This document shows, in pieces, positions 1-64,000 of a DNA stretch of 64,000 nt; position 1 is the stretch's first letter, and the number at the start of each line of letters is the position of its first letter. A model generated the notes under the pieces. The model had not been told where the DNA came from. It worked only from the letters and a program-made list of their open reading frames with translations, and did not search any database. A program made the position numbers and the translations under genes. This stretch comes from Solobacterium sp. (GTDB taxonomy: Bacteria; Bacillota_I; Bacilli_A; Erysipelotrichales; Erysipelotrichaceae), in NCBI GenBank assembly GCA_024693325.1, contig JAILLA010000106.1, forward strand, positions 1-64,000, read 5' to 3'.

Positions 1-1638
1 GGGGAGTTCTGTTTTCTTTGCCAGCTCCGAGATAAAGCTGTTTCCGATGGTGATATTGATAAAGCCTTTACCATTGCCGACCACCTTGAGATCCTTCATG
101 AAACGAAGCACCTCAGAGGAGGAGTATGTGTTATCCAATTCGCAGAATTGAAATAAACGGATCAGTAATACAGTCAGATAACAGATCAGGAAGTGTCCTT
201 TGATCGTATCTTCCTTCTGAAGAAATACCGGCCTGGCATCCAGATCTGATTTCATGATCCGGAAAGATTCTTCGATACGCCAGAGATTGTGATAAGTGGA
301 ATATATATCAGTCGCTTTCGCTTTGATCTCTGAAGTGACGAGCAGATTGTATCCCGCAAGACGGAGATCTTCGTCGATCACTTTCTCGTTGATCACGGCT
401 TTCACTTTGTCATCCGTTTCTTTTCCTTTGGAAGTGGATCTGAATGTGACATATTTGGAGCACTCACCATATTCGCTCTTCTTTGCCAGAGAAGCTGAAA
501 GTCCTTTTGCCTTTTCAACGAGCCGGTTGATCTCATACGTCTTCTTCTTCGCAAGCGATGGATTGAACGTGACGACACGTTTCTCTGTCAGTTCGAACAT
601 ATGGCGTTTTCCATTCTCATCGGTATATGTATATGGGAACTGATCGACACACTCTTTCCAGTAATAAAGAACTTTTCCGGACGTATCTTTGACTGAATGA
701 TAATCCCTGTCCAGCAGGACCCATGTCTTTTCCGTCTCGGGCAGCAGCTTTACGGACTTGGAAAACAGATAACCGTCTCCGTTCTGCCGCGCAAAGAAGA
801 TGTTCGCTGCGCAGTTAAGACCCTTATCTGCGACCTGTATGGTGCGGCCGCTGACTTCATGACGCATCTTGAGACCGTTTACCACATCACGAATCACAGG
901 CTTCTCTGATTCATTGCCGGGATACAGTTTCATGCCGATCGGGATCTGATTGGCATCGAGCAGAAGACCGAGTCCGACGATCGGATCTTTTCTGTTTTCC
1001 TTGCTTGGACCTTTCATCCGGAATCCGTCCTCGCGGTCGATCTCGAAATAGAAGTTCGTGCAGTCGAAGTAAGTGATATCTGTATTGATCGGATAATACT
1101 TCTTGACCTGCATATTGAACATCTCAACGAACTTCTCGTAATCATTCCCGAAGAAAGATAATCCTTCCAGTAACTGATCATAGGAAAAGTCGTGCGGTTC
1201 AAACAGAGAGGGAATGACCTCATTGTATGTTCTGTGCTTACTGCAGGGGCTGACGGCCCTTGCATAGATCAGAGAAGAAAGGACATCATAAAGATCGAAG
1301 TCATAGGATGTCGTGATTTTATAAAGATCTACGAATCTGCGGATATCAAGTTTTTCCATGATCGCCTTCAGCGGAAAGTATCCGAGATTCTTCTCAGGGG
1401 AAACAGCAGAGATCTTCTGAACTTCCTTTTCTGCTTTCCGTTCGGCATTCATACGCTCTACTTCAGCTTTGTAGTAAGCGATGGGATCGTCGATACCGTC
1501 ACGTATGAGCTTGGTAACAGAGCCAAGAGATTTGAAACAGCGGTGCTTCGTGCCTTTGGAATCAGGAGAATAGAAGGATTCATAGATGGCAAGATAAGTG
1601 TTGTTAGCCTGGTTCTGGATCTTAAGAAAGTAAGCCAT
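1..1638 (-). CDS. IS1634-family transposase (3' end beyond window)
   Basis: An uninterrupted reading frame of 546 codons runs from ATG at 1638 leftwards off the window edge, so the C-terminus is missing but nothing visible is broken. The protein begins MAYFLKIQNQ. It has the layout of IS4/IS1634 DDE transposases: an early Asp in a YFDCTNF segment, a second Asp in VADKGLN (around nt 820-830), and a catalytic Glu in LWRIEESFRIMK (around nt 250-285), which fits the R-x3-E-x5/6-K pattern of the family. The family cuts and pastes the element through a DDE active site. Start choice: the first ATG after a GGTGGG SD buried in a hairpin. Function as transposase is firm; the exact IS name cannot be given. 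Confidence 0.9.
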   Translation of the reverse strand, partial: MAYFLKIQNQANNTYLAIYESFYSPDSKGTKHRCFKSLGSVTKLIRDGIDDPIAYYKAEVERMNAERKAEKEVQKISAVSPEKNLGYFPLKAIMEKLDIRRFVDLYKITTSYDFDLYDVLSSLIYARAVSPCSKHRTYNEVIPSLFEPHDFSYDQLLEGLSFFGNDYEKFVEMFNMQVKKYYPINTDITYFDCTNFYFEIDREDGFRMKGPSKENRKDPIVGLGLLLDANQIPIGMKLYPGNESEKPVIRDVVNGLKMRHEVSGRTIQVADKGLNCAANIFFARQNGDGYLFSKSVKLLPETEKTWVLLDRDYHSVKDTSGKVLYYWKECVDQFPYTYTDENGKRHMFELTEKRVVTFNPSLAKKKTYEINRLVEKAKGLSASLAKKSEYGECSKYVTFRSTSKGKETDDKVKAVINEKVIDEDLRLAGYNLLVTSEIKAKATDIYSTYHNLWRIEESFRIMKSDLDARPVFLQKEDTIKGHFLICYLTVLLIRLFQFCELDNTYSSSEVLRFMKDLKVVGNGKGFINITIGNSFISELAKKTELP

Positions 1639-1655
1639 AAAGGTGCCCACCTTTA
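1639..1655 (-). promoter_or_regulatory. Hairpin covering the transposase SD
   Basis: Directly before the transposase ATG the minus strand reads AAAGGTGGGCACCTTT, a perfect palindrome whose centre contains the only SD candidate (GGTGGG). In the mRNA this would fold over the ribosome-binding site. Hairpins that hide the transposase SD are known to limit expression in several IS families; the role here is inferred. Confidence 0.6.
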
Positions 1656-1721
1656 CAATACACCATTACACCATTTTTATCAATACCTAAAAACAATTTT
1701 GTCAAGATATTTCGACACAAT

Positions 1722-1743
1722 AAAAACCCTTTGTACAAAAGGG
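1722..1743 (-). terminator. Terminator-like hairpin ahead of the transposase gene
   Basis: On the minus strand CCCTTT-TGTAC-AAAGGG is followed by TTTTTA. It lies about 85 bases upstream of the transposase ATG and points towards it, so it would stop outside transcription before it enters the element. Between here and 1867 no gene is seen; the outer end of the IS probably lies in this stretch, but terminal repeats cannot be proved with the other end missing. Confidence 0.5.
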
Positions 1744-1867
1744 CTTGTGTGTATTCCTGCGCTGTCCAGCTTCTAAACTTTCATGGTGCTAAATTCTAAA
1801 GACGGGGACAAAATCATAAGGGTATTCTACCACAGACGGACTGACAGTGTATCCGCCTGCATTATGA

Positions 1868-1896
1868 TTGACATCGCATCATATGAAAAATAAGAT
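1868..1896 (+). promoter_or_regulatory. Sigma-A promoter of the amidohydrolase gene
   Basis: TTGACA (1868-1873), a 17-base spacer and TAAGAT (1891-1896) match the housekeeping consensus well. A GGAGG SD follows at 1910-1914, six bases before the ATG at 1921. Confidence 0.75.
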
Positions 1897-1920
1897 GTTG
1901 ATTAAATACGGAGGCATCAT

Positions 1921-3528
1921 ATGCGGAAGATCTATATCAACGGACAGGTTTATACCGGGTCCCTGCCCCTCTGCGAGGCATTTGTTACGGAAGCAGAACA
2001 CTTCATCTATGCCGGATCAAACAAAATGGCTATGACATTCGCCGGAAAAGAGACAGAGATCATCGATCTGAACAACAGGTTCGTCTGTGCCGGATTCAAT
2101 GACAGCCATATGCATGTCCTGGGATTCGGACAGTCACTGATCAGTGCTCCCCTTGCAAAACACACCGGAAGTCTTTCCGATGTGCTGGACTGCCTGCGCA
2201 GTCACCGGGGAAGAACCGGCGGCTGGCTGACCGGCAGAGGCTGGAACCAGGATTATTTCGGCGACGTCCGCAGAATGCCTGACCGGTACGACCTGGACAG
2301 CGTCAGTACGGAGATCCCGATCGCTGTCAGCCGTGCCTGCGGCCACTGCATGGCTGTCAACAGCAAAGCCCTTGAACTGTGCGGCATCACAGCGGATACA
2401 GCAGCGCCTGAAGGCGGAGCCATCGGGATGCGTGATGGAGAACCGGACGGCCTGTTCTACGATAACGCAATGTCACTGATCCAGTCGCACATTCCCCAAC
2501 CGTCTGAGGAAGAGATCATGGACATGCTGAGAGCGGCCTTCCGCACACTGAATTCCTATGGTATTACAAGCGCCCAGACTGATGATTACTGCACATTCCG
2601 CCACATCTCATGGCAGACGGTCAATGACGCATACCGCAGGCTGAAAGAAGCCGGCGAGATGACAGTGCGTATCAACGAACAGTGCAACTTCCAGGATCTG
2701 GAGACACTGAAAGAGTTCATTGCCGCAGGAAACAATACAGGAACCGGAGACATTCTGTTCAGGACCGGCCCCCTGAAAATGCTCGGAGACGGTTCACTGG
2801 GCGGCAGAACAGCACATCTCTCCAGACCGTATTCCGATGATCCCAATACATCCGGGTTCAATCTGTACAGCGACGAACTGATGGACTCCATGATCGAATA
2901 CGCAAACGATCATCATATGCAGTGCGCCGTACACGCGATCGGAGACGCCTGTCTCGATCAGGTCCTGAACGCGATCGACCGTGCGCTCCGAAAGACTCCT
3001 GTGAAAGATCACAGGCACGGCATCATACACTGTCAGATATCAAGAAAAGACCAGCTGGAACGTATGGCTGATCTGGATCTTCATATTTACTGCCAGAGCA
3101 TCTTCCTGGATTACGACAACCATATCGTCAGGGAAAGGACCGGCGACCTGGCAGATACCAGCTACAGCTGGAAGACACTGATGAACAGCGGTCTTTCCGT
3201 ATCCAACGGTTCCGACTGTCCTGTTGAGCTGCCCGATGTCATGGCAGGCATTCAGTGTGCTGTCACACGTACTTCCCTGCGTGACCACTGCGGTCCTTAT
3301 CTTCCTGAAGAAGCCTTCACAGTGCAGGAAGCACTGGATTCCTTCACGATACGCGGTGCCGAAGCAAGCTTCGAAGAATCGTACAAAGGAAAGATACAGG
3401 CAGGATATCTGGCGGACTTCGTCATCCTGGAAGCAGATCCCTTCGGAACTGATCCCGACCATTTGAAAGACATCCGTATCCTTGAAACATATCTCGGCGG
3501 AAAACAGGTCTGGCGCAGAGAAGACTGA
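1921..3528 (+). CDS. YtcJ-like amidohydrolase (amidohydrolase family 3)
   Basis: 535 residues, the usual length of the YtcJ/AepA group of metal-dependent hydrolases. The metal-binding HxH is seen near residue 63 (NDSHMHVLGFG), a further His in VHAIGDAC, and a late metal Asp in SNGSDCPVE. The protein ends with the conserved G-x-LADFV-x-LE beta-strand that closes the composite beta-sandwich. There is no signal peptide, so it acts in the cytoplasm. The family hydrolyses C-N bonds in varied amides and cyclic amides; the substrate cannot be read from the sequence. It stands alone between an IS element and a convergent operon, with its own strong promoter and a shared terminator. Start fixed by a GGAGG SD. 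Family call is firm, substrate unknown. Confidence 0.88.
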   Translation: MRKIYINGQVYTGSLPLCEAFVTEAEHFIYAGSNKMAMTFAGKETEIIDLNNRFVCAGFNDSHMHVLGFGQSLISAPLAKHTGSLSDVLDCLRSHRGRTGGWLTGRGWNQDYFGDVRRMPDRYDLDSVSTEIPIAVSRACGHCMAVNSKALELCGITADTAAPEGGAIGMRDGEPDGLFYDNAMSLIQSHIPQPSEEEIMDMLRAAFRTLNSYGITSAQTDDYCTFRHISWQTVNDAYRRLKEAGEMTVRINEQCNFQDLETLKEFIAAGNNTGTGDILFRTGPLKMLGDGSLGGRTAHLSRPYSDDPNTSGFNLYSDELMDSMIEYANDHHMQCAVHAIGDACLDQVLNAIDRALRKTPVKDHRHGIIHCQISRKDQLERMADLDLHIYCQSIFLDYDNHIVRERTGDLADTSYSWKTLMNSGLSVSNGSDCPVELPDVMAGIQCAVTRTSLRDHCGPYLPEEAFTVQEALDSFTIRGAEASFEESYKGKIQAGYLADFVILEADPFGTDPDHLKDIRILETYLGGKQVWRRED

Positions 3529-3537
3529 GTATGAGAA

Positions 3538-3566
3538 AGCCTCCGCATTGTGTACGGAGGCTGTTT
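3538..3566. terminator. Bidirectional terminator between amidohydrolase and sortase
   Basis: Stem AGCCTCCG/CGGAGGCT with a 9-base loop, followed by TGTTTTC on the plus strand and by GAAAGCCTCC context (TTTCTC) on the minus strand. It sits between two convergent stop codons and probably serves both genes. Confidence 0.7.
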
Positions 3567-4469
3567 TCATGATCCGGGGGACGGTTCAGGTCCGGCAGTA
3601 ACAATGTACCGGTCACTGACATCCGTCATTTTGCAGAAAAGTGCATATCTTGCGTCAGCGAAATCATCCGAGCATGTCAGCATCGTTACGATCCTGTCTG
3701 TCGGATAGACCACAACATCGGAAACAAAGGTCGAATTGTCAAACCAGTGCTGCAGATATGCCAGATATTCATCCTCAGAGGCAAACGCTGTCTCCAGGAA
3801 CTGATCCTTCGCATCATTGATCGACCCGGCAAACGGTTCCAGCAGGTATACGGTACCTGCTTTTGTTATGAGCAGGAATTCACGGTGTTCATCATAGTAT
3901 GCCTGGCTTTCATATTTTTCCAGGGTACCGAACATCGTCCCGTCCTTGCGTCCATGCGCAAACAGCGGCGTATTGGTATCCGTAAAGTCAGGTGCTGTGC
4001 TGTCCAGCGTAAATACGCAGCCCATATGATTCCATTCACCTGTAAACAGGTGGTTCAGGTAATAATCGTTGTCAGCGTTCTGTACGATCGGATAATTGAT
4101 AACTGACGTATCCTGCCTCAGCCATCCGATCACATCGGGGTTGATCTCTTCCAATGCGGCAAAGTCCAGATGGATCTGCGTCCTGGTATCGACATCCGCA
4201 TCATCGGCACCGATCGGCATCACCTGTTCTGTCAGCTGATCATACGCGCCGGTCCCCTGCTTTCGCTCGGCATAGATCTGCCAGAAACGGTAGCCGGAAT
4301 AAATGGCGGTGCCCAGTGCAAGCACGAGCAGAATACTGAAGACCAGGACACCTGTTGCGGAAAGCTTCCTTTTTTTCGTTTTGGATGACTTCTCCGGTTC
4401 CTTCAGATCGCTGATATCGATCATCTGGGTATCCTGTATCGATTCCGGCAGCTCAGTTTTCTTATTCAT
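3567..4469 (-). CDS. srtB: Class B sortase
   Basis: 300 residues from the ATG at 4469; an in-frame TTG at 4490 is a weaker choice. There is a cytoplasmic N-terminus, then one transmembrane helix (residues about 35-58, VLVFSILLVLALGTAIY), then an extracellular sortase fold. Class B signatures are a long spacer, YPIVQ before the catalytic His (TPLFAHGRKDG), the Cys in TMLTCSDD and an Arg shortly after (ADARYALF). Sortases cleave a sorting motif and join surface proteins to peptidoglycan or to pili. No sorting-signal substrate lies nearby, so the target is unknown. It overlaps prmC by 8 bases and is the last gene of the rpoD-prfA-prmC operon, which suggests steady expression. Confidence 0.88.
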   Translation of the reverse strand: MNKKTELPESIQDTQMIDISDLKEPEKSSKTKKRKLSATGVLVFSILLVLALGTAIYSGYRFWQIYAERKQGTGAYDQLTEQVMPIGADDADVDTRTQIHLDFAALEEINPDVIGWLRQDTSVINYPIVQNADNDYYLNHLFTGEWNHMGCVFTLDSTAPDFTDTNTPLFAHGRKDGTMFGTLEKYESQAYYDEHREFLLITKAGTVYLLEPFAGSINDAKDQFLETAFASEDEYLAYLQHWFDNSTFVSDVVVYPTDRIVTMLTCSDDFADARYALFCKMTDVSDRYIVTAGPEPSPGS

Positions 4470-5325
4470 AGCTGCATCCGAAGTATACAAACAGCATTCT
4501 GTCCTTCCCGTTCATATCCTTGATGATCTCATAGGATGCCTCGGGAAGAAGTGATTCGACGAGCACGCTCATGCGTTCACGCTGGTCCCAGCCCATCTCA
4601 AAAGCCATGAAGCTTTTTTCCTTCAGGACACTGCGGCAGTTCTCGAAGATCACACGGTAAAACTTCAGTCCGTCTTCTCCGCCGAACAGCGCTACATGAG
4701 GTTCAAAATCAACGACCGAGCGTTCCATCTTTTCCTCTGCAGGAATATAGGGCGGATTGGAGATCAGAACGTCCAGCTTCATGCCGCGTTCTTTCAGAGG
4801 CTCCAGCATATCACCGGCAAACATTTCGATATCCGCGTCATTGTTCTTCGCGTTCTGTTTTGCGACTTCCAGCGCTTCCTCAGAAATATCCGTAGCGCAC
4901 ATGCGCACGCGCGGCTCTTCCTTCGCGACCGTGATCGCGATCGCGCCGCTGCCTGTACCGACATCGGCACAGACGACCTCCTTCTGGTCCGGGAAGATAT
5001 GATCGATCCTTGCCAGGATCCTGGAACAGAGCTCTTCCGTCTCCTCCCTTGGGATCAGGACATCCGGATTGACGATCATCTGGTATCCGTAGAACCATGA
5101 GTAGCCGAGTACATGTGCCATCGGTTCCTGGTCCAGGATCCTTGCCATGCCTTCATCGAACTGTTTCTCAAGATCTTCCGGCATCTGCTCGTCAAAGTGC
5201 AGATACAGATCGAACCGTTCTTTCCTGCTGATCTCCACAAGGTATGCCATGACCGTCTGCTGAGGTACATCGTTCTTCTCACAGAGACGCTCATATTTTC
5301 TGACAGCTTTTGCAAACGTTGTCAT
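4462..5325 (-). CDS. prmC: Release factor glutamine methyltransferase PrmC
   Basis: 287 residues, normal length. It methylates the Gln of the GGQ motif of release factors with S-adenosylmethionine as donor. It has an N-terminal helical substrate-recognition domain, then a class I methyltransferase domain with the SAM loop DVGTGSGAIAI and the catalytic NPPY motif (ISNPPYIPAEE). Its start codon overlaps the prfA stop as TAATG, so the enzyme is translationally coupled to its own substrate RF1, a common arrangement in Bacillota. The downstream sortase begins inside its last codons. Confidence 0.95.
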   Translation of the reverse strand: MTTFAKAVRKYERLCEKNDVPQQTVMAYLVEISRKERFDLYLHFDEQMPEDLEKQFDEGMARILDQEPMAHVLGYSWFYGYQMIVNPDVLIPREETEELCSRILARIDHIFPDQKEVVCADVGTGSGAIAITVAKEEPRVRMCATDISEEALEVAKQNAKNNDADIEMFAGDMLEPLKERGMKLDVLISNPPYIPAEEKMERSVVDFEPHVALFGGEDGLKFYRVIFENCRSVLKEKSFMAFEMGWDQRERMSVLVESLLPEASYEIIKDMNGKDRMLFVYFGCSYE

Positions 5326-6398
5326 TACTGTGCCTCTTTCAGTTTATTCTTCTCATCTTCCGCCAGAAGTCCGGCAATGACATCATCAAGCTTTCCTTCC
5401 ATGATACGGTCAAGCTGTGTGATCGTCAGACCGATCCTGTGGTCGGTCACACGGTTCTGGGGATAATTGTATGTACGGATCTTTTCCGAGCGGTCTCCCG
5501 TGCCGATCTTTGCCCTGCGGATCGCGCCTGCTTCCTCATCCCTGATCCGCTTCAGTTCTTCATATACACGCGCTCTGATCAGACGCATCGCTGTTTCACG
5601 GTTTTCGATCTGGGAACGTCCTTCCTGGCAGTTGACGGTAATGCCTGTCGGAATATGCACGATACGGACTGCAGAGTCGGTCTTATTGATATGCTGTCCG
5701 CCTGCACCGGAAGCTCTGTGTGTTTCGATCGTCAGATCTTTGGGATCGATATCGATATCAGACTCCTCTGCTTCAGGCTGGCACAGTACGGTAGCTGTGG
5801 ACGTATGGATGCGTCCCTGTGTTTCCGTCTTCGGAACACGCTGTACACGGTGTGCTCCTGATTCAAACTTCAGATCATGATAAACATCCGTGCCTTTGAC
5901 GGAGAATATGATCTGGCTGAATCCGCCTGCTTCGGAAGGACTGGCTTCCATGACCTGGACCTTCCAGCCTCTTGATTCAGCATACTTTGTATACATGCGG
6001 TACAGATCACCGGCAAAAATGTTTCCTTCATCTCCGCCTGCGCCGCCTCTGATCTCCATGATCACGTCATGACTGTCATCAGGGTCACGCGGTATGAGCA
6101 GGTGCTGGATGTGTTCCAGAAGCTGTTCCCGTTCGGGTTCACACTCTTCTTTTTCCGCCCTGGCCATCTCTCTCATTTCCGGATCATCTTCATTCAGGAG
6201 CTCATTGGCTTCTTCGATCCGTGTATCCAGTTCCTGCAGATGTTTCCAGGCATCCACCGTCTGCTGCAGACGTGCCTGTTCCTTGGACAGTTTCGTCAGG
6301 ATCTTCGGATCCGACAGGTTCTCCTCTTTCAGGAGCGCCTCACTGATCTCATCATACTGCTTCTGCAATTCTCTTAATTTTTCGCGTACTGCGTCCAT
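5325..6398 (-). CDS. prfA: Peptide chain release factor 1
   Basis: 357 residues, full length for RF1. It reads UAA and UAG stop codons and releases the finished peptide. The catalytic GGQ is seen in SGAGGQHINK. The tripeptide that reads the stop codon is in RVPKTETQGRIHTS (PKT, the RF1-type PxT motif; RF2 would have SPF), which separates it from prfB. An SD GGGGAGGAAAA lies just before the ATG. It lies 12 bases after rpoD and is coupled to prmC. Confidence 0.96.
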   Translation of the reverse strand: MDAVREKLRELQKQYDEISEALLKEENLSDPKILTKLSKEQARLQQTVDAWKHLQELDTRIEEANELLNEDDPEMREMARAEKEECEPEREQLLEHIQHLLIPRDPDDSHDVIMEIRGGAGGDEGNIFAGDLYRMYTKYAESRGWKVQVMEASPSEAGGFSQIIFSVKGTDVYHDLKFESGAHRVQRVPKTETQGRIHTSTATVLCQPEAEESDIDIDPKDLTIETHRASGAGGQHINKTDSAVRIVHIPTGITVNCQEGRSQIENRETAMRLIRARVYEELKRIRDEEAGAIRRAKIGTGDRSEKIRTYNYPQNRVTDHRIGLTITQLDRIMEGKLDDVIAGLLAEDEKNKLKEAQ

Positions 6399-6410
6399 TT
6401 TTCCTCCCCG

Positions 6411-7535
6411 TCAATCACGGTAGTCACCGAGATCTCCGTCTCTTCCAAATTTAAATTTCAGTCTTCTGAGTGCTCTCTGTTCAAGCTGTCTCACCCGTTC
6501 ACGTGTCACATTGTACACAGCACCGACTTCTTCCAGTGTTTTCGGGACACCGTCATCCAGACCGTATCTCATTCTGAGGATACCTGCCTCACGCTCCGGC
6601 AGTTCCTTCAGTATTTCCCTGATCCGCTCTTTCAGCAGTTCGTTGTTCGCATATTCGATCGGATCCAGCGTAGACTTATCCTCGATGAAATCCGCCAATG
6701 TAGAGTCTTCCTCATCACCTGCAGGTGTTTCCAGTGAGACCGTACTCTGTGAGATCTGCAGGATCTGGCTGACGTTTTCTTCAGTCATGCCGTTTCCCAG
6801 CTTTTCCGCGATCTCTTTGGCTGTCGGTTCCCTGTGAAGTTCCTGCACGAGACTGCGCTGGGCACGTCTCACCTTGACGACCTGGTCGTTCATATGAACA
6901 GGCAGGCGGATATCCCTGCTCTGATCGGCGATCGCCCTTGTCATGGACTGCCTGATCCACCATGTCGCATACGTGCTGAAGCGGAATCCGCGGGAATAAT
7001 CAAACTTCTCAACAGCCCTCATCAGACCGATATTGCCTTCCTGGATCAGATCCTGCATGGAAAGTCCTCTGTTGAGGTAATCCCTGGCGATCGAAACAAC
7101 AAGACGGAGGTTGCTGTCGATCAGCTTCTCCTTTGCGTTCTGATCCCCTTCACTGACTGCCTTGGCCGTCTCGTATTCTTCCTGAGGTGTCAGCAGCGGG
7201 ATCCTGCCGATCTTTTTCATGTAGTGAGCAACCGAATCACCTGCTCCGCTTGCTCTGCGGTCAGGATCAGGCTCAGCTATGATCTCCTCATCGATTTCGT
7301 CTTCTTCGTCAGTTATCTCATCTTCTTCGAATTCTTCGAGCTGTTCCTCAAGAAGTTCATTTTCTTCGCTCAGCTCGTATAATTCATCCAGTTCTTCTTC
7401 ATTCAGTTCCAGTTTCTGAGCTTGTTCCAGAAGATCCTTCTGTGACAGTTCTTCACCGTGTTCCTTTTTGTCATTAACAAAAGCACGGATCTCACCCATA
7501 TGTACATCTGTGATCGAATTATCCTTATGTTCCAT
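6411..7535 (-). CDS. rpoD: Primary RNA polymerase sigma factor (RpoD/SigA)
   Basis: 374 residues. ATG at 7535 is preferred over an in-frame TTG six bases earlier because GGGGGT stands 6 bases before the ATG. It has a very acidic N-terminal linker (about residues 30-80), region 1.2 ([14 protein letters not shown]), region 2 with [18 protein letters not shown] and [11 protein letters not shown] (-10 recognition), region 3, and region 4 with the helix-turn-helix [18 protein letters not shown]. It directs housekeeping transcription. It leads the operon rpoD-prfA-prmC-srtB; the usual dnaG partner is not in front of it here. Confidence 0.95.
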
Positions 7536-7556
7536 ACGCAAACCCCCACTGTTATT

Positions 7557-7584
7557 ATTCTACAATAATGTCAGGGTTCCGCAA
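7557..7584 (-). promoter_or_regulatory. Promoter of the rpoD operon
   Basis: Read on the minus strand: TTGCGG (7584-7579), a 16-base spacer, TAGAAT (7562-7557), about 22 bases ahead of the rpoD start codon. Consistent with a sigma-A promoter for the whole operon. Confidence 0.55.
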
Positions 7585-7595
7585 AACTTTCAAAG

Positions 7596-7619
7596 AAAAA
7601 CCCGATCTTAATGACCGGG
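7596..7619 (-). terminator. Terminator after rpmE
   Basis: Minus strand CCCGGTC-ATTAA-GATCGGG followed by TTTTTC, shortly after the rpmE stop codon. Confidence 0.75.
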
Positions 7620-7631
7620 CAGCGAAGTATC

Positions 7632-7835
7632 TTACTTAAGACCGTACTTCTTATTGAAGCGGGCAACACGACCTTCAGCCTGAGCAAATCTCTGACGTCC
7701 TGTGTAGAACGGATGGCAGTTAGAGCATGTATCAACTTTGATTTCCTTTAATGTGGAACCTGTTGTGAACTCTGAGCCACAGCTTGTGCAGACTACTTTG
7801 GTCTGATAGTACTTCGGATGAATATCTTTCTTCAT
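7632..7835 (-). CDS. rpmE: 50S ribosomal protein bL31 (zinc form)
   Basis: 67 residues starting [10 protein letters not shown], the hallmark of bL31. Two Cys pairs (CTSCGS at 16-19 and CSNCHPF near 37-40) make the zinc site, so this is the C+ form, which can release zinc on replacement by a C-minus paralogue. The C-terminus [12 protein letters not shown] is typical. It has its own promoter, SD (GGGAGAT) and terminator, so it is a single-gene unit between rpoD and the VOC gene. Confidence 0.97.
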
Positions 7836-7891
7836 TTCCAGATCTCCCTTCTGCCTTAAACCTCATGCGGGTCTAAAGAAAGCGCATTAAG

Positions 7892-7920
7892 ATAGTACCA
7901 TATTGCGGACAGTGCCGCAA
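7892..7920 (-). promoter_or_regulatory. rpmE promoter
   Basis: Minus strand TTGCGG (7920-7915), 17 bases, then TACTAT (7897-7892) preceded by TGG, an extended -10. From here to 8132 no gene is seen; there are only short GC-rich inverted repeats near 8090-8115 and no clear U-run terminator for the gene that ends at 8133. Confidence 0.65.
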
Positions 7921-8132
7921 GAAATTATTTTGCTGCAGGAATGAAAAGTTAACTTCCTCTTCCGTGTTTTCGAAAGGATCCCTCAGAAAAGAACAGTGCA
8001 GGTAACTCTTTCAACATCTTTATACCAGGGAGCACACAGCAGAGTGAGACCGCTGGTGCTTTTGAATGCAGAAGCAATGCACTTTTATCCGGCGGAATCC
8101 GGGTTTACCGGAGCGGAAGACCTTAATCACAT

Positions 8133-8540
8133 TCACCTCACCGGAAGAGCTTTATAGTCTTCAGGTTCCTGATAAAAAGGCGCAGTCTTAACTGTTATAT
8201 GGATCCGGAAACCATTGATCTCTTCTTTCAGGAAGATCAGTCGGATCGTTCTTCCGTCTTCCGCGTAACGTGCTGTATTGTAATCCAGCTCATAACCCTT
8301 TGATTCCAGATAAGCGATGGCTTCCGGTATATCATTGACAAAGAAACCAAGGTGACCCATCGTGCCTTTTCCCATTTTCTTCATCAGTTCCATTCTGTTG
8401 TCACACGTGAAGTAAGATGCCGGGATCTCACGGTAGTTGTCATATCCCATAACATCCGTAAAGAAGTCCTTCATACGTTTTCCGTCTTCTTCTGTCTGCG
8501 CATTGATGCCGACATGTCCGAACTCAAACTTAACTGCCAT
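8133..8540 (-). CDS. VOC (glyoxalase/bleomycin-resistance) family protein
   Basis: 135 residues with the paired beta-alpha-beta-beta-beta layout of the vicinal-oxygen-chelate fold: strand 1 with a metal-ligand His in FGHVGINAQT, mid-protein MGHLGFFVND with a second His, and a late RIHITVK strand. VOC proteins are metal-dependent isomerases, epimerases, lyases or dioxygenases on small oxygenated acids. It starts three bases after the YbhJ-like aconitase gene, so the two are probably co-translated and the substrate is likely an intermediate of the tricarboxylate cluster. The exact reaction is unknown. Confidence 0.75.
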   Translation of the reverse strand: MAVKFEFGHVGINAQTEEDGKRMKDFFTDVMGYDNYREIPASYFTCDNRMELMKKMGKGTMGHLGFFVNDIPEAIAYLESKGYELDYNTARYAEDGRTIRLIFLKEEINGFRIHITVKTAPFYQEPEDYKALPVR

Positions 8541-8543
8541 AAA

Positions 8544-10754
8544 TCATGCCTTCCTTTCTTTGTAATAATTGATCAGGCATCCTGCCCTGAGGATCTTCTT
8601 TTCTTCCTCACTGCAGTGTCCGATGGAGATGGGTATCGTCCTCAGATCCGTCACAAGTGTTCCTGTTCCCGTGCGGATCAGTTCTTCGATATCGATGTAT
8701 GCCCATGTATCTATGGGCAGATGCACGTCTTCTGCGGTTTCCAACGGCAGGATACCCCAGTTGATCAGATTGGAGCGATAGCGTTTCGTCGCATATTCAT
8801 TTGCCATATTGGCAAAACCGCCCAGGACTTTCTGACAGGAAGCAGCCTGTTCCCTGGATGATCCGTCTCCGATCACATCGGAGACCACCAGACTTCCGAT
8901 GGTCAGATCGGAAACAGTGCAGCCAAGCTGCTCTGCAAACCGCTCTGCGGTTTCCTGTACTTCCTCTGAGCACTTCCCTGTGTCTGTCAGTTCCTGTACC
9001 TCGCTTCTGAGCTGCCTGCAGCGCAGAACATATCCCGGATCTTTGTTCACCAGCGTAAACGAGGAAAGCTTTTCCGGGTTGGAACGATAGGAAGATGCTT
9101 CACCGCTCGGGATCAGTTCATCGGTCGTAACAGACCCTTCATAACTTCCGGTCACCTTCAGCAGCAGGTACTTCTTCAGTTCTGCCATTTCCGGCCAGTC
9201 CGCGATATTCGGTCCGTAGATCAGTTCTGATCCGGGATCTCTCTTATCACGGAAATCGGATACCTGTCCCGCATAGATCGAAGCATCGAACGATGCATGG
9301 TACTCCGTATAAACCGTATCCAGGTCAGAAGCAGCTGTCAGCCTTCCATGATTCCTGACAGTTGCGGCGATGGACCTTGCGTCCATCAGGCATACCGCGC
9401 TGAACTGACCGTCTTTGGGACGGGAGCCTTCTCTTGTCATGTAGTTTCTGGTCACATGACGGATACTGATGGTATTGTCTGCCGGTGTATCGGTCACCCC
9501 GAAACACGGTCCGCAGATAGCTTCCCTCAATACCACGCCTGACAACGCTAGTCTTGAAGCGACCCCCTGTTTCATAAGATCATGCATGACCGGAAGCGAT
9601 GCAGGATTGGCGTACAGGTTCAGACCGTCTGCTGGGATCGAAACGCCGTCCAGGATGTCTGCGGCTGCCGCAAGATTCTCTGAAAGCCCTCCTTCACATC
9701 CGCTGATCAGTGCCTGATCGGGATAAAAGCCGCCGTCCCTCAGGCAGTGTCTGAGCGTAAACGGTCTTGAAACATCGGCTTTTGCCTTGTTTCCTTCCGC
9801 TTCAACTGCGGCAATATACTTTTCCGGATCCTTGCTGAACTCATGGATTGTTACCGCATTGGAAGGATGGAACGGAAGCGCGATCATGCACTCCACGGAA
9901 GAAAGGTCGATCTCAACATACGAATCATAGGATGCGCGGTCCGCGGGCCTCAGTTTCCGGTATGTATCTTCCCTTCCATGTTCTTTCAGATACTGTTCTG
10001 TTTTTTCATCTGTCTGCCAGATGGAAGACAGTGCGCCGCTTTCGGTGGTCATCGCATCGATGCACATGCGGTATTCCATGCTGAGGGAAGAAATGCCGTC
10101 ACCGAAAAATTCCAGTACAGCATTCTTCGCGGCAGGCGTCCCGAATATATTTCTGATGAGCAGCAGCGCTGTATCCATAGGACCTACGCCCGGTCTCGGG
10201 GTACCGGTCAGACAGACACCGGTCACATGCGGATACGGCAGATCATAGGTCTGGCCGAGCAGCTGCTTTACCAGTTCGCCGCCGCCTTCACCGATGCCCA
10301 TGGTACCCAGTGCGCCGTATCTTGTATGGGAATCCGATCCGAGGATCATTATTCCCGGGCTTGCCATCGTTTCCCTCATATACTGGTGCAGGACCGCACG
10401 GAACCGCGGCACGAAGATACCGCCGTATTTCTTTGCGTTGGAAAGGCCGAACACATGATCATCTTCCGCGATCGTTCCGCCGACCGCACACAGCGTGTTA
10501 TGACAATTGGACAGCACATACGGTATCAGAAATTTTTTCAGTCCCGATGCCCTGGCTGTCTGCAGGATATTGACGTAGTTGTTGTCGGGTGAGACCATAG
10601 CATCGAATTTCAGTTTCAGAACCATCGGATCATCCGATGTATTGTGGGACTGAAGGATGTTCCAGGTCATCGTCCCGTTTCTGTATGAAGGATCATCACT
10701 GACTCTGGCTTTGCCGTTCTCTATGACGACATTTTCCTGTATGACTTTGATCAT
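8544..10754 (-). CDS. Aconitase-family hydratase, YbhJ-like
   Basis: 736 residues, the size of the E. coli YbhJ group of uncharacterised aconitase homologues. Aconitase-type active-site elements are seen: LGSDSHTRYGALGTMGIG, the Cys of SGCEGGLSE (replacing the usual GSCTN), the CGPC pair near residue 410 (AICGPCFGVTDTP), and the swivel-domain motif GDGSSREQAASCQ. Three Fe-S Cys ligands are therefore kept, which points to an active [4Fe-4S] hydratase, but the changed loops suggest a substrate other than plain citrate. In E. coli ybhJ lies with ybhH (PrpF family), a tricarboxylate-type transporter and a LysR gene, a set mirrored here. Start ATG with GGAG SD. Confidence 0.82.
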   Translation of the reverse strand: MIKVIQENVVIENGKARVSDDPSYRNGTMTWNILQSHNTSDDPMVLKLKFDAMVSPDNNYVNILQTARASGLKKFLIPYVLSNCHNTLCAVGGTIAEDDHVFGLSNAKKYGGIFVPRFRAVLHQYMRETMASPGIMILGSDSHTRYGALGTMGIGEGGGELVKQLLGQTYDLPYPHVTGVCLTGTPRPGVGPMDTALLLIRNIFGTPAAKNAVLEFFGDGISSLSMEYRMCIDAMTTESGALSSIWQTDEKTEQYLKEHGREDTYRKLRPADRASYDSYVEIDLSSVECMIALPFHPSNAVTIHEFSKDPEKYIAAVEAEGNKAKADVSRPFTLRHCLRDGGFYPDQALISGCEGGLSENLAAAADILDGVSIPADGLNLYANPASLPVMHDLMKQGVASRLALSGVVLREAICGPCFGVTDTPADNTISIRHVTRNYMTREGSRPKDGQFSAVCLMDARSIAATVRNHGRLTAASDLDTVYTEYHASFDASIYAGQVSDFRDKRDPGSELIYGPNIADWPEMAELKKYLLLKVTGSYEGSVTTDELIPSGEASSYRSNPEKLSSFTLVNKDPGYVLRCRQLRSEVQELTDTGKCSEEVQETAERFAEQLGCTVSDLTIGSLVVSDVIGDGSSREQAASCQKVLGGFANMANEYATKRYRSNLINWGILPLETAEDVHLPIDTWAYIDIEELIRTGTGTLVTDLRTIPISIGHCSEEEKKILRAGCLINYYKERKA

Positions 10755-10770
10755 ATCATTCTCCGTTTTT

Positions 10771-10802
10771 CAAAAAGGCCTTCTGCACAATGCAGAAGAC
10801 CT
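10771..10802 (-). terminator. Terminator or attenuator between prpF-like and ybhJ-like genes
   Basis: Minus strand AGGTCTTCTGCA-TTG-TGCAGAAGGCCT (one G-U pair) then TTTTTG, lying between the stop of the PrpF-family gene and the start of the YbhJ-like gene. The two downstream genes may depend on read-through or on their own promoter. Confidence 0.7.
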
Positions 10803-10820
10803 CACCCTAATAAATGATTA

Positions 10821-11969
10821 TCAGTCACGTACGTATACGTATCCGTCCATAATACGGCGGGCAGTACGCTGCACGGCAACACCTGGTACTTCTGCATCTT
10901 TCATATCGGAGCCGTGTTTTATAACTGTCGGAACCATGGTCATGACACCGGAAGGATGACCGATCCTTACTGTCTTCTGTCCTTCCGCAGGCTTTACGAT
11001 CTCATTGACGATCGATCCGTCCAGCATTGCGGCTACCGCGATCGAGCTTGCGGCTGTCAGCGGACATGCTTTGTGGCATTTGAATACAGAGATCACACGG
11101 GCACAGACATCCATATCTTCTTCATTCACATGACCCTTTTCGATATCGTCGTATGCACTGGGCTTTGTTACAAAACCAACCTTCGGAACTGCCGGCTGAT
11201 TATCTGTCGCATCCTTCAGATCCTTGGCAAAGCCCATCTTTACGCAGCCTACGCCCCTGATCTTTTCCAGCAGATCGGAAACTTCCCTGTTGGCATTGAT
11301 CTCTTCCGGGAGTTCTGTACCCTTCATGCCGATATCTTCTGCTCTGACCAGTACGATCGGATTGGATACATCCAGGATCGTAGCTTCAAGCTGACCGAAG
11401 CCCGGAATATCGAGTATTTCCTTTACATGTCCCGTAGGCAGCAGTTTTCCTGTCTTGGATCCTGCAGGATCCAGGAAATCTACATTCAGTTCTGCGTCTG
11501 TTCCGTCAACACCGGCGATATGGCAGTCCCCTGTCAGCGCGAATGTATGTGTTTCAGGATCGATCGGTACACTGACATTGATGTATTTGTCTGTATTTTT
11601 GTTCAGCATTCTGACCAGTGTGGAAGGTTCGGTGATCTCCACCAGACCTTCTTCCACTGCGAACGCAGGAACAGCTGCTGTCATGTTGCCGCAGTTTGAC
11701 TTGTAGTCTACCTGCTGCTTGCCGACGATGACCTGACCTACCAGATATTCGATATCTACATTTTCTTCTTCTGATCTCCAGATGATCACGATCTTGTTGT
11801 TGGAGGAAACAGTTCCGCCCATACCGTCGATCTGCTTGGGATCGGGGTTTCCCATAACCTGAAGGAAAATGTGATCCCACTCGTTCCTGTCTTTAGGGAG
11901 ATCTGCTTTGTGGAACAGACATCCCTTGGATGTCCCTCCGCGCATAAATACAGTCCTGAACTTCCGCAT
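10821..11969 (-). CDS. PrpF-family isomerase (aconitate/oxalomesaconate-type)
   Basis: 382 residues with the PrpF start MRKFRTVFMRGGTSKGCLF, in which the conserved Cys/Lys surround the active site. The fold is a diaminopimelate-epimerase-like pair of domains; further conserved parts are GGTVSSNNKIVI, KSNCGNMTAAVPAFAVEEG (second active-site Cys) and the C-terminal RIGHPSGVMT. Known members isomerise trans-aconitate or 2-methyl-trans-aconitate to the cis form, or tautomerise 4-oxalomesaconate. It lies 15 bases after the isocitrate-dehydrogenase-like gene with its own SD (AGAGGA). The likely role is to move a double bond or interconvert cis/trans aconitate-like acids for the aconitases around it. 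Confidence 0.85.
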   Translation of the reverse strand: MRKFRTVFMRGGTSKGCLFHKADLPKDRNEWDHIFLQVMGNPDPKQIDGMGGTVSSNNKIVIIWRSEEENVDIEYLVGQVIVGKQQVDYKSNCGNMTAAVPAFAVEEGLVEITEPSTLVRMLNKNTDKYINVSVPIDPETHTFALTGDCHIAGVDGTDAELNVDFLDPAGSKTGKLLPTGHVKEILDIPGFGQLEATILDVSNPIVLVRAEDIGMKGTELPEEINANREVSDLLEKIRGVGCVKMGFAKDLKDATDNQPAVPKVGFVTKPSAYDDIEKGHVNEEDMDVCARVISVFKCHKACPLTAASSIAVAAMLDGSIVNEIVKPAEGQKTVRIGHPSGVMTMVPTVIKHGSDMKDAEVPGVAVQRTARRIMDGYVYVRD

Positions 11970-11984
11970 TTTCTTTATTTCCTC

Positions 11985-13169
11985 TTAAGCTTTGGATGCT
12001 TTGATCTTGTCGATCGTTTCAAGAAGATAGTCAGTAAATTCTGCCGCACTTGCGTCTTCAACAAATGTTGTAACGACTTTCTTTCTCTCTGTGACTGTGC
12101 AGATATCCAAAGCTTCGCTCAGGATCTCTTTTCTGTCACCGTAGCCGATATGAGCCATCATTTCGCCCATAGCACGGATCAGGGAGCACGGATCTGCATG
12201 ATGTCCTCTGCCATGGCTCATCAGGTACGGTGCTGTTCCGTGGATCGCTTCAAACAGCGCGTACTGGTTTCCGATATTGGAGGAGCAGGCTGTTCCCAGA
12301 CCGCCCTGGTGCTCTGCAGCTACGTCTGTAACGATGTCGCCGTACAGGTTGGGAAGTACGATCACTTCAATACCCTTATTGAATTCAGGATCCAGCATCT
12401 TGGCAGCCATTGCGTCGACCAGTCTTTCCTGAACTTCGATCTCGGGATATTCTTTTTCACCGATCTCATGAACAGCCTTGATCAGGTTGCCGTCGACCAG
12501 TTTGACAATGTTTGCTTTTGTAACAACAGTGACATTATGTTTTCCGTTCTTTCTGGCAAATTCGAATGCAGCTCTCGCAATACGCTCAGCACCCGGCTTT
12601 GTCATGACTTTGAAGTCAACAGCGAGGTCATCATTGACCTGGATGCCTTTGTTGCCCCAGATATATTCACCTTCAATATTTTCACGGAAGAATGTCCAGT
12701 CGATCCCTTTATCACGGATCTTGATCGGTCTGACTGCAGCATACAGGTTCAGTCCTCTTCTCAGAAGACTGTTTGCGCTGACCAGATTAGGATAAGGATC
12801 TCCGGCTCTCGGTGTAACGAACGGTCCCTTGACCAGAACATCACACTTTTTGCATTCTTCAAACACTTCATCAGGAAGAGACTGCATCGTCTCTACTCTG
12901 TGTTCGATCGTCATTCCCTCAATCGTATGGATCTCCACCCTTCCGGATTCGATCTCCGGTTTCAGCAGATTGTCAACGACACGAAGTGCCTGTTCCATGA
13001 TGATCGGACCGATGCCGTCACCCGGCAGGATACCGATCTTGATGTGATCAAGTTTAGAGAAGTCTTTCATTTCATTGTCTGCCTTCATGGCCTCAATGCG
13101 CTCATATTCTCCTCTAAGCAGCTCACCGAATTTTTCCTGAGCAAGCCTGATTTCTTCATCTCTGTTCAT
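11985..13169 (-). CDS. Isocitrate/isopropylmalate dehydrogenase family (probable isocitrate dehydrogenase)
   Basis: 394 residues with an unusual N-terminal extension of about 40 residues before the first beta-strand IGILPGDGIGP. The substrate-binding Arg cluster is in ANSLLRRGLNLYAAVRP, followed by RENIEGEY, the catalytic Lys in VVTKANIVK and the metal Asp cluster in LPNLYGDIVTDV. The cofactor segment HGTAPYLMSHGRGHHADPCS lacks the Lys-Tyr pair of NADP-dependent bacterial enzymes, so NAD is the likelier cofactor. With two aconitases and a citrate-type importer next door, oxidation of isocitrate to 2-oxoglutarate is the best guess; a homologous hydroxy acid is possible. It begins four bases after the LysR stop, and its SD lies in the last LysR codons. 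Confidence 0.85.
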   Translation of the reverse strand: MNRDEEIRLAQEKFGELLRGEYERIEAMKADNEMKDFSKLDHIKIGILPGDGIGPIIMEQALRVVDNLLKPEIESGRVEIHTIEGMTIEHRVETMQSLPDEVFEECKKCDVLVKGPFVTPRAGDPYPNLVSANSLLRRGLNLYAAVRPIKIRDKGIDWTFFRENIEGEYIWGNKGIQVNDDLAVDFKVMTKPGAERIARAAFEFARKNGKHNVTVVTKANIVKLVDGNLIKAVHEIGEKEYPEIEVQERLVDAMAAKMLDPEFNKGIEVIVLPNLYGDIVTDVAAEHQGGLGTACSSNIGNQYALFEAIHGTAPYLMSHGRGHHADPCSLIRAMGEMMAHIGYGDRKEILSEALDICTVTERKKVVTTFVEDASAAEFTDYLLETIDKIKASKA

Positions 13170-13173
13170 TTCC

Positions 13174-14115
13174 TTATCCCTCCATTACCTCATTTTGATT
13201 AAATACTTCTTTCATCAGATCAATCAGATAGCGTTCCGGTTTCCCGAGATACATATCTTTTTTATAGATCGCGTTGATATTCCAGGTGTCCTGTTCCGGT
13301 TTGTAATGATACAGATTCAGCTTTTCCCTGTCCGCAAACACTTTGACTGCGCGTTCCGGTACGATCGTGACACCCATTCCGGCATTGACTGACAGACTCA
13401 GTGCCGTCATATTGCTGGAAACTTCTATAACATTTTTCGGAACATAACCGGCTTTTTTAAAGATCCGGTCTGTTTTGAGGCGGCTGTAATGACCTTTCTG
13501 CATCATCAGGAAAGTCATCTGTTTCATCTTTTTCAGATCGACTCTCGGCAGGCCGTCACTGTTGATCCCGTCTATCATCTCCGGGCTGATCATTCCTTGC
13601 GGGGCAGCCATGAACATTTTTTCCTTATAAATCAGTTCACTGCTCATATTCGCCGGATAATCTTCGTCTTTTCCGGGCAGGACCGCGATCAGGATCCTTC
13701 CTTTGTCCAGGTCTTCGATGATCCTGCCGGATCTTGTTTCCAGCAGTTTGATCTCCATATCCGGATAAACGTCATGGAATTTCCCGATAAATTTGGGAAT
13801 CATATATCCGGCGCGTTCCGTCGGTATTCCGATATTGATCTGGCCCTTTTCACCAACACCGATCTCGGTCAGCTGCCGTTTCAGATTATCCATTCTGGAT
13901 ATGATCTCCCTTGCAGTCTCCACATAGAGCTGACCGGCATATGTCAGTGTGATCGGATTCGTTTTCCGATAGAACAGCTTGACGCCCAGTTCTTCTTCTA
14001 TTTTGGAAATTGCATAGCTCAGTGAAGGCTGTGATATAAACAATTTGTTCGCTGCTTCTGTAACACTCTTATTATCTGCGACTGCAAGGATGTAAGTCAG
14101 ATCCCGAAAATCCAT
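13174..14115 (-). CDS. LysR-type transcriptional regulator
   Basis: 313 residues. The N-terminal winged helix-turn-helix (MDFRDLTYILAVADNKSVTEAA...SQPSLSYAISKIEEELG) is followed by the linker helix and a two-lobed effector-binding domain, the classic LTTR layout. LTTRs usually bind a pathway metabolite and activate a nearby promoter. It is transcribed with, and translationally coupled to, the isocitrate-dehydrogenase-like gene, and lies between that gene and the transporter-esterase pair, so it is the obvious candidate regulator of the tricarboxylate region. SD AAGGAGATATC before the ATG. Confidence 0.92.
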   Translation of the reverse strand: MDFRDLTYILAVADNKSVTEAANKLFISQPSLSYAISKIEEELGVKLFYRKTNPITLTYAGQLYVETAREIISRMDNLKRQLTEIGVGEKGQINIGIPTERAGYMIPKFIGKFHDVYPDMEIKLLETRSGRIIEDLDKGRILIAVLPGKDEDYPANMSSELIYKEKMFMAAPQGMISPEMIDGINSDGLPRVDLKKMKQMTFLMMQKGHYSRLKTDRIFKKAGYVPKNVIEVSSNMTALSLSVNAGMGVTIVPERAVKVFADREKLNLYHYKPEQDTWNINAIYKKDMYLGKPERYLIDLMKEVFNQNEVMEG

Positions 14116-14158
14116 ATGATATCTCCTTATATGTGTTTATTCATTGTCAGATAACATT

Positions 14159-14194
14159 ATACCCCGATGAAAAACATACGATTTCACCGGGGTA
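14159..14194 (-). promoter_or_regulatory. Long inverted repeat upstream of the LysR gene
   Basis: Minus strand ATACCCCGGTGAAA and TTTCATCGGGGTAT pair over 14 positions with one G-U, loop 9 bases. The right arm runs into TATAAT, a possible -10 of the LysR gene, and there is no U-run afterwards. It may be the 3' stem of the esterase transcript or an operator. Confidence 0.45.
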
Positions 14195-14198
14195 TGAA

Positions 14199-15107
14199 TT
14201 ACAGATATATCTTTATTGCATCGAAAATCATTTTCTCTGCGGTCTGATACTCATCCCGGCACTGAACCGTAAACCCATGACTGGAATGCAGGAAACATTT
14301 TGCATATACCGGTACACCGAGCTTCATCAGTCTGGAAGCATACGCATGATCCTCATCGCAGAATGTGTCATTTTCACAGAACAGCATCACAGTCGGAGGC
14401 ATTTTTGCCAGAACTTCATCTTCTGCCAGAGCAGGAGATGCATATACTTCCGTTCTCTGATCGGGATCGGAATACATTCTGTCGTAGAATTCACTCTTCC
14501 AGAGCGGGATCCTCGGGTTGGAGTCACCGTTGCGCTTGTCCTTGGCACTGATGCTGAGATCCAATCCCGGATAATCCAGAATCTGGAGTGCCGGGAGATG
14601 TCCGCCCTCACAGATTGCTCTGGTCACAATAGACGCTACAAGATTCCCTCCGGCACTGTGTCCGGTAAGAACGATCTTCTGCGGATCGATTCCGAGCTCC
14701 TGTGCGTTCGTTTCATCAAAGCAGTACTGCATGACATCATAGCAGGCATATACCTGTCCGGGATAGCGCATCAGCGGTGCCGGTACATAATCTACATCCA
14801 ATACTGCAATATTGCCGAGCTGGCAGAATTTTCTGGAATAAACGATGTCCTGATCTCTTCTGCCTTTGACAAATCCTCCTCCGTGGAAGTTGATCATCAG
14901 CGGGATCCGCTTTCCTTCACTTCCCTCGGGACGGTAGAAATGTACAAGTGTTTTTCCGGCAGCGGTTTCGATTTCGAAACTGCGTTCCTCTCCGGCGTGA
15001 AACTCATTGAGTTTCTCTTCCGGAAGGGATTTGCCGGCACCGGTATCGATTACTTCCTGTACAAGCTGTCTGTCTTCTTCATTTACAACAAGTTCACGCC
15101 AGATCAT
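14199..15107 (-). CDS. HSL-type alpha/beta-hydrolase esterase
   Basis: 302 residues. Oxyanion-hole HGGG (INFHGGGFVKG), nucleophile elbow GHSAGGN, an Asp about 90 residues later and a C-terminal His in SSHGFTV complete the catalytic triad of hormone-sensitive-lipase-family carboxylesterases. No signal peptide is seen, so it is cytoplasmic. It lies 12 bases after the CitS-like transporter gene with a GAGG SD, so the two form an operon; a role in opening an ester or lactone of an imported hydroxy-acid is inferred from that position only. Confidence 0.85.
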   Translation of the reverse strand: MIWRELVVNEEDRQLVQEVIDTGAGKSLPEEKLNEFHAGEERSFEIETAAGKTLVHFYRPEGSEGKRIPLMINFHGGGFVKGRRDQDIVYSRKFCQLGNIAVLDVDYVPAPLMRYPGQVYACYDVMQYCFDETNAQELGIDPQKIVLTGHSAGGNLVASIVTRAICEGGHLPALQILDYPGLDLSISAKDKRNGDSNPRIPLWKSEFYDRMYSDPDQRTEVYASPALAEDEVLAKMPPTVMLFCENDTFCDEDHAYASRLMKLGVPVYAKCFLHSSHGFTVQCRDEYQTAEKMIFDAIKIYL

Positions 15108-15119
15108 AATTGCCTCAGA

Positions 15120-16436
15120 TTAAAGGAACAGTGAGAATACGAAGGATGCGATGATCAGGATCATACCGCCGCCGACACGGCTGGACAGCTGTGCATAGGA
15201 GATAAGATCGAGTCTGTTTGCAGCACCGAGGACTGCGATATCGCCGGAACCGCCGCGGTTAGCCATGCAGAGACCTGCAGTAACAGCTGTATCGATCGGA
15301 TAGAACCCAACGAGTTTGCCGACAAGAGCGGAGCCGATGATCGCACCGAGAACTACCATCAGAGCAATGACAAGTGTTGAAGGGCTGAGTGCTGCTGCGA
15401 GTTCACCAAGGTCGAAGTCGAAGCCCATAGCGACCATCATCATGATCGCAACTGTAGCACCCGCGAAACTCTGAACATTCTTTGCGGCAGCTCTCAGTTT
15501 CTTGGGAACGATGCCTGCTGCGGCAAGGATGACTGTGAAGATGATAACATATGCATAATAGTGGATCGCTGCACCGGCAATCGTCGGGAGAACTTTTTTG
15601 GAGATGAAGCGGCCCATACCGTAGATTCCGCCCTGAAGCAGGAATACGCCCAGATAATCGGAAGTCTTTACTTTGACAACTTCTTTATCTTCTTTTGTCA
15701 GTTCCTGATCGACCGGCATGATATTCTTCTTATCACCTGTCAGTTCAGGTCTTGCGTCACCGAGCTTGTTGAGCAGTGCGCCGGCAAGGATGCACATCAG
15801 GTTGGCGATCGTCAGAACGATGATCGCAAAGGAGTAATAGCTTGCGGCAGGTTCACCGGTGACCTGTTCATACAGCTGTGACAGAGGTACTGCGCCTGCG
15901 CCGTTTCCGCCGCCCATGATCGGGAGAACGTATTTGACCATTGCGTCTACAGGTTTTACACCGAAGAGCAGAGCAGATCCGATACCAAGAACTGCTGCAC
16001 CGGCAACACCGCCGAGAATGGACGGAATATAACCGGCAAATGATTTGATAAGGATCTTTCTGTCCAGTGACAGGATCGATCCGACGATCAGGAAGACGAT
16101 GAACGCTGTCAGGAGGTTGAAATCACCCTGGGCAATATCGCCGACCATTGTAACGTATTTTTCAGGAATCAGATGGAAGTACTGCATGACGGATGTTCCG
16201 AAGAATACCATCAGCAGACCGCCGCCGATGTAAGTGTTCCAGATCGGAAGCAGTTCACCTAATTTGTACAGACCAATTGCGAGTGCTCCGCACACGAACA
16301 GGAATGAAACTGAATCTGTTCCGAGGACTTCGGTATACATGCATACAAACGCGAACGCGAGGAATGCAAGATACATCCACCACGGCATACCGTAGAATTC
16401 TTTCAGCTCATTAGCCAGATTCTTTTTTTCAGACAT
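15120..16436 (-). CDS. 2-hydroxycarboxylate transporter (CitS/CimH family)
   Basis: 438 residues, all hydrophobic segments, with the two diagnostic re-entrant loop signatures of the 2HCT family: GGGNGAGAVPLSQ (residues about 175-190) and ANRGGSGDIAVLGAANR near the C-terminus. Family members move citrate, malate or related 2-hydroxycarboxylates, usually with sodium, or exchange them for lactate or acetate. The N-terminal cytoplasmic segment and the AcnA-like neighbours favour citrate. Strong SD (AAGGAGAGATT). The upstream region carries a perfect 10-base inverted repeat over the -10 box. Family firm, substrate inferred. Confidence 0.9.
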   Translation of the reverse strand: MSEKKNLANELKEFYGMPWWMYLAFLAFAFVCMYTEVLGTDSVSFLFVCGALAIGLYKLGELLPIWNTYIGGGLLMVFFGTSVMQYFHLIPEKYVTMVGDIAQGDFNLLTAFIVFLIVGSILSLDRKILIKSFAGYIPSILGGVAGAAVLGIGSALLFGVKPVDAMVKYVLPIMGGGNGAGAVPLSQLYEQVTGEPAASYYSFAIIVLTIANLMCILAGALLNKLGDARPELTGDKKNIMPVDQELTKEDKEVVKVKTSDYLGVFLLQGGIYGMGRFISKKVLPTIAGAAIHYYAYVIIFTVILAAAGIVPKKLRAAAKNVQSFAGATVAIMMMVAMGFDFDLGELAAALSPSTLVIALMVVLGAIIGSALVGKLVGFYPIDTAVTAGLCMANRGGSGDIAVLGAANRLDLISYAQLSSRVGGGMILIIASFVFSLFL

Positions 16437-16487
16437 AATCTCTCCTTTCTTAACAGAGTTTTTTCTATCCCCTCTGTATATCTATGT

Positions 16488-16510
16488 CTTTCTATAAAAA
16501 TTATAGAAAG
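16488..16510 (-). promoter_or_regulatory. Palindromic operator over the transporter -10 box
   Basis: CTTTCTATAA, three bases, TTATAGAAAG: a perfect 10-base inverted repeat. On the minus strand it contains TATAAT (16505-16500), 17 bases after a weak -35 TTTTCT. Extra TTTCTAT half-sites occur at 16462, 16513 (CTTTCATAGAAG) and 16562. The same 10-mer recurs at the aconitase promoter. Confidence 0.6.
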
Positions 16511-16591
16511 GGCTTTCATAGAAGAAAAATACTTATAAAAGTATGGTTTTTATACGATTTTTTCTATGAGCAAAAGTTTGTGTCATGCAAT

Positions 16592-16633
16592 AAAAAAAGA
16601 TATCCGTTAAGTTTTCGGGACCGGATATCTTTC
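16592..16633 (-). terminator. Terminator after the aconitase gene
   Basis: Minus strand AAGATATCCGG ... ACGGATATCTTTTTTTAT: an 8-10 bp stem with a 15-base loop and a run of seven T. It separates the aconitase transcript from the transporter promoter region. Confidence 0.8.
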
Positions 16634-16656
16634 TGCAAAAGGTGGGGGCTGTTTGA

Positions 16657-18633
16657 TCAGGATCCTTTAATGACTCCTTCTTTGACCAGTTGGTCTTTCA
16701 GATAGCGCAGCTGGCCCCCTGCCAGCACTACTGCCAGTTCGGAATCTGTCAGTTCAAGTCTGACATTGAATGTAAAGTCTTTTGTCACATCCTTGACAAC
16801 GACTTTGCGTGTCGGGATCTGATCGAGGAATCCTTCGATTTCCAGAAGATCATCCTGCTCGATCTTTTCATAATCATCCCGGCCTTCAAACAGCATCGGT
16901 ACGATACCGTGGTTGATCAGGTTTCCTTTATGGATGCGGGCAATGCTCATTGCGATCACACAGCGCACACCAAGATACATCGGGTTGATCGCCGCGTGTT
17001 CACGCGAACTGCCCTGTCCGTAGTTCTCACCGCCGACAATGATCGACTTGCCCAGCTGTTTAGCTCGCTCTGCGAATGTCGGATCATAACGGTGGTAGCA
17101 GTACTTGGACATCAGAGGAATATTGGAACGCATGCTGGAGAATTCAGCTCCTGCAGGCGTGATGTCATCCGTGGAAATATTGTCTGTTCCCTTCAGTGAT
17201 ACCCTGCATGAAACATGCTGTTCAGGTTTTTCAGGAACCGGCAGCGGGGCAATATTCGGTCCGCGGATGATCTCTACCCTGGCAGCTTCTTCCTCCGGAA
17301 GCGGTTTGATGAGAAGTGAATCATCGATCTCATAGTGCAGAGGCTCATGGATCTCAGCAAGTTTTCTGACATCTTCGCCCATGACTTCCTCAGCTGTAGC
17401 GAATGTGCCCATGATCGCGGTAGCACCTGCTGTTTCAGGGGATACCAAATAAATGTTTGCGTTCGGAGATCCGGCACGTCCCCTGAAGTTTCGGTTCGAT
17501 GTACGGACAGCGATCCCGTTTGTCGGAGGTACCTGACCGATCGCACAGCATGGACCGCAGGCGATCTCAAGGATACGGACGCCGGCATCCACAAGCATTC
17601 CCAGATAGCCGTCTTTCATCAGCTGCTTGTATACCTGACGGGAAGAAATACCCAGCGTGCACTGGACATTCTCATGAACATGACGTCCCTGCATGACAAG
17701 CGCTGTCTTTGCGAGGTCCGCATAGCTTGCGTTTGTGCAGCTTCCCATGAATACCTGCTGGACCGGAGGACGGTCTTTCAGCTCACGCATCGGAATAACA
17801 TTGTCCGGCTGATGAGGCAGAGCTACCAGCGGTTCCAGAGCAGACAGGTCCAGTTCCATCTCTTCATCATATTCAGCATCAGGATCCGCGCACATTTCAA
17901 CGAACTGATCACCGCGTTCCTGAGCTTCCATATATCTCTTCACAACATGGTCAGCCGGGAAGATGGAAGAAGTTGCACCCATCTCAGCACCCATATTTGT
18001 GATCGTCATACGCTCGGGAACCTCGAGATTCTCAGCACCTTCACCAACGTATTCATATACTTTTCCAAGTCCGCCCTTGATGCTTTCCCTTCTCAGCATT
18101 TCCAGGATCACTTCCTTGGCATTGACACCGGGCCTCAGTTTTCCCTTCAGATTGACTCTGACGACCTTCGGCATGGTGAGGCGCATCGGAACGCCTGTCA
18201 TGGCTGTCGCAACGTCCATACCGCCGACACCGATCGCCAGCATGCCCACTGCTCCTCCGGAAGGTGTATGGCTGTCCCCTCCCATCAGGAGCTTGCCGGG
18301 AACGGCAAATCTGGATGTATGGATCGTATGGCAAATCCCGTTGCCGGGTCTGGATACATAGACACCGTATTTTTCTGCGGCAGTTCTCAGATAAATATGA
18401 TCATCAGGTGTTTTAAAATCGATATAAAGCAGGTTATGGTCCAGATTGGAAACACTGATCTCTGTTCTTGCACGCGGCAGACCGATCGCTTCAAAAGCAA
18501 GATAAGTCATGACGGCATTGATATCATGTGTCAGAGTCTGGTCAACTTTTACAAAAATATCATCACCCGGCTTCATTTCAGAAGGTTTAGCCAGATGACT
18601 GGAGATGATTTTTCTCGTCAGATTCATTCCCAT
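16657..18633 (-). CDS. Aconitate hydratase, Aquifex-type
   Basis: 658 residues from ATG 18633 (SD GGGAG ten bases before; an upstream in-frame ATG at 18699 lacks an SD). It is shorter than AcnA/AcnB and matches the compact aconitase subgroup with LeuC-like core and fused LeuD-like swivel domain. Seen: MGGDSHTPSGGAVGMLAIG, the first Fe-S Cys in MGSCTNASYAD, the CGPC pair (ACGPCCAIGQ), and in the swivel domain GGENYGQGSSREHAAI with the catalytic Ser-Arg. It interconverts citrate and isocitrate through cis-aconitate. It has its own promoter and terminator, and feeds the isocitrate-dehydrogenase-like enzyme nearby. Confidence 0.92.
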   Translation of the reverse strand: MGMNLTRKIISSHLAKPSEMKPGDDIFVKVDQTLTHDINAVMTYLAFEAIGLPRARTEISVSNLDHNLLYIDFKTPDDHIYLRTAAEKYGVYVSRPGNGICHTIHTSRFAVPGKLLMGGDSHTPSGGAVGMLAIGVGGMDVATAMTGVPMRLTMPKVVRVNLKGKLRPGVNAKEVILEMLRRESIKGGLGKVYEYVGEGAENLEVPERMTITNMGAEMGATSSIFPADHVVKRYMEAQERGDQFVEMCADPDAEYDEEMELDLSALEPLVALPHQPDNVIPMRELKDRPPVQQVFMGSCTNASYADLAKTALVMQGRHVHENVQCTLGISSRQVYKQLMKDGYLGMLVDAGVRILEIACGPCCAIGQVPPTNGIAVRTSNRNFRGRAGSPNANIYLVSPETAGATAIMGTFATAEEVMGEDVRKLAEIHEPLHYEIDDSLLIKPLPEEEAARVEIIRGPNIAPLPVPEKPEQHVSCRVSLKGTDNISTDDITPAGAEFSSMRSNIPLMSKYCYHRYDPTFAERAKQLGKSIIVGGENYGQGSSREHAAINPMYLGVRCVIAMSIARIHKGNLINHGIVPMLFEGRDDYEKIEQDDLLEIEGFLDQIPTRKVVVKDVTKDFTFNVRLELTDSELAVVLAGGQLRYLKDQLVKEGVIKGS

Positions 18634-18663
18634 ATGGTAGATTCTCCCTTTTTCTTCATTTTT

Positions 18664-18733
18664 ATTATAGAAAGCGGTTACACTGCCGGTAAAATACATA
18701 AAGTCATATGTCTGTCATACAAAAATTTCTATA
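18664..18733 (-). promoter_or_regulatory. Aconitase promoter with two TTTCTATA elements
   Basis: Minus strand TATAAT at 18669-18664 lies inside CTTTCTATAAT; a weak -35 (TTTACC) stands 18 bases upstream. A second, inverted half-site TATAGAAA at 18733-18726 lies roughly 70 bases before the expected start of transcription, where LysR regulators often bind. Confidence 0.5.
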
Positions 18734-18768
18734 GCAGTCTGCTGTTCATCAGTTTTCCGAGCACCGGT

Positions 18769-18800
18769 AAAAAAGCTTGAGATCATACTCTCAAGCTTTG
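18769..18800 (-). terminator. Terminator near the M14 peptidase/aconitase border
   Basis: Minus strand AAAGCTTGAGA-GTATGA-TCTCAAGCTTT followed by TTTACC. It lies after the M14 peptidase stop and ahead of the aconitase promoter. Confidence 0.8.
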
Positions 18801-18854
18801 TTCTGATTCCGACTCATTATATATTTTCTGACCGCAGTAACGGTCATATATCCG

Positions 18855-20540
18855 TCACAGCGTAACGGTCTCCACAGCCTTGCCGGCTCTGGGGCACTGA
18901 CATGTGATCGTAACGGTATCACCGGATGCGCCTTCCACGACCCAGCTGAGTTTCTTCTCGGCCGGTGCACGCTTTACTGTGGTCCCTCCGAGACCCCAGC
19001 CGTACGTTGCTTTGGACCAGAAACCGTTCAGATGACCGATCTTCTGCTTTGCTTTTCCTTCTGTCACGGAAGCACCGCAAAGCTCAGCTGTGATCTCCTG
19101 TGCCCTGCCGACCTTGAGCGCTTCTTTTGTGACATAGGTAGGCAGGTATGCGCTGTTGGCGATCGTTGTCTCGATCTTGAAATGCATGCCGCCGAGCGGT
19201 GTGACCCTGGTGTTTTTGAAATACAGGTGCGGGAGCGTCTTCATTTCCCTCAGCAGGAAGCGTGTATGCTTTTCCACTTCCTGAGGAATATATTTTGACG
19301 GTGCATTCTGAATGACGTTCTTATAGTCAAAACCGCCGATCTCCACTTCTCCGAGCTGCGGATGATCAAACTTCGTCCAGTTTTTGAATCCGATGCCGTC
19401 ATTGTGTTCATCGATCCACTTCAGACGTTTTGCGACCTGGTCGATCAGTTCCTCATCGGTCGGATCCTTGCGCGGGCTGACATGCGGTGTTCCTGCCCTG
19501 ACATCAAGGTCCCAGGTCTCACATGTATAATTGATCAGTCCCATTGCGAAATAGCAGAAATCGTCCATCAGACCGAGGATCTCGCCGTCCCGGTTGCCCA
19601 TATAGTCATCTCTGACATTCCAGCAGACATATCCGGTCTCTTCTGTCGCCATCTTGCCGATCGCCTTGTAGAGCTGCATGTCATCCTGTTCGGCCTGCTT
19701 GCCGGATTTGTATCCCGGCGGGTACAGGTACTGTCCGCCCATCGTATGGAAATGCAGAACGGTGCACAGGTTTTTATGTGCTTCCAGGAACTTTGCCATG
19801 GATGCGGCTTCCATATTGGAGAGCGCATAACTGCCGGCACCTCTCTGCCTGTTTTCCGGAGCCCAGCTGATCGGGAAGTTTCTGTTCAGGTCATTTCCGA
19901 ACAATGCAGGAGCGCTTGTGATCTCTTCGTCCGGATCATATTCCAAAATCGTTCCCTCGGAATAAACATCATAGAAGTCCCCTTCCAGATCATCGGGAAG
20001 ACGTTTGATCATCATACGCGGTTCATCCGGATTGATCTTGAATGCGCCGTTGGGATTCTTGACACGCATCTGACGGATGACGCCGTCTCCGTCGAGATCT
20101 TCCGGCTGAAGTCCCGGCATCGGCTGTTCGAACGGATAATACCTCGGAACACTTCTGAGCATGGTAGTCGTAGTCAGATACAGTTCGGAACCGTCAGGAC
20201 TGATCCTCGGGATGCAGTATACGGTATTTTTCTTCAGCAGTGAGGCAACCGGTTCTTCATTCAGATTGGCAAAGATCGTATCCAGGAAATACATTGCGCA
20301 GCAGTTTCCGGTCACTTCACCGGCATGGATATTCGCTGTTACAGCAAATCCGGGTTTGTCTTCATAAGTGCCGGTAGAAGGATCTGTGATCTCGATCAGC
20401 CAGATCTCCCTGTTTTCCGGAGTCGTACCAATGGAGGAAAGTCTGCAGTATTCCGGGTATTCCTGTGCATACTGCTTCAATGTTGTTGTGATCTCATCAT
20501 ACTTAAAATAATGATCATAGATTCCTTTTGCCTGATTCAT
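18855..20540 (-). CDS. M14-family zinc carboxypeptidase
   Basis: 561 residues. The zinc site is seen as HAGE in TANIHAGEVTGN (His and Glu) and a later His in VLHFHTMGG; the substrate Arg/Asn pair is in GNDLNRNFPISW and the general base Glu in CETWDLDVR. The catalytic domain spans about residues 1-350, followed by a beta-rich C-terminal region of about 200 residues. No signal peptide or membrane segment is seen, so it would act inside the cell, perhaps on imported peptides or muropeptides. It is a single-gene unit with a long structured leader and its own terminator. Start: ATG with AAAGGAA SD. Confidence 0.85.
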   Translation of the reverse strand: MNQAKGIYDHYFKYDEITTTLKQYAQEYPEYCRLSSIGTTPENREIWLIEITDPSTGTYEDKPGFAVTANIHAGEVTGNCCAMYFLDTIFANLNEEPVASLLKKNTVYCIPRISPDGSELYLTTTTMLRSVPRYYPFEQPMPGLQPEDLDGDGVIRQMRVKNPNGAFKINPDEPRMMIKRLPDDLEGDFYDVYSEGTILEYDPDEEITSAPALFGNDLNRNFPISWAPENRQRGAGSYALSNMEAASMAKFLEAHKNLCTVLHFHTMGGQYLYPPGYKSGKQAEQDDMQLYKAIGKMATEETGYVCWNVRDDYMGNRDGEILGLMDDFCYFAMGLINYTCETWDLDVRAGTPHVSPRKDPTDEELIDQVAKRLKWIDEHNDGIGFKNWTKFDHPQLGEVEIGGFDYKNVIQNAPSKYIPQEVEKHTRFLLREMKTLPHLYFKNTRVTPLGGMHFKIETTIANSAYLPTYVTKEALKVGRAQEITAELCGASVTEGKAKQKIGHLNGFWSKATYGWGLGGTTVKRAPAEKKLSWVVEGASGDTVTITCQCPRAGKAVETVTL

Positions 20541-20644
20541 ACTTCTGTTCCTTTCTCAAGCTTAATGCATGTCTCTGCTCTGCCGGCACGCGGACAGAAC
20601 GCACTCAGATGTACTTCCGTACCTGCTGTTCTCTAAAAACAAAT

Positions 20645-20706
20645 AAAAAACAGATGCTAAACCTATGATACAGAACAGGTATGAAAATGTACATTTTCCA
20701 GCATCT
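20645..20706 (-). promoter_or_regulatory. Branched RNA structure in the M14 peptidase leader
   Basis: Read on the minus strand, AGATGCT (20706-20700) pairs with AGCATCT (20658-20652). Inside are the perfect palindrome GAAAATGTACATTTTC and a second stem ACCT/AGGT, and the closing helix is followed by GTTTTTTATT. It looks like a three-way junction with a terminator tail 110-165 bases ahead of the start codon. The remaining leader (20541-20644) shows no gene. Confidence 0.45.
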
Positions 20707-20768
20707 TTTTCATTTCGTATAAACGTAATTTTCTTTTATTGCATGAAAGCTCTTTCAATGACGTGTCC

Positions 20769-20794
20769 AAAAAAGTGATACATTTCTGTATCAC
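20769..20794 (-). terminator. murA terminator
   Basis: Minus strand GTGATACA-GAAA-TGTATCAC followed by TTTTTT, directly after the murA stop codon. Confidence 0.9.
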
Positions 20795-22060
20795 TCAGTC
20801 GATCATCGTTCTGCTGATATGTGCGCCTATTGCACGAAGCTTATCATCGATCCGGTCATATCCGCGGTCGATATGATAAACATCATGGATCTCTGTTGTA
20901 CCGTCCGCGATCAGTCCGGCAATGACGAGGCATGCCCCGCATCTGAGGTCCGTCGCTGTTACTTTGTCTCCGTATAATTGTGTGGGTCCTTTGATGAATG
21001 CGCTGCCGGATGTGAGTTCGATATTGGCTCCCATCCTCTGCAGTTCCAGACAATGCTTGAACCTTTCCTTATAGATCGTATCTGTTACCTGACTGACTCC
21101 GTTTGCCTGTGTCAACAGTGCTGTCAGCGGCTGCTGCAGGTCGGTTGCGAAACCCGGATACGGCTTGGTCGTTACGTCGATCGGCTTGTATAAGAGATCT
21201 GTCTTTCTGACGGTAATGGAATCAATGCCGATATCCATATCAGCGCCCATTTCCTGGAGCTTGCTGGTCAGGCCTTCAATATGCTTCGGGATCACATTCA
21301 TGATCTTCATTTCTTCCGCGCATGCGGCAGCCATGATCACGAATGTTCCTGCTTCGATACGGTCGGGAATGATCTCGTGGAAACATCCGCTGAGATCTTT
21401 GACGCCGTCGATCGTGATCACGTTCGTACCGGCACCCCTGACATTGGCTCCCATCTTGTTCAGAAGCGTTGCCACGTCGATAATCTCGGGTTCCCTTGCG
21501 GCATTTTCAATCGTTGTTCTTCCGTCTGCGTATACGGCAGCCATCATGATGTTGATCGTTGCGCCGACACTGGCGATATCAAGGAATATCTTGGCACCGC
21601 GCAGATGATCTGCCTTGATCGTATAGCAGCCCCTGTCATATTCAACGGTAGCGCCGAGTGCTTCAAAGCCTTTGATGTGCAGGTCGATCGGTCTGGGACC
21701 AAGATAGCAGCCTCCCGGCATCTTCATCCTGACATAGCCGTATTTGCCAAGAAGCGCACCCATAAAATAATAGGAAGCTCTGAGCTTGGTAACGACGCTG
21801 TCATCCAGACTGACATTTTTCATGTTTGTCGGGTCAATGATCAGATGATCATTCGCTCTCTGGATCACATCCACATTCAGAATATGGAGAATTTCAGAAA
21901 GATTATCCACATCAGCGATCTCCGGTACCCCGACGATCGTTACCGGACCGTTAGCCAGTACTGCGGCCGGGATCAGCGCAACTGTTGCGTTCTTGGAACC
22001 CGATATCGTTACCGAGCCGTTCAGCGGTCTTCTGCCGCGGATTCTGATGATTTCCTGCAT
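20795..22060 (-). CDS. murA: UDP-N-acetylglucosamine 1-carboxyvinyltransferase
   Basis: 421 residues, normal length. It catalyses the first committed step of peptidoglycan synthesis, transfer of enolpyruvate from phosphoenolpyruvate to UDP-GlcNAc in the cytoplasm. Seen: the N-terminal GSKNATVALIPAA with the conserved Lys-Asn, the active-site Cys in MPGGCYLGPRPID (the fosfomycin target), and the central RAGTFV-like segment RIEAGTFVIMAA. Bacillota often have two copies (murA/murZ); which one this is cannot be decided. The 5' end overlaps the upstream HAD gene by 40 bases, so the two are co-transcribed; SD AGAGGGAG. Confidence 0.94.
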   Translation of the reverse strand: MQEIIRIRGRRPLNGSVTISGSKNATVALIPAAVLANGPVTIVGVPEIADVDNLSEILHILNVDVIQRANDHLIIDPTNMKNVSLDDSVVTKLRASYYFMGALLGKYGYVRMKMPGGCYLGPRPIDLHIKGFEALGATVEYDRGCYTIKADHLRGAKIFLDIASVGATINIMMAAVYADGRTTIENAAREPEIIDVATLLNKMGANVRGAGTNVITIDGVKDLSGCFHEIIPDRIEAGTFVIMAAACAEEMKIMNVIPKHIEGLTSKLQEMGADMDIGIDSITVRKTDLLYKPIDVTTKPYPGFATDLQQPLTALLTQANGVSQVTDTIYKERFKHCLELQRMGANIELTSGSAFIKGPTQLYGDKVTATDLRCGACLVIAGLIADGTTEIHDVYHIDRGYDRIDDKLRAIGAHISRTMID

Positions 22061-22713
22061 ATATGTTCTCCCTCTGACAAGATTGATGCCATTTCATAAA
22101 TATCTTTGACGATATGATCAGCTCCTGACTGGTCCTGACGGAAACGGTCATCCCGTCTGGCGATCACGGTCATGCCTGCCTGTTTTCCGGCAGTGATGCC
22201 GCGGCAGCTGTCTTCATAAACGATACATTCTTCCGGAAGTACTCCCAGTTTTTCCGCTGCAGTCAGATAAATATCCGGTGCCGGCTTCGGCGGAAATTTC
22301 TCATCGCCGCTCAGGATCACGTCATAACAGTCTGTAATGCCGATACTGTCGAGTACCTCATATATGGTATCCTTCGGTGAGGAGGAACAGACTGCCGTCA
22401 GGAAGCCTTCGTCATGGATCCTGCGTACTGTTTCCGGTACACCCGGAAACACAAGATCGACCGGATTCAAAGGATGTTCAATACCGAAGTACCGTTCATT
22501 TCGCCGGATCAGTTCTTCCCGTTCTACGCTTCCACCAAGCAGTTCATACAGGATGCTGTAAGTCTCATCCATGGTCGTCCCGAGGATCTTCCAGACGGAC
22601 TCTTCGTCGCCTGTATATCCGTATTCCCGCATCCAGTCGATCGTCCCGTTCATATACCACGGTTCACTGTCAAACAGAATGCCGTCCATGTCAAATAGTA
22701 TCGCTTTGATCAT
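22021..22713 (-). CDS. HAD-superfamily phosphatase (beta-phosphoglucomutase-like)
   Basis: 230 residues from ATG 22713, chosen because the HAD motif I sits right at the start (IKAILFDMDGILFDSE, with two catalytic Asp) and AGGCGGAT precedes it. Motif II Ser/Thr is in AVCSSSPKD, motif III Lys in FPPKPAPDIY, motif IV Asp in VYEDSCRGI. It has a four-helix C1 cap between motifs I and II, as in beta-phosphoglucomutase and phosphoglycolate phosphatase. The substrate, a sugar phosphate or similar, is unknown. It overlaps the murA start by 40 bases. Confidence 0.88.
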   Translation of the reverse strand: MIKAILFDMDGILFDSEPWYMNGTIDWMREYGYTGDEESVWKILGTTMDETYSILYELLGGSVEREELIRRNERYFGIEHPLNPVDLVFPGVPETVRRIHDEGFLTAVCSSSPKDTIYEVLDSIGITDCYDVILSGDEKFPPKPAPDIYLTAAEKLGVLPEECIVYEDSCRGITAGKQAGMTVIARRDDRFRQDQSGADHIVKDIYEMASILSEGEHICRKSSESAAEDR

Positions 22714-22761
22714 ATCCGCCTGTATTTTACTGTATTTCCCTGTATTCGCCAAGGGAAAGCA

Positions 22762-22801
22762 TACTGCCGTGACCATTGATATATATCTGGTCACGGCAGT
22801 A
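22762..22801 (-). terminator. Perfect 14-bp hairpin after the ChbG-like gene
   Basis: TACTGCCGTGACCA pairs with TGGTCACGGCAGTA over 14 bases, loop 12. It lies between the ChbG-like stop and the HAD gene; the tail is TGCTTT rather than a clean U-run, so it could be an inefficient terminator or an mRNA-end stabiliser. Confidence 0.5.
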
Positions 22802-22812
22802 CTGACTGCAGA

Positions 22813-23505
22813 TCAATAATGGCAGGATTCAATGTTATGATCCTTCAGATACTGCTTCACGCTGTCCCGGCACAGAAGCTCGACTTCCCTGACACGGTCA
22901 AGGGCATAGGAACTGCGTGTATACAGGTCACGGTCGCAGTATCCGGGATGGCACATGATCTCAATATCTTCGTCCCGGTATTTTTCCAGGATCCCGAACA
23001 GGCATTCTTCCGTTACCGTTTCCCTGTAGAATTCGGAAACAAATCTGTAAGGTCCGTACTTTCTGAGTTCAAGTCCGTATTCTTTTCCCAGCTGCTTTGC
23101 GATCCCGGTCAGCTGGTCTGTAAACGTATGGACATGATGATGGGAATCGATATGTGTCGGCATCCGTCCGAACAGCACGATAAAGCGTTCGATCTGTGCT
23201 TTCCATTCCCGGTAGATCTCCTCACTGTCAAATTCATGAACTTTGACTTCCCCGCTTTTGAAGAAGACACCATTTTCATCAGTCAGCGTCCTGTTCTCTG
23301 TCAGCGGTCTTCCCGAGCTCAGGACCAGATGCACGCCGACACCCAGATCAGGACAATCCTTTACCAGTTCAGCAGCTTTTTCGATGTAGTTTTCATTGCA
23401 CATCGCTGTCGTTGACCGCACGATGCCGTTTTTGTAAGCATCGATGATGCCGTAGGTGTTTCCGAGCGTATAGCCCAGATCGTCTGCATTCATGATCAAT
23501 TTCAT
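22813..23505 (-). CDS. ChbG/YdjC-family carbohydrate deacetylase
   Basis: 230 residues from ATG 23505 (SD GGGAG nine bases before). The YdjC signature MKLIMNADDLGYTLG gives the catalytic Asp-Asp, with metal His residues in HIDSHHHVH and a late His in IMCHPGYCD. The E. coli member removes one acetyl group from chito-oligosaccharides so that they can be recognised and broken down. Here no chitobiose genes adjoin it, so the substrate may be another N-acetyl sugar, such as a cell-wall fragment. Cytoplasmic; single gene between two hairpins. Confidence 0.85.
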   Translation of the reverse strand: MKLIMNADDLGYTLGNTYGIIDAYKNGIVRSTTAMCNENYIEKAAELVKDCPDLGVGVHLVLSSGRPLTENRTLTDENGVFFKSGEVKVHEFDSEEIYREWKAQIERFIVLFGRMPTHIDSHHHVHTFTDQLTGIAKQLGKEYGLELRKYGPYRFVSEFYRETVTEECLFGILEKYRDEDIEIMCHPGYCDRDLYTRSSYALDRVREVELLCRDSVKQYLKDHNIESCHY

Positions 23506-23623
23506 AATTCTGTTCTCCCAGGGCCTGATGGCGGCCATGTCTGTATCTTTATTATGACACAGCAGTGTGTCAGCAATACATACAATGCATAGGATATCAG
23601 TAAATGATCCGCAGGCGGCAAAC

Positions 23624-23663
23624 GAAAAAAGAGAAGTCCCGTTTGCTGTAAAGCAGGTACTTC
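23624..23663 (-). terminator. Terminator after the Cof-type phosphatase gene
   Basis: Minus strand GAAGTACC ... GGGACTTC enclosing an inner TGCT/AGCA stem, followed by TCTTTTTT. It is the main feature of the 23506-23735 gap, in which no gene is seen. Confidence 0.75.
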
Positions 23664-23735
23664 CCTTTGATCTTCAGAATTCATGAACAGCTCAGACTGA
23701 TGCTGCATAACCTCATTCCGGCTGCCGGTGACCGG

Positions 23736-24611
23736 TCAGGCACAGATCTGCCCGATATTATCATCCCGTTCCGGATCGTCAATTACAGAAATTTCCTGCT
23801 CCTCCAGTCCGAAATATTCATTCAGGAATACACCGATCCCGTCTTCATCATTTGACAGGGTGACGAAAGAAGCCACTGCTTTTACCCGTTCATCCCCGTT
23901 CGCCATAGCAACACCCACATAGTCCCGGATCATATCAAAATCGTTCATCGCGTCTCCGAACGTCATCAGTTCTTCCGGCTTCAGGTCCATGTGTTCCAGC
24001 ATCAGCTGAATGCCTCTGGACTTGGACAGTTCCGGGTTGACGCATTCCAGCAGGATCGGCGCCGAACGGAATGTATGATACAGCTCGGAAGGCGGAAGGG
24101 TCTCATAATGTCTGACGATCCTGTCCATTTCCTCTTTTTCGGCAATGACTAGCAGCTTGCCCATTTCTTTATCGATATAACCGGAGAAATCATCCTGGAT
24201 AAACGCAAAACGGTTGCTGTGGGCGATCCTTCTTGCCCGTTCATCGTCGATCATCGCCTTGAATGTTTCACCTTCATACATGCCGATATTATAGTCAAAT
24301 CCTTCCAGGTCCTTTTGGATCTGAGGGATCGCCTTGCCGCTTAACCTGAGCACCGAGGTCATTTCACCGGTACGCATATCCATGACACTGCCTCCGTTGA
24401 ATCCCATGATCAGGGCAGTATCGTTTTCAAGCCTCCATTCTTTCAGCAGGTGTTTTACGGCATACGGAGAGCGTCCGGTCGCAATGCCGAAAAGGATCCC
24501 TTTGTCTTTCAGTTTTCCGATCGCAGTTCTTGTTTTTTCAGTCACTTCATGATTGCTGTTAAGCAATGTACCGTCAATATCCGCAAGGATCAGTTTGATC
24601 TGGTTTTTCAT
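23736..24611 (-). CDS. Cof-type HAD phosphatase (YidA/YwpJ-like)
   Basis: 291 residues from ATG 24611; an in-frame GTG lies six bases earlier, but GGGAG is best spaced for the ATG. HAD motif I is LILADIDGTLLNS, motif II Thr is in GIATGRSPYAV, the Lys is in LSKSRGIQLM, and motif IV is MTFGDAMNDFDMI. A C2-type alpha/beta cap between motifs II and III marks the Cof subfamily. Members dephosphorylate sugar phosphates or flavin/pyridoxal phosphates; the substrate is not predictable. The tail has an extra acidic segment of about 20 residues. Confidence 0.9.
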   Translation of the reverse strand: MKNQIKLILADIDGTLLNSNHEVTEKTRTAIGKLKDKGILFGIATGRSPYAVKHLLKEWRLENDTALIMGFNGGSVMDMRTGEMTSVLRLSGKAIPQIQKDLEGFDYNIGMYEGETFKAMIDDERARRIAHSNRFAFIQDDFSGYIDKEMGKLLVIAEKEEMDRIVRHYETLPPSELYHTFRSAPILLECVNPELSKSRGIQLMLEHMDLKPEELMTFGDAMNDFDMIRDYVGVAMANGDERVKAVASFVTLSNDEDGIGVFLNEYFGLEEQEISVIDDPERDDNIGQICA

Positions 24612-24682
24612 ACGCACTCCCTTTACTACACAGAAATCGTATCAGAAAACCGCGGTATTGTATCGTCTTTTCTCACCGTACG

Positions 24683-24709
24683 AAAAAAGCTGCCATTTCA
24701 GACAGCTTT
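24683..24709 (-). terminator. fba terminator
   Basis: Minus strand AAAGCTGTC-TGAAAT-GGCAGCTTT followed by TTTCG, 20 bases after the fba stop. Confidence 0.8.
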
Positions 24710-24731
24710 CTGCTTAGATATGATCTTTCAA

Positions 24732-25601
24732 TTAAGCCTTGTCAGCGGAGCCGAAGAATGTTGTGACCATGTCAACAACTTTCTCTGTGATTGCATCTGC
24801 GCCCGGTTTCAGGAGTTTACGAGGATCGTAGCCCTTGCCTGCACGGTCTTTTCCAGCTTCGATGTAAGCTCTTGTAGCTTCAGCAAATACGATCTGCAGG
24901 TCTGTGTTGACGTTGATCTTGGAAACGCCGAGAGTGATAGCTTTCTTAACCTGATCCTGAGGGATACCGGAACCGCCATGGAGAACGATCGGTTTGTGTC
25001 CGATAGCTTCGTCGATCTCGCCCAGACGTTCGAAGTTCAGTCCAGCCCAGTTTTCAGGATATACACCGTGGATGTTGCCGATGCCTGCTGCCAGGAAGTC
25101 AACACCGAGGTCAGCAATTGCCTTGCACTCTGCAGGGTCAGCCAGTTCGCCGTTGGATGTAACGCCGTCTTCTGTACCGCCGATACCGCCTACTTCGCAC
25201 TCAACAGAAACACCCTTGGAATGAGCGAGTTCAATGATTTCCTTGGACTTAGCCATGTTCTCTTCGATTCCATAGTGGGAGCCGTCGAACATAACGCTTG
25301 TGAAACCAGCTTCGATGCAGGCTTTAGCGCCTTCGTATGTACCGTGATCAAGATGGAGAGCAACCGGAACTGTGATTCCCATGAAATCATGGAGATCTCT
25401 TACCATGTCAACGACTGTCTTGTAGCCGCCCATGTATTTAGCTGCACCTTCGGAAACCTGCAGCATAACCGGTGAATTAGCCTTCTGGACACCAGCAAGG
25501 ATAGCTTTTGTCCATTCCATGTTGTTGATGTTGAAAGCGCCGATCGCATAGTGGCCTTCATGAGCCTTGTTGACCATTTCTGTAGCATTTACCATTACCA
25601 T
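24732..25601 (-). CDS. fba: Class II fructose-bisphosphate aldolase
   Basis: 289 residues. It splits fructose 1,6-bisphosphate into two triose phosphates in glycolysis, with zinc. Zinc-binding His residues are seen in VALHLDHGTYE, the IHGVYPENW segment and VLHGGSGIP; phosphate contacts come from GGSG and the SKINVNTDLQ strand. The length matches the FbaA type of Bacillota. ATG with an AGGAGG SD and a near-consensus promoter predict strong expression; codon use is the most biased of the window (many GCT, GTT and AAG codons), as expected for an abundant enzyme. Confidence 0.95.
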   Translation of the reverse strand: MVMVNATEMVNKAHEGHYAIGAFNINNMEWTKAILAGVQKANSPVMLQVSEGAAKYMGGYKTVVDMVRDLHDFMGITVPVALHLDHGTYEGAKACIEAGFTSVMFDGSHYGIEENMAKSKEIIELAHSKGVSVECEVGGIGGTEDGVTSNGELADPAECKAIADLGVDFLAAGIGNIHGVYPENWAGLNFERLGEIDEAIGHKPIVLHGGSGIPQDQVKKAITLGVSKINVNTDLQIVFAEATRAYIEAGKDRAGKGYDPRKLLKPGADAITEKVVDMVTTFFGSADKA

Positions 25602-25640
25602 AATGAAATATCCTCCTAAGATAAAATGTTCGCTACCGTA

Positions 25641-25669
25641 ATTTTATCGTATTTCAGTCTGATTGTTAA
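25641..25669 (-). promoter_or_regulatory. fba promoter
   Basis: Minus strand TTAACA (25669-25664), 17 bases, TAAAAT (25646-25641); both boxes match five of six consensus positions. The rest of the 25602-25918 gap holds no gene that can be supported. Confidence 0.75.
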
Positions 25670-25818
25670 GAAGATATCATGCTTTGATCGTGCAACCTGA
25701 AGTGAAAAAGTAAATTCCACTTTAAATAGGACGGAGCAGAAATTGGTTTTCACGCAGTTCCGGTCATACTCACGTCTTATCTGCCTGATCATGTAACTGC
25801 CGGCATATTTCCATAATC

Positions 25819-25849
25819 AAAAACAGGATCCTCCTTCCGGAATCTCCTG
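25819..25849 (-). terminator. Terminator of the ftsE-uvrB operon
   Basis: Minus strand CAGGAGATTCC/GGAAGGAGGATCCTG with small internal loops, followed by TTTTTGA, about 70 bases past the uvrB stop. A second stem GAAGCTG/CAGCTTC lies immediately after the stop (25895-25920). Confidence 0.6.
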
Positions 25850-25918
25850 CTTCTGCATATCTGTCTCAGTGTTTGTAAATTTTTACTTTTGAAGCGGAAG
25901 CTGCTGTTTACATCAGCT

Positions 25919-27898
25919 TCAGTCTTCCGATTTCAATTCAAACAGCATATCCCTGAGTTCGGCAGCACGCTCGAAGTCAAGGATCCGTGCAGCCTCTTTC
26001 ATTTCCTGTTCGATGCCGGCGATCATGGCAGCCTTATCCTGCTTCGACATCTTTGACTTACGCTTCAGATAGTCCGCAGCCATAGCCTTGGTCTCTTTGC
26101 CGCGGATCGCTTCTTCCACCGGCTTGATGATCGTCTTTGGTTCGATGCCGTGCGCGGCATTGTACGCTTCCTGGATCCCGCGTCTGCGGTTTGTTTCATC
26201 GATCGCAAAGCGCATGGAATCCGTGATGTTGTCCGCATACATGTACACTTCACCGTTGGCATTTCTGGCAGCACGTCCGATCGTCTGGATCAGTGATCTC
26301 TGGGATCTCAGGAATCCTTCCTTATCAGCGTCCAGAATACATACGAGTGAAACTTCCGGGATATCCAGACCTTCTCTCAACAGGTTGATGCCGACGATGA
26401 CATCCACTTTGCCTAAGCGCAGGTTCCTGATGACTTCCGTTCTTTCCAGCGTCTTTGTCTCATGGTGCAGATAAGCCACCTGATATCCGCGTTCCTTCAG
26501 ATATTCCGTGAGGTCCTCTGCCATACGGACTGTCAGTGTCGTGATCAGCACACGTTCACTGCGGGCGATCCTTTTGTCGATCGCTTCACAGATATCATCC
26601 ACCTGTCCGTGTGTCGGCTTGACTGTGATCTTCGGATCCAGAAGACCCGTCGGACGGATGACCTGTTCAACGACCTGGTGATCCACCTGATTCAGTTCAT
26701 AGTCACCGGGTGTAGCCGAGCAGTAGATCACCTGATTGATCATGCCTTCAAACTCTTCAAAACGCATCGGTCTGTTTTCCAGCGCGGAAGGAAGGCGGAA
26801 ACCATACTGTACAAGCGTTTCCTTCCTCTGCCTGTCACCGTTGTACATACCTCTGATCTGCGGCAGTGAGGCATGCGACTCATCCACGAAGATCAGATAA
26901 TCCTTCGGGAAATAGTCAAACAGGTTCCAGGGTCTCTGACCGGGAACACGTCCGTCGATATGCATGGAATAGTTCTCGATACCGGGACAGTAGCCGTTTT
27001 CCCGCAGGGCTTCCAGGTCAAACCTCGTCCTCTGTTCGAGTCTCTGCTTTTCCAGGAGCTTTCCTTCCTGTTCAAAATACTTCAGGCGTTCTTCCAGCTC
27101 CGCTTCGATCCCGTCACATGCCCTCAGCATGCTTTCCCTGGACCTGGCATAGCCGCTGGCCGGGAAGATATTGTAGAACTGATACGCGTTCAATGTTTTC
27201 GCAGTCACCGGGTCGACCTCTGTGATCCTGTCGATCTCATCCCCGAACATCTCGATCCGGATGTTGAACTGGTCCGTATAAGAGGGCGTCAGTTCGATGA
27301 CGTCCCCGCGCACACGGATCGTGCCTCTGGACTGTTCAATGTCATTTCTTGTGTACTGGAGCTCCACGAGCTTGCGAAGCAGCGCGTTGCGGTCATATGT
27401 TTCGCCGAGGCGCACAGTAAAGAACATATTTTTGTACTGTACAGGATCGCTTGCGGCATAGATGCAGGCAACAGATGCGACGACGATCGTATCCCTGCGC
27501 TCCAGCAGTGAATTCAATGTCGATTCACGGAACATATCAAGTTCTTCATTGATATCGGCGTTCTTTTCAATATACATATCAGACTTCGGCACATATGCCT
27601 CAGGCTGATAATAGTCAAAGTTTGAAACGAAGAATTCCACGCGGTTTTTCGGGAACAGTTCCTTGAACTCGGAATAAAGCTGTCCGGCAAGCGTCTTATT
27701 GTGTGAAAACACCAGTGTCGGACGCTGTACCTGCTGGATGATATTGGCCATGGTAAATGTTTTTCCGGTACCTGTAGCACCTTCCAGTACCTGCTGCTTC
27801 TTGCCGTCCCTGATCCCCTGCACAAGCTGCGCGATCGCCTGCGGCTGGTCACCGGTCGGTTTGAACGGTGAGACCAGTTCAAAACCCTTCTCACTCAT
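25919..27898 (-). CDS. uvrB: Excinuclease ABC subunit B
   Basis: 659 residues, full length. This is the helicase-like damage-verification subunit of nucleotide excision repair. Seen: Walker A GATGTGKT near residue 43, the beta-hairpin region [12 protein letters not shown] that locks DNA, DEAD-like VDESHAS, the C-terminal helicase motifs (IGRAARN), and the final UVR domain (about 615-659) that contacts UvrC. The first codons overlap the end of the S41 protease gene by 8 bases; GGAGG SD. uvrA and uvrC are not in the window. Confidence 0.96.
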
Positions 27899-29390
27899 GA
27901 ACGACCTCCAGTGCCTTTGTCAGCTGATAATCTCTTTCATCAAGCTTGCTGAAGGAAAGGATCACCTGGGAGAGAACTGCCTTATATGTCTGGGCATTGA
28001 CTGTTCCTGTCACTTCCAGATCATGTTCTTCCTGGTATTCAAGGATACGTGCGGAAGTTTCTGCCGACATGTATCCGTCTGTACGGTCAACTTCGTAGCC
28101 GAGGAAATCAAGGGAGATCTGGGTCAGCCTTGTGAATTCGGATACCGTATCAACACCGTATTCCTCATCATCTTCGATCGCCAGGAATGTTTCATAGTAA
28201 ACATCATGCTGCTGGACTTCATGATCCGGTTCAATGCCGGTCTTATTGACCCATACGCCGGACGGTGATGTCCACTTGGAAGTCGTATATTTCAAGGCAG
28301 AGCCGTCGTCGAACATCCTTGTGATCTGGACCGTTCCCTTGCCGTAGCTCAGCACGCCGACTGTTTCCGTTTCCGGCCGCAGTTCCTTCATTGCCAGCGT
28401 AAAGACTTCTGCCGCGCTGGCAGTATTCCCGTTGATCAGAAGAACGCATTTTTCGATCTGTGTAAACGGATCGCCATGCGATTTGATCTCCGTGACTGTT
28501 CCGTCTGAGTATTCCTGGCGCATAACGACCGTTCCGTCTTTCACGAAGCAGCCCATGACGTTCTGCAGCGCGCTCAGATAGCCGCCGCCGTCATCACGCA
28601 GATCGATGATCATACGGGTTACGCCCTCGCTGACAAACTCCTTCATGATCGTCCGGCATTCATCACCGGTCGTTTCACCGAACTGCTGGATCTCCAGATA
28701 ACCGGTACCGTCATCCAGCAGCTGTCCGTATGTTGTCGAACTGATCGCCCGGCGGATGATCTTCAGTGTGACGGTCTTTCCGTCACGCAGGAAATCGATC
28801 GTGACAGGTGTCCCTTCTTCACCCTTGACCAGATCAGCCACTTCTGTTGATGTCATTCCGCTGACATTGACGCCTTCCACAGCGTGGATGATGTCTCCGG
28901 CCTGGACACCGTACTCTTCGGCCGGCGTATTCCGGATCACTCGCTCCACAACATGAAGACCGTCAGCAGTTGAACGGAACTGGACGCCGATGCCGATGAA
29001 GTTGCGGTTGATCGACTGGGTAAAGTTTGTGATCTCTTCCGCTGACATATATGCCGTATGCGGATCGATCTCATTGCTCGTCATTCCGTAATATGCCTTA
29101 TCCTGCAGTGTTCCGGTGACATCTTCGACCTCGTTGGCAAAGAACCAGTCTTCCGACATGATCTTCAGGATATTCCCGAACTTTTCATCAGAATTCAGCG
29201 GTATGATGCTTTCTACTGTCTCAGCCGCATTCTGGCTGAAAGGCAGCGGCACAAATGTTCCGAGCAGCCATCCCAGCAGGAACAGGAAAACCGGCAGGAT
29301 CACCAGCCATGTTTTCATTCTTCTGTTTGAGCGGCGCAGATGTCTCGCTTCTGCCCTGTCAGTTCTTTCCGGATTCTTTATTTCACTCAT
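27891..29390 (-). CDS. Membrane-anchored S41 (CtpA-type) protease with PG-binding domain
   Basis: 499 residues. A basic N-terminus and one membrane helix (about residues 26-46) place the rest outside the cell. Then follow a PDZ domain (about 115-190, with [13 protein letters not shown]), the S41 catalytic core with nucleophile Ser in NGNTASAAE and Lys in SYGKGTVQ, and a C-terminal peptidoglycan-binding domain (about 410-470) with a typical LQ/YL-G-Y repeat. CtpA-type proteases often cut cell-wall hydrolases or their partners. Its place after ftsEX and an M23 hydrolase suggests that it trims that hydrolase, an inference from context. Confidence 0.9.
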
Positions 29391-29445
29391 AATACTTCAC
29401 CTTCTTCAGAAAACTGAGCAGACATCGTCTGCTCAAAGTTCATTA

Positions 29446-30894
29446 TCAGCCGCCGTAAATGTCTTCCGGCCGAACCCTGCATGGTGCCTTGTTACCGTTT
29501 CTGTCACAGGTGTTTGCCAGTGCCGCAGAACCCCAGCCGCAGCCGAACGCCATATCGCCGTCCCAGTTCTGTGCATAGTTGGCAAAGTTGTCCGCATTGC
29601 CCAGATAATAGATCTCGAAATGGCAGTGCGGTCCGGTACTGTTGCCGGATGAACCTGTCTTGGCAAGTTTCTGTCCCGCCTGAACGATATCACCCTTCTG
29701 GACCACGAATGATCCGGCAAGCAGATGGATATATTTGCAGGCGTACAGACCGCCGTTGATCTTGACGAGCAGATACAGCTGGTTGCCGCCGCCCCATGTG
29801 CCGCCGTTGCCGACACCGCAGCCGTTTCCAAGATATCCGTATCCACAGCCGTCAGCTGTTTTCAATACGACACCGTTTCCGATCGCTACCGCGTCGGAAC
29901 CGAGTCTGCACTGGATATCATTTCCCAGGTGTACGCCGCCGCCGAAGCTTGCTGCGTAATGCCAGGTACCGCCGCCTGTACTGAGCGATCCGCCGACGAT
30001 CGGGAATGTGAATCCGTTGGCCGCGACGACTTCTCTCAGATGTTCTGCGATCTCTGCCATCTTTTTCTTGATCGCTTCGATATCGCCCGCGATCCTGTTG
30101 CCTTCCGCTTCCAGATCGACTTTCTGTCTGCGGAATTCATCTTCAATGACCTGGGCCTGATAGCTCAGTGCCAGAAGTTCTGTCTGTTTGGTGACCTGTT
30201 CGGTCTTCTTGGAAGCGAGAGTCTCCTTCTTGGAAGCGAGTTCCGTGATCTCAGTCTGGAGTTTCGCTTTTTCCTGGTTCAGCGCGTCAACAGATGAACT
30301 CAGATCTTTGATCGTCACTTCATCATACAGCATGATGTCCTTCAGACCGCTGGCGATCCTCATCAGGTCATCAAAAGAGTTCGCTCCCATCAGGATATCC
30401 AGATACTGATTCAGGCGCATCGTGCTCTGCGCGGATTCGATACGTTCCAGTATCTTTCCTTTTGCCGCGCTGATCTCAGCTTCACTTTTTTCGATCTCTT
30501 CCTGGTGCTCGGAGACCGTTTTTTCTTTAATGCTGATATCTGTATTCAGTTCCGAGATCTCCGCAGTCAGGTTGTTGATCTCAACATTCATTGCGTCAGC
30601 CTGTGTCTGGTATTCAGAGACCTTCCGGGCATAAACAAGGATATTGGATGAGATCTCTGCCTTCTTGGCATCGATCTCTTTCACACGCTCACTCAGCACG
30701 GAGCTCTGATCCTGCATATATTCCATGAACGCATTGCAGGACTGTCTCTGTGCCCTGTTCAGACTCTGATCTTTTGTACAGAGTTCTGTCCAGTATGTCA
30801 CGTCAGAGAAGTCTTCTTCTTCGGCCTGTACCGGCAGTATCACAGCAAATGCCAATAAAGCTGCCAATAATGTTTTAGCAGCTTTGTGTTTCAT
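29446..30894 (-). CDS. Secreted coiled-coil M23 endopeptidase, FtsEX partner
   Basis: 482 residues from ATG 30894, whose ATGA overlaps the ftsX stop (GTG at 30903 is less likely). Signal peptide about residues 1-24 (LLAALLAFAVILPVQA), then about 220 residues of coiled coil in the EnvC/CwlO/PcsB style, then an M23 LytM domain at the C-terminus. The zinc ligands are all kept: H-x3-D (VHLGNDIQ) and HxH (GPHCHFEI), so this should be an active peptidoglycan endopeptidase, unlike E. coli EnvC. The M23 core holds a Cys/Gly-rich insertion (CGYGYLGNGCGVG). Activation by FtsEX through the coiled coil is inferred from family and operon. Confidence 0.9.
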   Translation of the reverse strand: MKHKAAKTLLAALLAFAVILPVQAEEEDFSDVTYWTELCTKDQSLNRAQRQSCNAFMEYMQDQSSVLSERVKEIDAKKAEISSNILVYARKVSEYQTQADAMNVEINNLTAEISELNTDISIKEKTVSEHQEEIEKSEAEISAAKGKILERIESAQSTMRLNQYLDILMGANSFDDLMRIASGLKDIMLYDEVTIKDLSSSVDALNQEKAKLQTEITELASKKETLASKKTEQVTKQTELLALSYQAQVIEDEFRRQKVDLEAEGNRIAGDIEAIKKKMAEIAEHLREVVAANGFTFPIVGGSLSTGGGTWHYAASFGGGVHLGNDIQCRLGSDAVAIGNGVVLKTADGCGYGYLGNGCGVGNGGTWGGGNQLYLLVKINGGLYACKYIHLLAGSFVVQKGDIVQAGQKLAKTGSSGNSTGPHCHFEIYYLGNADNFANYAQNWDGDMAFGCGWGSAALANTCDRNGNKAPCRVRPEDIYGG

Positions 30895-31796
30895 CGTTTC
30901 CACCTCAGATACTTATTGACAGAGAAGAAGGATCCGATCAGACCGACCAGCACGCCGAGTCCGAGCAGTACCAGAGAAGCGTACAGCGCAAACGGTTTTG
31001 CCGGGATCAGTGTAAACATCTTACTGACAACATATCCTCCGGTCACATCATAGAGATATCTGTAACCGTAATACGTCATTGCCATCGGGATCAGCGCACC
31101 GAGCGCACCGATCAGGGCACCTTCTACAACAAAAGGTGACCGGATGAATCCGTTTTTGGCACCGACGTTCCGCATGATTGCGATCTCATCGGCACGTGCG
31201 AGGATCGTCAGTTTGATCGTATTCTGGATCAGGAAGACTGCCAGCAGTGAAAGTGCCAGAGCCAGTACGCCGCCGGCAATGCGGATCGTCCTGAGCATAC
31301 TGATGAGCTGGACAGCACTCTGTCCGCCGAATGCGACTTTATGAACGCCGTCGAGTTCTTCGATCTTTTTGGCGATCTCTTCCAGCTGGGTACCGTCAGT
31401 GACTTCGATATAGAATGCATCGTGCATCGGATTGTCGTCACGGAACGGTTCAAAGACTTCCTTTGTTTCTTCGTCTTCAAAACTGTCCAGATAGAACTGG
31501 AATTCTTCATCCTTTGTATAATAGGTGACCGAACCTACTCCTTCAATCGATTTGATCTCCATAGCAAGCTGGTCTTCCTGTTCTGCCGATTCATGGTCAT
31601 GATCGATCTGGACAGAGATCGTAACTGTCTGTTCCATACCTTCCGTCATCTGATTGACATTGACCGTAAAGATCAGGAACAGGCTGACGATGATCAGGGT
31701 CAGGGTAACAGCCGTAGCACTGGACAAAGACATGGCTCCGTGTCTGATGACACCGCGGAAGCCTTCTTTCAGCGGGCGGAATAATCTATTGATCAT
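30891..31796 (-). CDS. ftsX: Cell-division ABC transporter permease FtsX
   Basis: 301 residues from ATG 31796; an ATG at 31805 sits too close (2 bases) to the AAGGAGG SD. Typical FtsX: a cytoplasmic N-terminus (LFRPLKEGFRG), TM1 about residues 20-45, a large extracellular domain of about 120 residues that contacts the hydrolase, then three more helices (near 165-185, 215-235, 265-290). It does not transport solutes; it passes the ATPase cycle of FtsE to wall hydrolases. It overlaps ftsE and is directly followed by the M23 gene. Confidence 0.93.
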   Translation of the reverse strand: MINRLFRPLKEGFRGVIRHGAMSLSSATAVTLTLIIVSLFLIFTVNVNQMTEGMEQTVTISVQIDHDHESAEQEDQLAMEIKSIEGVGSVTYYTKDEEFQFYLDSFEDEETKEVFEPFRDDNPMHDAFYIEVTDGTQLEEIAKKIEELDGVHKVAFGGQSAVQLISMLRTIRIAGGVLALALSLLAVFLIQNTIKLTILARADEIAIMRNVGAKNGFIRSPFVVEGALIGALGALIPMAMTYYGYRYLYDVTGGYVVSKMFTLIPAKPFALYASLVLLGLGVLVGLIGSFFSVNKYLRWKR

Positions 31797-32478
31797 GCTG
31801 TACATAGCCTCCTTCCGCCAGATCCGCTACAACATGTCCGTGTTCCAGAACAATTGTACGTTTTCTGTGCTTGTTGACGAGTGTCAGGTCATGGGTGACC
31901 ATGAGGACTGTCGTACCGTATTCGCGGTTGATCTTTTCCAGGAGCGACATGATCTCATCGGACATTGCCGGGTCAAGGTTTCCCGTCGGCTCGTCCGCGA
32001 TCAAAAGCTTCGGACGGTTTGCGATCGCACGCCCGATGGCCACTCTCTGCTGCTGGCCGCCTGACAGCTGATTCGGGAAAGAATTCGCCTTATCATCCAG
32101 GCCTACCAGGTTCATTACTTCTCTTGTCCTTCTGCGGACAAGATCTTTTTTCATGTTGATGACTTCCAGCGCATAGGCAATATTTTCAAATACTGTTTTG
32201 CTGGGAAGCAGTCTGTAATCCTGAAATACAACACCGATGTTCCTGCGGTAGATGGGAACTTTGGAATGGCGCAGCTTACCGACATCTATGCCGATCACGC
32301 CGACTGTTCCCTTGGTAGGGATCTCCTCACCGTCCAGCAGTTTGATCAGAGTACTTTTTCCGGAGCCCGTAGGTCCGATAATATACACAAACTCTCCCTG
32401 AGCTACATTGAGGTTGATGTCATAGAGAGCATTTGTACCATTACGGTATTTCTTATAAACATGGGTACATTCGATCAT
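31786..32478 (-). CDS. ftsE: Cell-division ATP-binding protein FtsE
   Basis: 230 residues, normal length. Walker A GPTGSGKST, signature LSGGQQQR, Walker [13 protein letters not shown] and the H-loop His in VTHDLTLV are complete, and the FtsE-type sequence VFQDYRLLPSKTVFENIAYALE follows the Q-loop. It forms the FtsEX complex at the division site. First gene of ftsE-ftsX-M23-S41-uvrB; a TATAAT lies at 32508-32503 just ahead of the GGAGG SD, so an operon promoter starts in the short gap after the YitT gene. Confidence 0.95.
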   Translation of the reverse strand: MIECTHVYKKYRNGTNALYDINLNVAQGEFVYIIGPTGSGKSTLIKLLDGEEIPTKGTVGVIGIDVGKLRHSKVPIYRRNIGVVFQDYRLLPSKTVFENIAYALEVINMKKDLVRRRTREVMNLVGLDDKANSFPNQLSGGQQQRVAIGRAIANRPKLLIADEPTGNLDPAMSDEIMSLLEKINREYGTTVLMVTHDLTLVNKHRKRTIVLEHGHVVADLAEGGYVQHDQ

Positions 32479-32529
32479 TCAGGCACCTCCATAATAATCC
32501 ATATTATAGAACATATTCTTACCAGTTGG

Positions 32530-33393
32530 CTAGAGATGGAATCCATATGTAAATCCCTCTCCATGCATATCAGTTGCGTCCGTCGTGATCACAAAGGCAG
32601 ACGGGTCCGTATCGTTGATGATCTTCAGCAGTTCAGCATACTGCTTCTGTCCGACAACACACAGCAGGACCGGACGTTTTTCCATCTGATACATGCCGTA
32701 CGCTTCCAGTACCGTTGCCCCTCTGCCAAGCTGGGCATCGATCTTCTGATAGATCTCCTGCCACTGCGGGGATATGACCTGGACGGATTTGGATACCGAG
32801 CCTTCTCCGAATGACAGAGCTTTGCTGACAGCCCAGCCGGTCGAAAATACCGATACCATTCCAAGGAGCACAGCAGGCAGATCATATGCCGCGAAGCCGA
32901 GCATAACAGTCAGAGCGTCCGTAATGCTGATGAGGACAGACAGTTTGATGCCTGTCAGTTTGTGCACGATCAGCGGCGGAATATCCATTCCTCCGGTAGA
33001 CGCGCCGGCACGTACGACCATGCCGACACCGATACCGCCCAGCAGTCCTCCATAGAAGCTTGCGAGGATCGGGTCTACTGTCGGTACAGTTATAATCTTT
33101 GTCAGCGTACTTGTAAAGACCGGGTAGATCAGCGAAGACAGACAGGTCTCCAGGAAGAAGTCCCTTCCCAGTACAGCACCGCCGGCAAACAGAAGTCCCA
33201 CGACCAGAACATTCGCGATCAGCGTCTCATTGATATGGATCAGCGGACCGATCGCTACGGCAATACCTGCCACACCGCCGGACAATATATTATAAGGAAT
33301 AATAAACATTTCGACTGCCAGTGCTACCATGAATGTACCGGCGATCACCATGCATACCTCATAAATCTTAAAGTTTGTTCTCTCGTTACGCAT
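32530..33393 (-). CDS. YitT-family membrane protein (YitT plus DUF2179)
   Basis: 287 residues from ATG 33393. Five or so membrane helices fill residues 10-180 (IIPYNILSGGVAGIAVAIG, GVGMVVRAGASTGGMDIPPL and others), and a cytoplasmic DUF2179 domain closes the protein (GRGATVLEAYGMY; VFVITTDATDMHGEGF). Function of the family is not known. No SD precedes any early Met; an extended -10 ends 7 bases before this ATG, so translation from a leaderless mRNA is proposed. A later ATG at 33351 has a GAGG five bases before it but would cut the first helix. Confidence 0.85.
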   Translation of the reverse strand: MRNERTNFKIYEVCMVIAGTFMVALAVEMFIIPYNILSGGVAGIAVAIGPLIHINETLIANVLVVGLLFAGGAVLGRDFFLETCLSSLIYPVFTSTLTKIITVPTVDPILASFYGGLLGGIGVGMVVRAGASTGGMDIPPLIVHKLTGIKLSVLISITDALTVMLGFAAYDLPAVLLGMVSVFSTGWAVSKALSFGEGSVSKSVQVISPQWQEIYQKIDAQLGRGATVLEAYGMYQMEKRPVLLCVVGQKQYAELLKIINDTDPSAFVITTDATDMHGEGFTYGFHL

Positions 33394-33400
33394 AGCAGAC

Positions 33401-33409
33401 ATTATATCA
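33401..33409 (-). promoter_or_regulatory. Extended -10 promoter of the YitT gene, leaderless
   Basis: Minus strand TGATATAAT (33409-33401), followed by seven bases and ATG at 33393. The -35 region is weak, as is usual for extended -10 promoters. The expected transcription start coincides with the start codon. Confidence 0.55.
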
Positions 33410-33452
33410 TGTGTTTGTACTTTGTGGTATGATACCGGGAACGAGGTGAAAC

Positions 33453-33935
33453 ATGAAGCGTTATCGTTATTGGTGGATCTGGATCCTGGTCTGCCTGTAT
33501 ATCTATATGATCTTCAGAAATTCCATGATGGTCGCGGAACTGTCCTCGAAGATGTCGTCCGAGGTGACCGTCTGGATCCTGAACCATATCTCAAGACTCG
33601 GGCTTTATGCGTCCGACTTTTATACCGTGCATCATTATGTACGGAAGCTTGCGCACTTTACGGAATTCGCCGGACTTGGTTTCCTTGTTTCTCTGGCGAT
33701 GCATATCTGTCCCCTGCTGCCCAGCAGGTTCCTGAACTTCATCCTGTTTCTGATCGCGGTCCCTGCCGCAGATGAGGCGATCCAGCATTTCGCGGAAGGC
33801 CGCAGTATGCAGTTCACGGACATGGTCATTGACGGAGGCGGTTTTCTGTTCGGGGCATTCCTCTGCTATGTGCTGATCCTGGTCATCCTGGATATCACAG
33901 GCAATATACAGAGAGTCAGAAAGAAAACGGGATAG
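33453..33935 (+). CDS. VanZ-like membrane protein
   Basis: 160 residues with the VanZ-like signature: TM1 about 5-22 (WWIWILVCLYIYMIFRNS), then HHYVRKLAHFTEFAGLGFLVSL, then DEAIQHFAEGRSMQFTDMVIDGGG, and a last helix. VanZ raises teicoplanin resistance in enterococci, but most family members in Bacillota have no known role. It is transcribed alone on the plus strand, divergent from the YitT gene, with GAGG SD. It is not near any van genes, so no resistance function is claimed. Confidence 0.88.
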   Translation: MKRYRYWWIWILVCLYIYMIFRNSMMVAELSSKMSSEVTVWILNHISRLGLYASDFYTVHHYVRKLAHFTEFAGLGFLVSLAMHICPLLPSRFLNFILFLIAVPAADEAIQHFAEGRSMQFTDMVIDGGGFLFGAFLCYVLILVILDITGNIQRVRKKTG

Positions 33936-33945
33936 CTCCCGTTAT
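33927..33945. terminator. Short hairpin at the VanZ/YbaK convergence
   Basis: AACGGGA-TAGC-TCCCGTT overlaps the VanZ-like stop codon and reaches the YbaK stop. It lies between convergent genes and could end both transcripts weakly. Confidence 0.4.
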
Positions 33946-34421
33946 TCCCTGATGATCGCTGCAGCAGAAGCACCGGTGATCCTGATCAGATCTTCCGGAT
34001 CGACTTCGATCTGCGTTCCGATGCGTCCGCCTGATACGAATACATGATCAAAAAGCAGAACAGTTTCGTCAAATACCGTACGGAACTGTTTTTTCATTCC
34101 CACGGGTGAACATCCGCCCCGGATGTATCCGGTGATTCCCTGAAGCTCTTTAACATGGATCATCTCCACACTGCGCACGTCTACACTTCTCGCGCAGGCT
34201 TTCAGATCGAGTTCTTCTTTGACAGGGATCACAAAAACATAGAACTGGCGGTCATTGCCCCTGGTGACAAGTGTCTTGAATACCTGGTCAGGGTCCTGTC
34301 CAAGTTTCCTGGCGGCTGTCACACCGTCAACGATTCCGTCTGACGCATCATATGTATGTACCGTATATGCGATCCCTTCGCTGTCCAGGATGCGCATTGC
34401 GTTCGTCTTTTTGTCTGCCAT
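33942..34421 (-). CDS. ybaK: YbaK/EbsC-type aminoacyl-tRNA deacylase
   Basis: 159 residues starting MADKKTNAMRILDSEG. The YbaK fold removes wrongly attached Cys from tRNA-Pro. Seen: GQDPDQVFKTLVTRG, the essential Lys in VFKTL, and GYIRGGCSPVGMKKQF in the substrate pocket. Length and order match Cys-tRNA(Pro) deacylase. No good SD is seen before the ATG (ACGGTAAAACAT). A 7-base inverted repeat lies in the promoter region. Confidence 0.9.
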   Translation of the reverse strand: MADKKTNAMRILDSEGIAYTVHTYDASDGIVDGVTAARKLGQDPDQVFKTLVTRGNDRQFYVFVIPVKEELDLKACARSVDVRSVEMIHVKELQGITGYIRGGCSPVGMKKQFRTVFDETVLLFDHVFVSGGRIGTQIEVDPEDLIRITGASAAAIIRE

Positions 34422-34441
34422 ATGTTTTACCGTTATTATTC

Positions 34442-34466
34442 TGACAATCAAATACGGTCATTGTCA
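34442..34466 (-). promoter_or_regulatory. Inverted repeat upstream of ybaK
   Basis: TGACAAT at 34442-34448 and ATTGTCA at 34460-34466 form a perfect 7-base inverted repeat with an 11-base spacer; on the minus strand the first arm lies in TTGACA, a perfect -35. Candidate operator. Confidence 0.4.
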
Positions 34467-34553
34467 AACTTCTCATGTGTTCCTTCCCTGAACATGCTCA
34501 ACAGTTCTTCAGCAGTCAGGGTTTCCGCTGTCCGCTGCGGACATTCCGAAACG

Positions 34554-34829
34554 TTATTTTCCTTTCAGAAGATCTTCCTGGTATGCACGGGAAACAGCCA
34601 TTGTTTCCTTATACCATATCCTGAAATACTCTTTCAGCTCCTCATCCTGCACCTTGGCGCAGTTTCTTGCGATATTGTCAGCCTCTCTTGAAGCATCCAG
34701 AACAGGCAGCCCGTTTTCCTTTTTATATGCCAGGATCTCTTTGACAGCGTGCATACGTTTTTCGAAGAGTTTTACAAGTTCATCGTCTGCCTCGTTGATG
34801 ATCAGTCTGTTTTTTTCCAGTGCGTTCAT
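34554..34829 (-). CDS. Chorismate mutase (AroQ type)
   Basis: 91 residues, all helical, the stand-alone AroQ size. It would turn chorismate into prephenate for Phe and Tyr synthesis. Family features seen: N-terminal INEADDELVKLFEKRM with the Arg, KKENGLPVLDASREADNI (conserved Lys, Asp, Arg-Glu), and a last helix with Y-x-E/Q pattern. SD GGAGG before the ATG. No other aromatic-acid gene lies nearby. Divergent from the GltD-like gene. Confidence 0.82.
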   Translation of the reverse strand: MNALEKNRLIINEADDELVKLFEKRMHAVKEILAYKKENGLPVLDASREADNIARNCAKVQDEELKEYFRIWYKETMAVSRAYQEDLLKGK

Positions 34830-34972
34830 ATTCAGTCACCTCCTACCGGATTCATTGTAGACATGAAAACGATTATTTACCACCTGTCAGCTTGTATAAA
34901 AAATTTTGTTTTTCACACATGACTGGAATACAATATAGATGGCAATATAAAGATAGAAACGAGGTAAAGACT

Positions 34973-35887
34973 ATGGGATATGAAGGCAAAACTGTTGCTA
35001 TGGTCGGCGCAGGTCCGGCCAATCTGAATGCGGCCAAAGTACTCGCTTCAGAAGGTGTCAAAGTAGATATTTACGAAAAAGAAGCAGAAGTCGGCGGTGC
35101 GGTATATACAGGTATTCCGAATTTCCGCATGCCGAAAGGATTTATCACAAAGCTCAAGGCAGAACTGGATGAGCTTGGAGTTACATTCCACATGAACACG
35201 ACCGTCGGCAAAGACATCACATTTGAAGAGCTGAAGAACAATTATGACAGGGTTCTGATCGGTGTCGGTGCGCAGATCGAAAACAAATTCGGCATGGAAG
35301 GTGACGGTTACGAAGCAGGTCTGACACTTCTTTACAACCTGAACATTCTGAATAAACACGAGGAATATAAAAACACGTATCACAAGGCTGTTGTCTGGGG
35401 CGGCGGAAATGTCGCTATGGACTGCTCTGCTTCCCTTGCGAGGATCCTCCCGGATGTCCGCATCATCTATAGAAGAAGTGAAGCTGAAATGCCTGCGTCC
35501 AAGAAAGAGATCAAGGACAATATGGCTGTCGGTGTCAAATTCGAATATCTTGAGAACATCAAGGATCTGATCCTGGATGAAAACGGAAAAGTCAAAGGCG
35601 TTCACATCGTAAAGATGGAACTCGGCGAACCGGATGCTTCGGGCAGAAGAAGACCGGTCGAGATCCCTGGAAGCGAATATGAATTCGACTGCGATCTGGT
35701 CGTTGCGGCGATCGGTCAGCGTGTAGACTTCAGCGCATTTGAAGGTGTTGACAGAACAGATACACATCAGTCCACTGTAGAAAACGTATATATAACAGGT
35801 GATGCTTATACAGGACCCAAGAACATCGGCCTGGCTGTCAAGGACGGCAAGGATACCGCAAAAGAGATCCTCGATTCATTCAACTGA
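34973..35887 (+). CDS. GltD-like FAD/NAD(P)-dependent oxidoreductase, stand-alone
   Basis: 304 residues from ATG 34973 (GAGG SD eight bases earlier). FAD-binding VAMVGAGPANLNAAKVL near the start, VGGAVYTGIPNFRMPK, NAD(P)-binding VVWGGGNVAMDCSASL, YRRSEAEMPASKKE, and the C-terminal VYITGDAYTGPKNIGLAVKDGK. This matches the small subunit of glutamate synthase and related NADPH dehydrogenases, but the N-terminal Fe-S domain (about 150 residues) is missing and no gltA-like large subunit is next to it. It probably passes electrons from NAD(P)H to an unlinked partner. A candidate promoter (TTCACA, 16 bases, TATAGA) lies at 34912-34939. Confidence 0.85.
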   Translation: MGYEGKTVAMVGAGPANLNAAKVLASEGVKVDIYEKEAEVGGAVYTGIPNFRMPKGFITKLKAELDELGVTFHMNTTVGKDITFEELKNNYDRVLIGVGAQIENKFGMEGDGYEAGLTLLYNLNILNKHEEYKNTYHKAVVWGGGNVAMDCSASLARILPDVRIIYRRSEAEMPASKKEIKDNMAVGVKFEYLENIKDLILDENGKVKGVHIVKMELGEPDASGRRRPVEIPGSEYEFDCDLVVAAIGQRVDFSAFEGVDRTDTHQSTVENVYITGDAYTGPKNIGLAVKDGKDTAKEILDSFN

Positions 35888-35897
35888 CATCTCATAT

Positions 35898-35930
35898 GAA
35901 AGGACAGCAGCCGCTGTCCTTTCGTGTTTT
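35898..35930. terminator. Bidirectional terminator, GltD-like / S1 protein
   Basis: GAAAGGACAGC-AGCC-GCTGTCCTTTC, a perfect 11-bp stem, followed by GTGTTTT on the plus strand. It lies between convergent genes. Confidence 0.85.
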
Positions 35931-35932
35931 AT

Positions 35933-36301
35933 TCATGATCCTTTTTTTTTCGCTTCGGCGATCCATTTCGGAAGCCTGTCCGCAATGGATGAAAATCCGA
36001 TCTTCATCTCAGGCAGAGATGCCCGTCTTGTATTGATCGGGCGGTGATATGAACGGGCCCTGCTTCTCTGCAGTGCTTTCAGCGAAAGCCTTGCCTGCCG
36101 GGTATTGTAATCATAGTCAATGATCTTGACTTTCACGGTATCCCCGACATTTACAAATCTTGATATATCCCTGACATATCCGTCACTGATCTCCGAGATG
36201 TGGATCAGACCGCTTGTATTTCTGTCCAAAGACACAAACGCGCCGTACGGCTGTATCCCTGTTATTTTTCCTTCTACTATCTGTCCGATCTGATAAGTCA
36301 T
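35933..36301 (-). CDS. S1-domain RNA-binding protein (YugI/CvfD-like)
   Basis: 122 residues from ATG 36301 (SD AGAGGA). The S1 domain fills residues 3-75 (IGQIVEGKITGIQPYGAFVSL, SGLIHISEIS, GDTVKVKIID, QARLSLK). It is followed by a basic stretch and a short C-terminal motif SSIADRLPKWIAEAK typical of the B. subtilis YugI (general stress protein 13) and streptococcal CvfD group. These bind RNA and ribosomes and influence stress and virulence genes. Short plus-strand overlap with no other gene; divergent from the YuiD-like gene. Confidence 0.88.
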   Translation of the reverse strand: MTYQIGQIVEGKITGIQPYGAFVSLDRNTSGLIHISEISDGYVRDISRFVNVGDTVKVKIIDYDYNTRQARLSLKALQRSRARSYHRPINTRRASLPEMKIGFSSIADRLPKWIAEAKKKGS

Positions 36302-36378
36302 AACTATCCTCTCATGTCCTTCAGATTGTATCACAGTGACGTAAAAATGTGCTATACTTTGGTGCGCGAGGTAGAGAT

Positions 36379-36837
36379 ATGGGTATACGAGCTATGTTTC
36401 CGTTCTGGTCAGCAATCACCGCAGGTATTCTGGCACAGTTTATAAAACCGTTTATATACTATTTCCGGAAACGTAAATGGAAGTGGAAGATGGCCTTTGA
36501 TTCAGGCGGATTTCCGAGTTCCCACAGCGCACTGGTCAGTGCCCTGGCACTTTCCATCGGACTTCAGGAGAACTTCAGTTCCACGATGTTTGCGACCGCC
36601 CTTACACTGGCTGTCATCGTCATTTATGACGCAGCCAACGTGAGGTATTATAGTGGACAAAATATTAAAATTACGCAACAATTGGTGAAGGATGTTCAGG
36701 AAACACTGAATACGGAATTTGATGATCCGATCTACAGTGTCAAGATCAAGAATGTCCTTGGACATAAGTGGGTGGAAGTGATCGGCGGCATCTTACTGGG
36801 ATGCTGTGTATCGCTCTTCTACCATTACACATTTTAA
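36379..36837 (+). CDS. YuiD-family membrane protein (divergent PAP2-like)
   Basis: 152 residues from ATG 36379 (SD GCGAGGTAG). It shows the DUF212 pattern: TM1 near residues 6-24, FDSGGFPSSHSALVSALA (the PAP2-like phosphatase motif PSSHS), IVIYDAANVRYYSG, then a soluble loop and GHKWVEVIGGILLGCCVSLF at the end. Related acid phosphatases act on lipid phosphates; activity is inferred. The next gene starts 17 bases later on the same strand. Confidence 0.9.
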   Translation: MGIRAMFPFWSAITAGILAQFIKPFIYYFRKRKWKWKMAFDSGGFPSSHSALVSALALSIGLQENFSSTMFATALTLAVIVIYDAANVRYYSGQNIKITQQLVKDVQETLNTEFDDPIYSVKIKNVLGHKWVEVIGGILLGCCVSLFYHYTF

Positions 36838-36853
36838 GAAAGAAGGATGTAAA

Positions 36854-37159
36854 ATGAGCGAGAATCAACAGTCAGTTGAACAGAAAGAAGTCTCGGCTGA
36901 TCTGCTTGAAAGGATCGAAGCAACGATCAACCGGATCCGTCCTTATATCCGTCAGGATGGCGGTGACATACAGCTTGTTGATTTCCAGGATGGCGTTGTT
37001 ACGGTCAGGATGATCGGTGCCTGTGCGGGATGCTTTATGGCCAGCACGGATATCAGTGAAGGTGTTCAGACGATCCTGATGGAAGAAGTTCCTGAAGTGA
37101 CCAAAGTTGTTATGGAAGCTGAATCTGAAGGCGAAGTCCCCGGAGGTTTCTGGTATTGA
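36854..37159 (+). CDS. NifU-like scaffold domain protein (Nfu type)
   Basis: 101 residues from ATG 36854 (AGAAGGA SD). It is a single NifU C-terminal domain: RIRPYIRQDGGDIQLVDF and the CxxC motif in GACAGCFMAS, which binds a bridging [4Fe-4S] cluster between two subunits. Such proteins carry Fe-S clusters to target enzymes; the two aconitase-type hydratases in this window are possible clients. The N-terminal 20 residues are an acidic tail without a known domain. Confidence 0.92.
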   Translation: MSENQQSVEQKEVSADLLERIEATINRIRPYIRQDGGDIQLVDFQDGVVTVRMIGACAGCFMASTDISEGVQTILMEEVPEVTKVVMEAESEGEVPGGFWY

Positions 37160-37167
37160 TGATTCAT

Positions 37168-37193
37168 ATGATGTCGAAAGACATCATTTTTTT
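37168..37193 (+). terminator. Terminator after the Nfu-like gene
   Basis: ATGATGTC-GAAA-GACATCAT followed by TTTTTT; GNRA-type tetraloop and strong U-run. Confidence 0.92.
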
Positions 37194-37357
37194 GTAAATT
37201 TCAGAATCTGGCAGATTTTTCCGGTTTTTCTGTGATTTTTCAGTTATTTTTCCGACTCAGGACATGTTTTTTGTTTTTTTTATGCGTATTCATACATTTT
37301 TTGTTGACGTGAAAAAAGAAAATTGATTTTATATAGTACGTAAAAGGAGAATGTCGT

Positions 37358-39445
37358 ATGGAAAAGCCTTTTGAGAATTTCGGTTCCATGGTATTCAATG
37401 AAACGGAAATGCGTGAGCGTCTTCCGAAACCTGTATACAGTCAATGGAAAAAAACCGTATGTAATGAATCCCTGCTGGACAGACAGACAGCAGACGCGAT
37501 CGCTCATGCAATGAAACGCTGGGCTCTGGAAAAAGGAGCTACTCATTATACACATTGGTTCCAGCCCATGACCGGCGGAACAGCTGAAAAGCATGATGCG
37601 TTTATCGATCCTGATGAAAACAATGAACCGCTGACGCACTTCTCGGGCAAGAACCTGATCAAAGGCGAACCGGATGCGTCCAGTTTCCCCAGCGGCGGTC
37701 TCCGCGCCACCTTTGAGGCAAGAGGATATACATACTGGGATGTGACTTCTCCGGTATTTATCAGAGAGAATGTACTGTGCATACCGACGGTATTCGTTTC
37801 ATATAACGGTGAATCACTGGACAAGAAGGATCCGCTTCTGAAATCCGTCAAGGCTATGAGTCATGCGGCGACCCGTGTCGTCAACCTGCTCGGTGATAAA
37901 GACGTTCGTTCCTGCAATGCATCGGTCGGACTGGAACAGGAATATTTCCTGATCGACCGTGCTGCATTTGAAGCACGCAGAGACCTGAAGCTGACAGGCA
38001 GGACACTGTTCGGCGCACCTGCACCAAAAGCGCAGGAACTTGATGACCACTATTTCGGGTCGATCCCCGTAAGAGTTTCCGCTTTTATGAAAGATGTTAA
38101 CGAAGAGCTCTGGAAGCTCGGCATCTATTCCAAAACAGAACATAACGAAGTGGCTCCCGGACAGTTTGAGATCGCTCCGGTATATACGGAATGCAATATT
38201 GCGGTCGACCAGAACCAGCTGATGATGGACGTTCTGAGGAAAACAGCTGAAAAGCACGGACTGGCCTGCCTGCTGTATGAAAAACCGTTTGAAGGGATCA
38301 ACGGTTCCGGCAAGCACAACAACTATTCGATCGTAACGGACAACGGACAGAATCTGTTCTCACCGGGTGAAAAACCTTCGGAAAACGTTCGTTTCCTGGT
38401 ATTCGTCTGTGCGTTCATCAAAGCAGTCAATACATATCCGGAACTTCTGAGGATGTCAGCTGCCTGTGCGGGCAACGACCATCGTCTCGGTGCCAACGAA
38501 GCTCCCCCGGCGATCGTATCGATCTATCTCGGCGAATATATCGAACGCATCCTGACGGACCTCGTCAAAGGAAAAAAGACGGATGTCACGAAGGACGCAA
38601 AGGAATTCAGCCCGATCTCCGGTCTCTCCTATATTCCGCGTGACAACAACGACCGCAACCGTACATCACCGGTCGCCTTCACAGGCAATAAATTCGAATT
38701 CCGCATGCTCGGTTCTTCCATGTCGGCTTCCATGACCAATACGGTCCTGAATTCCATCATGGCAAAAACACTGAACGATATCGCTGCAGAACTGGAAGGC
38801 ATCAAATATCTGCAGGATGTCAGAGCCAAGGCACTCGACATCTGCCGTACGATCCTGCAGGAAAACAACAAGATCCTGTTCTCAGGTGACGGTTATTCCG
38901 AGAGCTGGGTCAGGGAAGCGGAACGCCGCGGACTTCCGAATATCCGTTCTTCCGTAGAGTCTTATAAGATCCTGGACCGTGCCGATACCGTAGCACTGCT
39001 GACAGGACTCGGCGTGTATACAAAAACAGAGCTGGCTGCCAGAAAAGCGATCTATACAGAAGAGTATATCCACAAGATCGGCATTGAAGTCCGTACTCTG
39101 ACCAAAATGATCAACGAAGAAGTCCTGCCTGCAATGACTGAAGAGCTGACATTCTACAACAACGCATACAACGCGGCAGGCGAAGCAGCTCCTGCGTATA
39201 TCAGGGACAGGATCACCGGCATCTCCGGACTGATCGATAAGGTCTACACAGGTCTGGATCATCTGAACCAGGTCTATGCTTCAAAAACACGGAAACCGAT
39301 GAGCACGGATACAGGTATTGAACTCTACAATGAGGTATGCCCGCTGATGGATGAGATCAGGGTATCTGTCAATGAATATGAATCCATCGCTTCCGACCGT
39401 TTCTACCATATCCCTTCTTATGAGGATATGCTGTTCGGCCTCTGA
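37358..39445 (+). CDS. glnN: Glutamine synthetase, type III
   Basis: 695 residues, the length of the large GSIII (GlnN) group and much longer than GSI. Typical GSIII parts: the N-terminal FGSMVFNETEMRERLPKPVY, GATHYTHWFQPMTG, DASSFPSGGLRATFEARGY, metal/ATP segment VGLEQEYFLID, and GSGKHNNYSI. It joins ammonia to glutamate with ATP. SD AAAGGAGA. Upstream (37290-37340) lies an A/T-rich region with TTGACG and TTATAT boxes at 19-base spacing, a possible promoter, and no second gene. It ends in a clear terminator. Confidence 0.95.
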   Translation: MEKPFENFGSMVFNETEMRERLPKPVYSQWKKTVCNESLLDRQTADAIAHAMKRWALEKGATHYTHWFQPMTGGTAEKHDAFIDPDENNEPLTHFSGKNLIKGEPDASSFPSGGLRATFEARGYTYWDVTSPVFIRENVLCIPTVFVSYNGESLDKKDPLLKSVKAMSHAATRVVNLLGDKDVRSCNASVGLEQEYFLIDRAAFEARRDLKLTGRTLFGAPAPKAQELDDHYFGSIPVRVSAFMKDVNEELWKLGIYSKTEHNEVAPGQFEIAPVYTECNIAVDQNQLMMDVLRKTAEKHGLACLLYEKPFEGINGSGKHNNYSIVTDNGQNLFSPGEKPSENVRFLVFVCAFIKAVNTYPELLRMSAACAGNDHRLGANEAPPAIVSIYLGEYIERILTDLVKGKKTDVTKDAKEFSPISGLSYIPRDNNDRNRTSPVAFTGNKFEFRMLGSSMSASMTNTVLNSIMAKTLNDIAAELEGIKYLQDVRAKALDICRTILQENNKILFSGDGYSESWVREAERRGLPNIRSSVESYKILDRADTVALLTGLGVYTKTELAARKAIYTEEYIHKIGIEVRTLTKMINEEVLPAMTEELTFYNNAYNAAGEAAPAYIRDRITGISGLIDKVYTGLDHLNQVYASKTRKPMSTDTGIELYNEVCPLMDEIRVSVNEYESIASDRFYHIPSYEDMLFGL

Positions 39446-39452
39446 TCAATAT

Positions 39453-39486
39453 AAGAATTCCTATTTCCCGGGGAATTCTTTTTTTG
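39453..39486 (+). terminator. glnN terminator
   Basis: AAGAATTCC ... GGAATTCTT stem with loop TATTTCCCGG, then seven T. It also lies just past the end of the convergent AI-2E transporter gene. Confidence 0.88.
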
Positions 39487-39522
39487 TATACCAAAAAACA
39501 GCATTTCTGCTGTTCTGTTTCA

Positions 39523-40659
39523 CTATTCGATATGTATTCGTTTTTCCCGCAGTGCCTGATTGACCCTGTTCGATACGAGATAATAGATGACCGAGAAGAT
39601 CGGCACACCCAGGAACATACCGACGATCCCGAATGTTGCACCGCCGATGATGATCGCGAACATGATCCACAATGCGGGCAGACCCAGAGAGTCACCGAGG
39701 ATCCTCGGACCGATGATGTTTCCGTCGATCTGCTGCAGGATCAGTACAAAGATACTGAATTCCAGGGCTTTATACGGGCTGATGATCAGCAGGATGAAGA
39801 TACACGGGATCGCTCCGATAAACGGTCCGAATACCGGGATCATATTTGTAATACCGATCACAAACGAGATCAGTACTGCGTACGGCATCTTCATCAGACC
39901 GGTGCAGATCGCACATATAATTCCGATGATCAGTGAATCCAGTGCCTTGCCGTATACAAAGCTGTTGAACATCTTGACGGAAAGGCTGACTACCTCATAG
40001 AAGGAATCCGCTGCTGTTACAGGCAGAATGGAATAAACGAGTTTCTTGATCTGCCTGGAAAAGCGTTCTTCATCGATCAGCAGATAGATCGTAATGATAA
40101 ACGCGACAAAGATATCACCGATCCTGCTGACAAAACTCACGGAGTTGCTGACGAGTCTTGACAGGATGCTGTTCGCATTGCTTACCCAGACTCTGACGGA
40201 ATCTTCAAGTGTCTGGTAAATACTGTTGATGATCCCTGAGCTTTCCGCACTGATCTTGAACTGATCAAGCAGTTCACCCAGTCTGTCCAGATAGATCTCC
40301 ATTGACGCAAACAGTGCCTGTACACTGTCAATGATCTGCGGAACAAGTACCATGAAGAAACTGGTGATCACAGCAATGAAAACGATGACACTGATCGCCA
40401 CTGCGATCTTGCGCTTCCTGCTCTGTTTCCATTCCAGGTCTCTCAGCCATTGTTTTTCCACGACATCCCTGAGAGGCTTCAGTATCAGCATCAAAATCAG
40501 GCCGATGGCAAACGGCAGCGTTGCACGGAGAATTTTGCCCAGGAATGAAGAAATCGGTCCCCACGAGTTGAAAAGGAACCATAACAGGACGATCAGAGAG
40601 CCTGCGATCGTATATGACAGTACATTTTCATGTACCCTTTCATTCCAGTTGAATTTCAT
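39523..40659 (-). CDS. AI-2E family (PerM) transporter
   Basis: 378 residues from ATG 40659, eight predicted membrane helices. Family features: a long soluble segment between helices 3 and 4, then DEERFSRQIKKLVYSILP, SFVYGKALDSLIIGIICAI, the ITNMIPVFGPFIGAIP signature and the GNIIGPRILGDSLGLPALWIM segment. Members export autoinducer-2 or exchange sodium and protons; the role here is unknown. No SD is found; TATAAT ends six bases before the ATG, so a leaderless mRNA is proposed. A TTG further upstream (40677) lies ahead of that -10 box and is unlikely to be the start. Confidence 0.9.
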   Translation of the reverse strand: MKFNWNERVHENVLSYTIAGSLIVLLWFLFNSWGPISSFLGKILRATLPFAIGLILMLILKPLRDVVEKQWLRDLEWKQSRKRKIAVAISVIVFIAVITSFFMVLVPQIIDSVQALFASMEIYLDRLGELLDQFKISAESSGIINSIYQTLEDSVRVWVSNANSILSRLVSNSVSFVSRIGDIFVAFIITIYLLIDEERFSRQIKKLVYSILPVTAADSFYEVVSLSVKMFNSFVYGKALDSLIIGIICAICTGLMKMPYAVLISFVIGITNMIPVFGPFIGAIPCIFILLIISPYKALEFSIFVLILQQIDGNIIGPRILGDSLGLPALWIMFAIIIGGATFGIVGMFLGVPIFSVIYYLVSNRVNQALREKRIHIE

Positions 40660-40665
40660 AGCATC

Positions 40666-40671
40666 ATTATA
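40666..40671 (-). promoter_or_regulatory. -10 box of the AI-2E transporter gene, leaderless
   Basis: Minus strand TATAAT (40671-40666) then GATGCT and ATG at 40659. The expected transcription start is at or next to the start codon; no -35 match is clear. Confidence 0.45.
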
Positions 40672-40776
40672 CACCAATATTTTTGAACTTATCTGTGGAT
40701 TGCATAGTTCAGAACCGGGAATACATTAATATTATTGTGTTGCTTTTCCATTTGTTTTATGACATTATATTAAGGT

Positions 40777-40926
40777 CTTCTATCAAGAATAAGGCAAGAG
40801 AGTCAGCTCGGTGGCCTTATACCAACCTGCACAGCAGCGTAAGGTGGTAATGCTGACAGCGATAAAGAAAGAGAAAAACGAATAACTCTTTCTTAGAGTC
40901 GTATAAAGACACAGGAAGGAGTTATT
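40777..40926 (+). promoter_or_regulatory. Divergent SAM-type riboswitch upstream of metK
   Basis: It keeps SAM-I-like landmarks: TATCAAGA at the 5' side, a CCAACC segment, AAGGTGGTAATGC, and GATAAAGA closing the element. Helices seen: GTCAGC (40802-40807) with GCTGAC (40852-40857); TACC (40820-40823) with GGTA (40846-40849). These replace the usual GGC/GCC pairs in a compensating way. Downstream, AAGAAAGAG (40865-40873) can pair with CTCTTTCTT (40886-40894), or AATAACTC (40881-40888) can pair with GAGTTATT (40919-40926) and hide the SD. The GAGGGA core of SAM-I is not present, so the class is uncertain. Confidence 0.6.
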
Positions 40927-40929
40927 TTT

Positions 40930-42021
40930 ATGTCTAAAGTATTCTTTACATCAGAATCCGTCACAAGCGGACATCCCGACAAAGTATGTGACCTGATCGC
41001 AGATTCCATTCTCGATGAAGCACTGCGTCAGGACCCCGACAGCCATATGGCAGTCGAAGCAACTATTAAGGACGACCTGATCCTCGTCTACGGTGAAGCA
41101 GGAACCAGAGCAGTCATTGATTATGAGAAGATCGCCCTGGATGTTATGAAACAGATCGGCTATAACGAAGAGTATCATGTCATTCTCAAAGTCAACAAAC
41201 AGTCCCCGGAGATCAACAGCGCGGTCGTAGATGGAGAGCTCAGCGCCGGAGACCAGGGCATCATGTTCGGATTTGCGTCAGATGAAACAGAAGAGCTCAT
41301 GCCTTACGCCATTGCTTATGCGCATAAGCTTGCCGCAAAGCTTGAGGAAGTCAGAAGAAAGACACCGTGCCTTCTGCCGGATGGTAAAACACAGGTCACT
41401 ATTGAATATGAAAACGGTGAGCTGAAGCGTGTTGACACCGTACTTGTTTCGACACAGCATACCGCTGATGTCACACAGGAACAGATCCGTGACATCGTCA
41501 TGAACCAGGTCATTCTTCCGGTCATCGATAAAAAGCACACGGATGAAAATACAAAGTATCTGATCAATCCTTCCGGCAGCTTTGTTGTCGGAGGCAGCTG
41601 GGGCGACTCCGGTACAACGGGAAGAAAGATCGTAGTAGACTCATATGGCGGATATGCGCCGATCGGCGGCGGCTGCTTCTCCAGTAAAGACCCTACCAAG
41701 GTCGACAGAAGCGCTGCGTACTATGCGCGCTATGTCTGCCGCAATATCGTCGCAAACAAGCTTGCCCGCAAGTGCCAGATCGAACTGTCCTACGCAATCG
41801 GCAAACCGAGACCCCTGTCTGTTTATGTACAGTCATTCGGAACTTCAGAATATACGGATGATGAGCTTCTGGAGATCGTCATGAAAAACTTCGACTTCAG
41901 TGTTTCCAACATCATCAATGAACTGGACCTGAGGCGTCCGTTCTATACCCGGACGACCAACTACGGTCATTTCGGAAAAAAAGACCTGCCCTGGGAGCAG
42001 TTCAAAAAGATCGAACTCTGA
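40930..42021 (+). CDS. metK: S-adenosylmethionine synthetase
   Basis: 363 residues, slightly short for MetK (usually about 380-400). It makes SAM from methionine and ATP. Motifs: SVTSGHPDKVCDLIADSILD at the N-terminus, GEAGTRAVIDYE, the loop GDQGIMFGFASDE, the P-loop-like GGSWGDSGTTGRKI, DSYGGYAPIGGGCFSSKDPTKVDRSAAY, and a C-terminal TNYGHFGKKDLPWE. SD AGGAAGGAG lies 8 bases before ATG and is the element the leader can hide. Downstream is a terminator shared with the convergent lipoprotein gene. Confidence 0.96.
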   Translation: MSKVFFTSESVTSGHPDKVCDLIADSILDEALRQDPDSHMAVEATIKDDLILVYGEAGTRAVIDYEKIALDVMKQIGYNEEYHVILKVNKQSPEINSAVVDGELSAGDQGIMFGFASDETEELMPYAIAYAHKLAAKLEEVRRKTPCLLPDGKTQVTIEYENGELKRVDTVLVSTQHTADVTQEQIRDIVMNQVILPVIDKKHTDENTKYLINPSGSFVVGGSWGDSGTTGRKIVVDSYGGYAPIGGGCFSSKDPTKVDRSAAYYARYVCRNIVANKLARKCQIELSYAIGKPRPLSVYVQSFGTSEYTDDELLEIVMKNFDFSVSNIINELDLRRPFYTRTTNYGHFGKKDLPWEQFKKIEL

Positions 42022-42029
42022 TATAAAAT

Positions 42030-42062
42030 ACCGGCACGATCAATCTGTGCCGGTGTTTTTTA
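42030..42062. terminator. Terminator after metK
   Basis: ACCGGCAC-GATCAATCT-GTGCCGGT followed by GTTTTTT; on the minus strand the same stem is followed by ATTTTAT. It serves convergent metK and the C39-like gene. Confidence 0.88.
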
Positions 42063-43094
42063 ATATACTTCAACAGCGCCTCTGTAGCAGTCCCAGGAGT
42101 TCATAAATGTATCATAGGATACCCAGTAAATGCCGTTGTTCCATCCTGCAGGATCGGCGATCTTGAACTGATTGGATTCTTCATCATAACCGATCAGCAG
42201 CATTACATGGTTGTGGCTCTTGTATGTTCCCCATTCATAATAGATCGCCTCACTCGGCTGGAAATGAATGCTTGTCCATACAATGACCGGATGTCCCTTT
42301 TCCAGAATAGAGATCAGCTGCTTTTCATCACAGCCTGTCATATTCACTGTCGTACCGTATTTCTTTCCCCATTCGGTTACAGGTGCAGGCATCATTGCGT
42401 CGATCTCAGGCGTATCTTCCCAGAGATTTCCTGCAAACCCTTTATACGGTGAACTGTCGGGAGAATACGGAATCTCATCCAGGAATGAATAATAGTTGTA
42501 TTCCTGGGCATGTCCCGTCATCTGCAGCGCCATTAACAATGATGCGCCTTCACATCCTTCGCGTGCCCCTGCAGCTGCCTGGTTGATAAATTCCTTGACT
42601 TCAAGCTCAACATGGACAGGACCGTCCCAGCCTGCATAGATCGTGGTATCTTCGGTGATCGGATCTTTCCCTGTATAAGGGATCGTTCTGTCTTCGTCCG
42701 TATACCAGCCGGTAAATGTCATGCCCTCTTTTTCCAGAGTCAGTTCTTCCAGACTGACGATCGTCCCGTAATCGACCGTGATCGGATCGATGACTGTCGT
42801 TGTTTCCGTTTCAAACGCTACGGTACGTTTCTGAACATTCCATCCTGCATACAGGTCCAGGTCTTCCTCAACAGGAGTGCCTGCAGACCAAAGTTTGGTC
42901 AATGCGCGGTCAGAATACCAGCCGGTAAAGTCATAACCGTCTTTCTCGGAAACAGGCAGGCTGTCCAGCGACGCGCCTTTTTCAAGGACTGCACTCTCTG
43001 CTGCTGTTCCGTCTGTATGAAATGTAACTGTATAGCTTCTTGTACATCCCGCGAGCATGATACCCGCAAAAATCACAAACAATATTTTTTTCAT
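42060..43094 (-). CDS. Lipoprotein with two InlB-type repeats and a C39-like peptidase domain
   Basis: 344 residues from ATG 43094 (GAGG SD). Signal with lipobox LAGC at residues 15-18 anchors it to the outer face of the membrane. Two InlB B/Flg_new repeats follow (about 20-80 and 85-150), each ending in the pattern FTGWYxDxxxT...YAGW. The last 180 residues are a papain-like C39_2 domain with Cys in REGCEGASLLMAL, His in SHNHVMLLIGYD and Asp in IADPAG. The family cuts peptides or acts on wall peptides; the substrate is unknown. It stands alone. Confidence 0.87.
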   Translation of the reverse strand: MKKILFVIFAGIMLAGCTRSYTVTFHTDGTAAESAVLEKGASLDSLPVSEKDGYDFTGWYSDRALTKLWSAGTPVEEDLDLYAGWNVQKRTVAFETETTTVIDPITVDYGTIVSLEELTLEKEGMTFTGWYTDEDRTIPYTGKDPITEDTTIYAGWDGPVHVELEVKEFINQAAAGAREGCEGASLLMALQMTGHAQEYNYYSFLDEIPYSPDSSPYKGFAGNLWEDTPEIDAMMPAPVTEWGKKYGTTVNMTGCDEKQLISILEKGHPVIVWTSIHFQPSEAIYYEWGTYKSHNHVMLLIGYDEESNQFKIADPAGWNNGIYWVSYDTFMNSWDCYRGAVEVY

Positions 43095-43143
43095 AAGCAC
43101 CTCGTGCAGAGATAGTTATAACAAGATTAATGCACGGATGTCA

Positions 43144-43172
43144 AATAAAGGATGCCCTTTTTACAGGCATCC
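43144..43172 (-). terminator. ileS terminator
   Basis: Minus strand GGATGCC-TGTAAAAAG-GGCATCC followed by TTTATTTG, just after the ileS stop codon. Confidence 0.82.
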
Positions 43173-43183
43173 TGTTGATCGGT

Positions 43184-45901
43184 TTATCCTTTGATGACGC
43201 GGCGGCATCTCGGGCAGAGACCGTCTTCATCAGCTTCTTCACTGTAATTCCAGCATCTCGGACATTTGACGCCCGGTGCCTTTACAACTTCAGCCTGATG
43301 GCTGTCATCTGTCACAAATACTGCCTTGGAAACGATCAGCCACTGGCTGAGAGACTCGCCCAGTGTTCCTTCCAGAAGCTTCTGTTCATCCTCTGTGCAG
43401 TGCAGGGTTACAGCCGCTTCCTGTGATGAAGCGATCACCTTGTCTGTACGGGCGACTTCCAGTGCCTTGTTGACATCGGAACGCATATCCAGCAGTCTGC
43501 CGAATGTTTCCTTCAGTTCTGCCGCATTCGCATATTCATGAACTTCCGGGAAATGCGTATAGTGTACGGATGTTTCGGAATCATCATTGAAATGTTTCCA
43601 GACTTCTTCAGCAGTGTAGCAGAGGAACGGTGCCCACAGTTTCACGAGGGCATCAACAGCCTGCCAGTATACTGTCTGTACCTGACGTCTTCTTGTATCA
43701 TTGACATCGCTGCAGTACAGGATATCTTTTGTGAAGTCACAGTAGTAGGAACTGAGCTCATTGACCATCAGGTTCATAAGCGCTTTGTTTGCGGCAACAT
43801 AGTCATATTCCATATATGCCTTGCGGACTTCCGCAACTGTATCATTCAGGCATACCAGGATATACTGGTCGACCGGTGTCAGATCTTCGTATGCAACGGA
43901 ATCCTTCTTCGGATCAAAGTCTTCCGGATTCAGGTTGCCCAGCAGGAAGCGGAACGTGTTGCGGATCTTTCTGTACTGTTCGGAAACCTGTTTGATGTTC
44001 GCGTCACCAAGCTTCAGGTCCTGCTTATAGTCGGAGACCATTGCCCACAGACGGAATACATCGGCACCGTTGGTGTTGATGATATCCATCGGATTCACGA
44101 CATTGCCGACTGACTTGGACATCTTTTCACCCTTGGAGTCTACAACATAGCCATGGGAAAGTACTTCTTTGTAAGGGGATCTTCCCTTGACTGCAGTACC
44201 AACGATCATTGAGGAGTTGAACCAGCCTCTGTACTGGTCGGAGCCTTCAAAGTAGAGGTCGCAGGGATAACCATCACCTCTAGCCTCAAGCTCGCTCCAG
44301 GAAGAACCTGAATCGAACCAGACGTCCATGATGTCGCTTTCCTTTGTGAAAATACCGTTCGGTGATTTCGGGTTTGTATATCCTTCCGGAAGGATATCCT
44401 TCGCTTCACGTTCAAACCAGACGTTAGAACCGAATTCTTCAACAAGATCAGCCACGTGATCAAATACTTCTTTTTCCATGATCGGGCTTCCGTCTTCGCA
44501 GTAGAAGATTGGGATCGGTACGCCCCACAGACGCTGTCTGGAAATGCACCAGTCACCGCGGTCCTTGATCATGTTGTACATACGGATCTGGCCCCATTCG
44601 TTATGCCATGTAACGTGATTCTGGATCTGATCCAGTACTGCTTCCCTGATCTTCTCAATGGAGCAGAACCACTGTTTTGCGGCACGGAAGATGACCTTTT
44701 TCTTCAGACGGTCATCATGCGGGTAGCTGTGGATCATCGTCTCCACTGCCAGCAGCAGTTCTTTTTCGTTCATCATCGTGATGATCTTTTTGGAGCAGTC
44801 CTCAAATGTCAGTCCCTGGCATTCCGGACCTGCTTCTTCATTCATGAAGCCGCGTTCATCGACAGTGCAGATCGGCGGGATACCGTACTTCATGCAGGCA
44901 TAGTAGTCGTCAAGACCATGACCGCCGGCTGTATGAACACATCCGGTACCGTCTTCATCTGTGACATGATCGCCGAGAATGACAGGGCATTCCTTATCCA
45001 GTACGACATGATGATATGTGATCAGTTCCAGCTCGCTTCCCTTGAATGTTCTGAGCACGCCCTGGTTCTCCAGATGGAATCTCTGAAGGAGCTGTTCCGT
45101 CATGGATTCCAGGAAGATGAGCTTGCCCTTTTCTGTCTGAACTTCCGCATAGACCAGGTCCGGGTTCAGGCAGACTGCTTCGTTGGAAGGGATCGTCCAC
45201 GGTGTTGTTGTCCAGATAACAAAGCTGTCATCCTGGTCAAGAATGCCTTTGCCGTCTGCGACAGGGAATTTCACGAAGATCGTTGCGTCCTTGACATCTT
45301 TATAGAAGATCTCGGAGTCAGCGATCGCTGTTTCGTTGTACGGAGACCAATAGATCGGCTTCAGTCCCTGGAAGATCAGTCCGTCCAGAGCCATCTTTTC
45401 AAAGCAGCGGATCTGACGCGCTTCGAAGCCTTTCTGCAGTGTGATATAAGGATGCTCATAGTCAGCTACCTGTCCGAGTCTCTTTTCGGTAGCCATCTGT
45501 GTTTTGATCTGTTCTTTTGCGTAGTTTTCGCACAGCTGTCTGAAATCTGCAGCAGACATGGACTTTCTGTCAACACCGGATCTCTGAATCGCGTTTTCAA
45601 TCGGCAGACCGTGTGTATCCCATCCCGGGAAAAACGGCGTGTAAAAACCTTCCATTGCATGTGAACGGACAATAAAGTCCTTAATGCAGCGGTTCATTGC
45701 TGTACCGGCATGCAGGTTTCCGTTTGCATAAGGCGGACCGTCATGCAGAATAAACGGTTTTTCATCCTTATGATGCTCCAGGATCTTCTGATAGTAGCCG
45801 TCTTCTTCCCATTCCTTCAGAATGCCCGGCTCTTTCTTTGCAAGATTGCCGCGCATCTCGAAATCGGTTTTCGGCATATGCAGTGTGCTTTTGTAATCCA
45901 T
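43184..45901 (-). CDS. ileS: Isoleucyl-tRNA synthetase
   Basis: 905 residues, full length. Motifs: DGPPYANGNLHAGTAMN (HIGH-type loop HAGT), a long editing domain CP1 with TWTTTPWTIPSN-like sequence (WTTTPWTIPSNEAVCL), the KMSKS loop (KGEKMSKSVGNVV), and a C-terminal zinc finger CPRCWNY...CPRC. It charges tRNA-Ile. Gene order sepF-ylmH-divIVA-ileS is conserved in Bacillota. Expression is set by the T-box leader directly upstream, so it responds to uncharged tRNA-Ile. Confidence 0.97.
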   Translation of the reverse strand: MDYKSTLHMPKTDFEMRGNLAKKEPGILKEWEEDGYYQKILEHHKDEKPFILHDGPPYANGNLHAGTAMNRCIKDFIVRSHAMEGFYTPFFPGWDTHGLPIENAIQRSGVDRKSMSAADFRQLCENYAKEQIKTQMATEKRLGQVADYEHPYITLQKGFEARQIRCFEKMALDGLIFQGLKPIYWSPYNETAIADSEIFYKDVKDATIFVKFPVADGKGILDQDDSFVIWTTTPWTIPSNEAVCLNPDLVYAEVQTEKGKLIFLESMTEQLLQRFHLENQGVLRTFKGSELELITYHHVVLDKECPVILGDHVTDEDGTGCVHTAGGHGLDDYYACMKYGIPPICTVDERGFMNEEAGPECQGLTFEDCSKKIITMMNEKELLLAVETMIHSYPHDDRLKKKVIFRAAKQWFCSIEKIREAVLDQIQNHVTWHNEWGQIRMYNMIKDRGDWCISRQRLWGVPIPIFYCEDGSPIMEKEVFDHVADLVEEFGSNVWFEREAKDILPEGYTNPKSPNGIFTKESDIMDVWFDSGSSWSELEARGDGYPCDLYFEGSDQYRGWFNSSMIVGTAVKGRSPYKEVLSHGYVVDSKGEKMSKSVGNVVNPMDIINTNGADVFRLWAMVSDYKQDLKLGDANIKQVSEQYRKIRNTFRFLLGNLNPEDFDPKKDSVAYEDLTPVDQYILVCLNDTVAEVRKAYMEYDYVAANKALMNLMVNELSSYYCDFTKDILYCSDVNDTRRRQVQTVYWQAVDALVKLWAPFLCYTAEEVWKHFNDDSETSVHYTHFPEVHEYANAAELKETFGRLLDMRSDVNKALEVARTDKVIASSQEAAVTLHCTEDEQKLLEGTLGESLSQWLIVSKAVFVTDDSHQAEVVKAPGVKCPRCWNYSEEADEDGLCPRCRRVIKG

Positions 45902-45922
45902 ATCTATTTCTCCCTCTTTTCA

Positions 45923-46113
45923 GAAAAAAGCGTCCTTATCATCTAAGGACGCTTTTGACGTGGTACCACCTTAGTTCATGGTTTCCCATGCACTCTTGAT
46001 CCCTTTAACGCAGGGATTACGATTGCTCACAGGTGATGTCCGTTCATGGCTTCCGTCCTGTTTTCACCGGACACAGGCTCTCTCTTACTTCCATCCATGA
46101 AGGCGCGTCCTGA
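45923..46113 (-). promoter_or_regulatory. T-box leader of ileS
   Basis: On the minus strand: a Stem-I-like region with candidate specifier ATC (46037-46035, an isoleucine codon followed by A), then the T-box sequence AAGGTGGTACCACG (45972-45959), then a terminator AAAAGCGTCCTTA/TAAGGACGCTTTTTT (45955-45924). Uncharged tRNA-Ile should favour the antiterminator. It starts right at the divIVA stop codon. Confidence 0.88.
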
Positions 46114-46596
46114 TCAACGCATTTTCTCTTCCGCTTCTCTCAGCCACTCAATATCGGGCATTCTGGGAAGCGTGATCTGATCCAGTTCTTCCACCAGATC
46201 ATTCAGTTTCATCTTTGTTTCTTCTTTGACAACATCCGCATCATTATACAGCTGTGCCAGATCACTCAGGATCGTCCGTGCTGTTTTCAATGATTCCGAT
46301 ACGATCGTGTCCGCATTTCTCTGGGCAGTTTCGATGATCTCGTTTGCCTCTTTCAGAGAGATCCGGGTCAGATTGTCAGCTGCCTTTTTTTCGGCAGACA
46401 ATGTCTGCTGGAGCTTGGCATAATGCGCTTTCATTGAGCTCATCTTCTGCTTCAGCTCTGACAATTCCTGCTCATAAGCAGCGACTCTGCGCTCCAGTTC
46501 ATCCACACGGGAAGCATAACGTTCTACAGCATCATCGACCGCAAATCTGTCATATCCGTTTTTTACGACTTTAAATGTCGGTCTCTGCGTGCTCAT
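46114..46596 (-). CDS. divIVA: DivIVA-domain cell-division protein
   Basis: 160 residues. N-terminal lipid-binding segment TFKVVKNGYDRFAVDDAVERYASRV (F-x(VA)x-GYD...V pattern), then a long coiled coil (about 30-140). It gathers at curved membranes of septa and poles and organises division proteins. Shorter than B. subtilis DivIVA and with a clipped C-terminal tail (PDIEWLREAEEKMR). SD AGGAGG. It follows ylmH by 14 bases. Confidence 0.92.
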   Translation of the reverse strand: MSTQRPTFKVVKNGYDRFAVDDAVERYASRVDELERRVAAYEQELSELKQKMSSMKAHYAKLQQTLSAEKKAADNLTRISLKEANEIIETAQRNADTIVSESLKTARTILSDLAQLYNDADVVKEETKMKLNDLVEELDQITLPRMPDIEWLREAEEKMR

Positions 46597-46610
46597 TCAG
46601 TGCTTCCCTC

Positions 46611-47354
46611 CTAGATACTCTGCAGGAATTCCGCCGTTATACGATCCTTTCTGGTCTTGCCGGAAGCCCCCAGATATTTGAACCTTCCGGTACCCCTGAT
46701 CGAAATCGTAACGTTATTATCGCACACTTCATCAACGTCCACAAGCGTCACATGATTGAACTGTACCTTGCCGGAACGTATCAGCTGCTTCGCTTCATTT
46801 CTGCTGCAATGAGCCAGTGCAGCAACGATCGCGTCAGCCCGTTCGCTTGCGATCACTGCTTTGATCTTCTTTGTCCGGAACACCTGTGAGGGATGCTCAT
46901 CCGTCATTTCGAACGAAACATTCAGGGATGAGATCCGGACCAGGTTATCACAGAGAAAACGTCCCATCTGCTGTGATGTATACAGGTAGATCCGATCCTG
47001 TTCGATCCAGAAGTCGCCGAAGCTGTGACGGTCGATCTGAAGACTCATCAGCGCGCCAAGGACGTCACGATGCGTGATCCCTTTGAAGCGCTGATCGATC
47101 GATGCCTTCAGGCACACAATATCACAAAGGTCATCCTCCTCATCCCTGAGAAAAATGACCTTCTTTTTCATGGCATCCGGATATCCGCCTTCATAACGGA
47201 TCAGATCAGACTCCGGGAATTCCTTCCTCGCGGCAGCCTGTTCCTCCTCATTCAGAAAGCTGGATTCAGTATGCATAAACCTGCGTTCACACTGCCTTTG
47301 CAGATCACGCAGATGCACCAGAACAGTTTCGAATTGATGATTCTCAGTCGTCAT
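46611..47354 (-). CDS. ylmH: YlmH-type S4-domain RNA-binding protein
   Basis: 247 residues from ATG 47354, which overlaps the end of sepF by 11 bases. An N-terminal RNA-binding domain (FLNEEEQAAARKEFP, GITHRDVLGALMSLQIDR) is followed by a C-terminal S4 domain (CSRNEAKQLIRSGKVQFNHV). YlmH proteins bind the ribosome or free 50S-tRNA complexes; a role in rescue of stalled ribosomes has been proposed for the family. The position inside the sepF-divIVA cluster is conserved in Bacillota. Confidence 0.9.
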   Translation of the reverse strand: MTTENHQFETVLVHLRDLQRQCERRFMHTESSFLNEEEQAAARKEFPESDLIRYEGGYPDAMKKKVIFLRDEEDDLCDIVCLKASIDQRFKGITHRDVLGALMSLQIDRHSFGDFWIEQDRIYLYTSQQMGRFLCDNLVRISSLNVSFEMTDEHPSQVFRTKKIKAVIASERADAIVAALAHCSRNEAKQLIRSGKVQFNHVTLVDVDEVCDNNVTISIRGTGRFKYLGASGKTRKDRITAEFLQSI

Positions 47355-47763
47355 CGCTTTCCAGAGAGATTTCCCCGTCAACACCGATGGACTTCGGTGT
47401 ACAGAGAATGACATTGTGTCCGATCTTCTGGATAGTTCCGTCCAGGGCAAATACAACACCTGTCAGGAAATCGATTGTACGCTGTGCATAATCACGCTGC
47501 AGACGGTGCAGATTAACAACTGCAGCCCTTCTCTGCTTCAGATGGCGTGCGATCTCTTCAGCTTCTTCAAAGCTGCGCGGTTCAAACAGAACCATTTTTG
47601 TATCAGAAGCAACCTTTTTCACATTGTCGTTCTTCTTTGTTTCATAAGAACTGACAGGTTTCGGTTCAGCAGGTTTTTCTTCTACTTCTTCAACTTCTTC
47701 TTCATCTTCGTCTTCATCATCGATCGGAGCGACGAAGCTCAGCAGTTTATCTTTCAGACCCAT
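47344..47763 (-). CDS. sepF: Cell division protein SepF
   Basis: 139 residues from ATG 47763 with GGAGG SD. An N-terminal membrane-anchoring helix (MGLKDKLLSFVAPI), a very acidic linker, then the SepF core (MVLFEPRSFEEAEEIARHLKQRRAAVVNLH, DYAQRTIDFLTGVVFAL), which polymerises and binds FtsZ. No ylmG lies between sepF and ylmH, unlike many Bacillota. Promoter TTGCGT, 17 bases, TGC-TATAAT lies at 47797-47820. Confidence 0.94.
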   Translation of the reverse strand: MGLKDKLLSFVAPIDDEDEDEEEVEEVEEKPAEPKPVSSYETKKNDNVKKVASDTKMVLFEPRSFEEAEEIARHLKQRRAAVVNLHRLQRDYAQRTIDFLTGVVFALDGTIQKIGHNVILCTPKSIGVDGEISLESDDD

Positions 47764-47791
47764 TTTTGTGTACCTCCACTTAATCTCGTAC

Positions 47792-47820
47792 ATTATAGCA
47801 TCGGATAGTTGCATACGCAA
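47792..47820 (-). promoter_or_regulatory. sepF operon promoter
   Basis: Minus strand TTGCGT (47820-47815), 17 bases, TATAAT (47797-47792) preceded by TGC (extended -10), ahead of the GGAGG SD of sepF. Confidence 0.7.
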
Positions 47821-47862
47821 TCATTCTAAAGCGCATGAAATCAACAAAAACCCGTCTTCTGA

Positions 47863-48930
47863 TCAGAATGTTTCCAGTGTTTTTTCATCCAGTTTCCGGC
47901 ACAGTCCGACAGCCAGTTCTACAGCCGCCTCATAGTCGTCTGCTGTGCACCAGCAATGGTGGGAATGGATATACCGTACAGGCACGCCGATGACGATCGC
48001 AGGGATGCCTTCGGTATGGATCATGCCGGCATTTGTACCGCCGCCTGATCTGACACTTTCCTGTACCGGGATCCCGTTTTCACGTGCAAAATCCAGGGCA
48101 AACTTCTGGAATCTCGGATTTGTGATCATCGAACGGTCAAAGTGTCTCAGCATCGGTCCTTTATACATCGCAGCCTGTATCATATAAGGTTCCTGGAACG
48201 TATCATCTGCAGGACATCCTTCGAAACAGATCATAATATCCGGCTGCAGTGCTTTGTAGTTTGCATAGACGCCGCGTTCACCGACCTCTTCCTGAACGGC
48301 AAAGGATGCCGTAACCGTACAGGGCAGATCCTCCCCCTGCAGTCTCTTCAATGTTTCGATCTCGGCAGCCACTCCGATCCTGCAGTCATAGGCTTTTCCG
48401 AAGAACAGACGCTTTTCTTCATCATAGGAAGCCTGGACAGCAGGGACGGCAAAGGATCCGATCCCGATCCCGAAATAGTTCCTGGTATCTTCAGCACTCG
48501 TGCTTCCGCAGTCCAGCACCATATCGTCCACTGTCAGGGATGCGTTTCTTTCCGAAGCAGACATGAAATGCACCGGCTTTGCCGCGACGCCTGCCTTTAC
48601 CAGTTTCCCTTCTCTATTCCTGATATTGAATAAAGAAGAAGGCAGGTTATTGGCAGTCCATCCGCCAAGCGTCAGGAAACGCATCGTTCCGTTCGGCTTG
48701 ATCGCCTGCACAACTGCTCCAACTTCATCCAGATGCGCGTCAAGCATCACACGGGGACCCTTCTGATCCGGATTCAGGACACCCCGGACATTCCGCATCC
48801 TGTCCTCAGTCAGTTCAAGTACACCCTCCAGTTCCTGTTTTACAAGTGCACTGACATCGTCCTCACATCCGCTCGGGCCGAATGCGTCCGACAGTGCCAG
48901 AATTCGTTTGACTTCATCTTCTCTGATCAT
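47863..48930 (-). CDS. M42-family aminopeptidase (glutamyl aminopeptidase/tetrahedral type)
   Basis: 355 residues. M42 dimetal site: DAHLDEVGAVVQ (His, Asp), CRIGVAAEIE (bridging Asp in KAYDCRIG), VQEEVGERG (catalytic Glu and ligand), and the late His of RYIHSHHCWCT. A dimerisation/PDZ-like domain sits in the middle (about 70-150). These enzymes form large cytoplasmic tetrahedral particles that trim peptides, which suits a cell with two peptide importers in this window. SD GGAGG. Confidence 0.92.
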   Translation of the reverse strand: MIREDEVKRILALSDAFGPSGCEDDVSALVKQELEGVLELTEDRMRNVRGVLNPDQKGPRVMLDAHLDEVGAVVQAIKPNGTMRFLTLGGWTANNLPSSLFNIRNREGKLVKAGVAAKPVHFMSASERNASLTVDDMVLDCGSTSAEDTRNYFGIGIGSFAVPAVQASYDEEKRLFFGKAYDCRIGVAAEIETLKRLQGEDLPCTVTASFAVQEEVGERGVYANYKALQPDIMICFEGCPADDTFQEPYMIQAAMYKGPMLRHFDRSMITNPRFQKFALDFARENGIPVQESVRSGGGTNAGMIHTEGIPAIVIGVPVRYIHSHHCWCTADDYEAAVELAVGLCRKLDEKTLETF

Positions 48931-48980
48931 ATATTGCAGATCCTCCGTTCATACTGCTTCATTATATGCCAAACACGGTA

Positions 48981-49000
48981 TGTTCTGATACAATTAACAC
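48981..49000 (+). promoter_or_regulatory. Extended -10 promoter, leaderless, of the DUF3899-like gene
   Basis: TGATACAAT (48986-48994), then TAACAC and ATG at 49001, with ATGCCA as a possible -35 17 bases upstream. No SD is present. Confidence 0.5.
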
Positions 49001-49357
49001 ATGTTTAACTGGTTGAAAGAAAAGTATTCAGACCGTATGATCTGGAACCTGACAGCAGGTGCCCTTGTCATATCGGTGATCTCTGGACTGATCAACGCCT
49101 CCTCCTTCCTGACAGGACTGATCGACGGTGTTACGCTCTGTTCGGCGCTTCTGCTGCTGGCGGGCGGTATCGTCAACAAATCCTTCGGTGCAGGATATTC
49201 ATTTATGCTGTCAAAGAAAAAGACAGGGAAGAAGATCTCCGAACTGATGGAAGAACGATATGAAGCGGAAAAAAACAAAAAGAATCCTGCTTTGTTTGCA
49301 GGATTGCTGCTGCTGGGGATCATGATCATACTGCTTGTGATCTACTATGCCTTCTGA
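49001..49357 (+). CDS. Small DUF3899-like membrane protein
   Basis: 118 residues with two helix groups: residues about 17-55 (ALVISVISGLINASSFLTGLIDGVTLCSALLLLAGGIV) and 98-117 (ALFAGLLLLGIMIILLVIYYAF), joined by a charged loop (KKKTGKKISELMEERYEAEKNKK). This layout resembles DUF3899 proteins of Bacillota; function unknown. The gene has a -10 box six bases before the ATG and no SD. It is divergent from the M42 gene and ends in a terminator. Confidence 0.75.
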   Translation: MFNWLKEKYSDRMIWNLTAGALVISVISGLINASSFLTGLIDGVTLCSALLLLAGGIVNKSFGAGYSFMLSKKKTGKKISELMEERYEAEKNKKNPALFAGLLLLGIMIILLVIYYAF

Positions 49358-49377
49358 ACCTCTCAGGAGGTTTTTTT
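49357..49377. terminator. Terminator at the DUF3899-like/lipoprotein convergence
   Basis: AACCTC-TCAG-GAGGTT followed by TTTTT on the plus strand. It overlaps both stop codons. Confidence 0.85.
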
Positions 49378-50290
49378 AATTCACTGTTGAAGCCCAGTCA
49401 AGGAAGAGATCAAACATGATATCTTTCATGCTCGGAGCACAGAGGAATTCAACATTGGCAAAACCGGGTCCGTAATCATACAGCAGTTCAAACAGACAAT
49501 AGTCTTCCGTCTGGAATGTATAATACGCCTTGTTGTTGTCGAGTCTGGTGATCTCACCGGATTCTCCCATGAATGACTGGATCGAAGCAGCTACATCCAT
49601 GATGTCCGAATTCTGATCAATAGAGAACTGTTTGAAGTCCGCCGCGCCAAAATAATCGTAAACATAGACTGCTGTATAGCCGCATGATAATTCTTCATAA
49701 TCATTCTCAGCTGTATATGCGAACTGTCTGGGCAGATCGATCCTGATCTTTCTGCACCGATATGTATAACGCTCTGACGGAAGTTCCTCATTGACGTATG
49801 TCTTATTCAGTGCGATCTCCTTGATCCCGTTGACCGCCTGATCATCATAATCATCCTGGATAAAGCCGACAGTCCAGAAACGGTCATCACCCTCGATCAC
49901 AATCTGATATTCGTAATAATCCTGGTACGTATCTTCAACAGCTACACGGTTATCGGCGATCTCTGTAATTTCCATGTCTTTATACAGATCTGCTGCATAT
50001 GCCTGTATATCCATGTCCGGATCTTTTCCGATACATGCCAGATACTCCCTGGATTCTGACAGACCGATGATATTGAGTTTTCCGTCTCCGTATGAAAAGT
50101 CACAGTTTTCCCTGTCTTTCCTGTTGAACGTTCCCGGTAGGATCATACTGATCCCATATCCGGTATCGATTTCTTTTTCCTGTACAGCATCCGGAGAAGC
50201 TGTCACTTCAACTGCTTCCTGGGACGCGGACGGAGCGGAAGAGCATCCGCATAAACATATTAAAATTCCTGCTATCAGTAGTTTTTTCAT
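49376..50290 (-). CDS. Lipoprotein with two PsbP-like repeats
   Basis: 304 residues. Lipobox LCGC at residues 13-16 (ICLCGCSS). After a short linker come two related alpha/beta halves (about 40-175 and 180-300). Each starts with an I-x-LP-x-x-F strand (GYGISMILPGTF; KIRIDLPRQF), runs through a tyrosine-rich middle and ends in an ...F helix. The fold resembles PsbP/DUF1795-type lipoproteins. Function is unknown; it stands alone with an SD GGTGA, and a TATAAT lies about 18 bases before the start. Confidence 0.75.
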   Translation of the reverse strand: MKKLLIAGILICLCGCSSAPSASQEAVEVTASPDAVQEKEIDTGYGISMILPGTFNRKDRENCDFSYGDGKLNIIGLSESREYLACIGKDPDMDIQAYAADLYKDMEITEIADNRVAVEDTYQDYYEYQIVIEGDDRFWTVGFIQDDYDDQAVNGIKEIALNKTYVNEELPSERYTYRCRKIRIDLPRQFAYTAENDYEELSCGYTAVYVYDYFGAADFKQFSIDQNSDIMDVAASIQSFMGESGEITRLDNNKAYYTFQTEDYCLFELLYDYGPGFANVEFLCAPSMKDIMFDLFLDWASTVN

Positions 50291-50348
50291 AATTTCACCG
50301 TTCCCATTATAACAAAAGGAATATCCGGACGGACATTCCTTTTATGGA

Positions 50349-50612
50349 TCAATGATGTGCCATATACCAGAAGAAGAACCATGCAGCAGTCATCGCCAGA
50401 ACGAATACGATCAGGAACGGAAGAATGACCTGAATGATCGCGATGGTCATTGCAAGCACATCTTTCCATGTAAACTCTGATACGTTTTCTTTCCGTTTCC
50501 GGGTGTCTTCCGCTTCTTTGATCAGTTTCTTCTCAAGATGTTCGGGACCGAGTGTATATTCACGGATCTTTTCAACATCTTTGTCGACCTGATCTTTATG
50601 AATAAAGAACAT
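50349..50612 (-). CDS. Small membrane protein at the end of opp operon 1
   Basis: 87 residues. The start ATG overlaps the oppF stop as TGATG, so it is translated by coupling. The first 45 residues are a charged helix (KDVEKIREY, LEKKLIKEAEDTRKRKE), followed by one long membrane segment or tight hairpin (about 52-83). The segment DVLAMTIAIIQVILP matches DMLAMILAGCLTILP of the small protein after the second opp operon (8 of 16 aligned residues identical over KD/GD to LP). No known family is recognised; a subunit or regulator of the importer is likely. Confidence 0.8.
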   Translation of the reverse strand: MFFIHKDQVDKDVEKIREYTLGPEHLEKKLIKEAEDTRKRKENVSEFTWKDVLAMTIAIIQVILPFLIVFVLAMTAAWFFFWYMAHH

Positions 50613-51628
50613 CAGTTGTTTTCAGCACGTTTTGCAAAACGTTCTTTTGCAAAGTGGCACTGTACAAAATGACCCGGTTCAACTTCATACTTGGCAGGTA
50701 CTTCTCCGGAGCACTTCGCTGTTGCAAGCGGGCATCTTGTATGGAAACGGCATCCGCTCGGAGGATTAGCCGGTGACGGAAGGTCTCCCTGCAGGATGAT
50801 ACGATTGCTGTTGTTGCGCTTACGGGGATCAAATGACGGAGCCGCAGACAGAAGAGCTTCTGTATACGGATGCGCGAAATGTTCAAAGATCTGTTCTTTG
50901 GATCCGATCTCAACGATCTCACCAAGATACATAACGCCTACAGAGTCGGAAATAAACTTAACGACTGAAAGGTCATGTGAGATGAACAGATATGTAAGTC
51001 CCATATCGTCCTGCAGATCCTTCAGAAGGTTGATGATCTGGGACTGGATGGAAACGTCCAAAGCTGATACTGCTTCGTCGCAGATAACAAACTCGGGATC
51101 TACAGCAAGCGCTCTTGCAATACAGATACGCTGTCTCTGACCGCCTGAGAACTGGTGGGGATAACGTCCTGCCTGTTCGGGGAACAGACCGCACTTGCTC
51201 ATCAGTTCAAAGACTTTATTCATCATTTCTTCACGGTTGGCAACGATATTATGTTCGAGCATTGCTTCACCGATGATGTCATAGATCGGCAGACGGGGAT
51301 TCAGTGAAGAATACGGGTCCTGGAAGACGATCTGCATCTTTGTACGGTATTTTTTCAGTTCATTGCCTGAAAGCTTGAATGTATCAACACCGTCATAGAA
51401 CATTTCACCGGCAGTCGGCTTCAGAAGCTGAAGCATCGTTCTGCCTGTTGTTGACTTACCGCATCCGGACTCACCGACAAGTCCCATGACCTGTCCTTTT
51501 TTAATTGAGAAGGATACATCATCAACAGCTTTTACCTGTCCGACTGTTGTCTGCAAAATACCGCCCTTGATCGGGAAATATTTTTTCAGATTTCTGACTT
51601 CGATCAGATTTTTGTTATCAGTTGTCAC
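50612..51628 (-). CDS. oppF: Oligopeptide ABC transporter ATPase OppF
   Basis: 338 residues from GTG 51628 (GGGAGG eight bases before); another GTG at 51637 lies within the SD itself. Walker A GESGCGKST, Q-loop MQIVFQDPYSSLNPR, signature FSGGQRQRI, Walker B VICDEAVSALD, His in FISHDLSV, and the C-terminal oligopeptide-transporter Fe-S-like motif GCRFHTRCPLA...C. Walker A Lys to Q-loop Gln is about 45 residues, the normal spacing, in contrast to the second OppF. It pairs with OppD to power OppBC. Confidence 0.94.
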   Translation of the reverse strand: MTTDNKNLIEVRNLKKYFPIKGGILQTTVGQVKAVDDVSFSIKKGQVMGLVGESGCGKSTTGRTMLQLLKPTAGEMFYDGVDTFKLSGNELKKYRTKMQIVFQDPYSSLNPRLPIYDIIGEAMLEHNIVANREEMMNKVFELMSKCGLFPEQAGRYPHQFSGGQRQRICIARALAVDPEFVICDEAVSALDVSIQSQIINLLKDLQDDMGLTYLFISHDLSVVKFISDSVGVMYLGEIVEIGSKEQIFEHFAHPYTEALLSAAPSFDPRKRNNSNRIILQGDLPSPANPPSGCRFHTRCPLATAKCSGEVPAKYEVEPGHFVQCHFAKERFAKRAENN

Positions 51629-52619
51629 GATCTTCACCTCCCGGTCTGTAGCAGCGAACCCAGTGATTCGGTTCTACTTCAACAAGTTCAGGAACGCCCT
51701 TGCCGCATTTTTCACAGAAGAAGCCGCAGCGGGGACCGAATGAGCATCCTTCCGGAAGAGCTGACAGGTCAGGCACGTTGCCCGGAATAACTGTCAGACG
51801 GTTGGAGGATGTGTTCATATCAGGTCTTGAAGCGATCAGACCTTTTGTGTAAGGATGCAGAGGATTTTCGAAAATCGTCATAACATCCGCAAGTTCAACT
51901 ACTTTTCCTGCATACATGACCATGACGCGGTCTGCCATTTCAGCAATGACACTCAGGTCGTGGGTAATAAACAGGATCGATGTGTTCAGCTGCTTTTTCA
52001 GATCATTCATCAGGTCAAGAACCTGAGCCTGAATCGTAACGTCAAGAGCTGTTGTAGGTTCATCCGCAACCAGGATCTTCGGATTGCATGCCAGAGCCAT
52101 CGCGATCATAACGCGCTGACGCATACCGCCGGAAAGTTCAAACGGATATTCATTAACGATACGCTCCGGATTCGGAATACGTACCAGATCCAGTGCATGG
52201 ATCGCTTCTTTGTGAGCTTCTTCTTTGCTTAAGCCTCTGTGCAGAGTCAGTACTTCCTCGATCTGGAATCCGATCTTGAATACCGGATTCAGAGATGTCA
52301 TCGGTTCCTGGAAAATATAGGAAATAACGTTTCCGCGCATTTTTCTCAGTTCAGCATCGGAAACTTTCAGCATATCCTTGCCGTCAAGCAGGATCTCGCC
52401 GCCTTCATATCTTCCCGGAGGGCATTCAACCAGCTGTGCAAGGGACATGCAGGTAATGGATTTACCGCATCCGGATTCACCGACGATACCCAGTGTTTCG
52501 CCTTCGTATACTTCGAAGGAAACATCATCAACAGCCTTCACGATGTTGCCGTTCATGCTGTGGAAGTAAGTTTTTAAATTCTTCACCTGAAGAAGCGGTT
52601 CTCTATTCATTTCTGTCAT
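51618..52619 (-). CDS. oppD: Oligopeptide ABC transporter ATPase OppD
   Basis: 333 residues. Walker A GESGCGKSI, Q-loop [14 protein letters not shown] (EPMTSLNP is typical for OppD), signature LSGGMRQRV, Walker [12 protein letters not shown], His in ITHDLSV, and the C-terminal Cys motif EGCSFGPRCGFFCEKCG. It overlaps oppF. SD GAGG. Confidence 0.94.
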   Translation of the reverse strand: MTEMNREPLLQVKNLKTYFHSMNGNIVKAVDDVSFEVYEGETLGIVGESGCGKSITCMSLAQLVECPPGRYEGGEILLDGKDMLKVSDAELRKMRGNVISYIFQEPMTSLNPVFKIGFQIEEVLTLHRGLSKEEAHKEAIHALDLVRIPNPERIVNEYPFELSGGMRQRVMIAMALACNPKILVADEPTTALDVTIQAQVLDLMNDLKKQLNTSILFITHDLSVIAEMADRVMVMYAGKVVELADVMTIFENPLHPYTKGLIASRPDMNTSSNRLTVIPGNVPDLSALPEGCSFGPRCGFFCEKCGKGVPELVEVEPNHWVRCYRPGGEDRDN

Positions 52620-52633
52620 ATATCAGCCACCTC

Positions 52634-53527
52634 TTATTTCTGCATCTTCGGGTCGATTGCGTCACGCAGACCATCGCCAAGAATGTTAAAGCAAAGAATC
52701 GTAAGGAAGATAGCAGATCCCGGAGGAATCCAGTACCACCATTTTTTCTGCAGGACCAGAAGGTTTCTGGCTTCCTGGATCAGGTTGCCCCATGTCGGAG
52801 TCGGCATGGATACACCAAGTCCAAGGAATGAGAGCGATGTCTCTGTCAGGATAACACTGGCCATTGAAAGTGTGACATAAACGATAATGTACGCCAGTAC
52901 GTTCGGGAACAGATGCTTGAAGATCTGACGTTTATTGGAAATACCAAGCGCACGGCAGGCTTCCATGTAGTCCATTTCACGGAGAGACAGGATCTGTCCG
53001 CGGACGATACGAGCGATACTGGGCCAGGAAAGAACGGCCAGGATCGTGATCAGTGTCATAATGGATGTTCCGAAGATAGCCTGCAGTGTGATACAGATCA
53101 TCAGGAACGGGAAGCACATGAACATTTCGGAAATACGGCTGATGATCGTATCAACGATGCCGCCGAAGAAACCGGCCATGGATCCGAGAACCACACCGAT
53201 GATCGTTTCCAGAACGGTAACTGCGATAGCAATACCAAGCGATACACGTCCGCCGTAGAACAGACGTACAAAGAGGTCACGTCCGATCTTGTCAGTACCC
53301 AGGAGATGTTTTGCACTGGGCGGCTGATTTGCATCGGCTGCGATAACTTCATACATAGAATACTTGGAAAACATCGGGACAAAAATGCATGCGCCGACGA
53401 TCAGAATCAGAATAAACAGACTGATCATGGCGAGCTTGTTCTGTTTTAAACGTCTCCATACACCGCGCCAATAGGAATCTTCCTTGGTTGACTTCCGGAT
53501 TACTTCATCACGAGATAATTCAGTCAT
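52634..53527 (-). CDS. oppC: Oligopeptide ABC transporter permease OppC
   Basis: 297 residues, normal length with six membrane helices. TM1 about 33-55, then a short extracellular loop of about 45 residues leading to KHLLGTDKIGRDLFVRLFYGG, and the EAA motif MEACRALGISNKRQIFKHLFPN. The loop is the site where the second OppC holds an extra domain. SD AGGGGG. Confidence 0.94.
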   Translation of the reverse strand: MTELSRDEVIRKSTKEDSYWRGVWRRLKQNKLAMISLFILILIVGACIFVPMFSKYSMYEVIAADANQPPSAKHLLGTDKIGRDLFVRLFYGGRVSLGIAIAVTVLETIIGVVLGSMAGFFGGIVDTIISRISEMFMCFPFLMICITLQAIFGTSIMTLITILAVLSWPSIARIVRGQILSLREMDYMEACRALGISNKRQIFKHLFPNVLAYIIVYVTLSMASVILTETSLSFLGLGVSMPTPTWGNLIQEARNLLVLQKKWWYWIPPGSAIFLTILCFNILGDGLRDAIDPKMQK

Positions 53528-53539
53528 TGGAACCCCCTA

Positions 53540-54505
53540 TCAATCAAACTTAATACGCGGATCTACTGCCGCATACAGAATATCGGCGATCAGCGTTGCA
53601 AACAGTGTTGTAAGTGTCAGCATCGCGTTGATACCGATCAGAAGCGGATAGTTTCTGTTGTTGACAGCTTCAACGGACAGTTTACCGACACCGGGCAGCG
53701 AGAAGATCGTTTCCGTCATCAGGGCACCGGAGATCAGACCCGGGATTCTGAAGCCGAGAAGTGTAACGATCGGGATCATCGCGTTGCGGAATGCGTGTTT
53801 GTAAATAACGACCTTTTCTGCAAGACCTTTCGCACGTGCTGTACGGATATAGTCTGAACGGATAACTTCCAGCATACTTGAACGTGTATAACGCATAAAG
53901 CTTGCTGTTTCCGCAAGACCGAGGACAAGTGCAGGGAGGATCAGATGGTATGCATGATCGCCGAGCTTGGTCCAGAAGTCTGCATTAATATTAGATGCAC
54001 TGATAAAGCCAAAAGTCGGGAACCATTTCAGTTCGACCGCAAATACCTTCAGCATCAGCAGACCTGCAAAGAATGTAGGAAGCGCAAGTCCGAGCAGTGA
54101 GAATACTGTCAGGAAGTTATCGATTGCAGAGTACTGCTTTGTAGCACTGATGATTCCTGCAGGAATACCGATCAGCATTGCAATGATCAATGCCGTCAGG
54201 GACAAAGCAAATGTTACGCCAATGTTTTCACCGATGACATCGATTACAGGCTTAAAATGCTTGGAAGAATAACCAAAGTTGCCATGGGCAGCCTGTACCA
54301 GCCAGTTCCAGAACTTCTGGTAAAAAGGCAGGTTCGGATCAAGTTTTTCCAGCAGAGCAGCCTTGAGTTCCGGTGTCATGGTAGGGTCCATAATGTTCGA
54401 AACGATACTACCGGGCGCCTTATCTATAATAAAGAACAAAATAAACAGAATGCCCAGGAATACAGGGATGATCTGAAGGAGTCGTCTGATCACATAATTT
54501 TTCAT
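53540..54505 (-). CDS. oppB: Oligopeptide ABC transporter permease OppB
   Basis: 321 residues, six membrane helices, N-terminal MKNYVIRRLLQIIPVFLG, EAA loop YIRTARAKGLAEKVVIYKHAFRNAM, typical OppB/DppB. SD AAAGGAG. Preceded by a terminator-like hairpin after oppA, so it is made in smaller amounts than the binding protein. Confidence 0.94.
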   Translation of the reverse strand: MKNYVIRRLLQIIPVFLGILFILFFIIDKAPGSIVSNIMDPTMTPELKAALLEKLDPNLPFYQKFWNWLVQAAHGNFGYSSKHFKPVIDVIGENIGVTFALSLTALIIAMLIGIPAGIISATKQYSAIDNFLTVFSLLGLALPTFFAGLLMLKVFAVELKWFPTFGFISASNINADFWTKLGDHAYHLILPALVLGLAETASFMRYTRSSMLEVIRSDYIRTARAKGLAEKVVIYKHAFRNAMIPIVTLLGFRIPGLISGALMTETIFSLPGVGKLSVEAVNNRNYPLLIGINAMLTLTTLFATLIADILYAAVDPRIKFD

Positions 54506-54528
54506 GTTATGCTCCTTTCTTAAAGAAA

Positions 54529-54566
54529 ACCCTCAAAATCCACTGAATATCAGAAGATTTTCAGGG
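54529..54566 (-). terminator. Leaky terminator between oppA and oppB (operon 1)
   Basis: Minus strand CCCTGAAAATC ... GATTTTGAGGG then TTTTCTTT. A second stem, ATCGGCAGCGC/GCGCTGCCGAT (54585-54621), stands closer to oppA. This pair explains how oppA mRNA can outnumber oppBCDF. Confidence 0.65.
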
Positions 54567-54659
54567 ATTTCTTTAAATGAACGAATCGGCAGCGCCGCCT
54601 GATGGCAGATGCGCTGCCGATGTTTAAACTTTACACTAACAGTTCAGAATAACTGCAGC

Positions 54660-56342
54660 TTAGTCCATTGTTACGTCTTTAATCAGGTCTGTCCAAGAAG
54701 TGTAGACGCCGATATCATCGAGGCCATGAACGTTGTTGTTGATAGCCCAGATTTCAGAACGGTAAGCAACGATCAGAGTCGGCAGAAGCTCGTTCTGACG
54801 GATAGCCCATTCCTTATAGATTTCAGCACGCTTGTCCTGATCAAATTCAGCAAGACCGAGCTTGATGAGTTCCTGAGATCTTTCATCATAGAAACCGGAA
54901 GCGTTGTATCCGCCTGCGCTGTATGCGTCGTAGTCGAACAGTCCGCCTGTCGGATCCGGATCAGCACTCAGAGAGAAGCCCATTGTGTAAATGTCGAAGT
55001 CTTTTTCACCAGGTGCAGCGTCCATAGCAACTTCTGCAACTGTGTTGAAGTCGAGAGTCTTGATGTTGAGTTCAACACCGATCTGCTTCCAGCTGTCATA
55101 AGCCATGCCGGACAGTGTTCCAGGCCATGTAGCTTCAGGATAAACCAGCCAGTCAAGAGCGAGCTTAACGCCATCCTTATCGCGGACGCCGTCGCCGTCT
55201 GTATCTGTCCAGCCAGCTTCGTCGAGCATTGAAGCTGCTTTATCGAGGTCATACTCGTAAGCATTCAGCTCATCATCACCAGGATAAGCCCAGGATGTCT
55301 TGGAGATCGGGCACATACCAAGAGCAACCAGCTCGTTGGAACCATATTCAGCAAGCAGGAAGTTGCGGCGATCCAGTGCATAAACAAGAGCCTGACGGAC
55401 TTTTACATCTTCCAGAGTAGGTCTTGTTGTGTTGAAGCACATGAATGTGTAGCCGTTAGCAAGGTAGCTGACGAGGTGTGTATCAGCCATTTCTTCAACA
55501 GCTTCTACGTTCTCGAGCTTAGCAGCAGGCTGTGCGAAGTCGATTTCTTTGTTCTGCAGTGCAGGAAGCAGAGCTTCTTCACTGACTTCCAGGAACTGAA
55601 CGCCATCCAGCTTAGGAGCGTTTGCAGCATCCCAGTAGTTCTCGTTCTTAACGAGGTTGATGTACTGCTTAGCCTGTGCGGATTCGAGCTTGAACGGGCC
55701 TGTTCCCATCGGATCGTTGTTCTTAGCTTCGAATTCTTCCATGCTGCTGTATTCATAGTGAGCCTTGGACAGAACGCCGTATGTGAAGTTCTGCAGGTTA
55801 GCAGGTGAAGCAGCTACCATGTGGAATGCTACATGTGTATCGTCGATCTTTTCAACGCTGTCATATGTAGCAGCAACACCGGCACGAGGACCTGTATAGT
55901 CAGGATCCTTCATTGTCATGTAAGTGAATACAACGTCATCTGCTGTCATCGGTGAACCGTCAGAGAATGTAACGTTGTCTTTCAGTGTGAATGTGTATGT
56001 GAGTTTGTCTTCTGACAGTTCGATAGAGTCAGTGATGTCACCCTCAACATATTCGCCTGAGGAATTAGTCTTTGTCAGACCCTGGAACATCAGGTCGTTT
56101 GCCCAACCGTCATAAACGTTACTGGACAGAACCGGGTTCAGGACGATGTCGTAACCTGAGCATCCGAATCTCAGAACCTGAGGTGTTGTGCTGGCTTCCC
56201 CGCCGCCTGCTTCAGCTGTTGCTGCAGGAGTGCTTGAACCAGCGTCGGGTGTCGGTGTTGAACTTCCGCCGCCGCTGCATCCTGCCAGAGCAGATACTGC
56301 AAGCAGAGAACTGAGAGCTGTAACAAAAAGTTTCTTGTTCAT
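54660..56342 (-). CDS. oppA: Oligopeptide-binding lipoprotein OppA
   Basis: 560 residues from ATG 56342 (SD GAGGGA). Signal with lipobox LAGC near residue 20 (SALAGCSGG), a short Ser/Thr/Ala linker, then an SBP family 5 fold: LTYTFTLKDNVTFSDGSPMTADDVVF, the DxxH hinge region, LVYALDRRNFL. It captures peptides outside the cell and hands them to OppBC. It sits first in the operon with an inverted repeat next to its promoter. Confidence 0.93.
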   Translation of the reverse strand: MNKKLFVTALSSLLAVSALAGCSGGGSSTPTPDAGSSTPAATAEAGGGEASTTPQVLRFGCSGYDIVLNPVLSSNVYDGWANDLMFQGLTKTNSSGEYVEGDITDSIELSEDKLTYTFTLKDNVTFSDGSPMTADDVVFTYMTMKDPDYTGPRAGVAATYDSVEKIDDTHVAFHMVAASPANLQNFTYGVLSKAHYEYSSMEEFEAKNNDPMGTGPFKLESAQAKQYINLVKNENYWDAANAPKLDGVQFLEVSEEALLPALQNKEIDFAQPAAKLENVEAVEEMADTHLVSYLANGYTFMCFNTTRPTLEDVKVRQALVYALDRRNFLLAEYGSNELVALGMCPISKTSWAYPGDDELNAYEYDLDKAASMLDEAGWTDTDGDGVRDKDGVKLALDWLVYPEATWPGTLSGMAYDSWKQIGVELNIKTLDFNTVAEVAMDAAPGEKDFDIYTMGFSLSADPDPTGGLFDYDAYSAGGYNASGFYDERSQELIKLGLAEFDQDKRAEIYKEWAIRQNELLPTLIVAYRSEIWAINNNVHGLDDIGVYTSWTDLIKDVTMD

Positions 56343-56361
56343 ATCTTTCCCTCTCTTTTCA

Positions 56362-56382
56362 ATTGAACAGTCAATGTTCAAT
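56362..56382 (-). promoter_or_regulatory. Inverted repeat ahead of oppA
   Basis: ATTGAACA, five bases, TGTTCAAT: perfect 8-base arms located between the -10 candidate (TATAAT near 56394-56389) and the SD of oppA. Candidate operator or mRNA hairpin. The rest of the 56383-56554 gap is A/T-rich and shows no gene. Confidence 0.5.
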
Positions 56383-56554
56383 GAAAGCATTATATATGCA
56401 GTTTCTCTGTAAAGAAACCCTTTTTATTTTGTTTTAAAATCTTTTTTCACATAAATTTGCTTTCATTTTCATTTTTTTCAAAGATTTTCCCGTCAAATCA
56501 TGCTGAAACAGAAACATTTTTCCCGCTTCTTTCTACAATCTGTCCTGAAATGAT

Positions 56555-56592
56555 AAAAACAGCAGCCGATCCACGATGAATACGGCCGCTGT
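56555..56592 (-). terminator. Terminator of opp operon 2
   Basis: Minus strand ACAGCGGCCG ... CGGCTGCTGT (one G-U) followed by TTTTTA, just after the small membrane protein gene. Confidence 0.75.
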
Positions 56593-56601
56593 AAATAATT
56601 T

Positions 56602-56844
56602 TCAGAATATCCTCATGAACAGCATTCCTGCCAGAACAATGAGGAACAAAGCTCCGGCACATACCGGCAGGATCGTCAGGCAGCCGGCAAGGATCATCGC
56701 CAGCATATCGCCTTTTTCCATTTCCTCGGCATATGTCGGCTCATACAGCTTCTCTCCGCTGTACTCTTCTCTCAAAGCGTCCTGCTTTTCTTTCTGCTCC
56801 TGCTGGTATCTGATCGCTCTGTCAACTTTTCCCTGCCAGAACAT
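56602..56844 (-). CDS. Small membrane protein at the end of opp operon 2
   Basis: 80 residues, starting 5 bases after the oppF-type stop. A charged, Gln/Glu-rich first half (about 1-45) is followed by one membrane segment (about 48-78, DMLAMILAGCLTILPVCAGALFL). The membrane part aligns with that of the small protein in opp operon 1. No known family is recognised. Location and likeness suggest a built-in accessory subunit of this importer type in the lineage. Confidence 0.78.
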   Translation of the reverse strand: MFWQGKVDRAIRYQQEQKEKQDALREEYSGEKLYEPTYAEEMEKGDMLAMILAGCLTILPVCAGALFLIVLAGMLFMRIF

Positions 56845-56849
56845 CGCAG

Positions 56850-58361
56850 TTACTTCTCAATATCGAGACCATCCAGCAGCGGATGATGACATGCAACAAA
56901 GTGGTTCGGTTCCATCTCTGTCCATGCCGGGACCACATGTCTGCAGATATCCGTGCAGTAACGGCATCTGGTATGGAATTTGCATCCTTTCGGAGGATTG
57001 ACCGGTGAAGGAATATCCCCTTCCAGGATCTGCAGCTCTTTTGACGCATCCGGATCTGTTGTCGGGATTGCCGCGATCAGTGCCTGTGTATACGGATGGA
57101 TCGGTTTTGCGAACAGAGCCTCAGACTCCGCAAGCTCAACCATGTTGCCGAGATACATGACGCCGATCCGGTCGCTGATATATTTGACGACCGAAAGATC
57201 ATGCGTGATAAACAGATATGTCAGGTCCTGTTTTTCCCGCAGGTCCTGCAGAAGGTTGATGATCTGTGACTGGATCGAAACGTCCAGCGCGGATACCGCC
57301 TCATCGCAGACAACGAACTTCGGTTTGACCGCAAGGCTTCTGGCAATAGAGATACGCTGTCTCTGTCCGCCTGAGAACTGATGCGGGAAACGGTGCAGGA
57401 AGTACGGTGCAAGACCGCATTCATCCATGACCTTCAGAATATAGTCCTGCATACGGGGTGAATTCTTTGAGAACAGGTTATGCGCCATCAGGCCTTCACC
57501 GATGATCTGGCCGATCGTCAGACGCGGGTTCAATGAGGAATACGGATCCTGGAAGACGATCTGCAGATCCCTTCTGAGGAGTCTGATCTCATTGTATTCC
57601 AGACGCGCAAGGTCGATCCCGTCATCTCTCAATGCTTCGTATTTATCGAAATCCGGCTGGTGCTGATACTGTTTGCGAAGTTTGTCGATCGCTGTCTTGC
57701 TGTCAGCGATCTTTTCATCAAGCTCCGCCAGTTCCTTATCGAAAGAATCCAGTTTTGCATCATAGGAGCTCAGATTCTTCTGTTTGAATTCGGCATCTTC
57801 ACGCTTTGCGCGTGTCTGTGCCTTTTCCTCACGCACATCACGGCGCTTTTTCGCATATTCATACCATGTTTCATATGCTTTCCTGACCGGTGTCAGATCA
57901 TCTGCTGTGAGCAGACCGCCGACGATATTGGCAACATTCAGAAGTGCGTCGTTCGCTTCCTTACGTGCCTGTTCCAGAGCAGCGTGTTTTTCAAACTGCT
58001 CTTTTTCACTCAGCTGCACGTATTCTGCTTCGAGTTTGTTCTTTTTCTCTTCTTCGACGAAGATCTGTTCCTTCAGCTTCGGAAGATTACGGATCGTATC
58101 AATGACATAACCCGGCGCGATATCATCCAGCGTTCTGCCGTAGTACATCGTTCTGCCGTCTGTCTGTTTGTATAACTGCAGGATCGTGCGTCCGAACGTA
58201 CTCTTGCCGCAGCCGGATTCACCGACCAGTCCGAAGACCTCACCCTCGTAGATATCCAGGGAGATCCCGTCGTTTGCTTTAACAAATGTCCCTTTTTTCT
58301 TCAGCGGGAACCACTGTTTCAGGTTTGTGATCCTGAGAAGGACCTTTCTTTCCTCAGCCAT
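56850..58361 (-). CDS. OppF-type ATPase with a large coiled-coil insertion
   Basis: 503 residues, about 165 more than the OppF next door. Walker A GESGCGKST at 47-55, then an insertion at about 85-255 that is Lys/Glu/Ala-rich and predicted as coiled coil (EEEKKNKLEAEYVQ, EKAQTRAKREDAEFK, DKELAELDEKIADSK), then the Q-loop LQIVFQDPYSSLNPR at about 266-280, signature FSGGQRQRI, Walker B VVCDEAVSALD, H-loop ITHDLSV and the C-terminal Cys cluster CKFHTRCRYCTDIC. Every ATPase motif is intact, so it should still work as a transporter ATPase with an added arm in the cytoplasm. Confidence 0.92.
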   Translation of the reverse strand: MAEERKVLLRITNLKQWFPLKKKGTFVKANDGISLDIYEGEVFGLVGESGCGKSTFGRTILQLYKQTDGRTMYYGRTLDDIAPGYVIDTIRNLPKLKEQIFVEEEKKNKLEAEYVQLSEKEQFEKHAALEQARKEANDALLNVANIVGGLLTADDLTPVRKAYETWYEYAKKRRDVREEKAQTRAKREDAEFKQKNLSSYDAKLDSFDKELAELDEKIADSKTAIDKLRKQYQHQPDFDKYEALRDDGIDLARLEYNEIRLLRRDLQIVFQDPYSSLNPRLTIGQIIGEGLMAHNLFSKNSPRMQDYILKVMDECGLAPYFLHRFPHQFSGGQRQRISIARSLAVKPKFVVCDEAVSALDVSIQSQIINLLQDLREKQDLTYLFITHDLSVVKYISDRIGVMYLGNMVELAESEALFAKPIHPYTQALIAAIPTTDPDASKELQILEGDIPSPVNPPKGCKFHTRCRYCTDICRHVVPAWTEMEPNHFVACHHPLLDGLDIEK

Positions 58362-59340
58362 GACGCACCTCCATATCCGGATAGAAGCACCGGATCTGCT
58401 GGGTATCGTTCACGCGAACCAGCTTAGGTTCCTCCTGAAGGCATTTTTCCGTTGCATATTTGCAGCGCGGCGCAAATTTGCATCCCTTCGGAAGATCAAG
58501 CGGATGCGGTACAGCACCCGGGATCGATTCCAGGCGTTCATTCGGTTTTGAATTCAGACGCGGAATGGAACGGAACAGTCCTTCCGTATACGGATGCTGG
58601 AACTGCGGACTGGAGAAGATCGTTCTCGCAGGAGACATTTCAACCACCTGGCCGCAGTACATGACAGCTACGTCGTCCGCCATCTGATTGATGACACCAA
58701 GGTCATGGGTAATAAACAGGATGGATGTTCCTTTTTCCTTTTTCAGGTCATTCATCAGGCGCAGGATCTGTGCCTGGATCGTAACATCCAGTGCTGTCGT
58801 CGGTTCATCGGCGATCAGAAGTTTCGGACGGCATGCCAGTGCCATGGCGATCATGACACGCTGGCGCATACCGCCGGAAAGCTGATGCGGATACTGTTTC
58901 AATACAACTTCCGGATTCGGGATCTTGACGTCCGCAAGCATTTCCAGAGCCTTTGCGGAAGCTTCCTGCTTGCTCATGCCCTGATGGATCATGAACGGTT
59001 CCGATACCTGACGCTCGATCGTAAAGATCGGGTTCAGGGATGTCATCGGTTCCTGGAATATGACCGAGATCGCGTTTCCGCGGATCTTGTACATTTCATT
59101 CAGGGAGATCTTTGTCAGATCCTGTCCGTCAAACATGATCGTACCGCTGTCGATCCAGCCGTTCGCGTCAAGCAGACGCAGAATGCTCATAGCGGATACG
59201 GATTTTCCGGAACCGGATTCACCGACCAGACCGAGTGTCTTTCCCGCTTCCACGGAATAAGAAACATCGTTGACCGCTTTTACGGTTCCGCGTTTTGTAT
59301 GAAAGAAGGTATGGAGATTATTTACTTCGAGTAAAGCCAT
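58354..59340 (-). CDS. oppD: Oligopeptide ABC transporter ATPase OppD (operon 2)
   Basis: 328 residues from ATG 59340 (SD AGGAGG). Normal OppD layout: Walker [23 protein letters not shown], signature LSGGMRQRV, Walker [19 protein letters not shown]-terminal [14 protein letters not shown]. No insertion here, so the added parts of this importer are confined to its OppC and OppF. Overlaps the next gene by 8 bases. Confidence 0.93.
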
Positions 59341-59356
59341 TCTGTCCATCCTCCTT

Positions 59357-61186
59357 TCATCGTCCGAGCGACTTCGGATCCACAGCATCACGGATCGCGT
59401 CGCCCATCAGATTGATGCAGATCGTACAGAGACCGAAGATCGCAGCCGGGAATACCCAGCGCCACCAGTACTGCTGTATGACGATCGAGTTATTAGCACC
59501 GGTAAGCATGTTACCCCATGTCGGTGTCGGCGGTGTAATACCGAAGCCGAGATATGACAGGGATGATTCTGTCAGCATGCATGTCGCAAAGCCGAGTGTT
59601 GCCTGAACCAGCAGGATCGACAGAACATTCGGCAGAATATGCTTGAAGATGATCGTTCCTTCGCGCACACCCATTGCCTGGGCAGCCAGGACGAATTCCT
59701 TCTCTCTTTCCGCCAGGATCTGCGCCCTGATCAGACGGCAGATACCCGTCCAGGAAAGCAGGCCGAGGACTACCATGATCAGATACATACGCATCTGAAC
59801 ATCAAACCTCGTTCCGATGATCGCGCTCAGCAGCAATGCAAACGGAAGGAACGGCAGACCTCCGATGATCTCGGAAATACGCATTATCAGCATATCCGTC
59901 CTGCCGCCGAAGTAACCGGCCAGCGCGCCGAGGATGACGCCGACGATGATCGAGATGATCTCGGCGATCGCACCGACCGTCATCGTTGTCTTTCCGCCAT
60001 GGATGATACGTGTGAGGATATCCCTGCCCAGATCATCCGTTCCGAGCGGATGTCCCTTCAGGCCCCATGTATGGATATCTCCGGATGTCGTAACAGCATA
60101 GTTCTGATAGAATCCGGCAAATACTGTTTCAATATCGCCTGAGTTGACGGAAGCAGTGACATTCGTCTCACCGTGGGAATTGCTTCCCCAGGAGATCACA
60201 TCACCGTTTTCCATCAGTGCTGTATAGTGATATCTTCCGCCGTAAAGCTCGACCGGTTTGGAATCTGTTTCGGGCACGTTTTTCTCACCGTGCGTCGCAT
60301 TTCCCCATACCGTGATCTTTCCGTTCCGGTCAACTGCGGCCATCGTGTCACCGCTTGCAGCAATATCAACTACTCCGCTCTTCAGGTTTTCCGGCACCTT
60401 TGTAAAGGCGTTGTTTTTCTGCAGGCCTGCATAAACGACGCTTCCGTCGTCGAGCAGAAGGCAGTAGTTATATGTCGCGACCGCGATTTTTTTCACTCTG
60501 CCCTGGTATTCTTTTTTGACATCGATGTCAGCCATGTTCCCGTTGCCCCAGAAATAAGCATTTCCGGCAGCTGTCAGTGCTCCGCTGATCTGGTATCCTG
60601 CTTCGATCTGGATGATCTCAGGTGTTCCCTTTGTACGGGAAGGCTTCAGTTCCGACGGGATCCTGTCCTGGCCGAGACGTGTACTGCCCCAGACATACAG
60701 GTGATTGTCTTCGTCGAGCGCAACGATATGGTCATATCCGGCAGCTACATCGACGATCTTTGCGTCCAGCACTTCCTGCGGGATATTCTTCATATCGATG
60801 ACATCGGTGATCTTTGTATAGCCCCATGTATAGGTATGTCCGTCCTTATCGCAGCCGACGCCGAAGGTAGGACCCGAAGCGATCGCCTGTGTATTATGGA
60901 CCATCTCCTTCGGATAGCTCATCATCGTAGATGTCGGCGGTACATTGGTCTGTGTATTGTCGGATTCACCAAGGTTGATCGGCACAAAATGCGGCGCGAT
61001 CAGAACGAACAGGAAGATCGCCAGGAATCCGATCAATCCGGTCATGCCGAGACGGTTGTGCAGGAAGTTGTCCAGCATCATCCTGCCGGGTGACTGGATC
61101 TGCTCTTCCGTCATGATGTCGATCTCTTTGTTTCTGTTTCCGAACAGGTTTCTCAGGAGAGAATGTCTTTTCTGATTGTCTGTCAT
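59357..61186 (-). CDS. OppC-type permease with an inserted seven-repeat RCC1-like propeller
   Basis: 609 residues against about 297 for normal OppC. Cytoplasmic N-terminus about 1-45, TM1 about 47-67, then residues about 100-376 form seven RCC1-type repeats of 39-47 residues, each closing with a WG-type motif (WG at 121, 166, 213, 294, 333, 374; YAG at 252 in the fourth). The OppC body then resumes exactly at HPLGTDDLGRD (379-389) with five more helices and the EAA loop QAMGVREGTIIFKHILPN. The propeller must face outside, where the binding protein docks. SD AAGGAGGG. No frame break. Confidence 0.93.
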   Translation of the reverse strand: MTDNQKRHSLLRNLFGNRNKEIDIMTEEQIQSPGRMMLDNFLHNRLGMTGLIGFLAIFLFVLIAPHFVPINLGESDNTQTNVPPTSTMMSYPKEMVHNTQAIASGPTFGVGCDKDGHTYTWGYTKITDVIDMKNIPQEVLDAKIVDVAAGYDHIVALDEDNHLYVWGSTRLGQDRIPSELKPSRTKGTPEIIQIEAGYQISGALTAAGNAYFWGNGNMADIDVKKEYQGRVKKIAVATYNYCLLLDDGSVVYAGLQKNNAFTKVPENLKSGVVDIAASGDTMAAVDRNGKITVWGNATHGEKNVPETDSKPVELYGGRYHYTALMENGDVISWGSNSHGETNVTASVNSGDIETVFAGFYQNYAVTTSGDIHTWGLKGHPLGTDDLGRDILTRIIHGGKTTMTVGAIAEIISIIVGVILGALAGYFGGRTDMLIMRISEIIGGLPFLPFALLLSAIIGTRFDVQMRMYLIMVVLGLLSWTGICRLIRAQILAEREKEFVLAAQAMGVREGTIIFKHILPNVLSILLVQATLGFATCMLTESSLSYLGFGITPPTPTWGNMLTGANNSIVIQQYWWRWVFPAAIFGLCTICINLMGDAIRDAVDPKSLGR

Positions 61187-61195
61187 ATTCCCTCC

Positions 61196-62212
61196 TTATT
61201 TATCGATATGGACACGCGGGTCAACGATACCGTAGCTCAGGTCCATGATCAGGGCACCGACCAGCGATACGACGGTATAGAACATCTGGATCGCAAGTGC
61301 CAGTTCATAGTCATGGTTCTGCAGTCCTTTGATATACAGTGAACCCATACCATTGATATTGAATGTGTTTTCGATGATCACGGATCCGGAGAAGATGCCC
61401 AGGAACCATGAAATGATCAATGTTACAACAGGTAGAAGTGCGTTTCTCCAGGCATGTGAATAGATGACTGCCTTTTCACGCACACCTTTTGCACGTGCTG
61501 TCTTGATATGATCCATGCTCAGTGCATCGATCATCGCAGCCCTGACATAACGTGTCATGCCGCCGAGTGATCCGAACGTCATGACGATCAGCGGAAGCGC
61601 AAAGTAATACAGCCTGTCGAGGAACAGTTTCATGCCGGTATAATTCGCTCCCGGCGTACCCATGCCGGATACCGGGAACCATCTCAGCAGTACTGCGAAG
61701 ATGAATACAAATACAAGCGCAATGATATATACCGGAATACTGTATCCGATGATCGTAAATACCTGTGTGAAATTATCGATCTTTCCGCCTTTATGCACCG
61801 CACAGTAGATACCCAGCGGGATCGTAATGCCCAGTGCAAGGATCGTTGCGAATATATTGATGAAAATCGTTGTTTTCAGAGGCGATACGACGACCTCTAT
61901 AACATTTTTCTTGAAGTACTGGGAATATCCGAAATTGCCTTCCAGCAGTCCGTAGAATTTCCCTTCCATATTGGGGATCAGCCCCATCCAGCGCGCATAA
62001 CGGATCAGTATATGATCGTCAAGTCCCATCTGTTTACGCAGATTCTGATACATCTGCTGATACGCCTCAGGTGTGAGTGAACTCTTCATTCCTTCCAGCT
62101 GGTCTCTTGCCGGGTCGGACGGAATCAGATTGTACAGCATATACATCAGAAGAGAGACGATGAAAAAGACAAGGACCAGATATCCGATACGCTTAATGAT
62201 ATACTTTGTCAA
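61196..62212 (-). CDS. oppB: Oligopeptide ABC transporter permease OppB (operon 2)
   Basis: 338 residues. The start is TTG at 62212, with AGGAGG eight bases earlier. OppB/DppB layout: N-terminal KYIIKRIGYLVLVFF, a fairly long extracellular loop after TM1, and EAA loop HIKTARAKGVREKAVIYSHAWRNAL. No added domain. It lies 10 bases before the fused OppC gene. Confidence 0.92.
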   Translation of the reverse strand: MTKYIIKRIGYLVLVFFIVSLLMYMLYNLIPSDPARDQLEGMKSSLTPEAYQQMYQNLRKQMGLDDHILIRYARWMGLIPNMEGKFYGLLEGNFGYSQYFKKNVIEVVVSPLKTTIFINIFATILALGITIPLGIYCAVHKGGKIDNFTQVFTIIGYSIPVYIIALVFVFIFAVLLRWFPVSGMGTPGANYTGMKLFLDRLYYFALPLIVMTFGSLGGMTRYVRAAMIDALSMDHIKTARAKGVREKAVIYSHAWRNALLPVVTLIISWFLGIFSGSVIIENTFNINGMGSLYIKGLQNHDYELALAIQMFYTVVSLVGALIMDLSYGIVDPRVHIDK

Positions 62213-62304
62213 AGCTCCTTCCTCCTTTTTTCGTTCGGTTCCTTAGAAATGAGTTCTGTCAGCAGAATTCATTTATAAAGAACCGAAACTCCTGAAAGAC
62301 ACCC

Positions 62305-62333
62305 AAACCAGCAGGGCACTGCCCTGCTGGTTT
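62305..62333 (-). terminator. Leaky hairpin between oppA and oppB (operon 2)
   Basis: Minus strand AAACCAGCAGGGC-AGT-GCCCTGCTGGTTT, a 13-bp perfect stem, then GGGTGTCTTT. A second stem (AAATGAATTCTG/CAGAACTCATTT, 62248-62275) follows. Same layout as operon 1, probably to raise oppA over the membrane genes. Confidence 0.6.
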
Positions 62334-62373
62334 CAGGTACTTATTACTTTTTGATGCTCTGAAGATTCAGCAA

Positions 62374-64000
62374 TTATTCAACTGTTGCGTATACAACTGC
62401 CTGGTCGAAGTCAAACAGGGAGTTGCATTCCAGATTCTGGATCTTGTCGCTCATGACATCATAGTAAACATTGGAGTACAGAGGTACTTCAGGGAGATAG
62501 TCATTCCATTCATCAATGAAGTCGACCCACAGTTTCAGATATGCTTCGTCATCGCCTGCTTCTACACTGTAGACCATGTCCATGGACAGCTTGTTCAGAA
62601 GTTCATCATCAGTGAAGTTTGTGTTGTATCCCATTTCATATTCTTCAGGGTTGCTTGTCTTTGTGACCCAGTTGAAGGACTGGTCATAAGCAGCTGTGAA
62701 GTTTGTAGCGAGGTTGTACATGCAGTATGTAGGTACGCCGTACTGTTCGCCCTGGGATGCATCACGATACATATAGTTCAGAAGGTCGGAGAAGCTCATG
62801 ACATTCTGGTTGATCTTCATGCCTGCCTGTGCAGTCTGGTCGCCGTTTGCCAGCATGACAGCCAGCAGTTCGGATACAGAGTTGCCTTCGGAAGAGGACC
62901 ATTCAATGATCAGAGGCATCAGGATCCTTCCGTCAGCCAGTGTAACGTTGTGCTGGTATGTTCCTGCTTCTTCCGGAGTTACTTCCTTATAACGGATACC
63001 GGATTCATACGGGTCGCCGTTTTCATTGAGTACCCAGCCGTCAGCTTCGAGTTCAGCAATCGCATCGTCAACGCTGTATGCATATGTTTCAAGCTTTTCA
63101 GCCAGTTCAGCCTTGGAATCCTGGTACATCCACATAGCCAGTCCGTAAGGGCCGTCAACAACGGAACCGTAACCTGCGCAGAATGTGTTTGCAAAGTCAT
63201 TTCTGTCGAGCAGATATGCGACAGCGTGACGTACTGCCTTGAACTGTGTCGGACCGAAGTCGCACTGGAACATCAGTTTGCCATAGCCGTTTCTTTCATA
63301 GGAAACAGTCTTGAAGCCGCCTGCTTCAACCATATCAAGAGCAGAGTCGACCTGGTTGCCGTCTGTCAGAGAGGACAGGAAGTCAACAGAACCTGTCTTC
63401 AGTTCATCGAGCATTGTTTCCTGGTTAGCCTTCTTGACAATGATCGTTTCTACGCTCGGCTTAACACCTTCGAAGTTGCCTGCATAGTTTTCGTTGATCT
63501 TCAGAACTGCAGTCAGAGCAGCCTGGTCAAATTCAACCAGTGTATACGGACCAGCGGAGATACGGCCGTCATAAATGAATCTGGAAGCGTCTACGCCTTC
63601 TTTTGTCAGTTCGCCGCCATCCAGGTATGCGCCGTTTCCGTCATCCTTGACAGTCAGATCAGCGTCACTGTACATCTTCAGTGACAGCGGTCTCAGTGTT
63701 GCGTATGTCTTCTCATAATAATAAGGGACATAGTCTGCATTAATGCGGATGCTGTATGTATAGTCATCAAGGAGTCTGATGCCGGACAGTTCCTTTGTTT
63801 CACCGCTCTGGTATGTATCGGAGCCGTAAAGGATCGCTGTGGAAACCTTAGCACCATCTTCCAGAACTGCCGGTGAATACTGTACCAGTGCATATGCAAC
63901 GTAGTTTGCAGCATTGATCGGATCGCCGTTGTTGAACTTCAGGCCTTCCTTGATCTTAACTGTGAATGTTTTTGTTCCGTCTTCGTTTTCTTCTGCTTCG
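62374..64000 (-). CDS. oppA: Oligopeptide-binding protein OppA (operon 2), N-terminus beyond window
   Basis: The frame is open from its stop at 62374 to the right edge of the window, at least 542 codons; the signal peptide and lipobox lie outside. SBP family 5 features: FTVKIKEGLKFNNGDPINAANYV, AVAYLLDRNDFANTF (the hinge YLLDR), and the C-terminal EWNDYLPEVPLYSNVYY. An inner Met at 63675 is not the start. It is the presumed partner of the propeller-bearing OppC. Confidence 0.92.
   Translation of the reverse strand, partial: EAEENEDGTKTFTVKIKEGLKFNNGDPINAANYVAYALVQYSPAVLEDGAKVSTAILYGSDTYQSGETKELSGIRLLDDYTYSIRINADYVPYYYEKTYATLRPLSLKMYSDADLTVKDDGNGAYLDGGELTKEGVDASRFIYDGRISAGPYTLVEFDQAALTAVLKINENYAGNFEGVKPSVETIIVKKANQETMLDELKTGSVDFLSSLTDGNQVDSALDMVEAGGFKTVSYERNGYGKLMFQCDFGPTQFKAVRHAVAYLLDRNDFANTFCAGYGSVVDGPYGLAMWMYQDSKAELAEKLETYAYSVDDAIAELEADGWVLNENGDPYESGIRYKEVTPEEAGTYQHNVTLADGRILMPLIIEWSSSEGNSVSELLAVMLANGDQTAQAGMKINQNVMSFSDLLNYMYRDASQGEQYGVPTYCMYNLATNFTAAYDQSFNWVTKTSNPEEYEMGYNTNFTDDELLNKLSMDMVYSVEAGDDEAYLKLWVDFIDEWNDYLPEVPLYSNVYYDVMSDKIQNLECNSLFDFDQAVVYATVE

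Follow-up and report, generated by a model that had tools for sequence, protein, structure and literature searches.

The window, the whole 64,000-nucleotide stretch of DNA analysed here, raises the question of why the OppC-type permease of a peptide importer carries a large beta-propeller, and what such a domain does there. The genes at 56850-63999 form the OppABCDF operon that holds this permease, OppC2 (Table 1). With 609 residues it is about twice as long as OppC1 of the neighbouring operon (297 residues, 52634-53527), as a sequence-only reading of the locus had noticed. That reading had also placed the extra residues between TM1 and the HPLGTDDLGRD segment, and both landmarks agree with it: the segment occupies residues 379-389 and TM1 is the model helix 45-67.

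Table 1. Positions in the window of OppC2, its parts and its partner subunits.
Feature	Positions	Strand	Basis
OppC2, OppC-type permease with RCC1/BLIP-II propeller, 609 aa from ATG	59357..61186	-	ORF, Pfam, NCBIfam, PDB sequence search, AlphaFold2, Foldseek, VIA
OppC2 cytoplasmic N-terminal segment, residues 1-44, conserved LFGNRNK...EEQ.QSPGRM	61055..61186	-	alignment; Pfam OppC_N 32-84
OppC2 TM1, residues 45-67	60986..61054	-	helix in AlphaFold2 model
OppC2 seven-bladed RCC1/BLIP-II-type beta-propeller, residues 85-378, extracytoplasmic (supported by homology)	60053..60934	-	Pfam, PDB sequence search, model, Foldseek, VIA
OppC2 permease core TM2-TM6 with HPLGTDDLGRD segment and EAA-type coupling region, residues 379-609	59360..60052	-	BPD_transp_1 416-605; OppC/DppC alignment
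OppB2 partner permease, 338 aa, TM1-TM2 loop where DppB has its scoop motif	61196..62212	-	ORF, Pfam, NCBIfam; scoop by homology
OppA2 lipoprotein substrate-binding protein, gene cut by the window end	62374..63999	-	ORF, Pfam
OppD2 ATPase, 345 aa, normal length	58354..59391	-	ORF, Pfam
OppF2 ATPase, 503 aa, enlarged	56850..58361	-	ORF, Pfam, NCBIfam, model
OppF2 helical insert, about residues 80-245, between Walker A and Q-loop	57627..58124	-	model

The permease part of OppC2 is readily recognised. Pfam OppC_N matches residues 32-84 (8e-10, 38.8 bits, curated cut-off 23.9) and BPD_transp_1 residues 416-605 (4e-29, 102 bits, curated cut-off 26.4), while residues 377-606 match E. coli OppC at 2e-53 in the PDB sequence search. 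The NCBIfam Opp4C model matches in two stretches divided by the insert (3.9e-91); because its 305.1 bits lie below the curated equivalog cut-off of 350, OppC2 is classified as OppC-type by its core, operon and structure, and not as an Opp4C equivalog. The permease part of the AlphaFold2 model is weaker than the propeller, with pLDDT values of 43-85. In VIA alignment, 280 of the 282 residues of M. tuberculosis OppC are superposed over model positions 23..606 (Z 25.2). This nearly complete alignment around the insert indicates that the permease is whole and that the propeller is an insertion. E. coli OppBCDF (8z21), DppABCDF (8z1y) and M. tuberculosis OppABCD (8j5q) share with OppC2 the TM1 region, the GTDxxGRD segment, the six-TM core and the OppABCDF operon; their OppC or DppC subunits, however, have a short TM1-TM2 loop, whereas that of OppC2 is longer by about 290 residues, which fold into a propeller. 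The joint between propeller and permease is unbroken in 36 full-length reading frames from the window's own and other assemblies, as well as in divergent forms, and an assembly or annotation chimera is ruled out by the identical joint in dozens of independent assemblies.

The insert comprises seven repeats, of which six end in WG (residues 121, 166, 213, 294, 333 and 374) and that of blade 4 in YAG. The repeat number and the length of 39-47 residues given by the earlier reading are correct, the last repeat being the exception in length. Its assignment to RCC1 and to one closed propeller also holds: the profile search gives RCC1_2 at 1.6e-29 (101.3 bits, curated cut-off 22) and RCC1 at 28.6 bits (curated cut-off 21.7), both above threshold. 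Pfam WD40_RLD, the RCC1-like domain, reaches 1.6e-35 and 123.5 bits, under its curated cut-off of 150, with a model of 363 positions that exceeds the length of the OppC2 propeller. The middle part of the protein further matches BLIP-II (down to 8e-24), UVR8, HERC2 and RCC1 in the PDB sequence search. In the AlphaFold2 single-chain model, built with 29 homologues, seven blades are formed with pLDDT of about 83-96 across most of residues 90-370. BLIP-II is ranked first by Foldseek (TM 0.86 on the target), and VIA aligns it with the model over 258 residues at an rmsd of 2.2 and 28% identity (Z 31.8). The confident model and the full-length match to BLIP-II together predict that the seven-blade ring is closed. 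The last repeat has no segment after its WG, and residues 85-98, ahead of blade 1, resemble that segment; it is probably these residues that supply the D-strand segment of the last blade, in which case the ring would be closed by its N-terminal end. The GTDDLGRD segment follows only a few residues past the last blade. BLIP-II, a secreted seven-bladed RCC1-type beta-lactamase inhibitor (1jtd, 3qhy, 3qi0), likewise has seven short blades; it is, however, soluble, whereas the OppC2 propeller is tethered inside a permease and shows no evidence of beta-lactamase binding.

The propeller is kept by purifying selection. Its dN/dS is 0.03-0.10 in most pairs of near relatives and 0.23 in one, low values which indicate that the domain is functional, and the permease core gives 0.01-0.08 in such pairs. 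Its rate of evolution is about double that of the permease core (distances of 0.48 and 0.21). All seven blades are retained in 26 aligned close relatives, with Q361 and Y363 among the conserved positions. A hyperconserved ligand site was sought in the deep alignment and not found, the conserved positions being mostly the repeat-structural G, W and H/Q. Across 45 propeller sequences, aromatic residues make up 22% of the AB loops, compared with 0.4% of the BC loops, the turns on the opposite side, and 3.5% of the CA loops. The aromatic-rich AB-loop face may resemble a protein-binding face, although this feature may be usual for bacterial RCC1 repeats.

As regards the side of the membrane, a location outside the cell, in the extracytoplasmic TM1-TM2 loop, is supported by homology to the DppC/OppC topology and by the charge around TM1. 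DppB and DppC have six TM helices each with periplasmic TM1-TM2 regions, and DppA covers both (PMC12136057). The charged N-terminus of OppC2 and the acidic flank following TM1 fit an N-in orientation. Both lines of evidence agree with the outside position proposed from the sequence, and no evidence points to the cytoplasmic side.

The search for further OppC proteins with extra residues before GTDDLGRD, suggested by the earlier reading, revealed a widespread family with one origin in two phyla. Relatives with the propeller in OppC were found at 33 loci in public genomes, mainly rumen and gut MAGs, of Solobacterium, other Erysipelotrichaceae, Oscillospiraceae and Lachnospiraceae; the full-length relatives, from Erysipelotrichaceae, other Bacilli, Oscillospiraceae and Lachnospiraceae, are 39-99% identical. 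Within the window's genus, Solobacterium, 5 of 35 other genomes carry a propeller OppC. Since three candidates were scored per genome, the counts in the wider sampling are lower bounds. Full-length forms of greater divergence, mostly 39-51% identical, are present in at least 16 of the 391 genomes sampled from the window's phylum, where two carry extra inserts and one is degenerate, and in at least 13 of the 397 sampled from the second phylum, which was reached via an Oscillospiraceae genome. Some copies are altered. One, 79% identical (L005:965-2680, +), has an in-frame TAG near its end and is either a pseudogene or an assembly error; the other is a degenerate propeller OppC of 551 aa (L089:7710-9362, +), whose operon has a 259-aa OppD-like ATPase and in which no OppF was found.

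A tree was built from 87 permease cores with the insert left out. The 49 rows that carry a propeller form one group with support of 99/90, and the nearest rows are ordinary short OppC; the propeller OppC has a single origin in this tree. Among the tree rows L031-L063, the Erysipelotrichaceae copies nest within Clostridia copies, which suggests that the whole operon entered the Erysipelotrichaceae lineage by horizontal transfer. An RCC1 protein of the own genome was considered as the source of the domain and rejected, RCC1_2 matches in this genome being confined to OppC2. No RCC1_2 repeats were found in 14 control genomes.

The partner subunits complete the importer. OppA2 in full has 656 aa, with the lipobox LLAGC and Pfam SBP_bac_5 (L064:2375-4345). 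On the same contig beyond the window end, OppA2 is immediately preceded by genes for an M3 (PepF-type) and an M20 peptidase; these fit a cluster for peptide uptake and breakdown, which suggests that the operon of this genus transports peptides. OppA, OppB, OppD and OppF stand beside every propeller OppC with enough flank, except in the degenerate 551-aa case. The insert of OppF2 is predicted to form four long helices (93-116, 119-152, 157-192 and 198-232, pLDDT about 77-96), and OppF has 440-718 aa in nearly all propeller operons, a few, either genuine or broken genes, being shorter (362-420 aa). Strict pairing of the propeller with the OppF insert was an early pattern that was undone by long OppF beside ordinary OppC (L098-L103, L106); because long OppF also occurs without a propeller, the link is one-way at best. 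Long OppF similar to OppF2 is widespread in related Bacilli, with or without the propeller.

We consider that the propeller may serve outside the membrane as a platform for docking or gating the lipoprotein OppA, comparable to MalF-P2 or the DppB scoop, with a probability of slightly under one half (about 0.48). This reading is based on the topology together with the covariation of evolutionary rates between OppA and the propeller. TM1 and the GTDDLGRD segment, standing side by side as stems, would hold the propeller next to the entrance of the permease, at which the lipid-anchored OppA docks, and the aromatic-rich face would bind OppA. In this way the large OppA could be kept at the entrance, and the propeller might help to seal or time the hand-over of peptide. 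On the cytoplasmic side, this line of importers is enlarged a second time, by the helical insert of OppF.

Comparable arrangements are known in part. In the type I importer MalFGK2, one permease subunit likewise has a large folded domain inserted on the extracytoplasmic side, MalF P2, whose fold is presumably different from the propeller. MalF belongs to another permease family, and contact with the binding protein has been demonstrated for MalF-P2, which touches MalE (PMC3150292), whereas for OppC2 we infer it. The scoop motif of the peptide permease DppB, located in its periplasmic TM1-TM2 region, also engages a binding protein (PMC12136057); it is built of a loop and two short helices and belongs to the B subunit, while OppC2 has a whole propeller in the C subunit. 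OppB2 retains its own TM1-TM2 loop, equivalent in place to the scoop.

Rate covariation was measured as partial correlations of evolutionary distances, each pair being controlled for all other parts. OppA and the propeller give a partial r of 0.37 (p 0.002, jackknife 0.30-0.59) in 26 operons and 0.33 (p 0.001, jackknife 0.24-0.49) in 22 other, distant operons, and the covariation of propeller and permease core is about 0 or below in both sets. Of the control pairs, NBD-NBD (0.54 and 0.72) and permease-permease (0.35 and 0.68) were recovered in the two sets, but the expected OppB-OppD contact was not recovered in either. In the second set, implausible pairs also reached p < 0.03 (propeller-OppD 0.23, propeller-OppF insert 0.27). 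The OppB scoop loop was dismissed as a covarying partner of the propeller, its value being significant in the first set (0.33) and unstable in the second (0.25). The test is noisy and weakly favours OppA as the partner of the propeller.

The docking of OppA has to be weighed against other roles, particularly as other Opp/Dpp systems work without a propeller. The domain could instead act in adhesion or capture, binding a target other than OppA (for example peptidoglycan, some polypeptide, a secreted protease, or a protein of host or feed origin) and thereby concentrating substrate at the importer. RCC1/BLIP-II propellers do bind proteins, BLIP-II itself being a secreted binder (PMC9218822), and both the faster divergence relative to the permease core and the peptidase genes just upstream in the window's genus are consistent with this role. 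These peptidase neighbours, however, are not family-wide, the purifying selection gives no sign of a fast-changing surface target, and a stem of a few residues between the last blade and the permease implies a small reach, which makes capture unlikely. Alternatively, the propeller may merely shield or stabilise the entrance, or fill space in a loop that tolerates large inserts, with no specific partner. Other clades have inserts of about 200 aa at this site that are unrelated to the propeller, which would agree with this, as would the nested inserts in some propellers (OppC of 1149 and 760 aa) and the degenerate look of the 551-aa form. A passive filler is opposed by the low dN/dS, by the fact that the domain arose once and was then kept by many genera in two phyla, and by the preservation of the seven blades and of Q361 and Y363 in the close relatives; we regard it as improbable.

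A sensor or gate, in which ligand binding alters transport or signals as in the large extracytoplasmic domain of BceB-type transporters, has a precedent in a translocator that works together with a signalling system and whose extracytoplasmic loop is unusually large (PMC3023708). The helical insert of OppF on the opposite side could join in such regulation, but OppF is long without a propeller too, and OppABCDF alone is the conserved context among the identified neighbours in the inspected gene rows. The chance of a sensor appears slim. The docking or gating of OppA remains our preferred reading.

The propeller is not the only domain found at this loop. Solobacterium OppC of 515-530 aa (L011, L012, L014, L015, L016; L091:6256-7806, +) have a different insert of about 200 residues at the same place, with an internal repeat-like pattern and no significant Pfam match. 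They belong to a separate type of operon, with an OppA of about 770-803 aa, likewise after PepF. The non-propeller inserts sit elsewhere on the 87-row permease tree than the propeller group. A third kind of insert was seen in a 525-aa OppC (L105:6322-7896, -), which adjoins a 726-aa OppD (4148-6325, -). Propellers may themselves be enlarged: in an OppC of 1149 aa (L084:5842-9288, +), accompanied by an OppF of 718 aa, the propeller is broken by long inserts, one of which looks rich in coiled coil, and a 760-aa OppC (L086) is enlarged in much the same way. Mutual exclusion of the propeller and other-insert OppC within the genus was discarded; no listed genome has both, but this is the chance expectation with about six of each among 36. 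A broader and rather doubtful proposal is that the TM1-TM2 loop of Bacillota OppC is a plug-in site, which would have gained at least three unrelated extracytoplasmic domains (the RCC1 propeller, the repeat-like insert of about 200 aa and the third insert) whose task would be to dock the binding protein or to select it, the propeller being a fixed turret that holds OppA.

Among 5.39 million open papers, none was found that describes an importer joining RCC1 with OppC or an oligopeptide permease, and broader searches of them brought up nothing of relevance; this is in line with the earlier reading, which knew of no ABC importer of this layout. As judged from these open papers, the propeller OppC is likely undescribed so far. 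Peptide importers feed many gut Firmicutes, and in other bacteria signalling peptides and peptide antibiotics enter through them as well. A permanent propeller beside the place where OppA docks, retained across two phyla, would add a new component to receptor recognition by these importers. OppC2 also points to an OppC loop that accepts whole domains and, if the plug-in and turret proposal is true, peptide importers would have a novel means of linking their receptor to the translocator.
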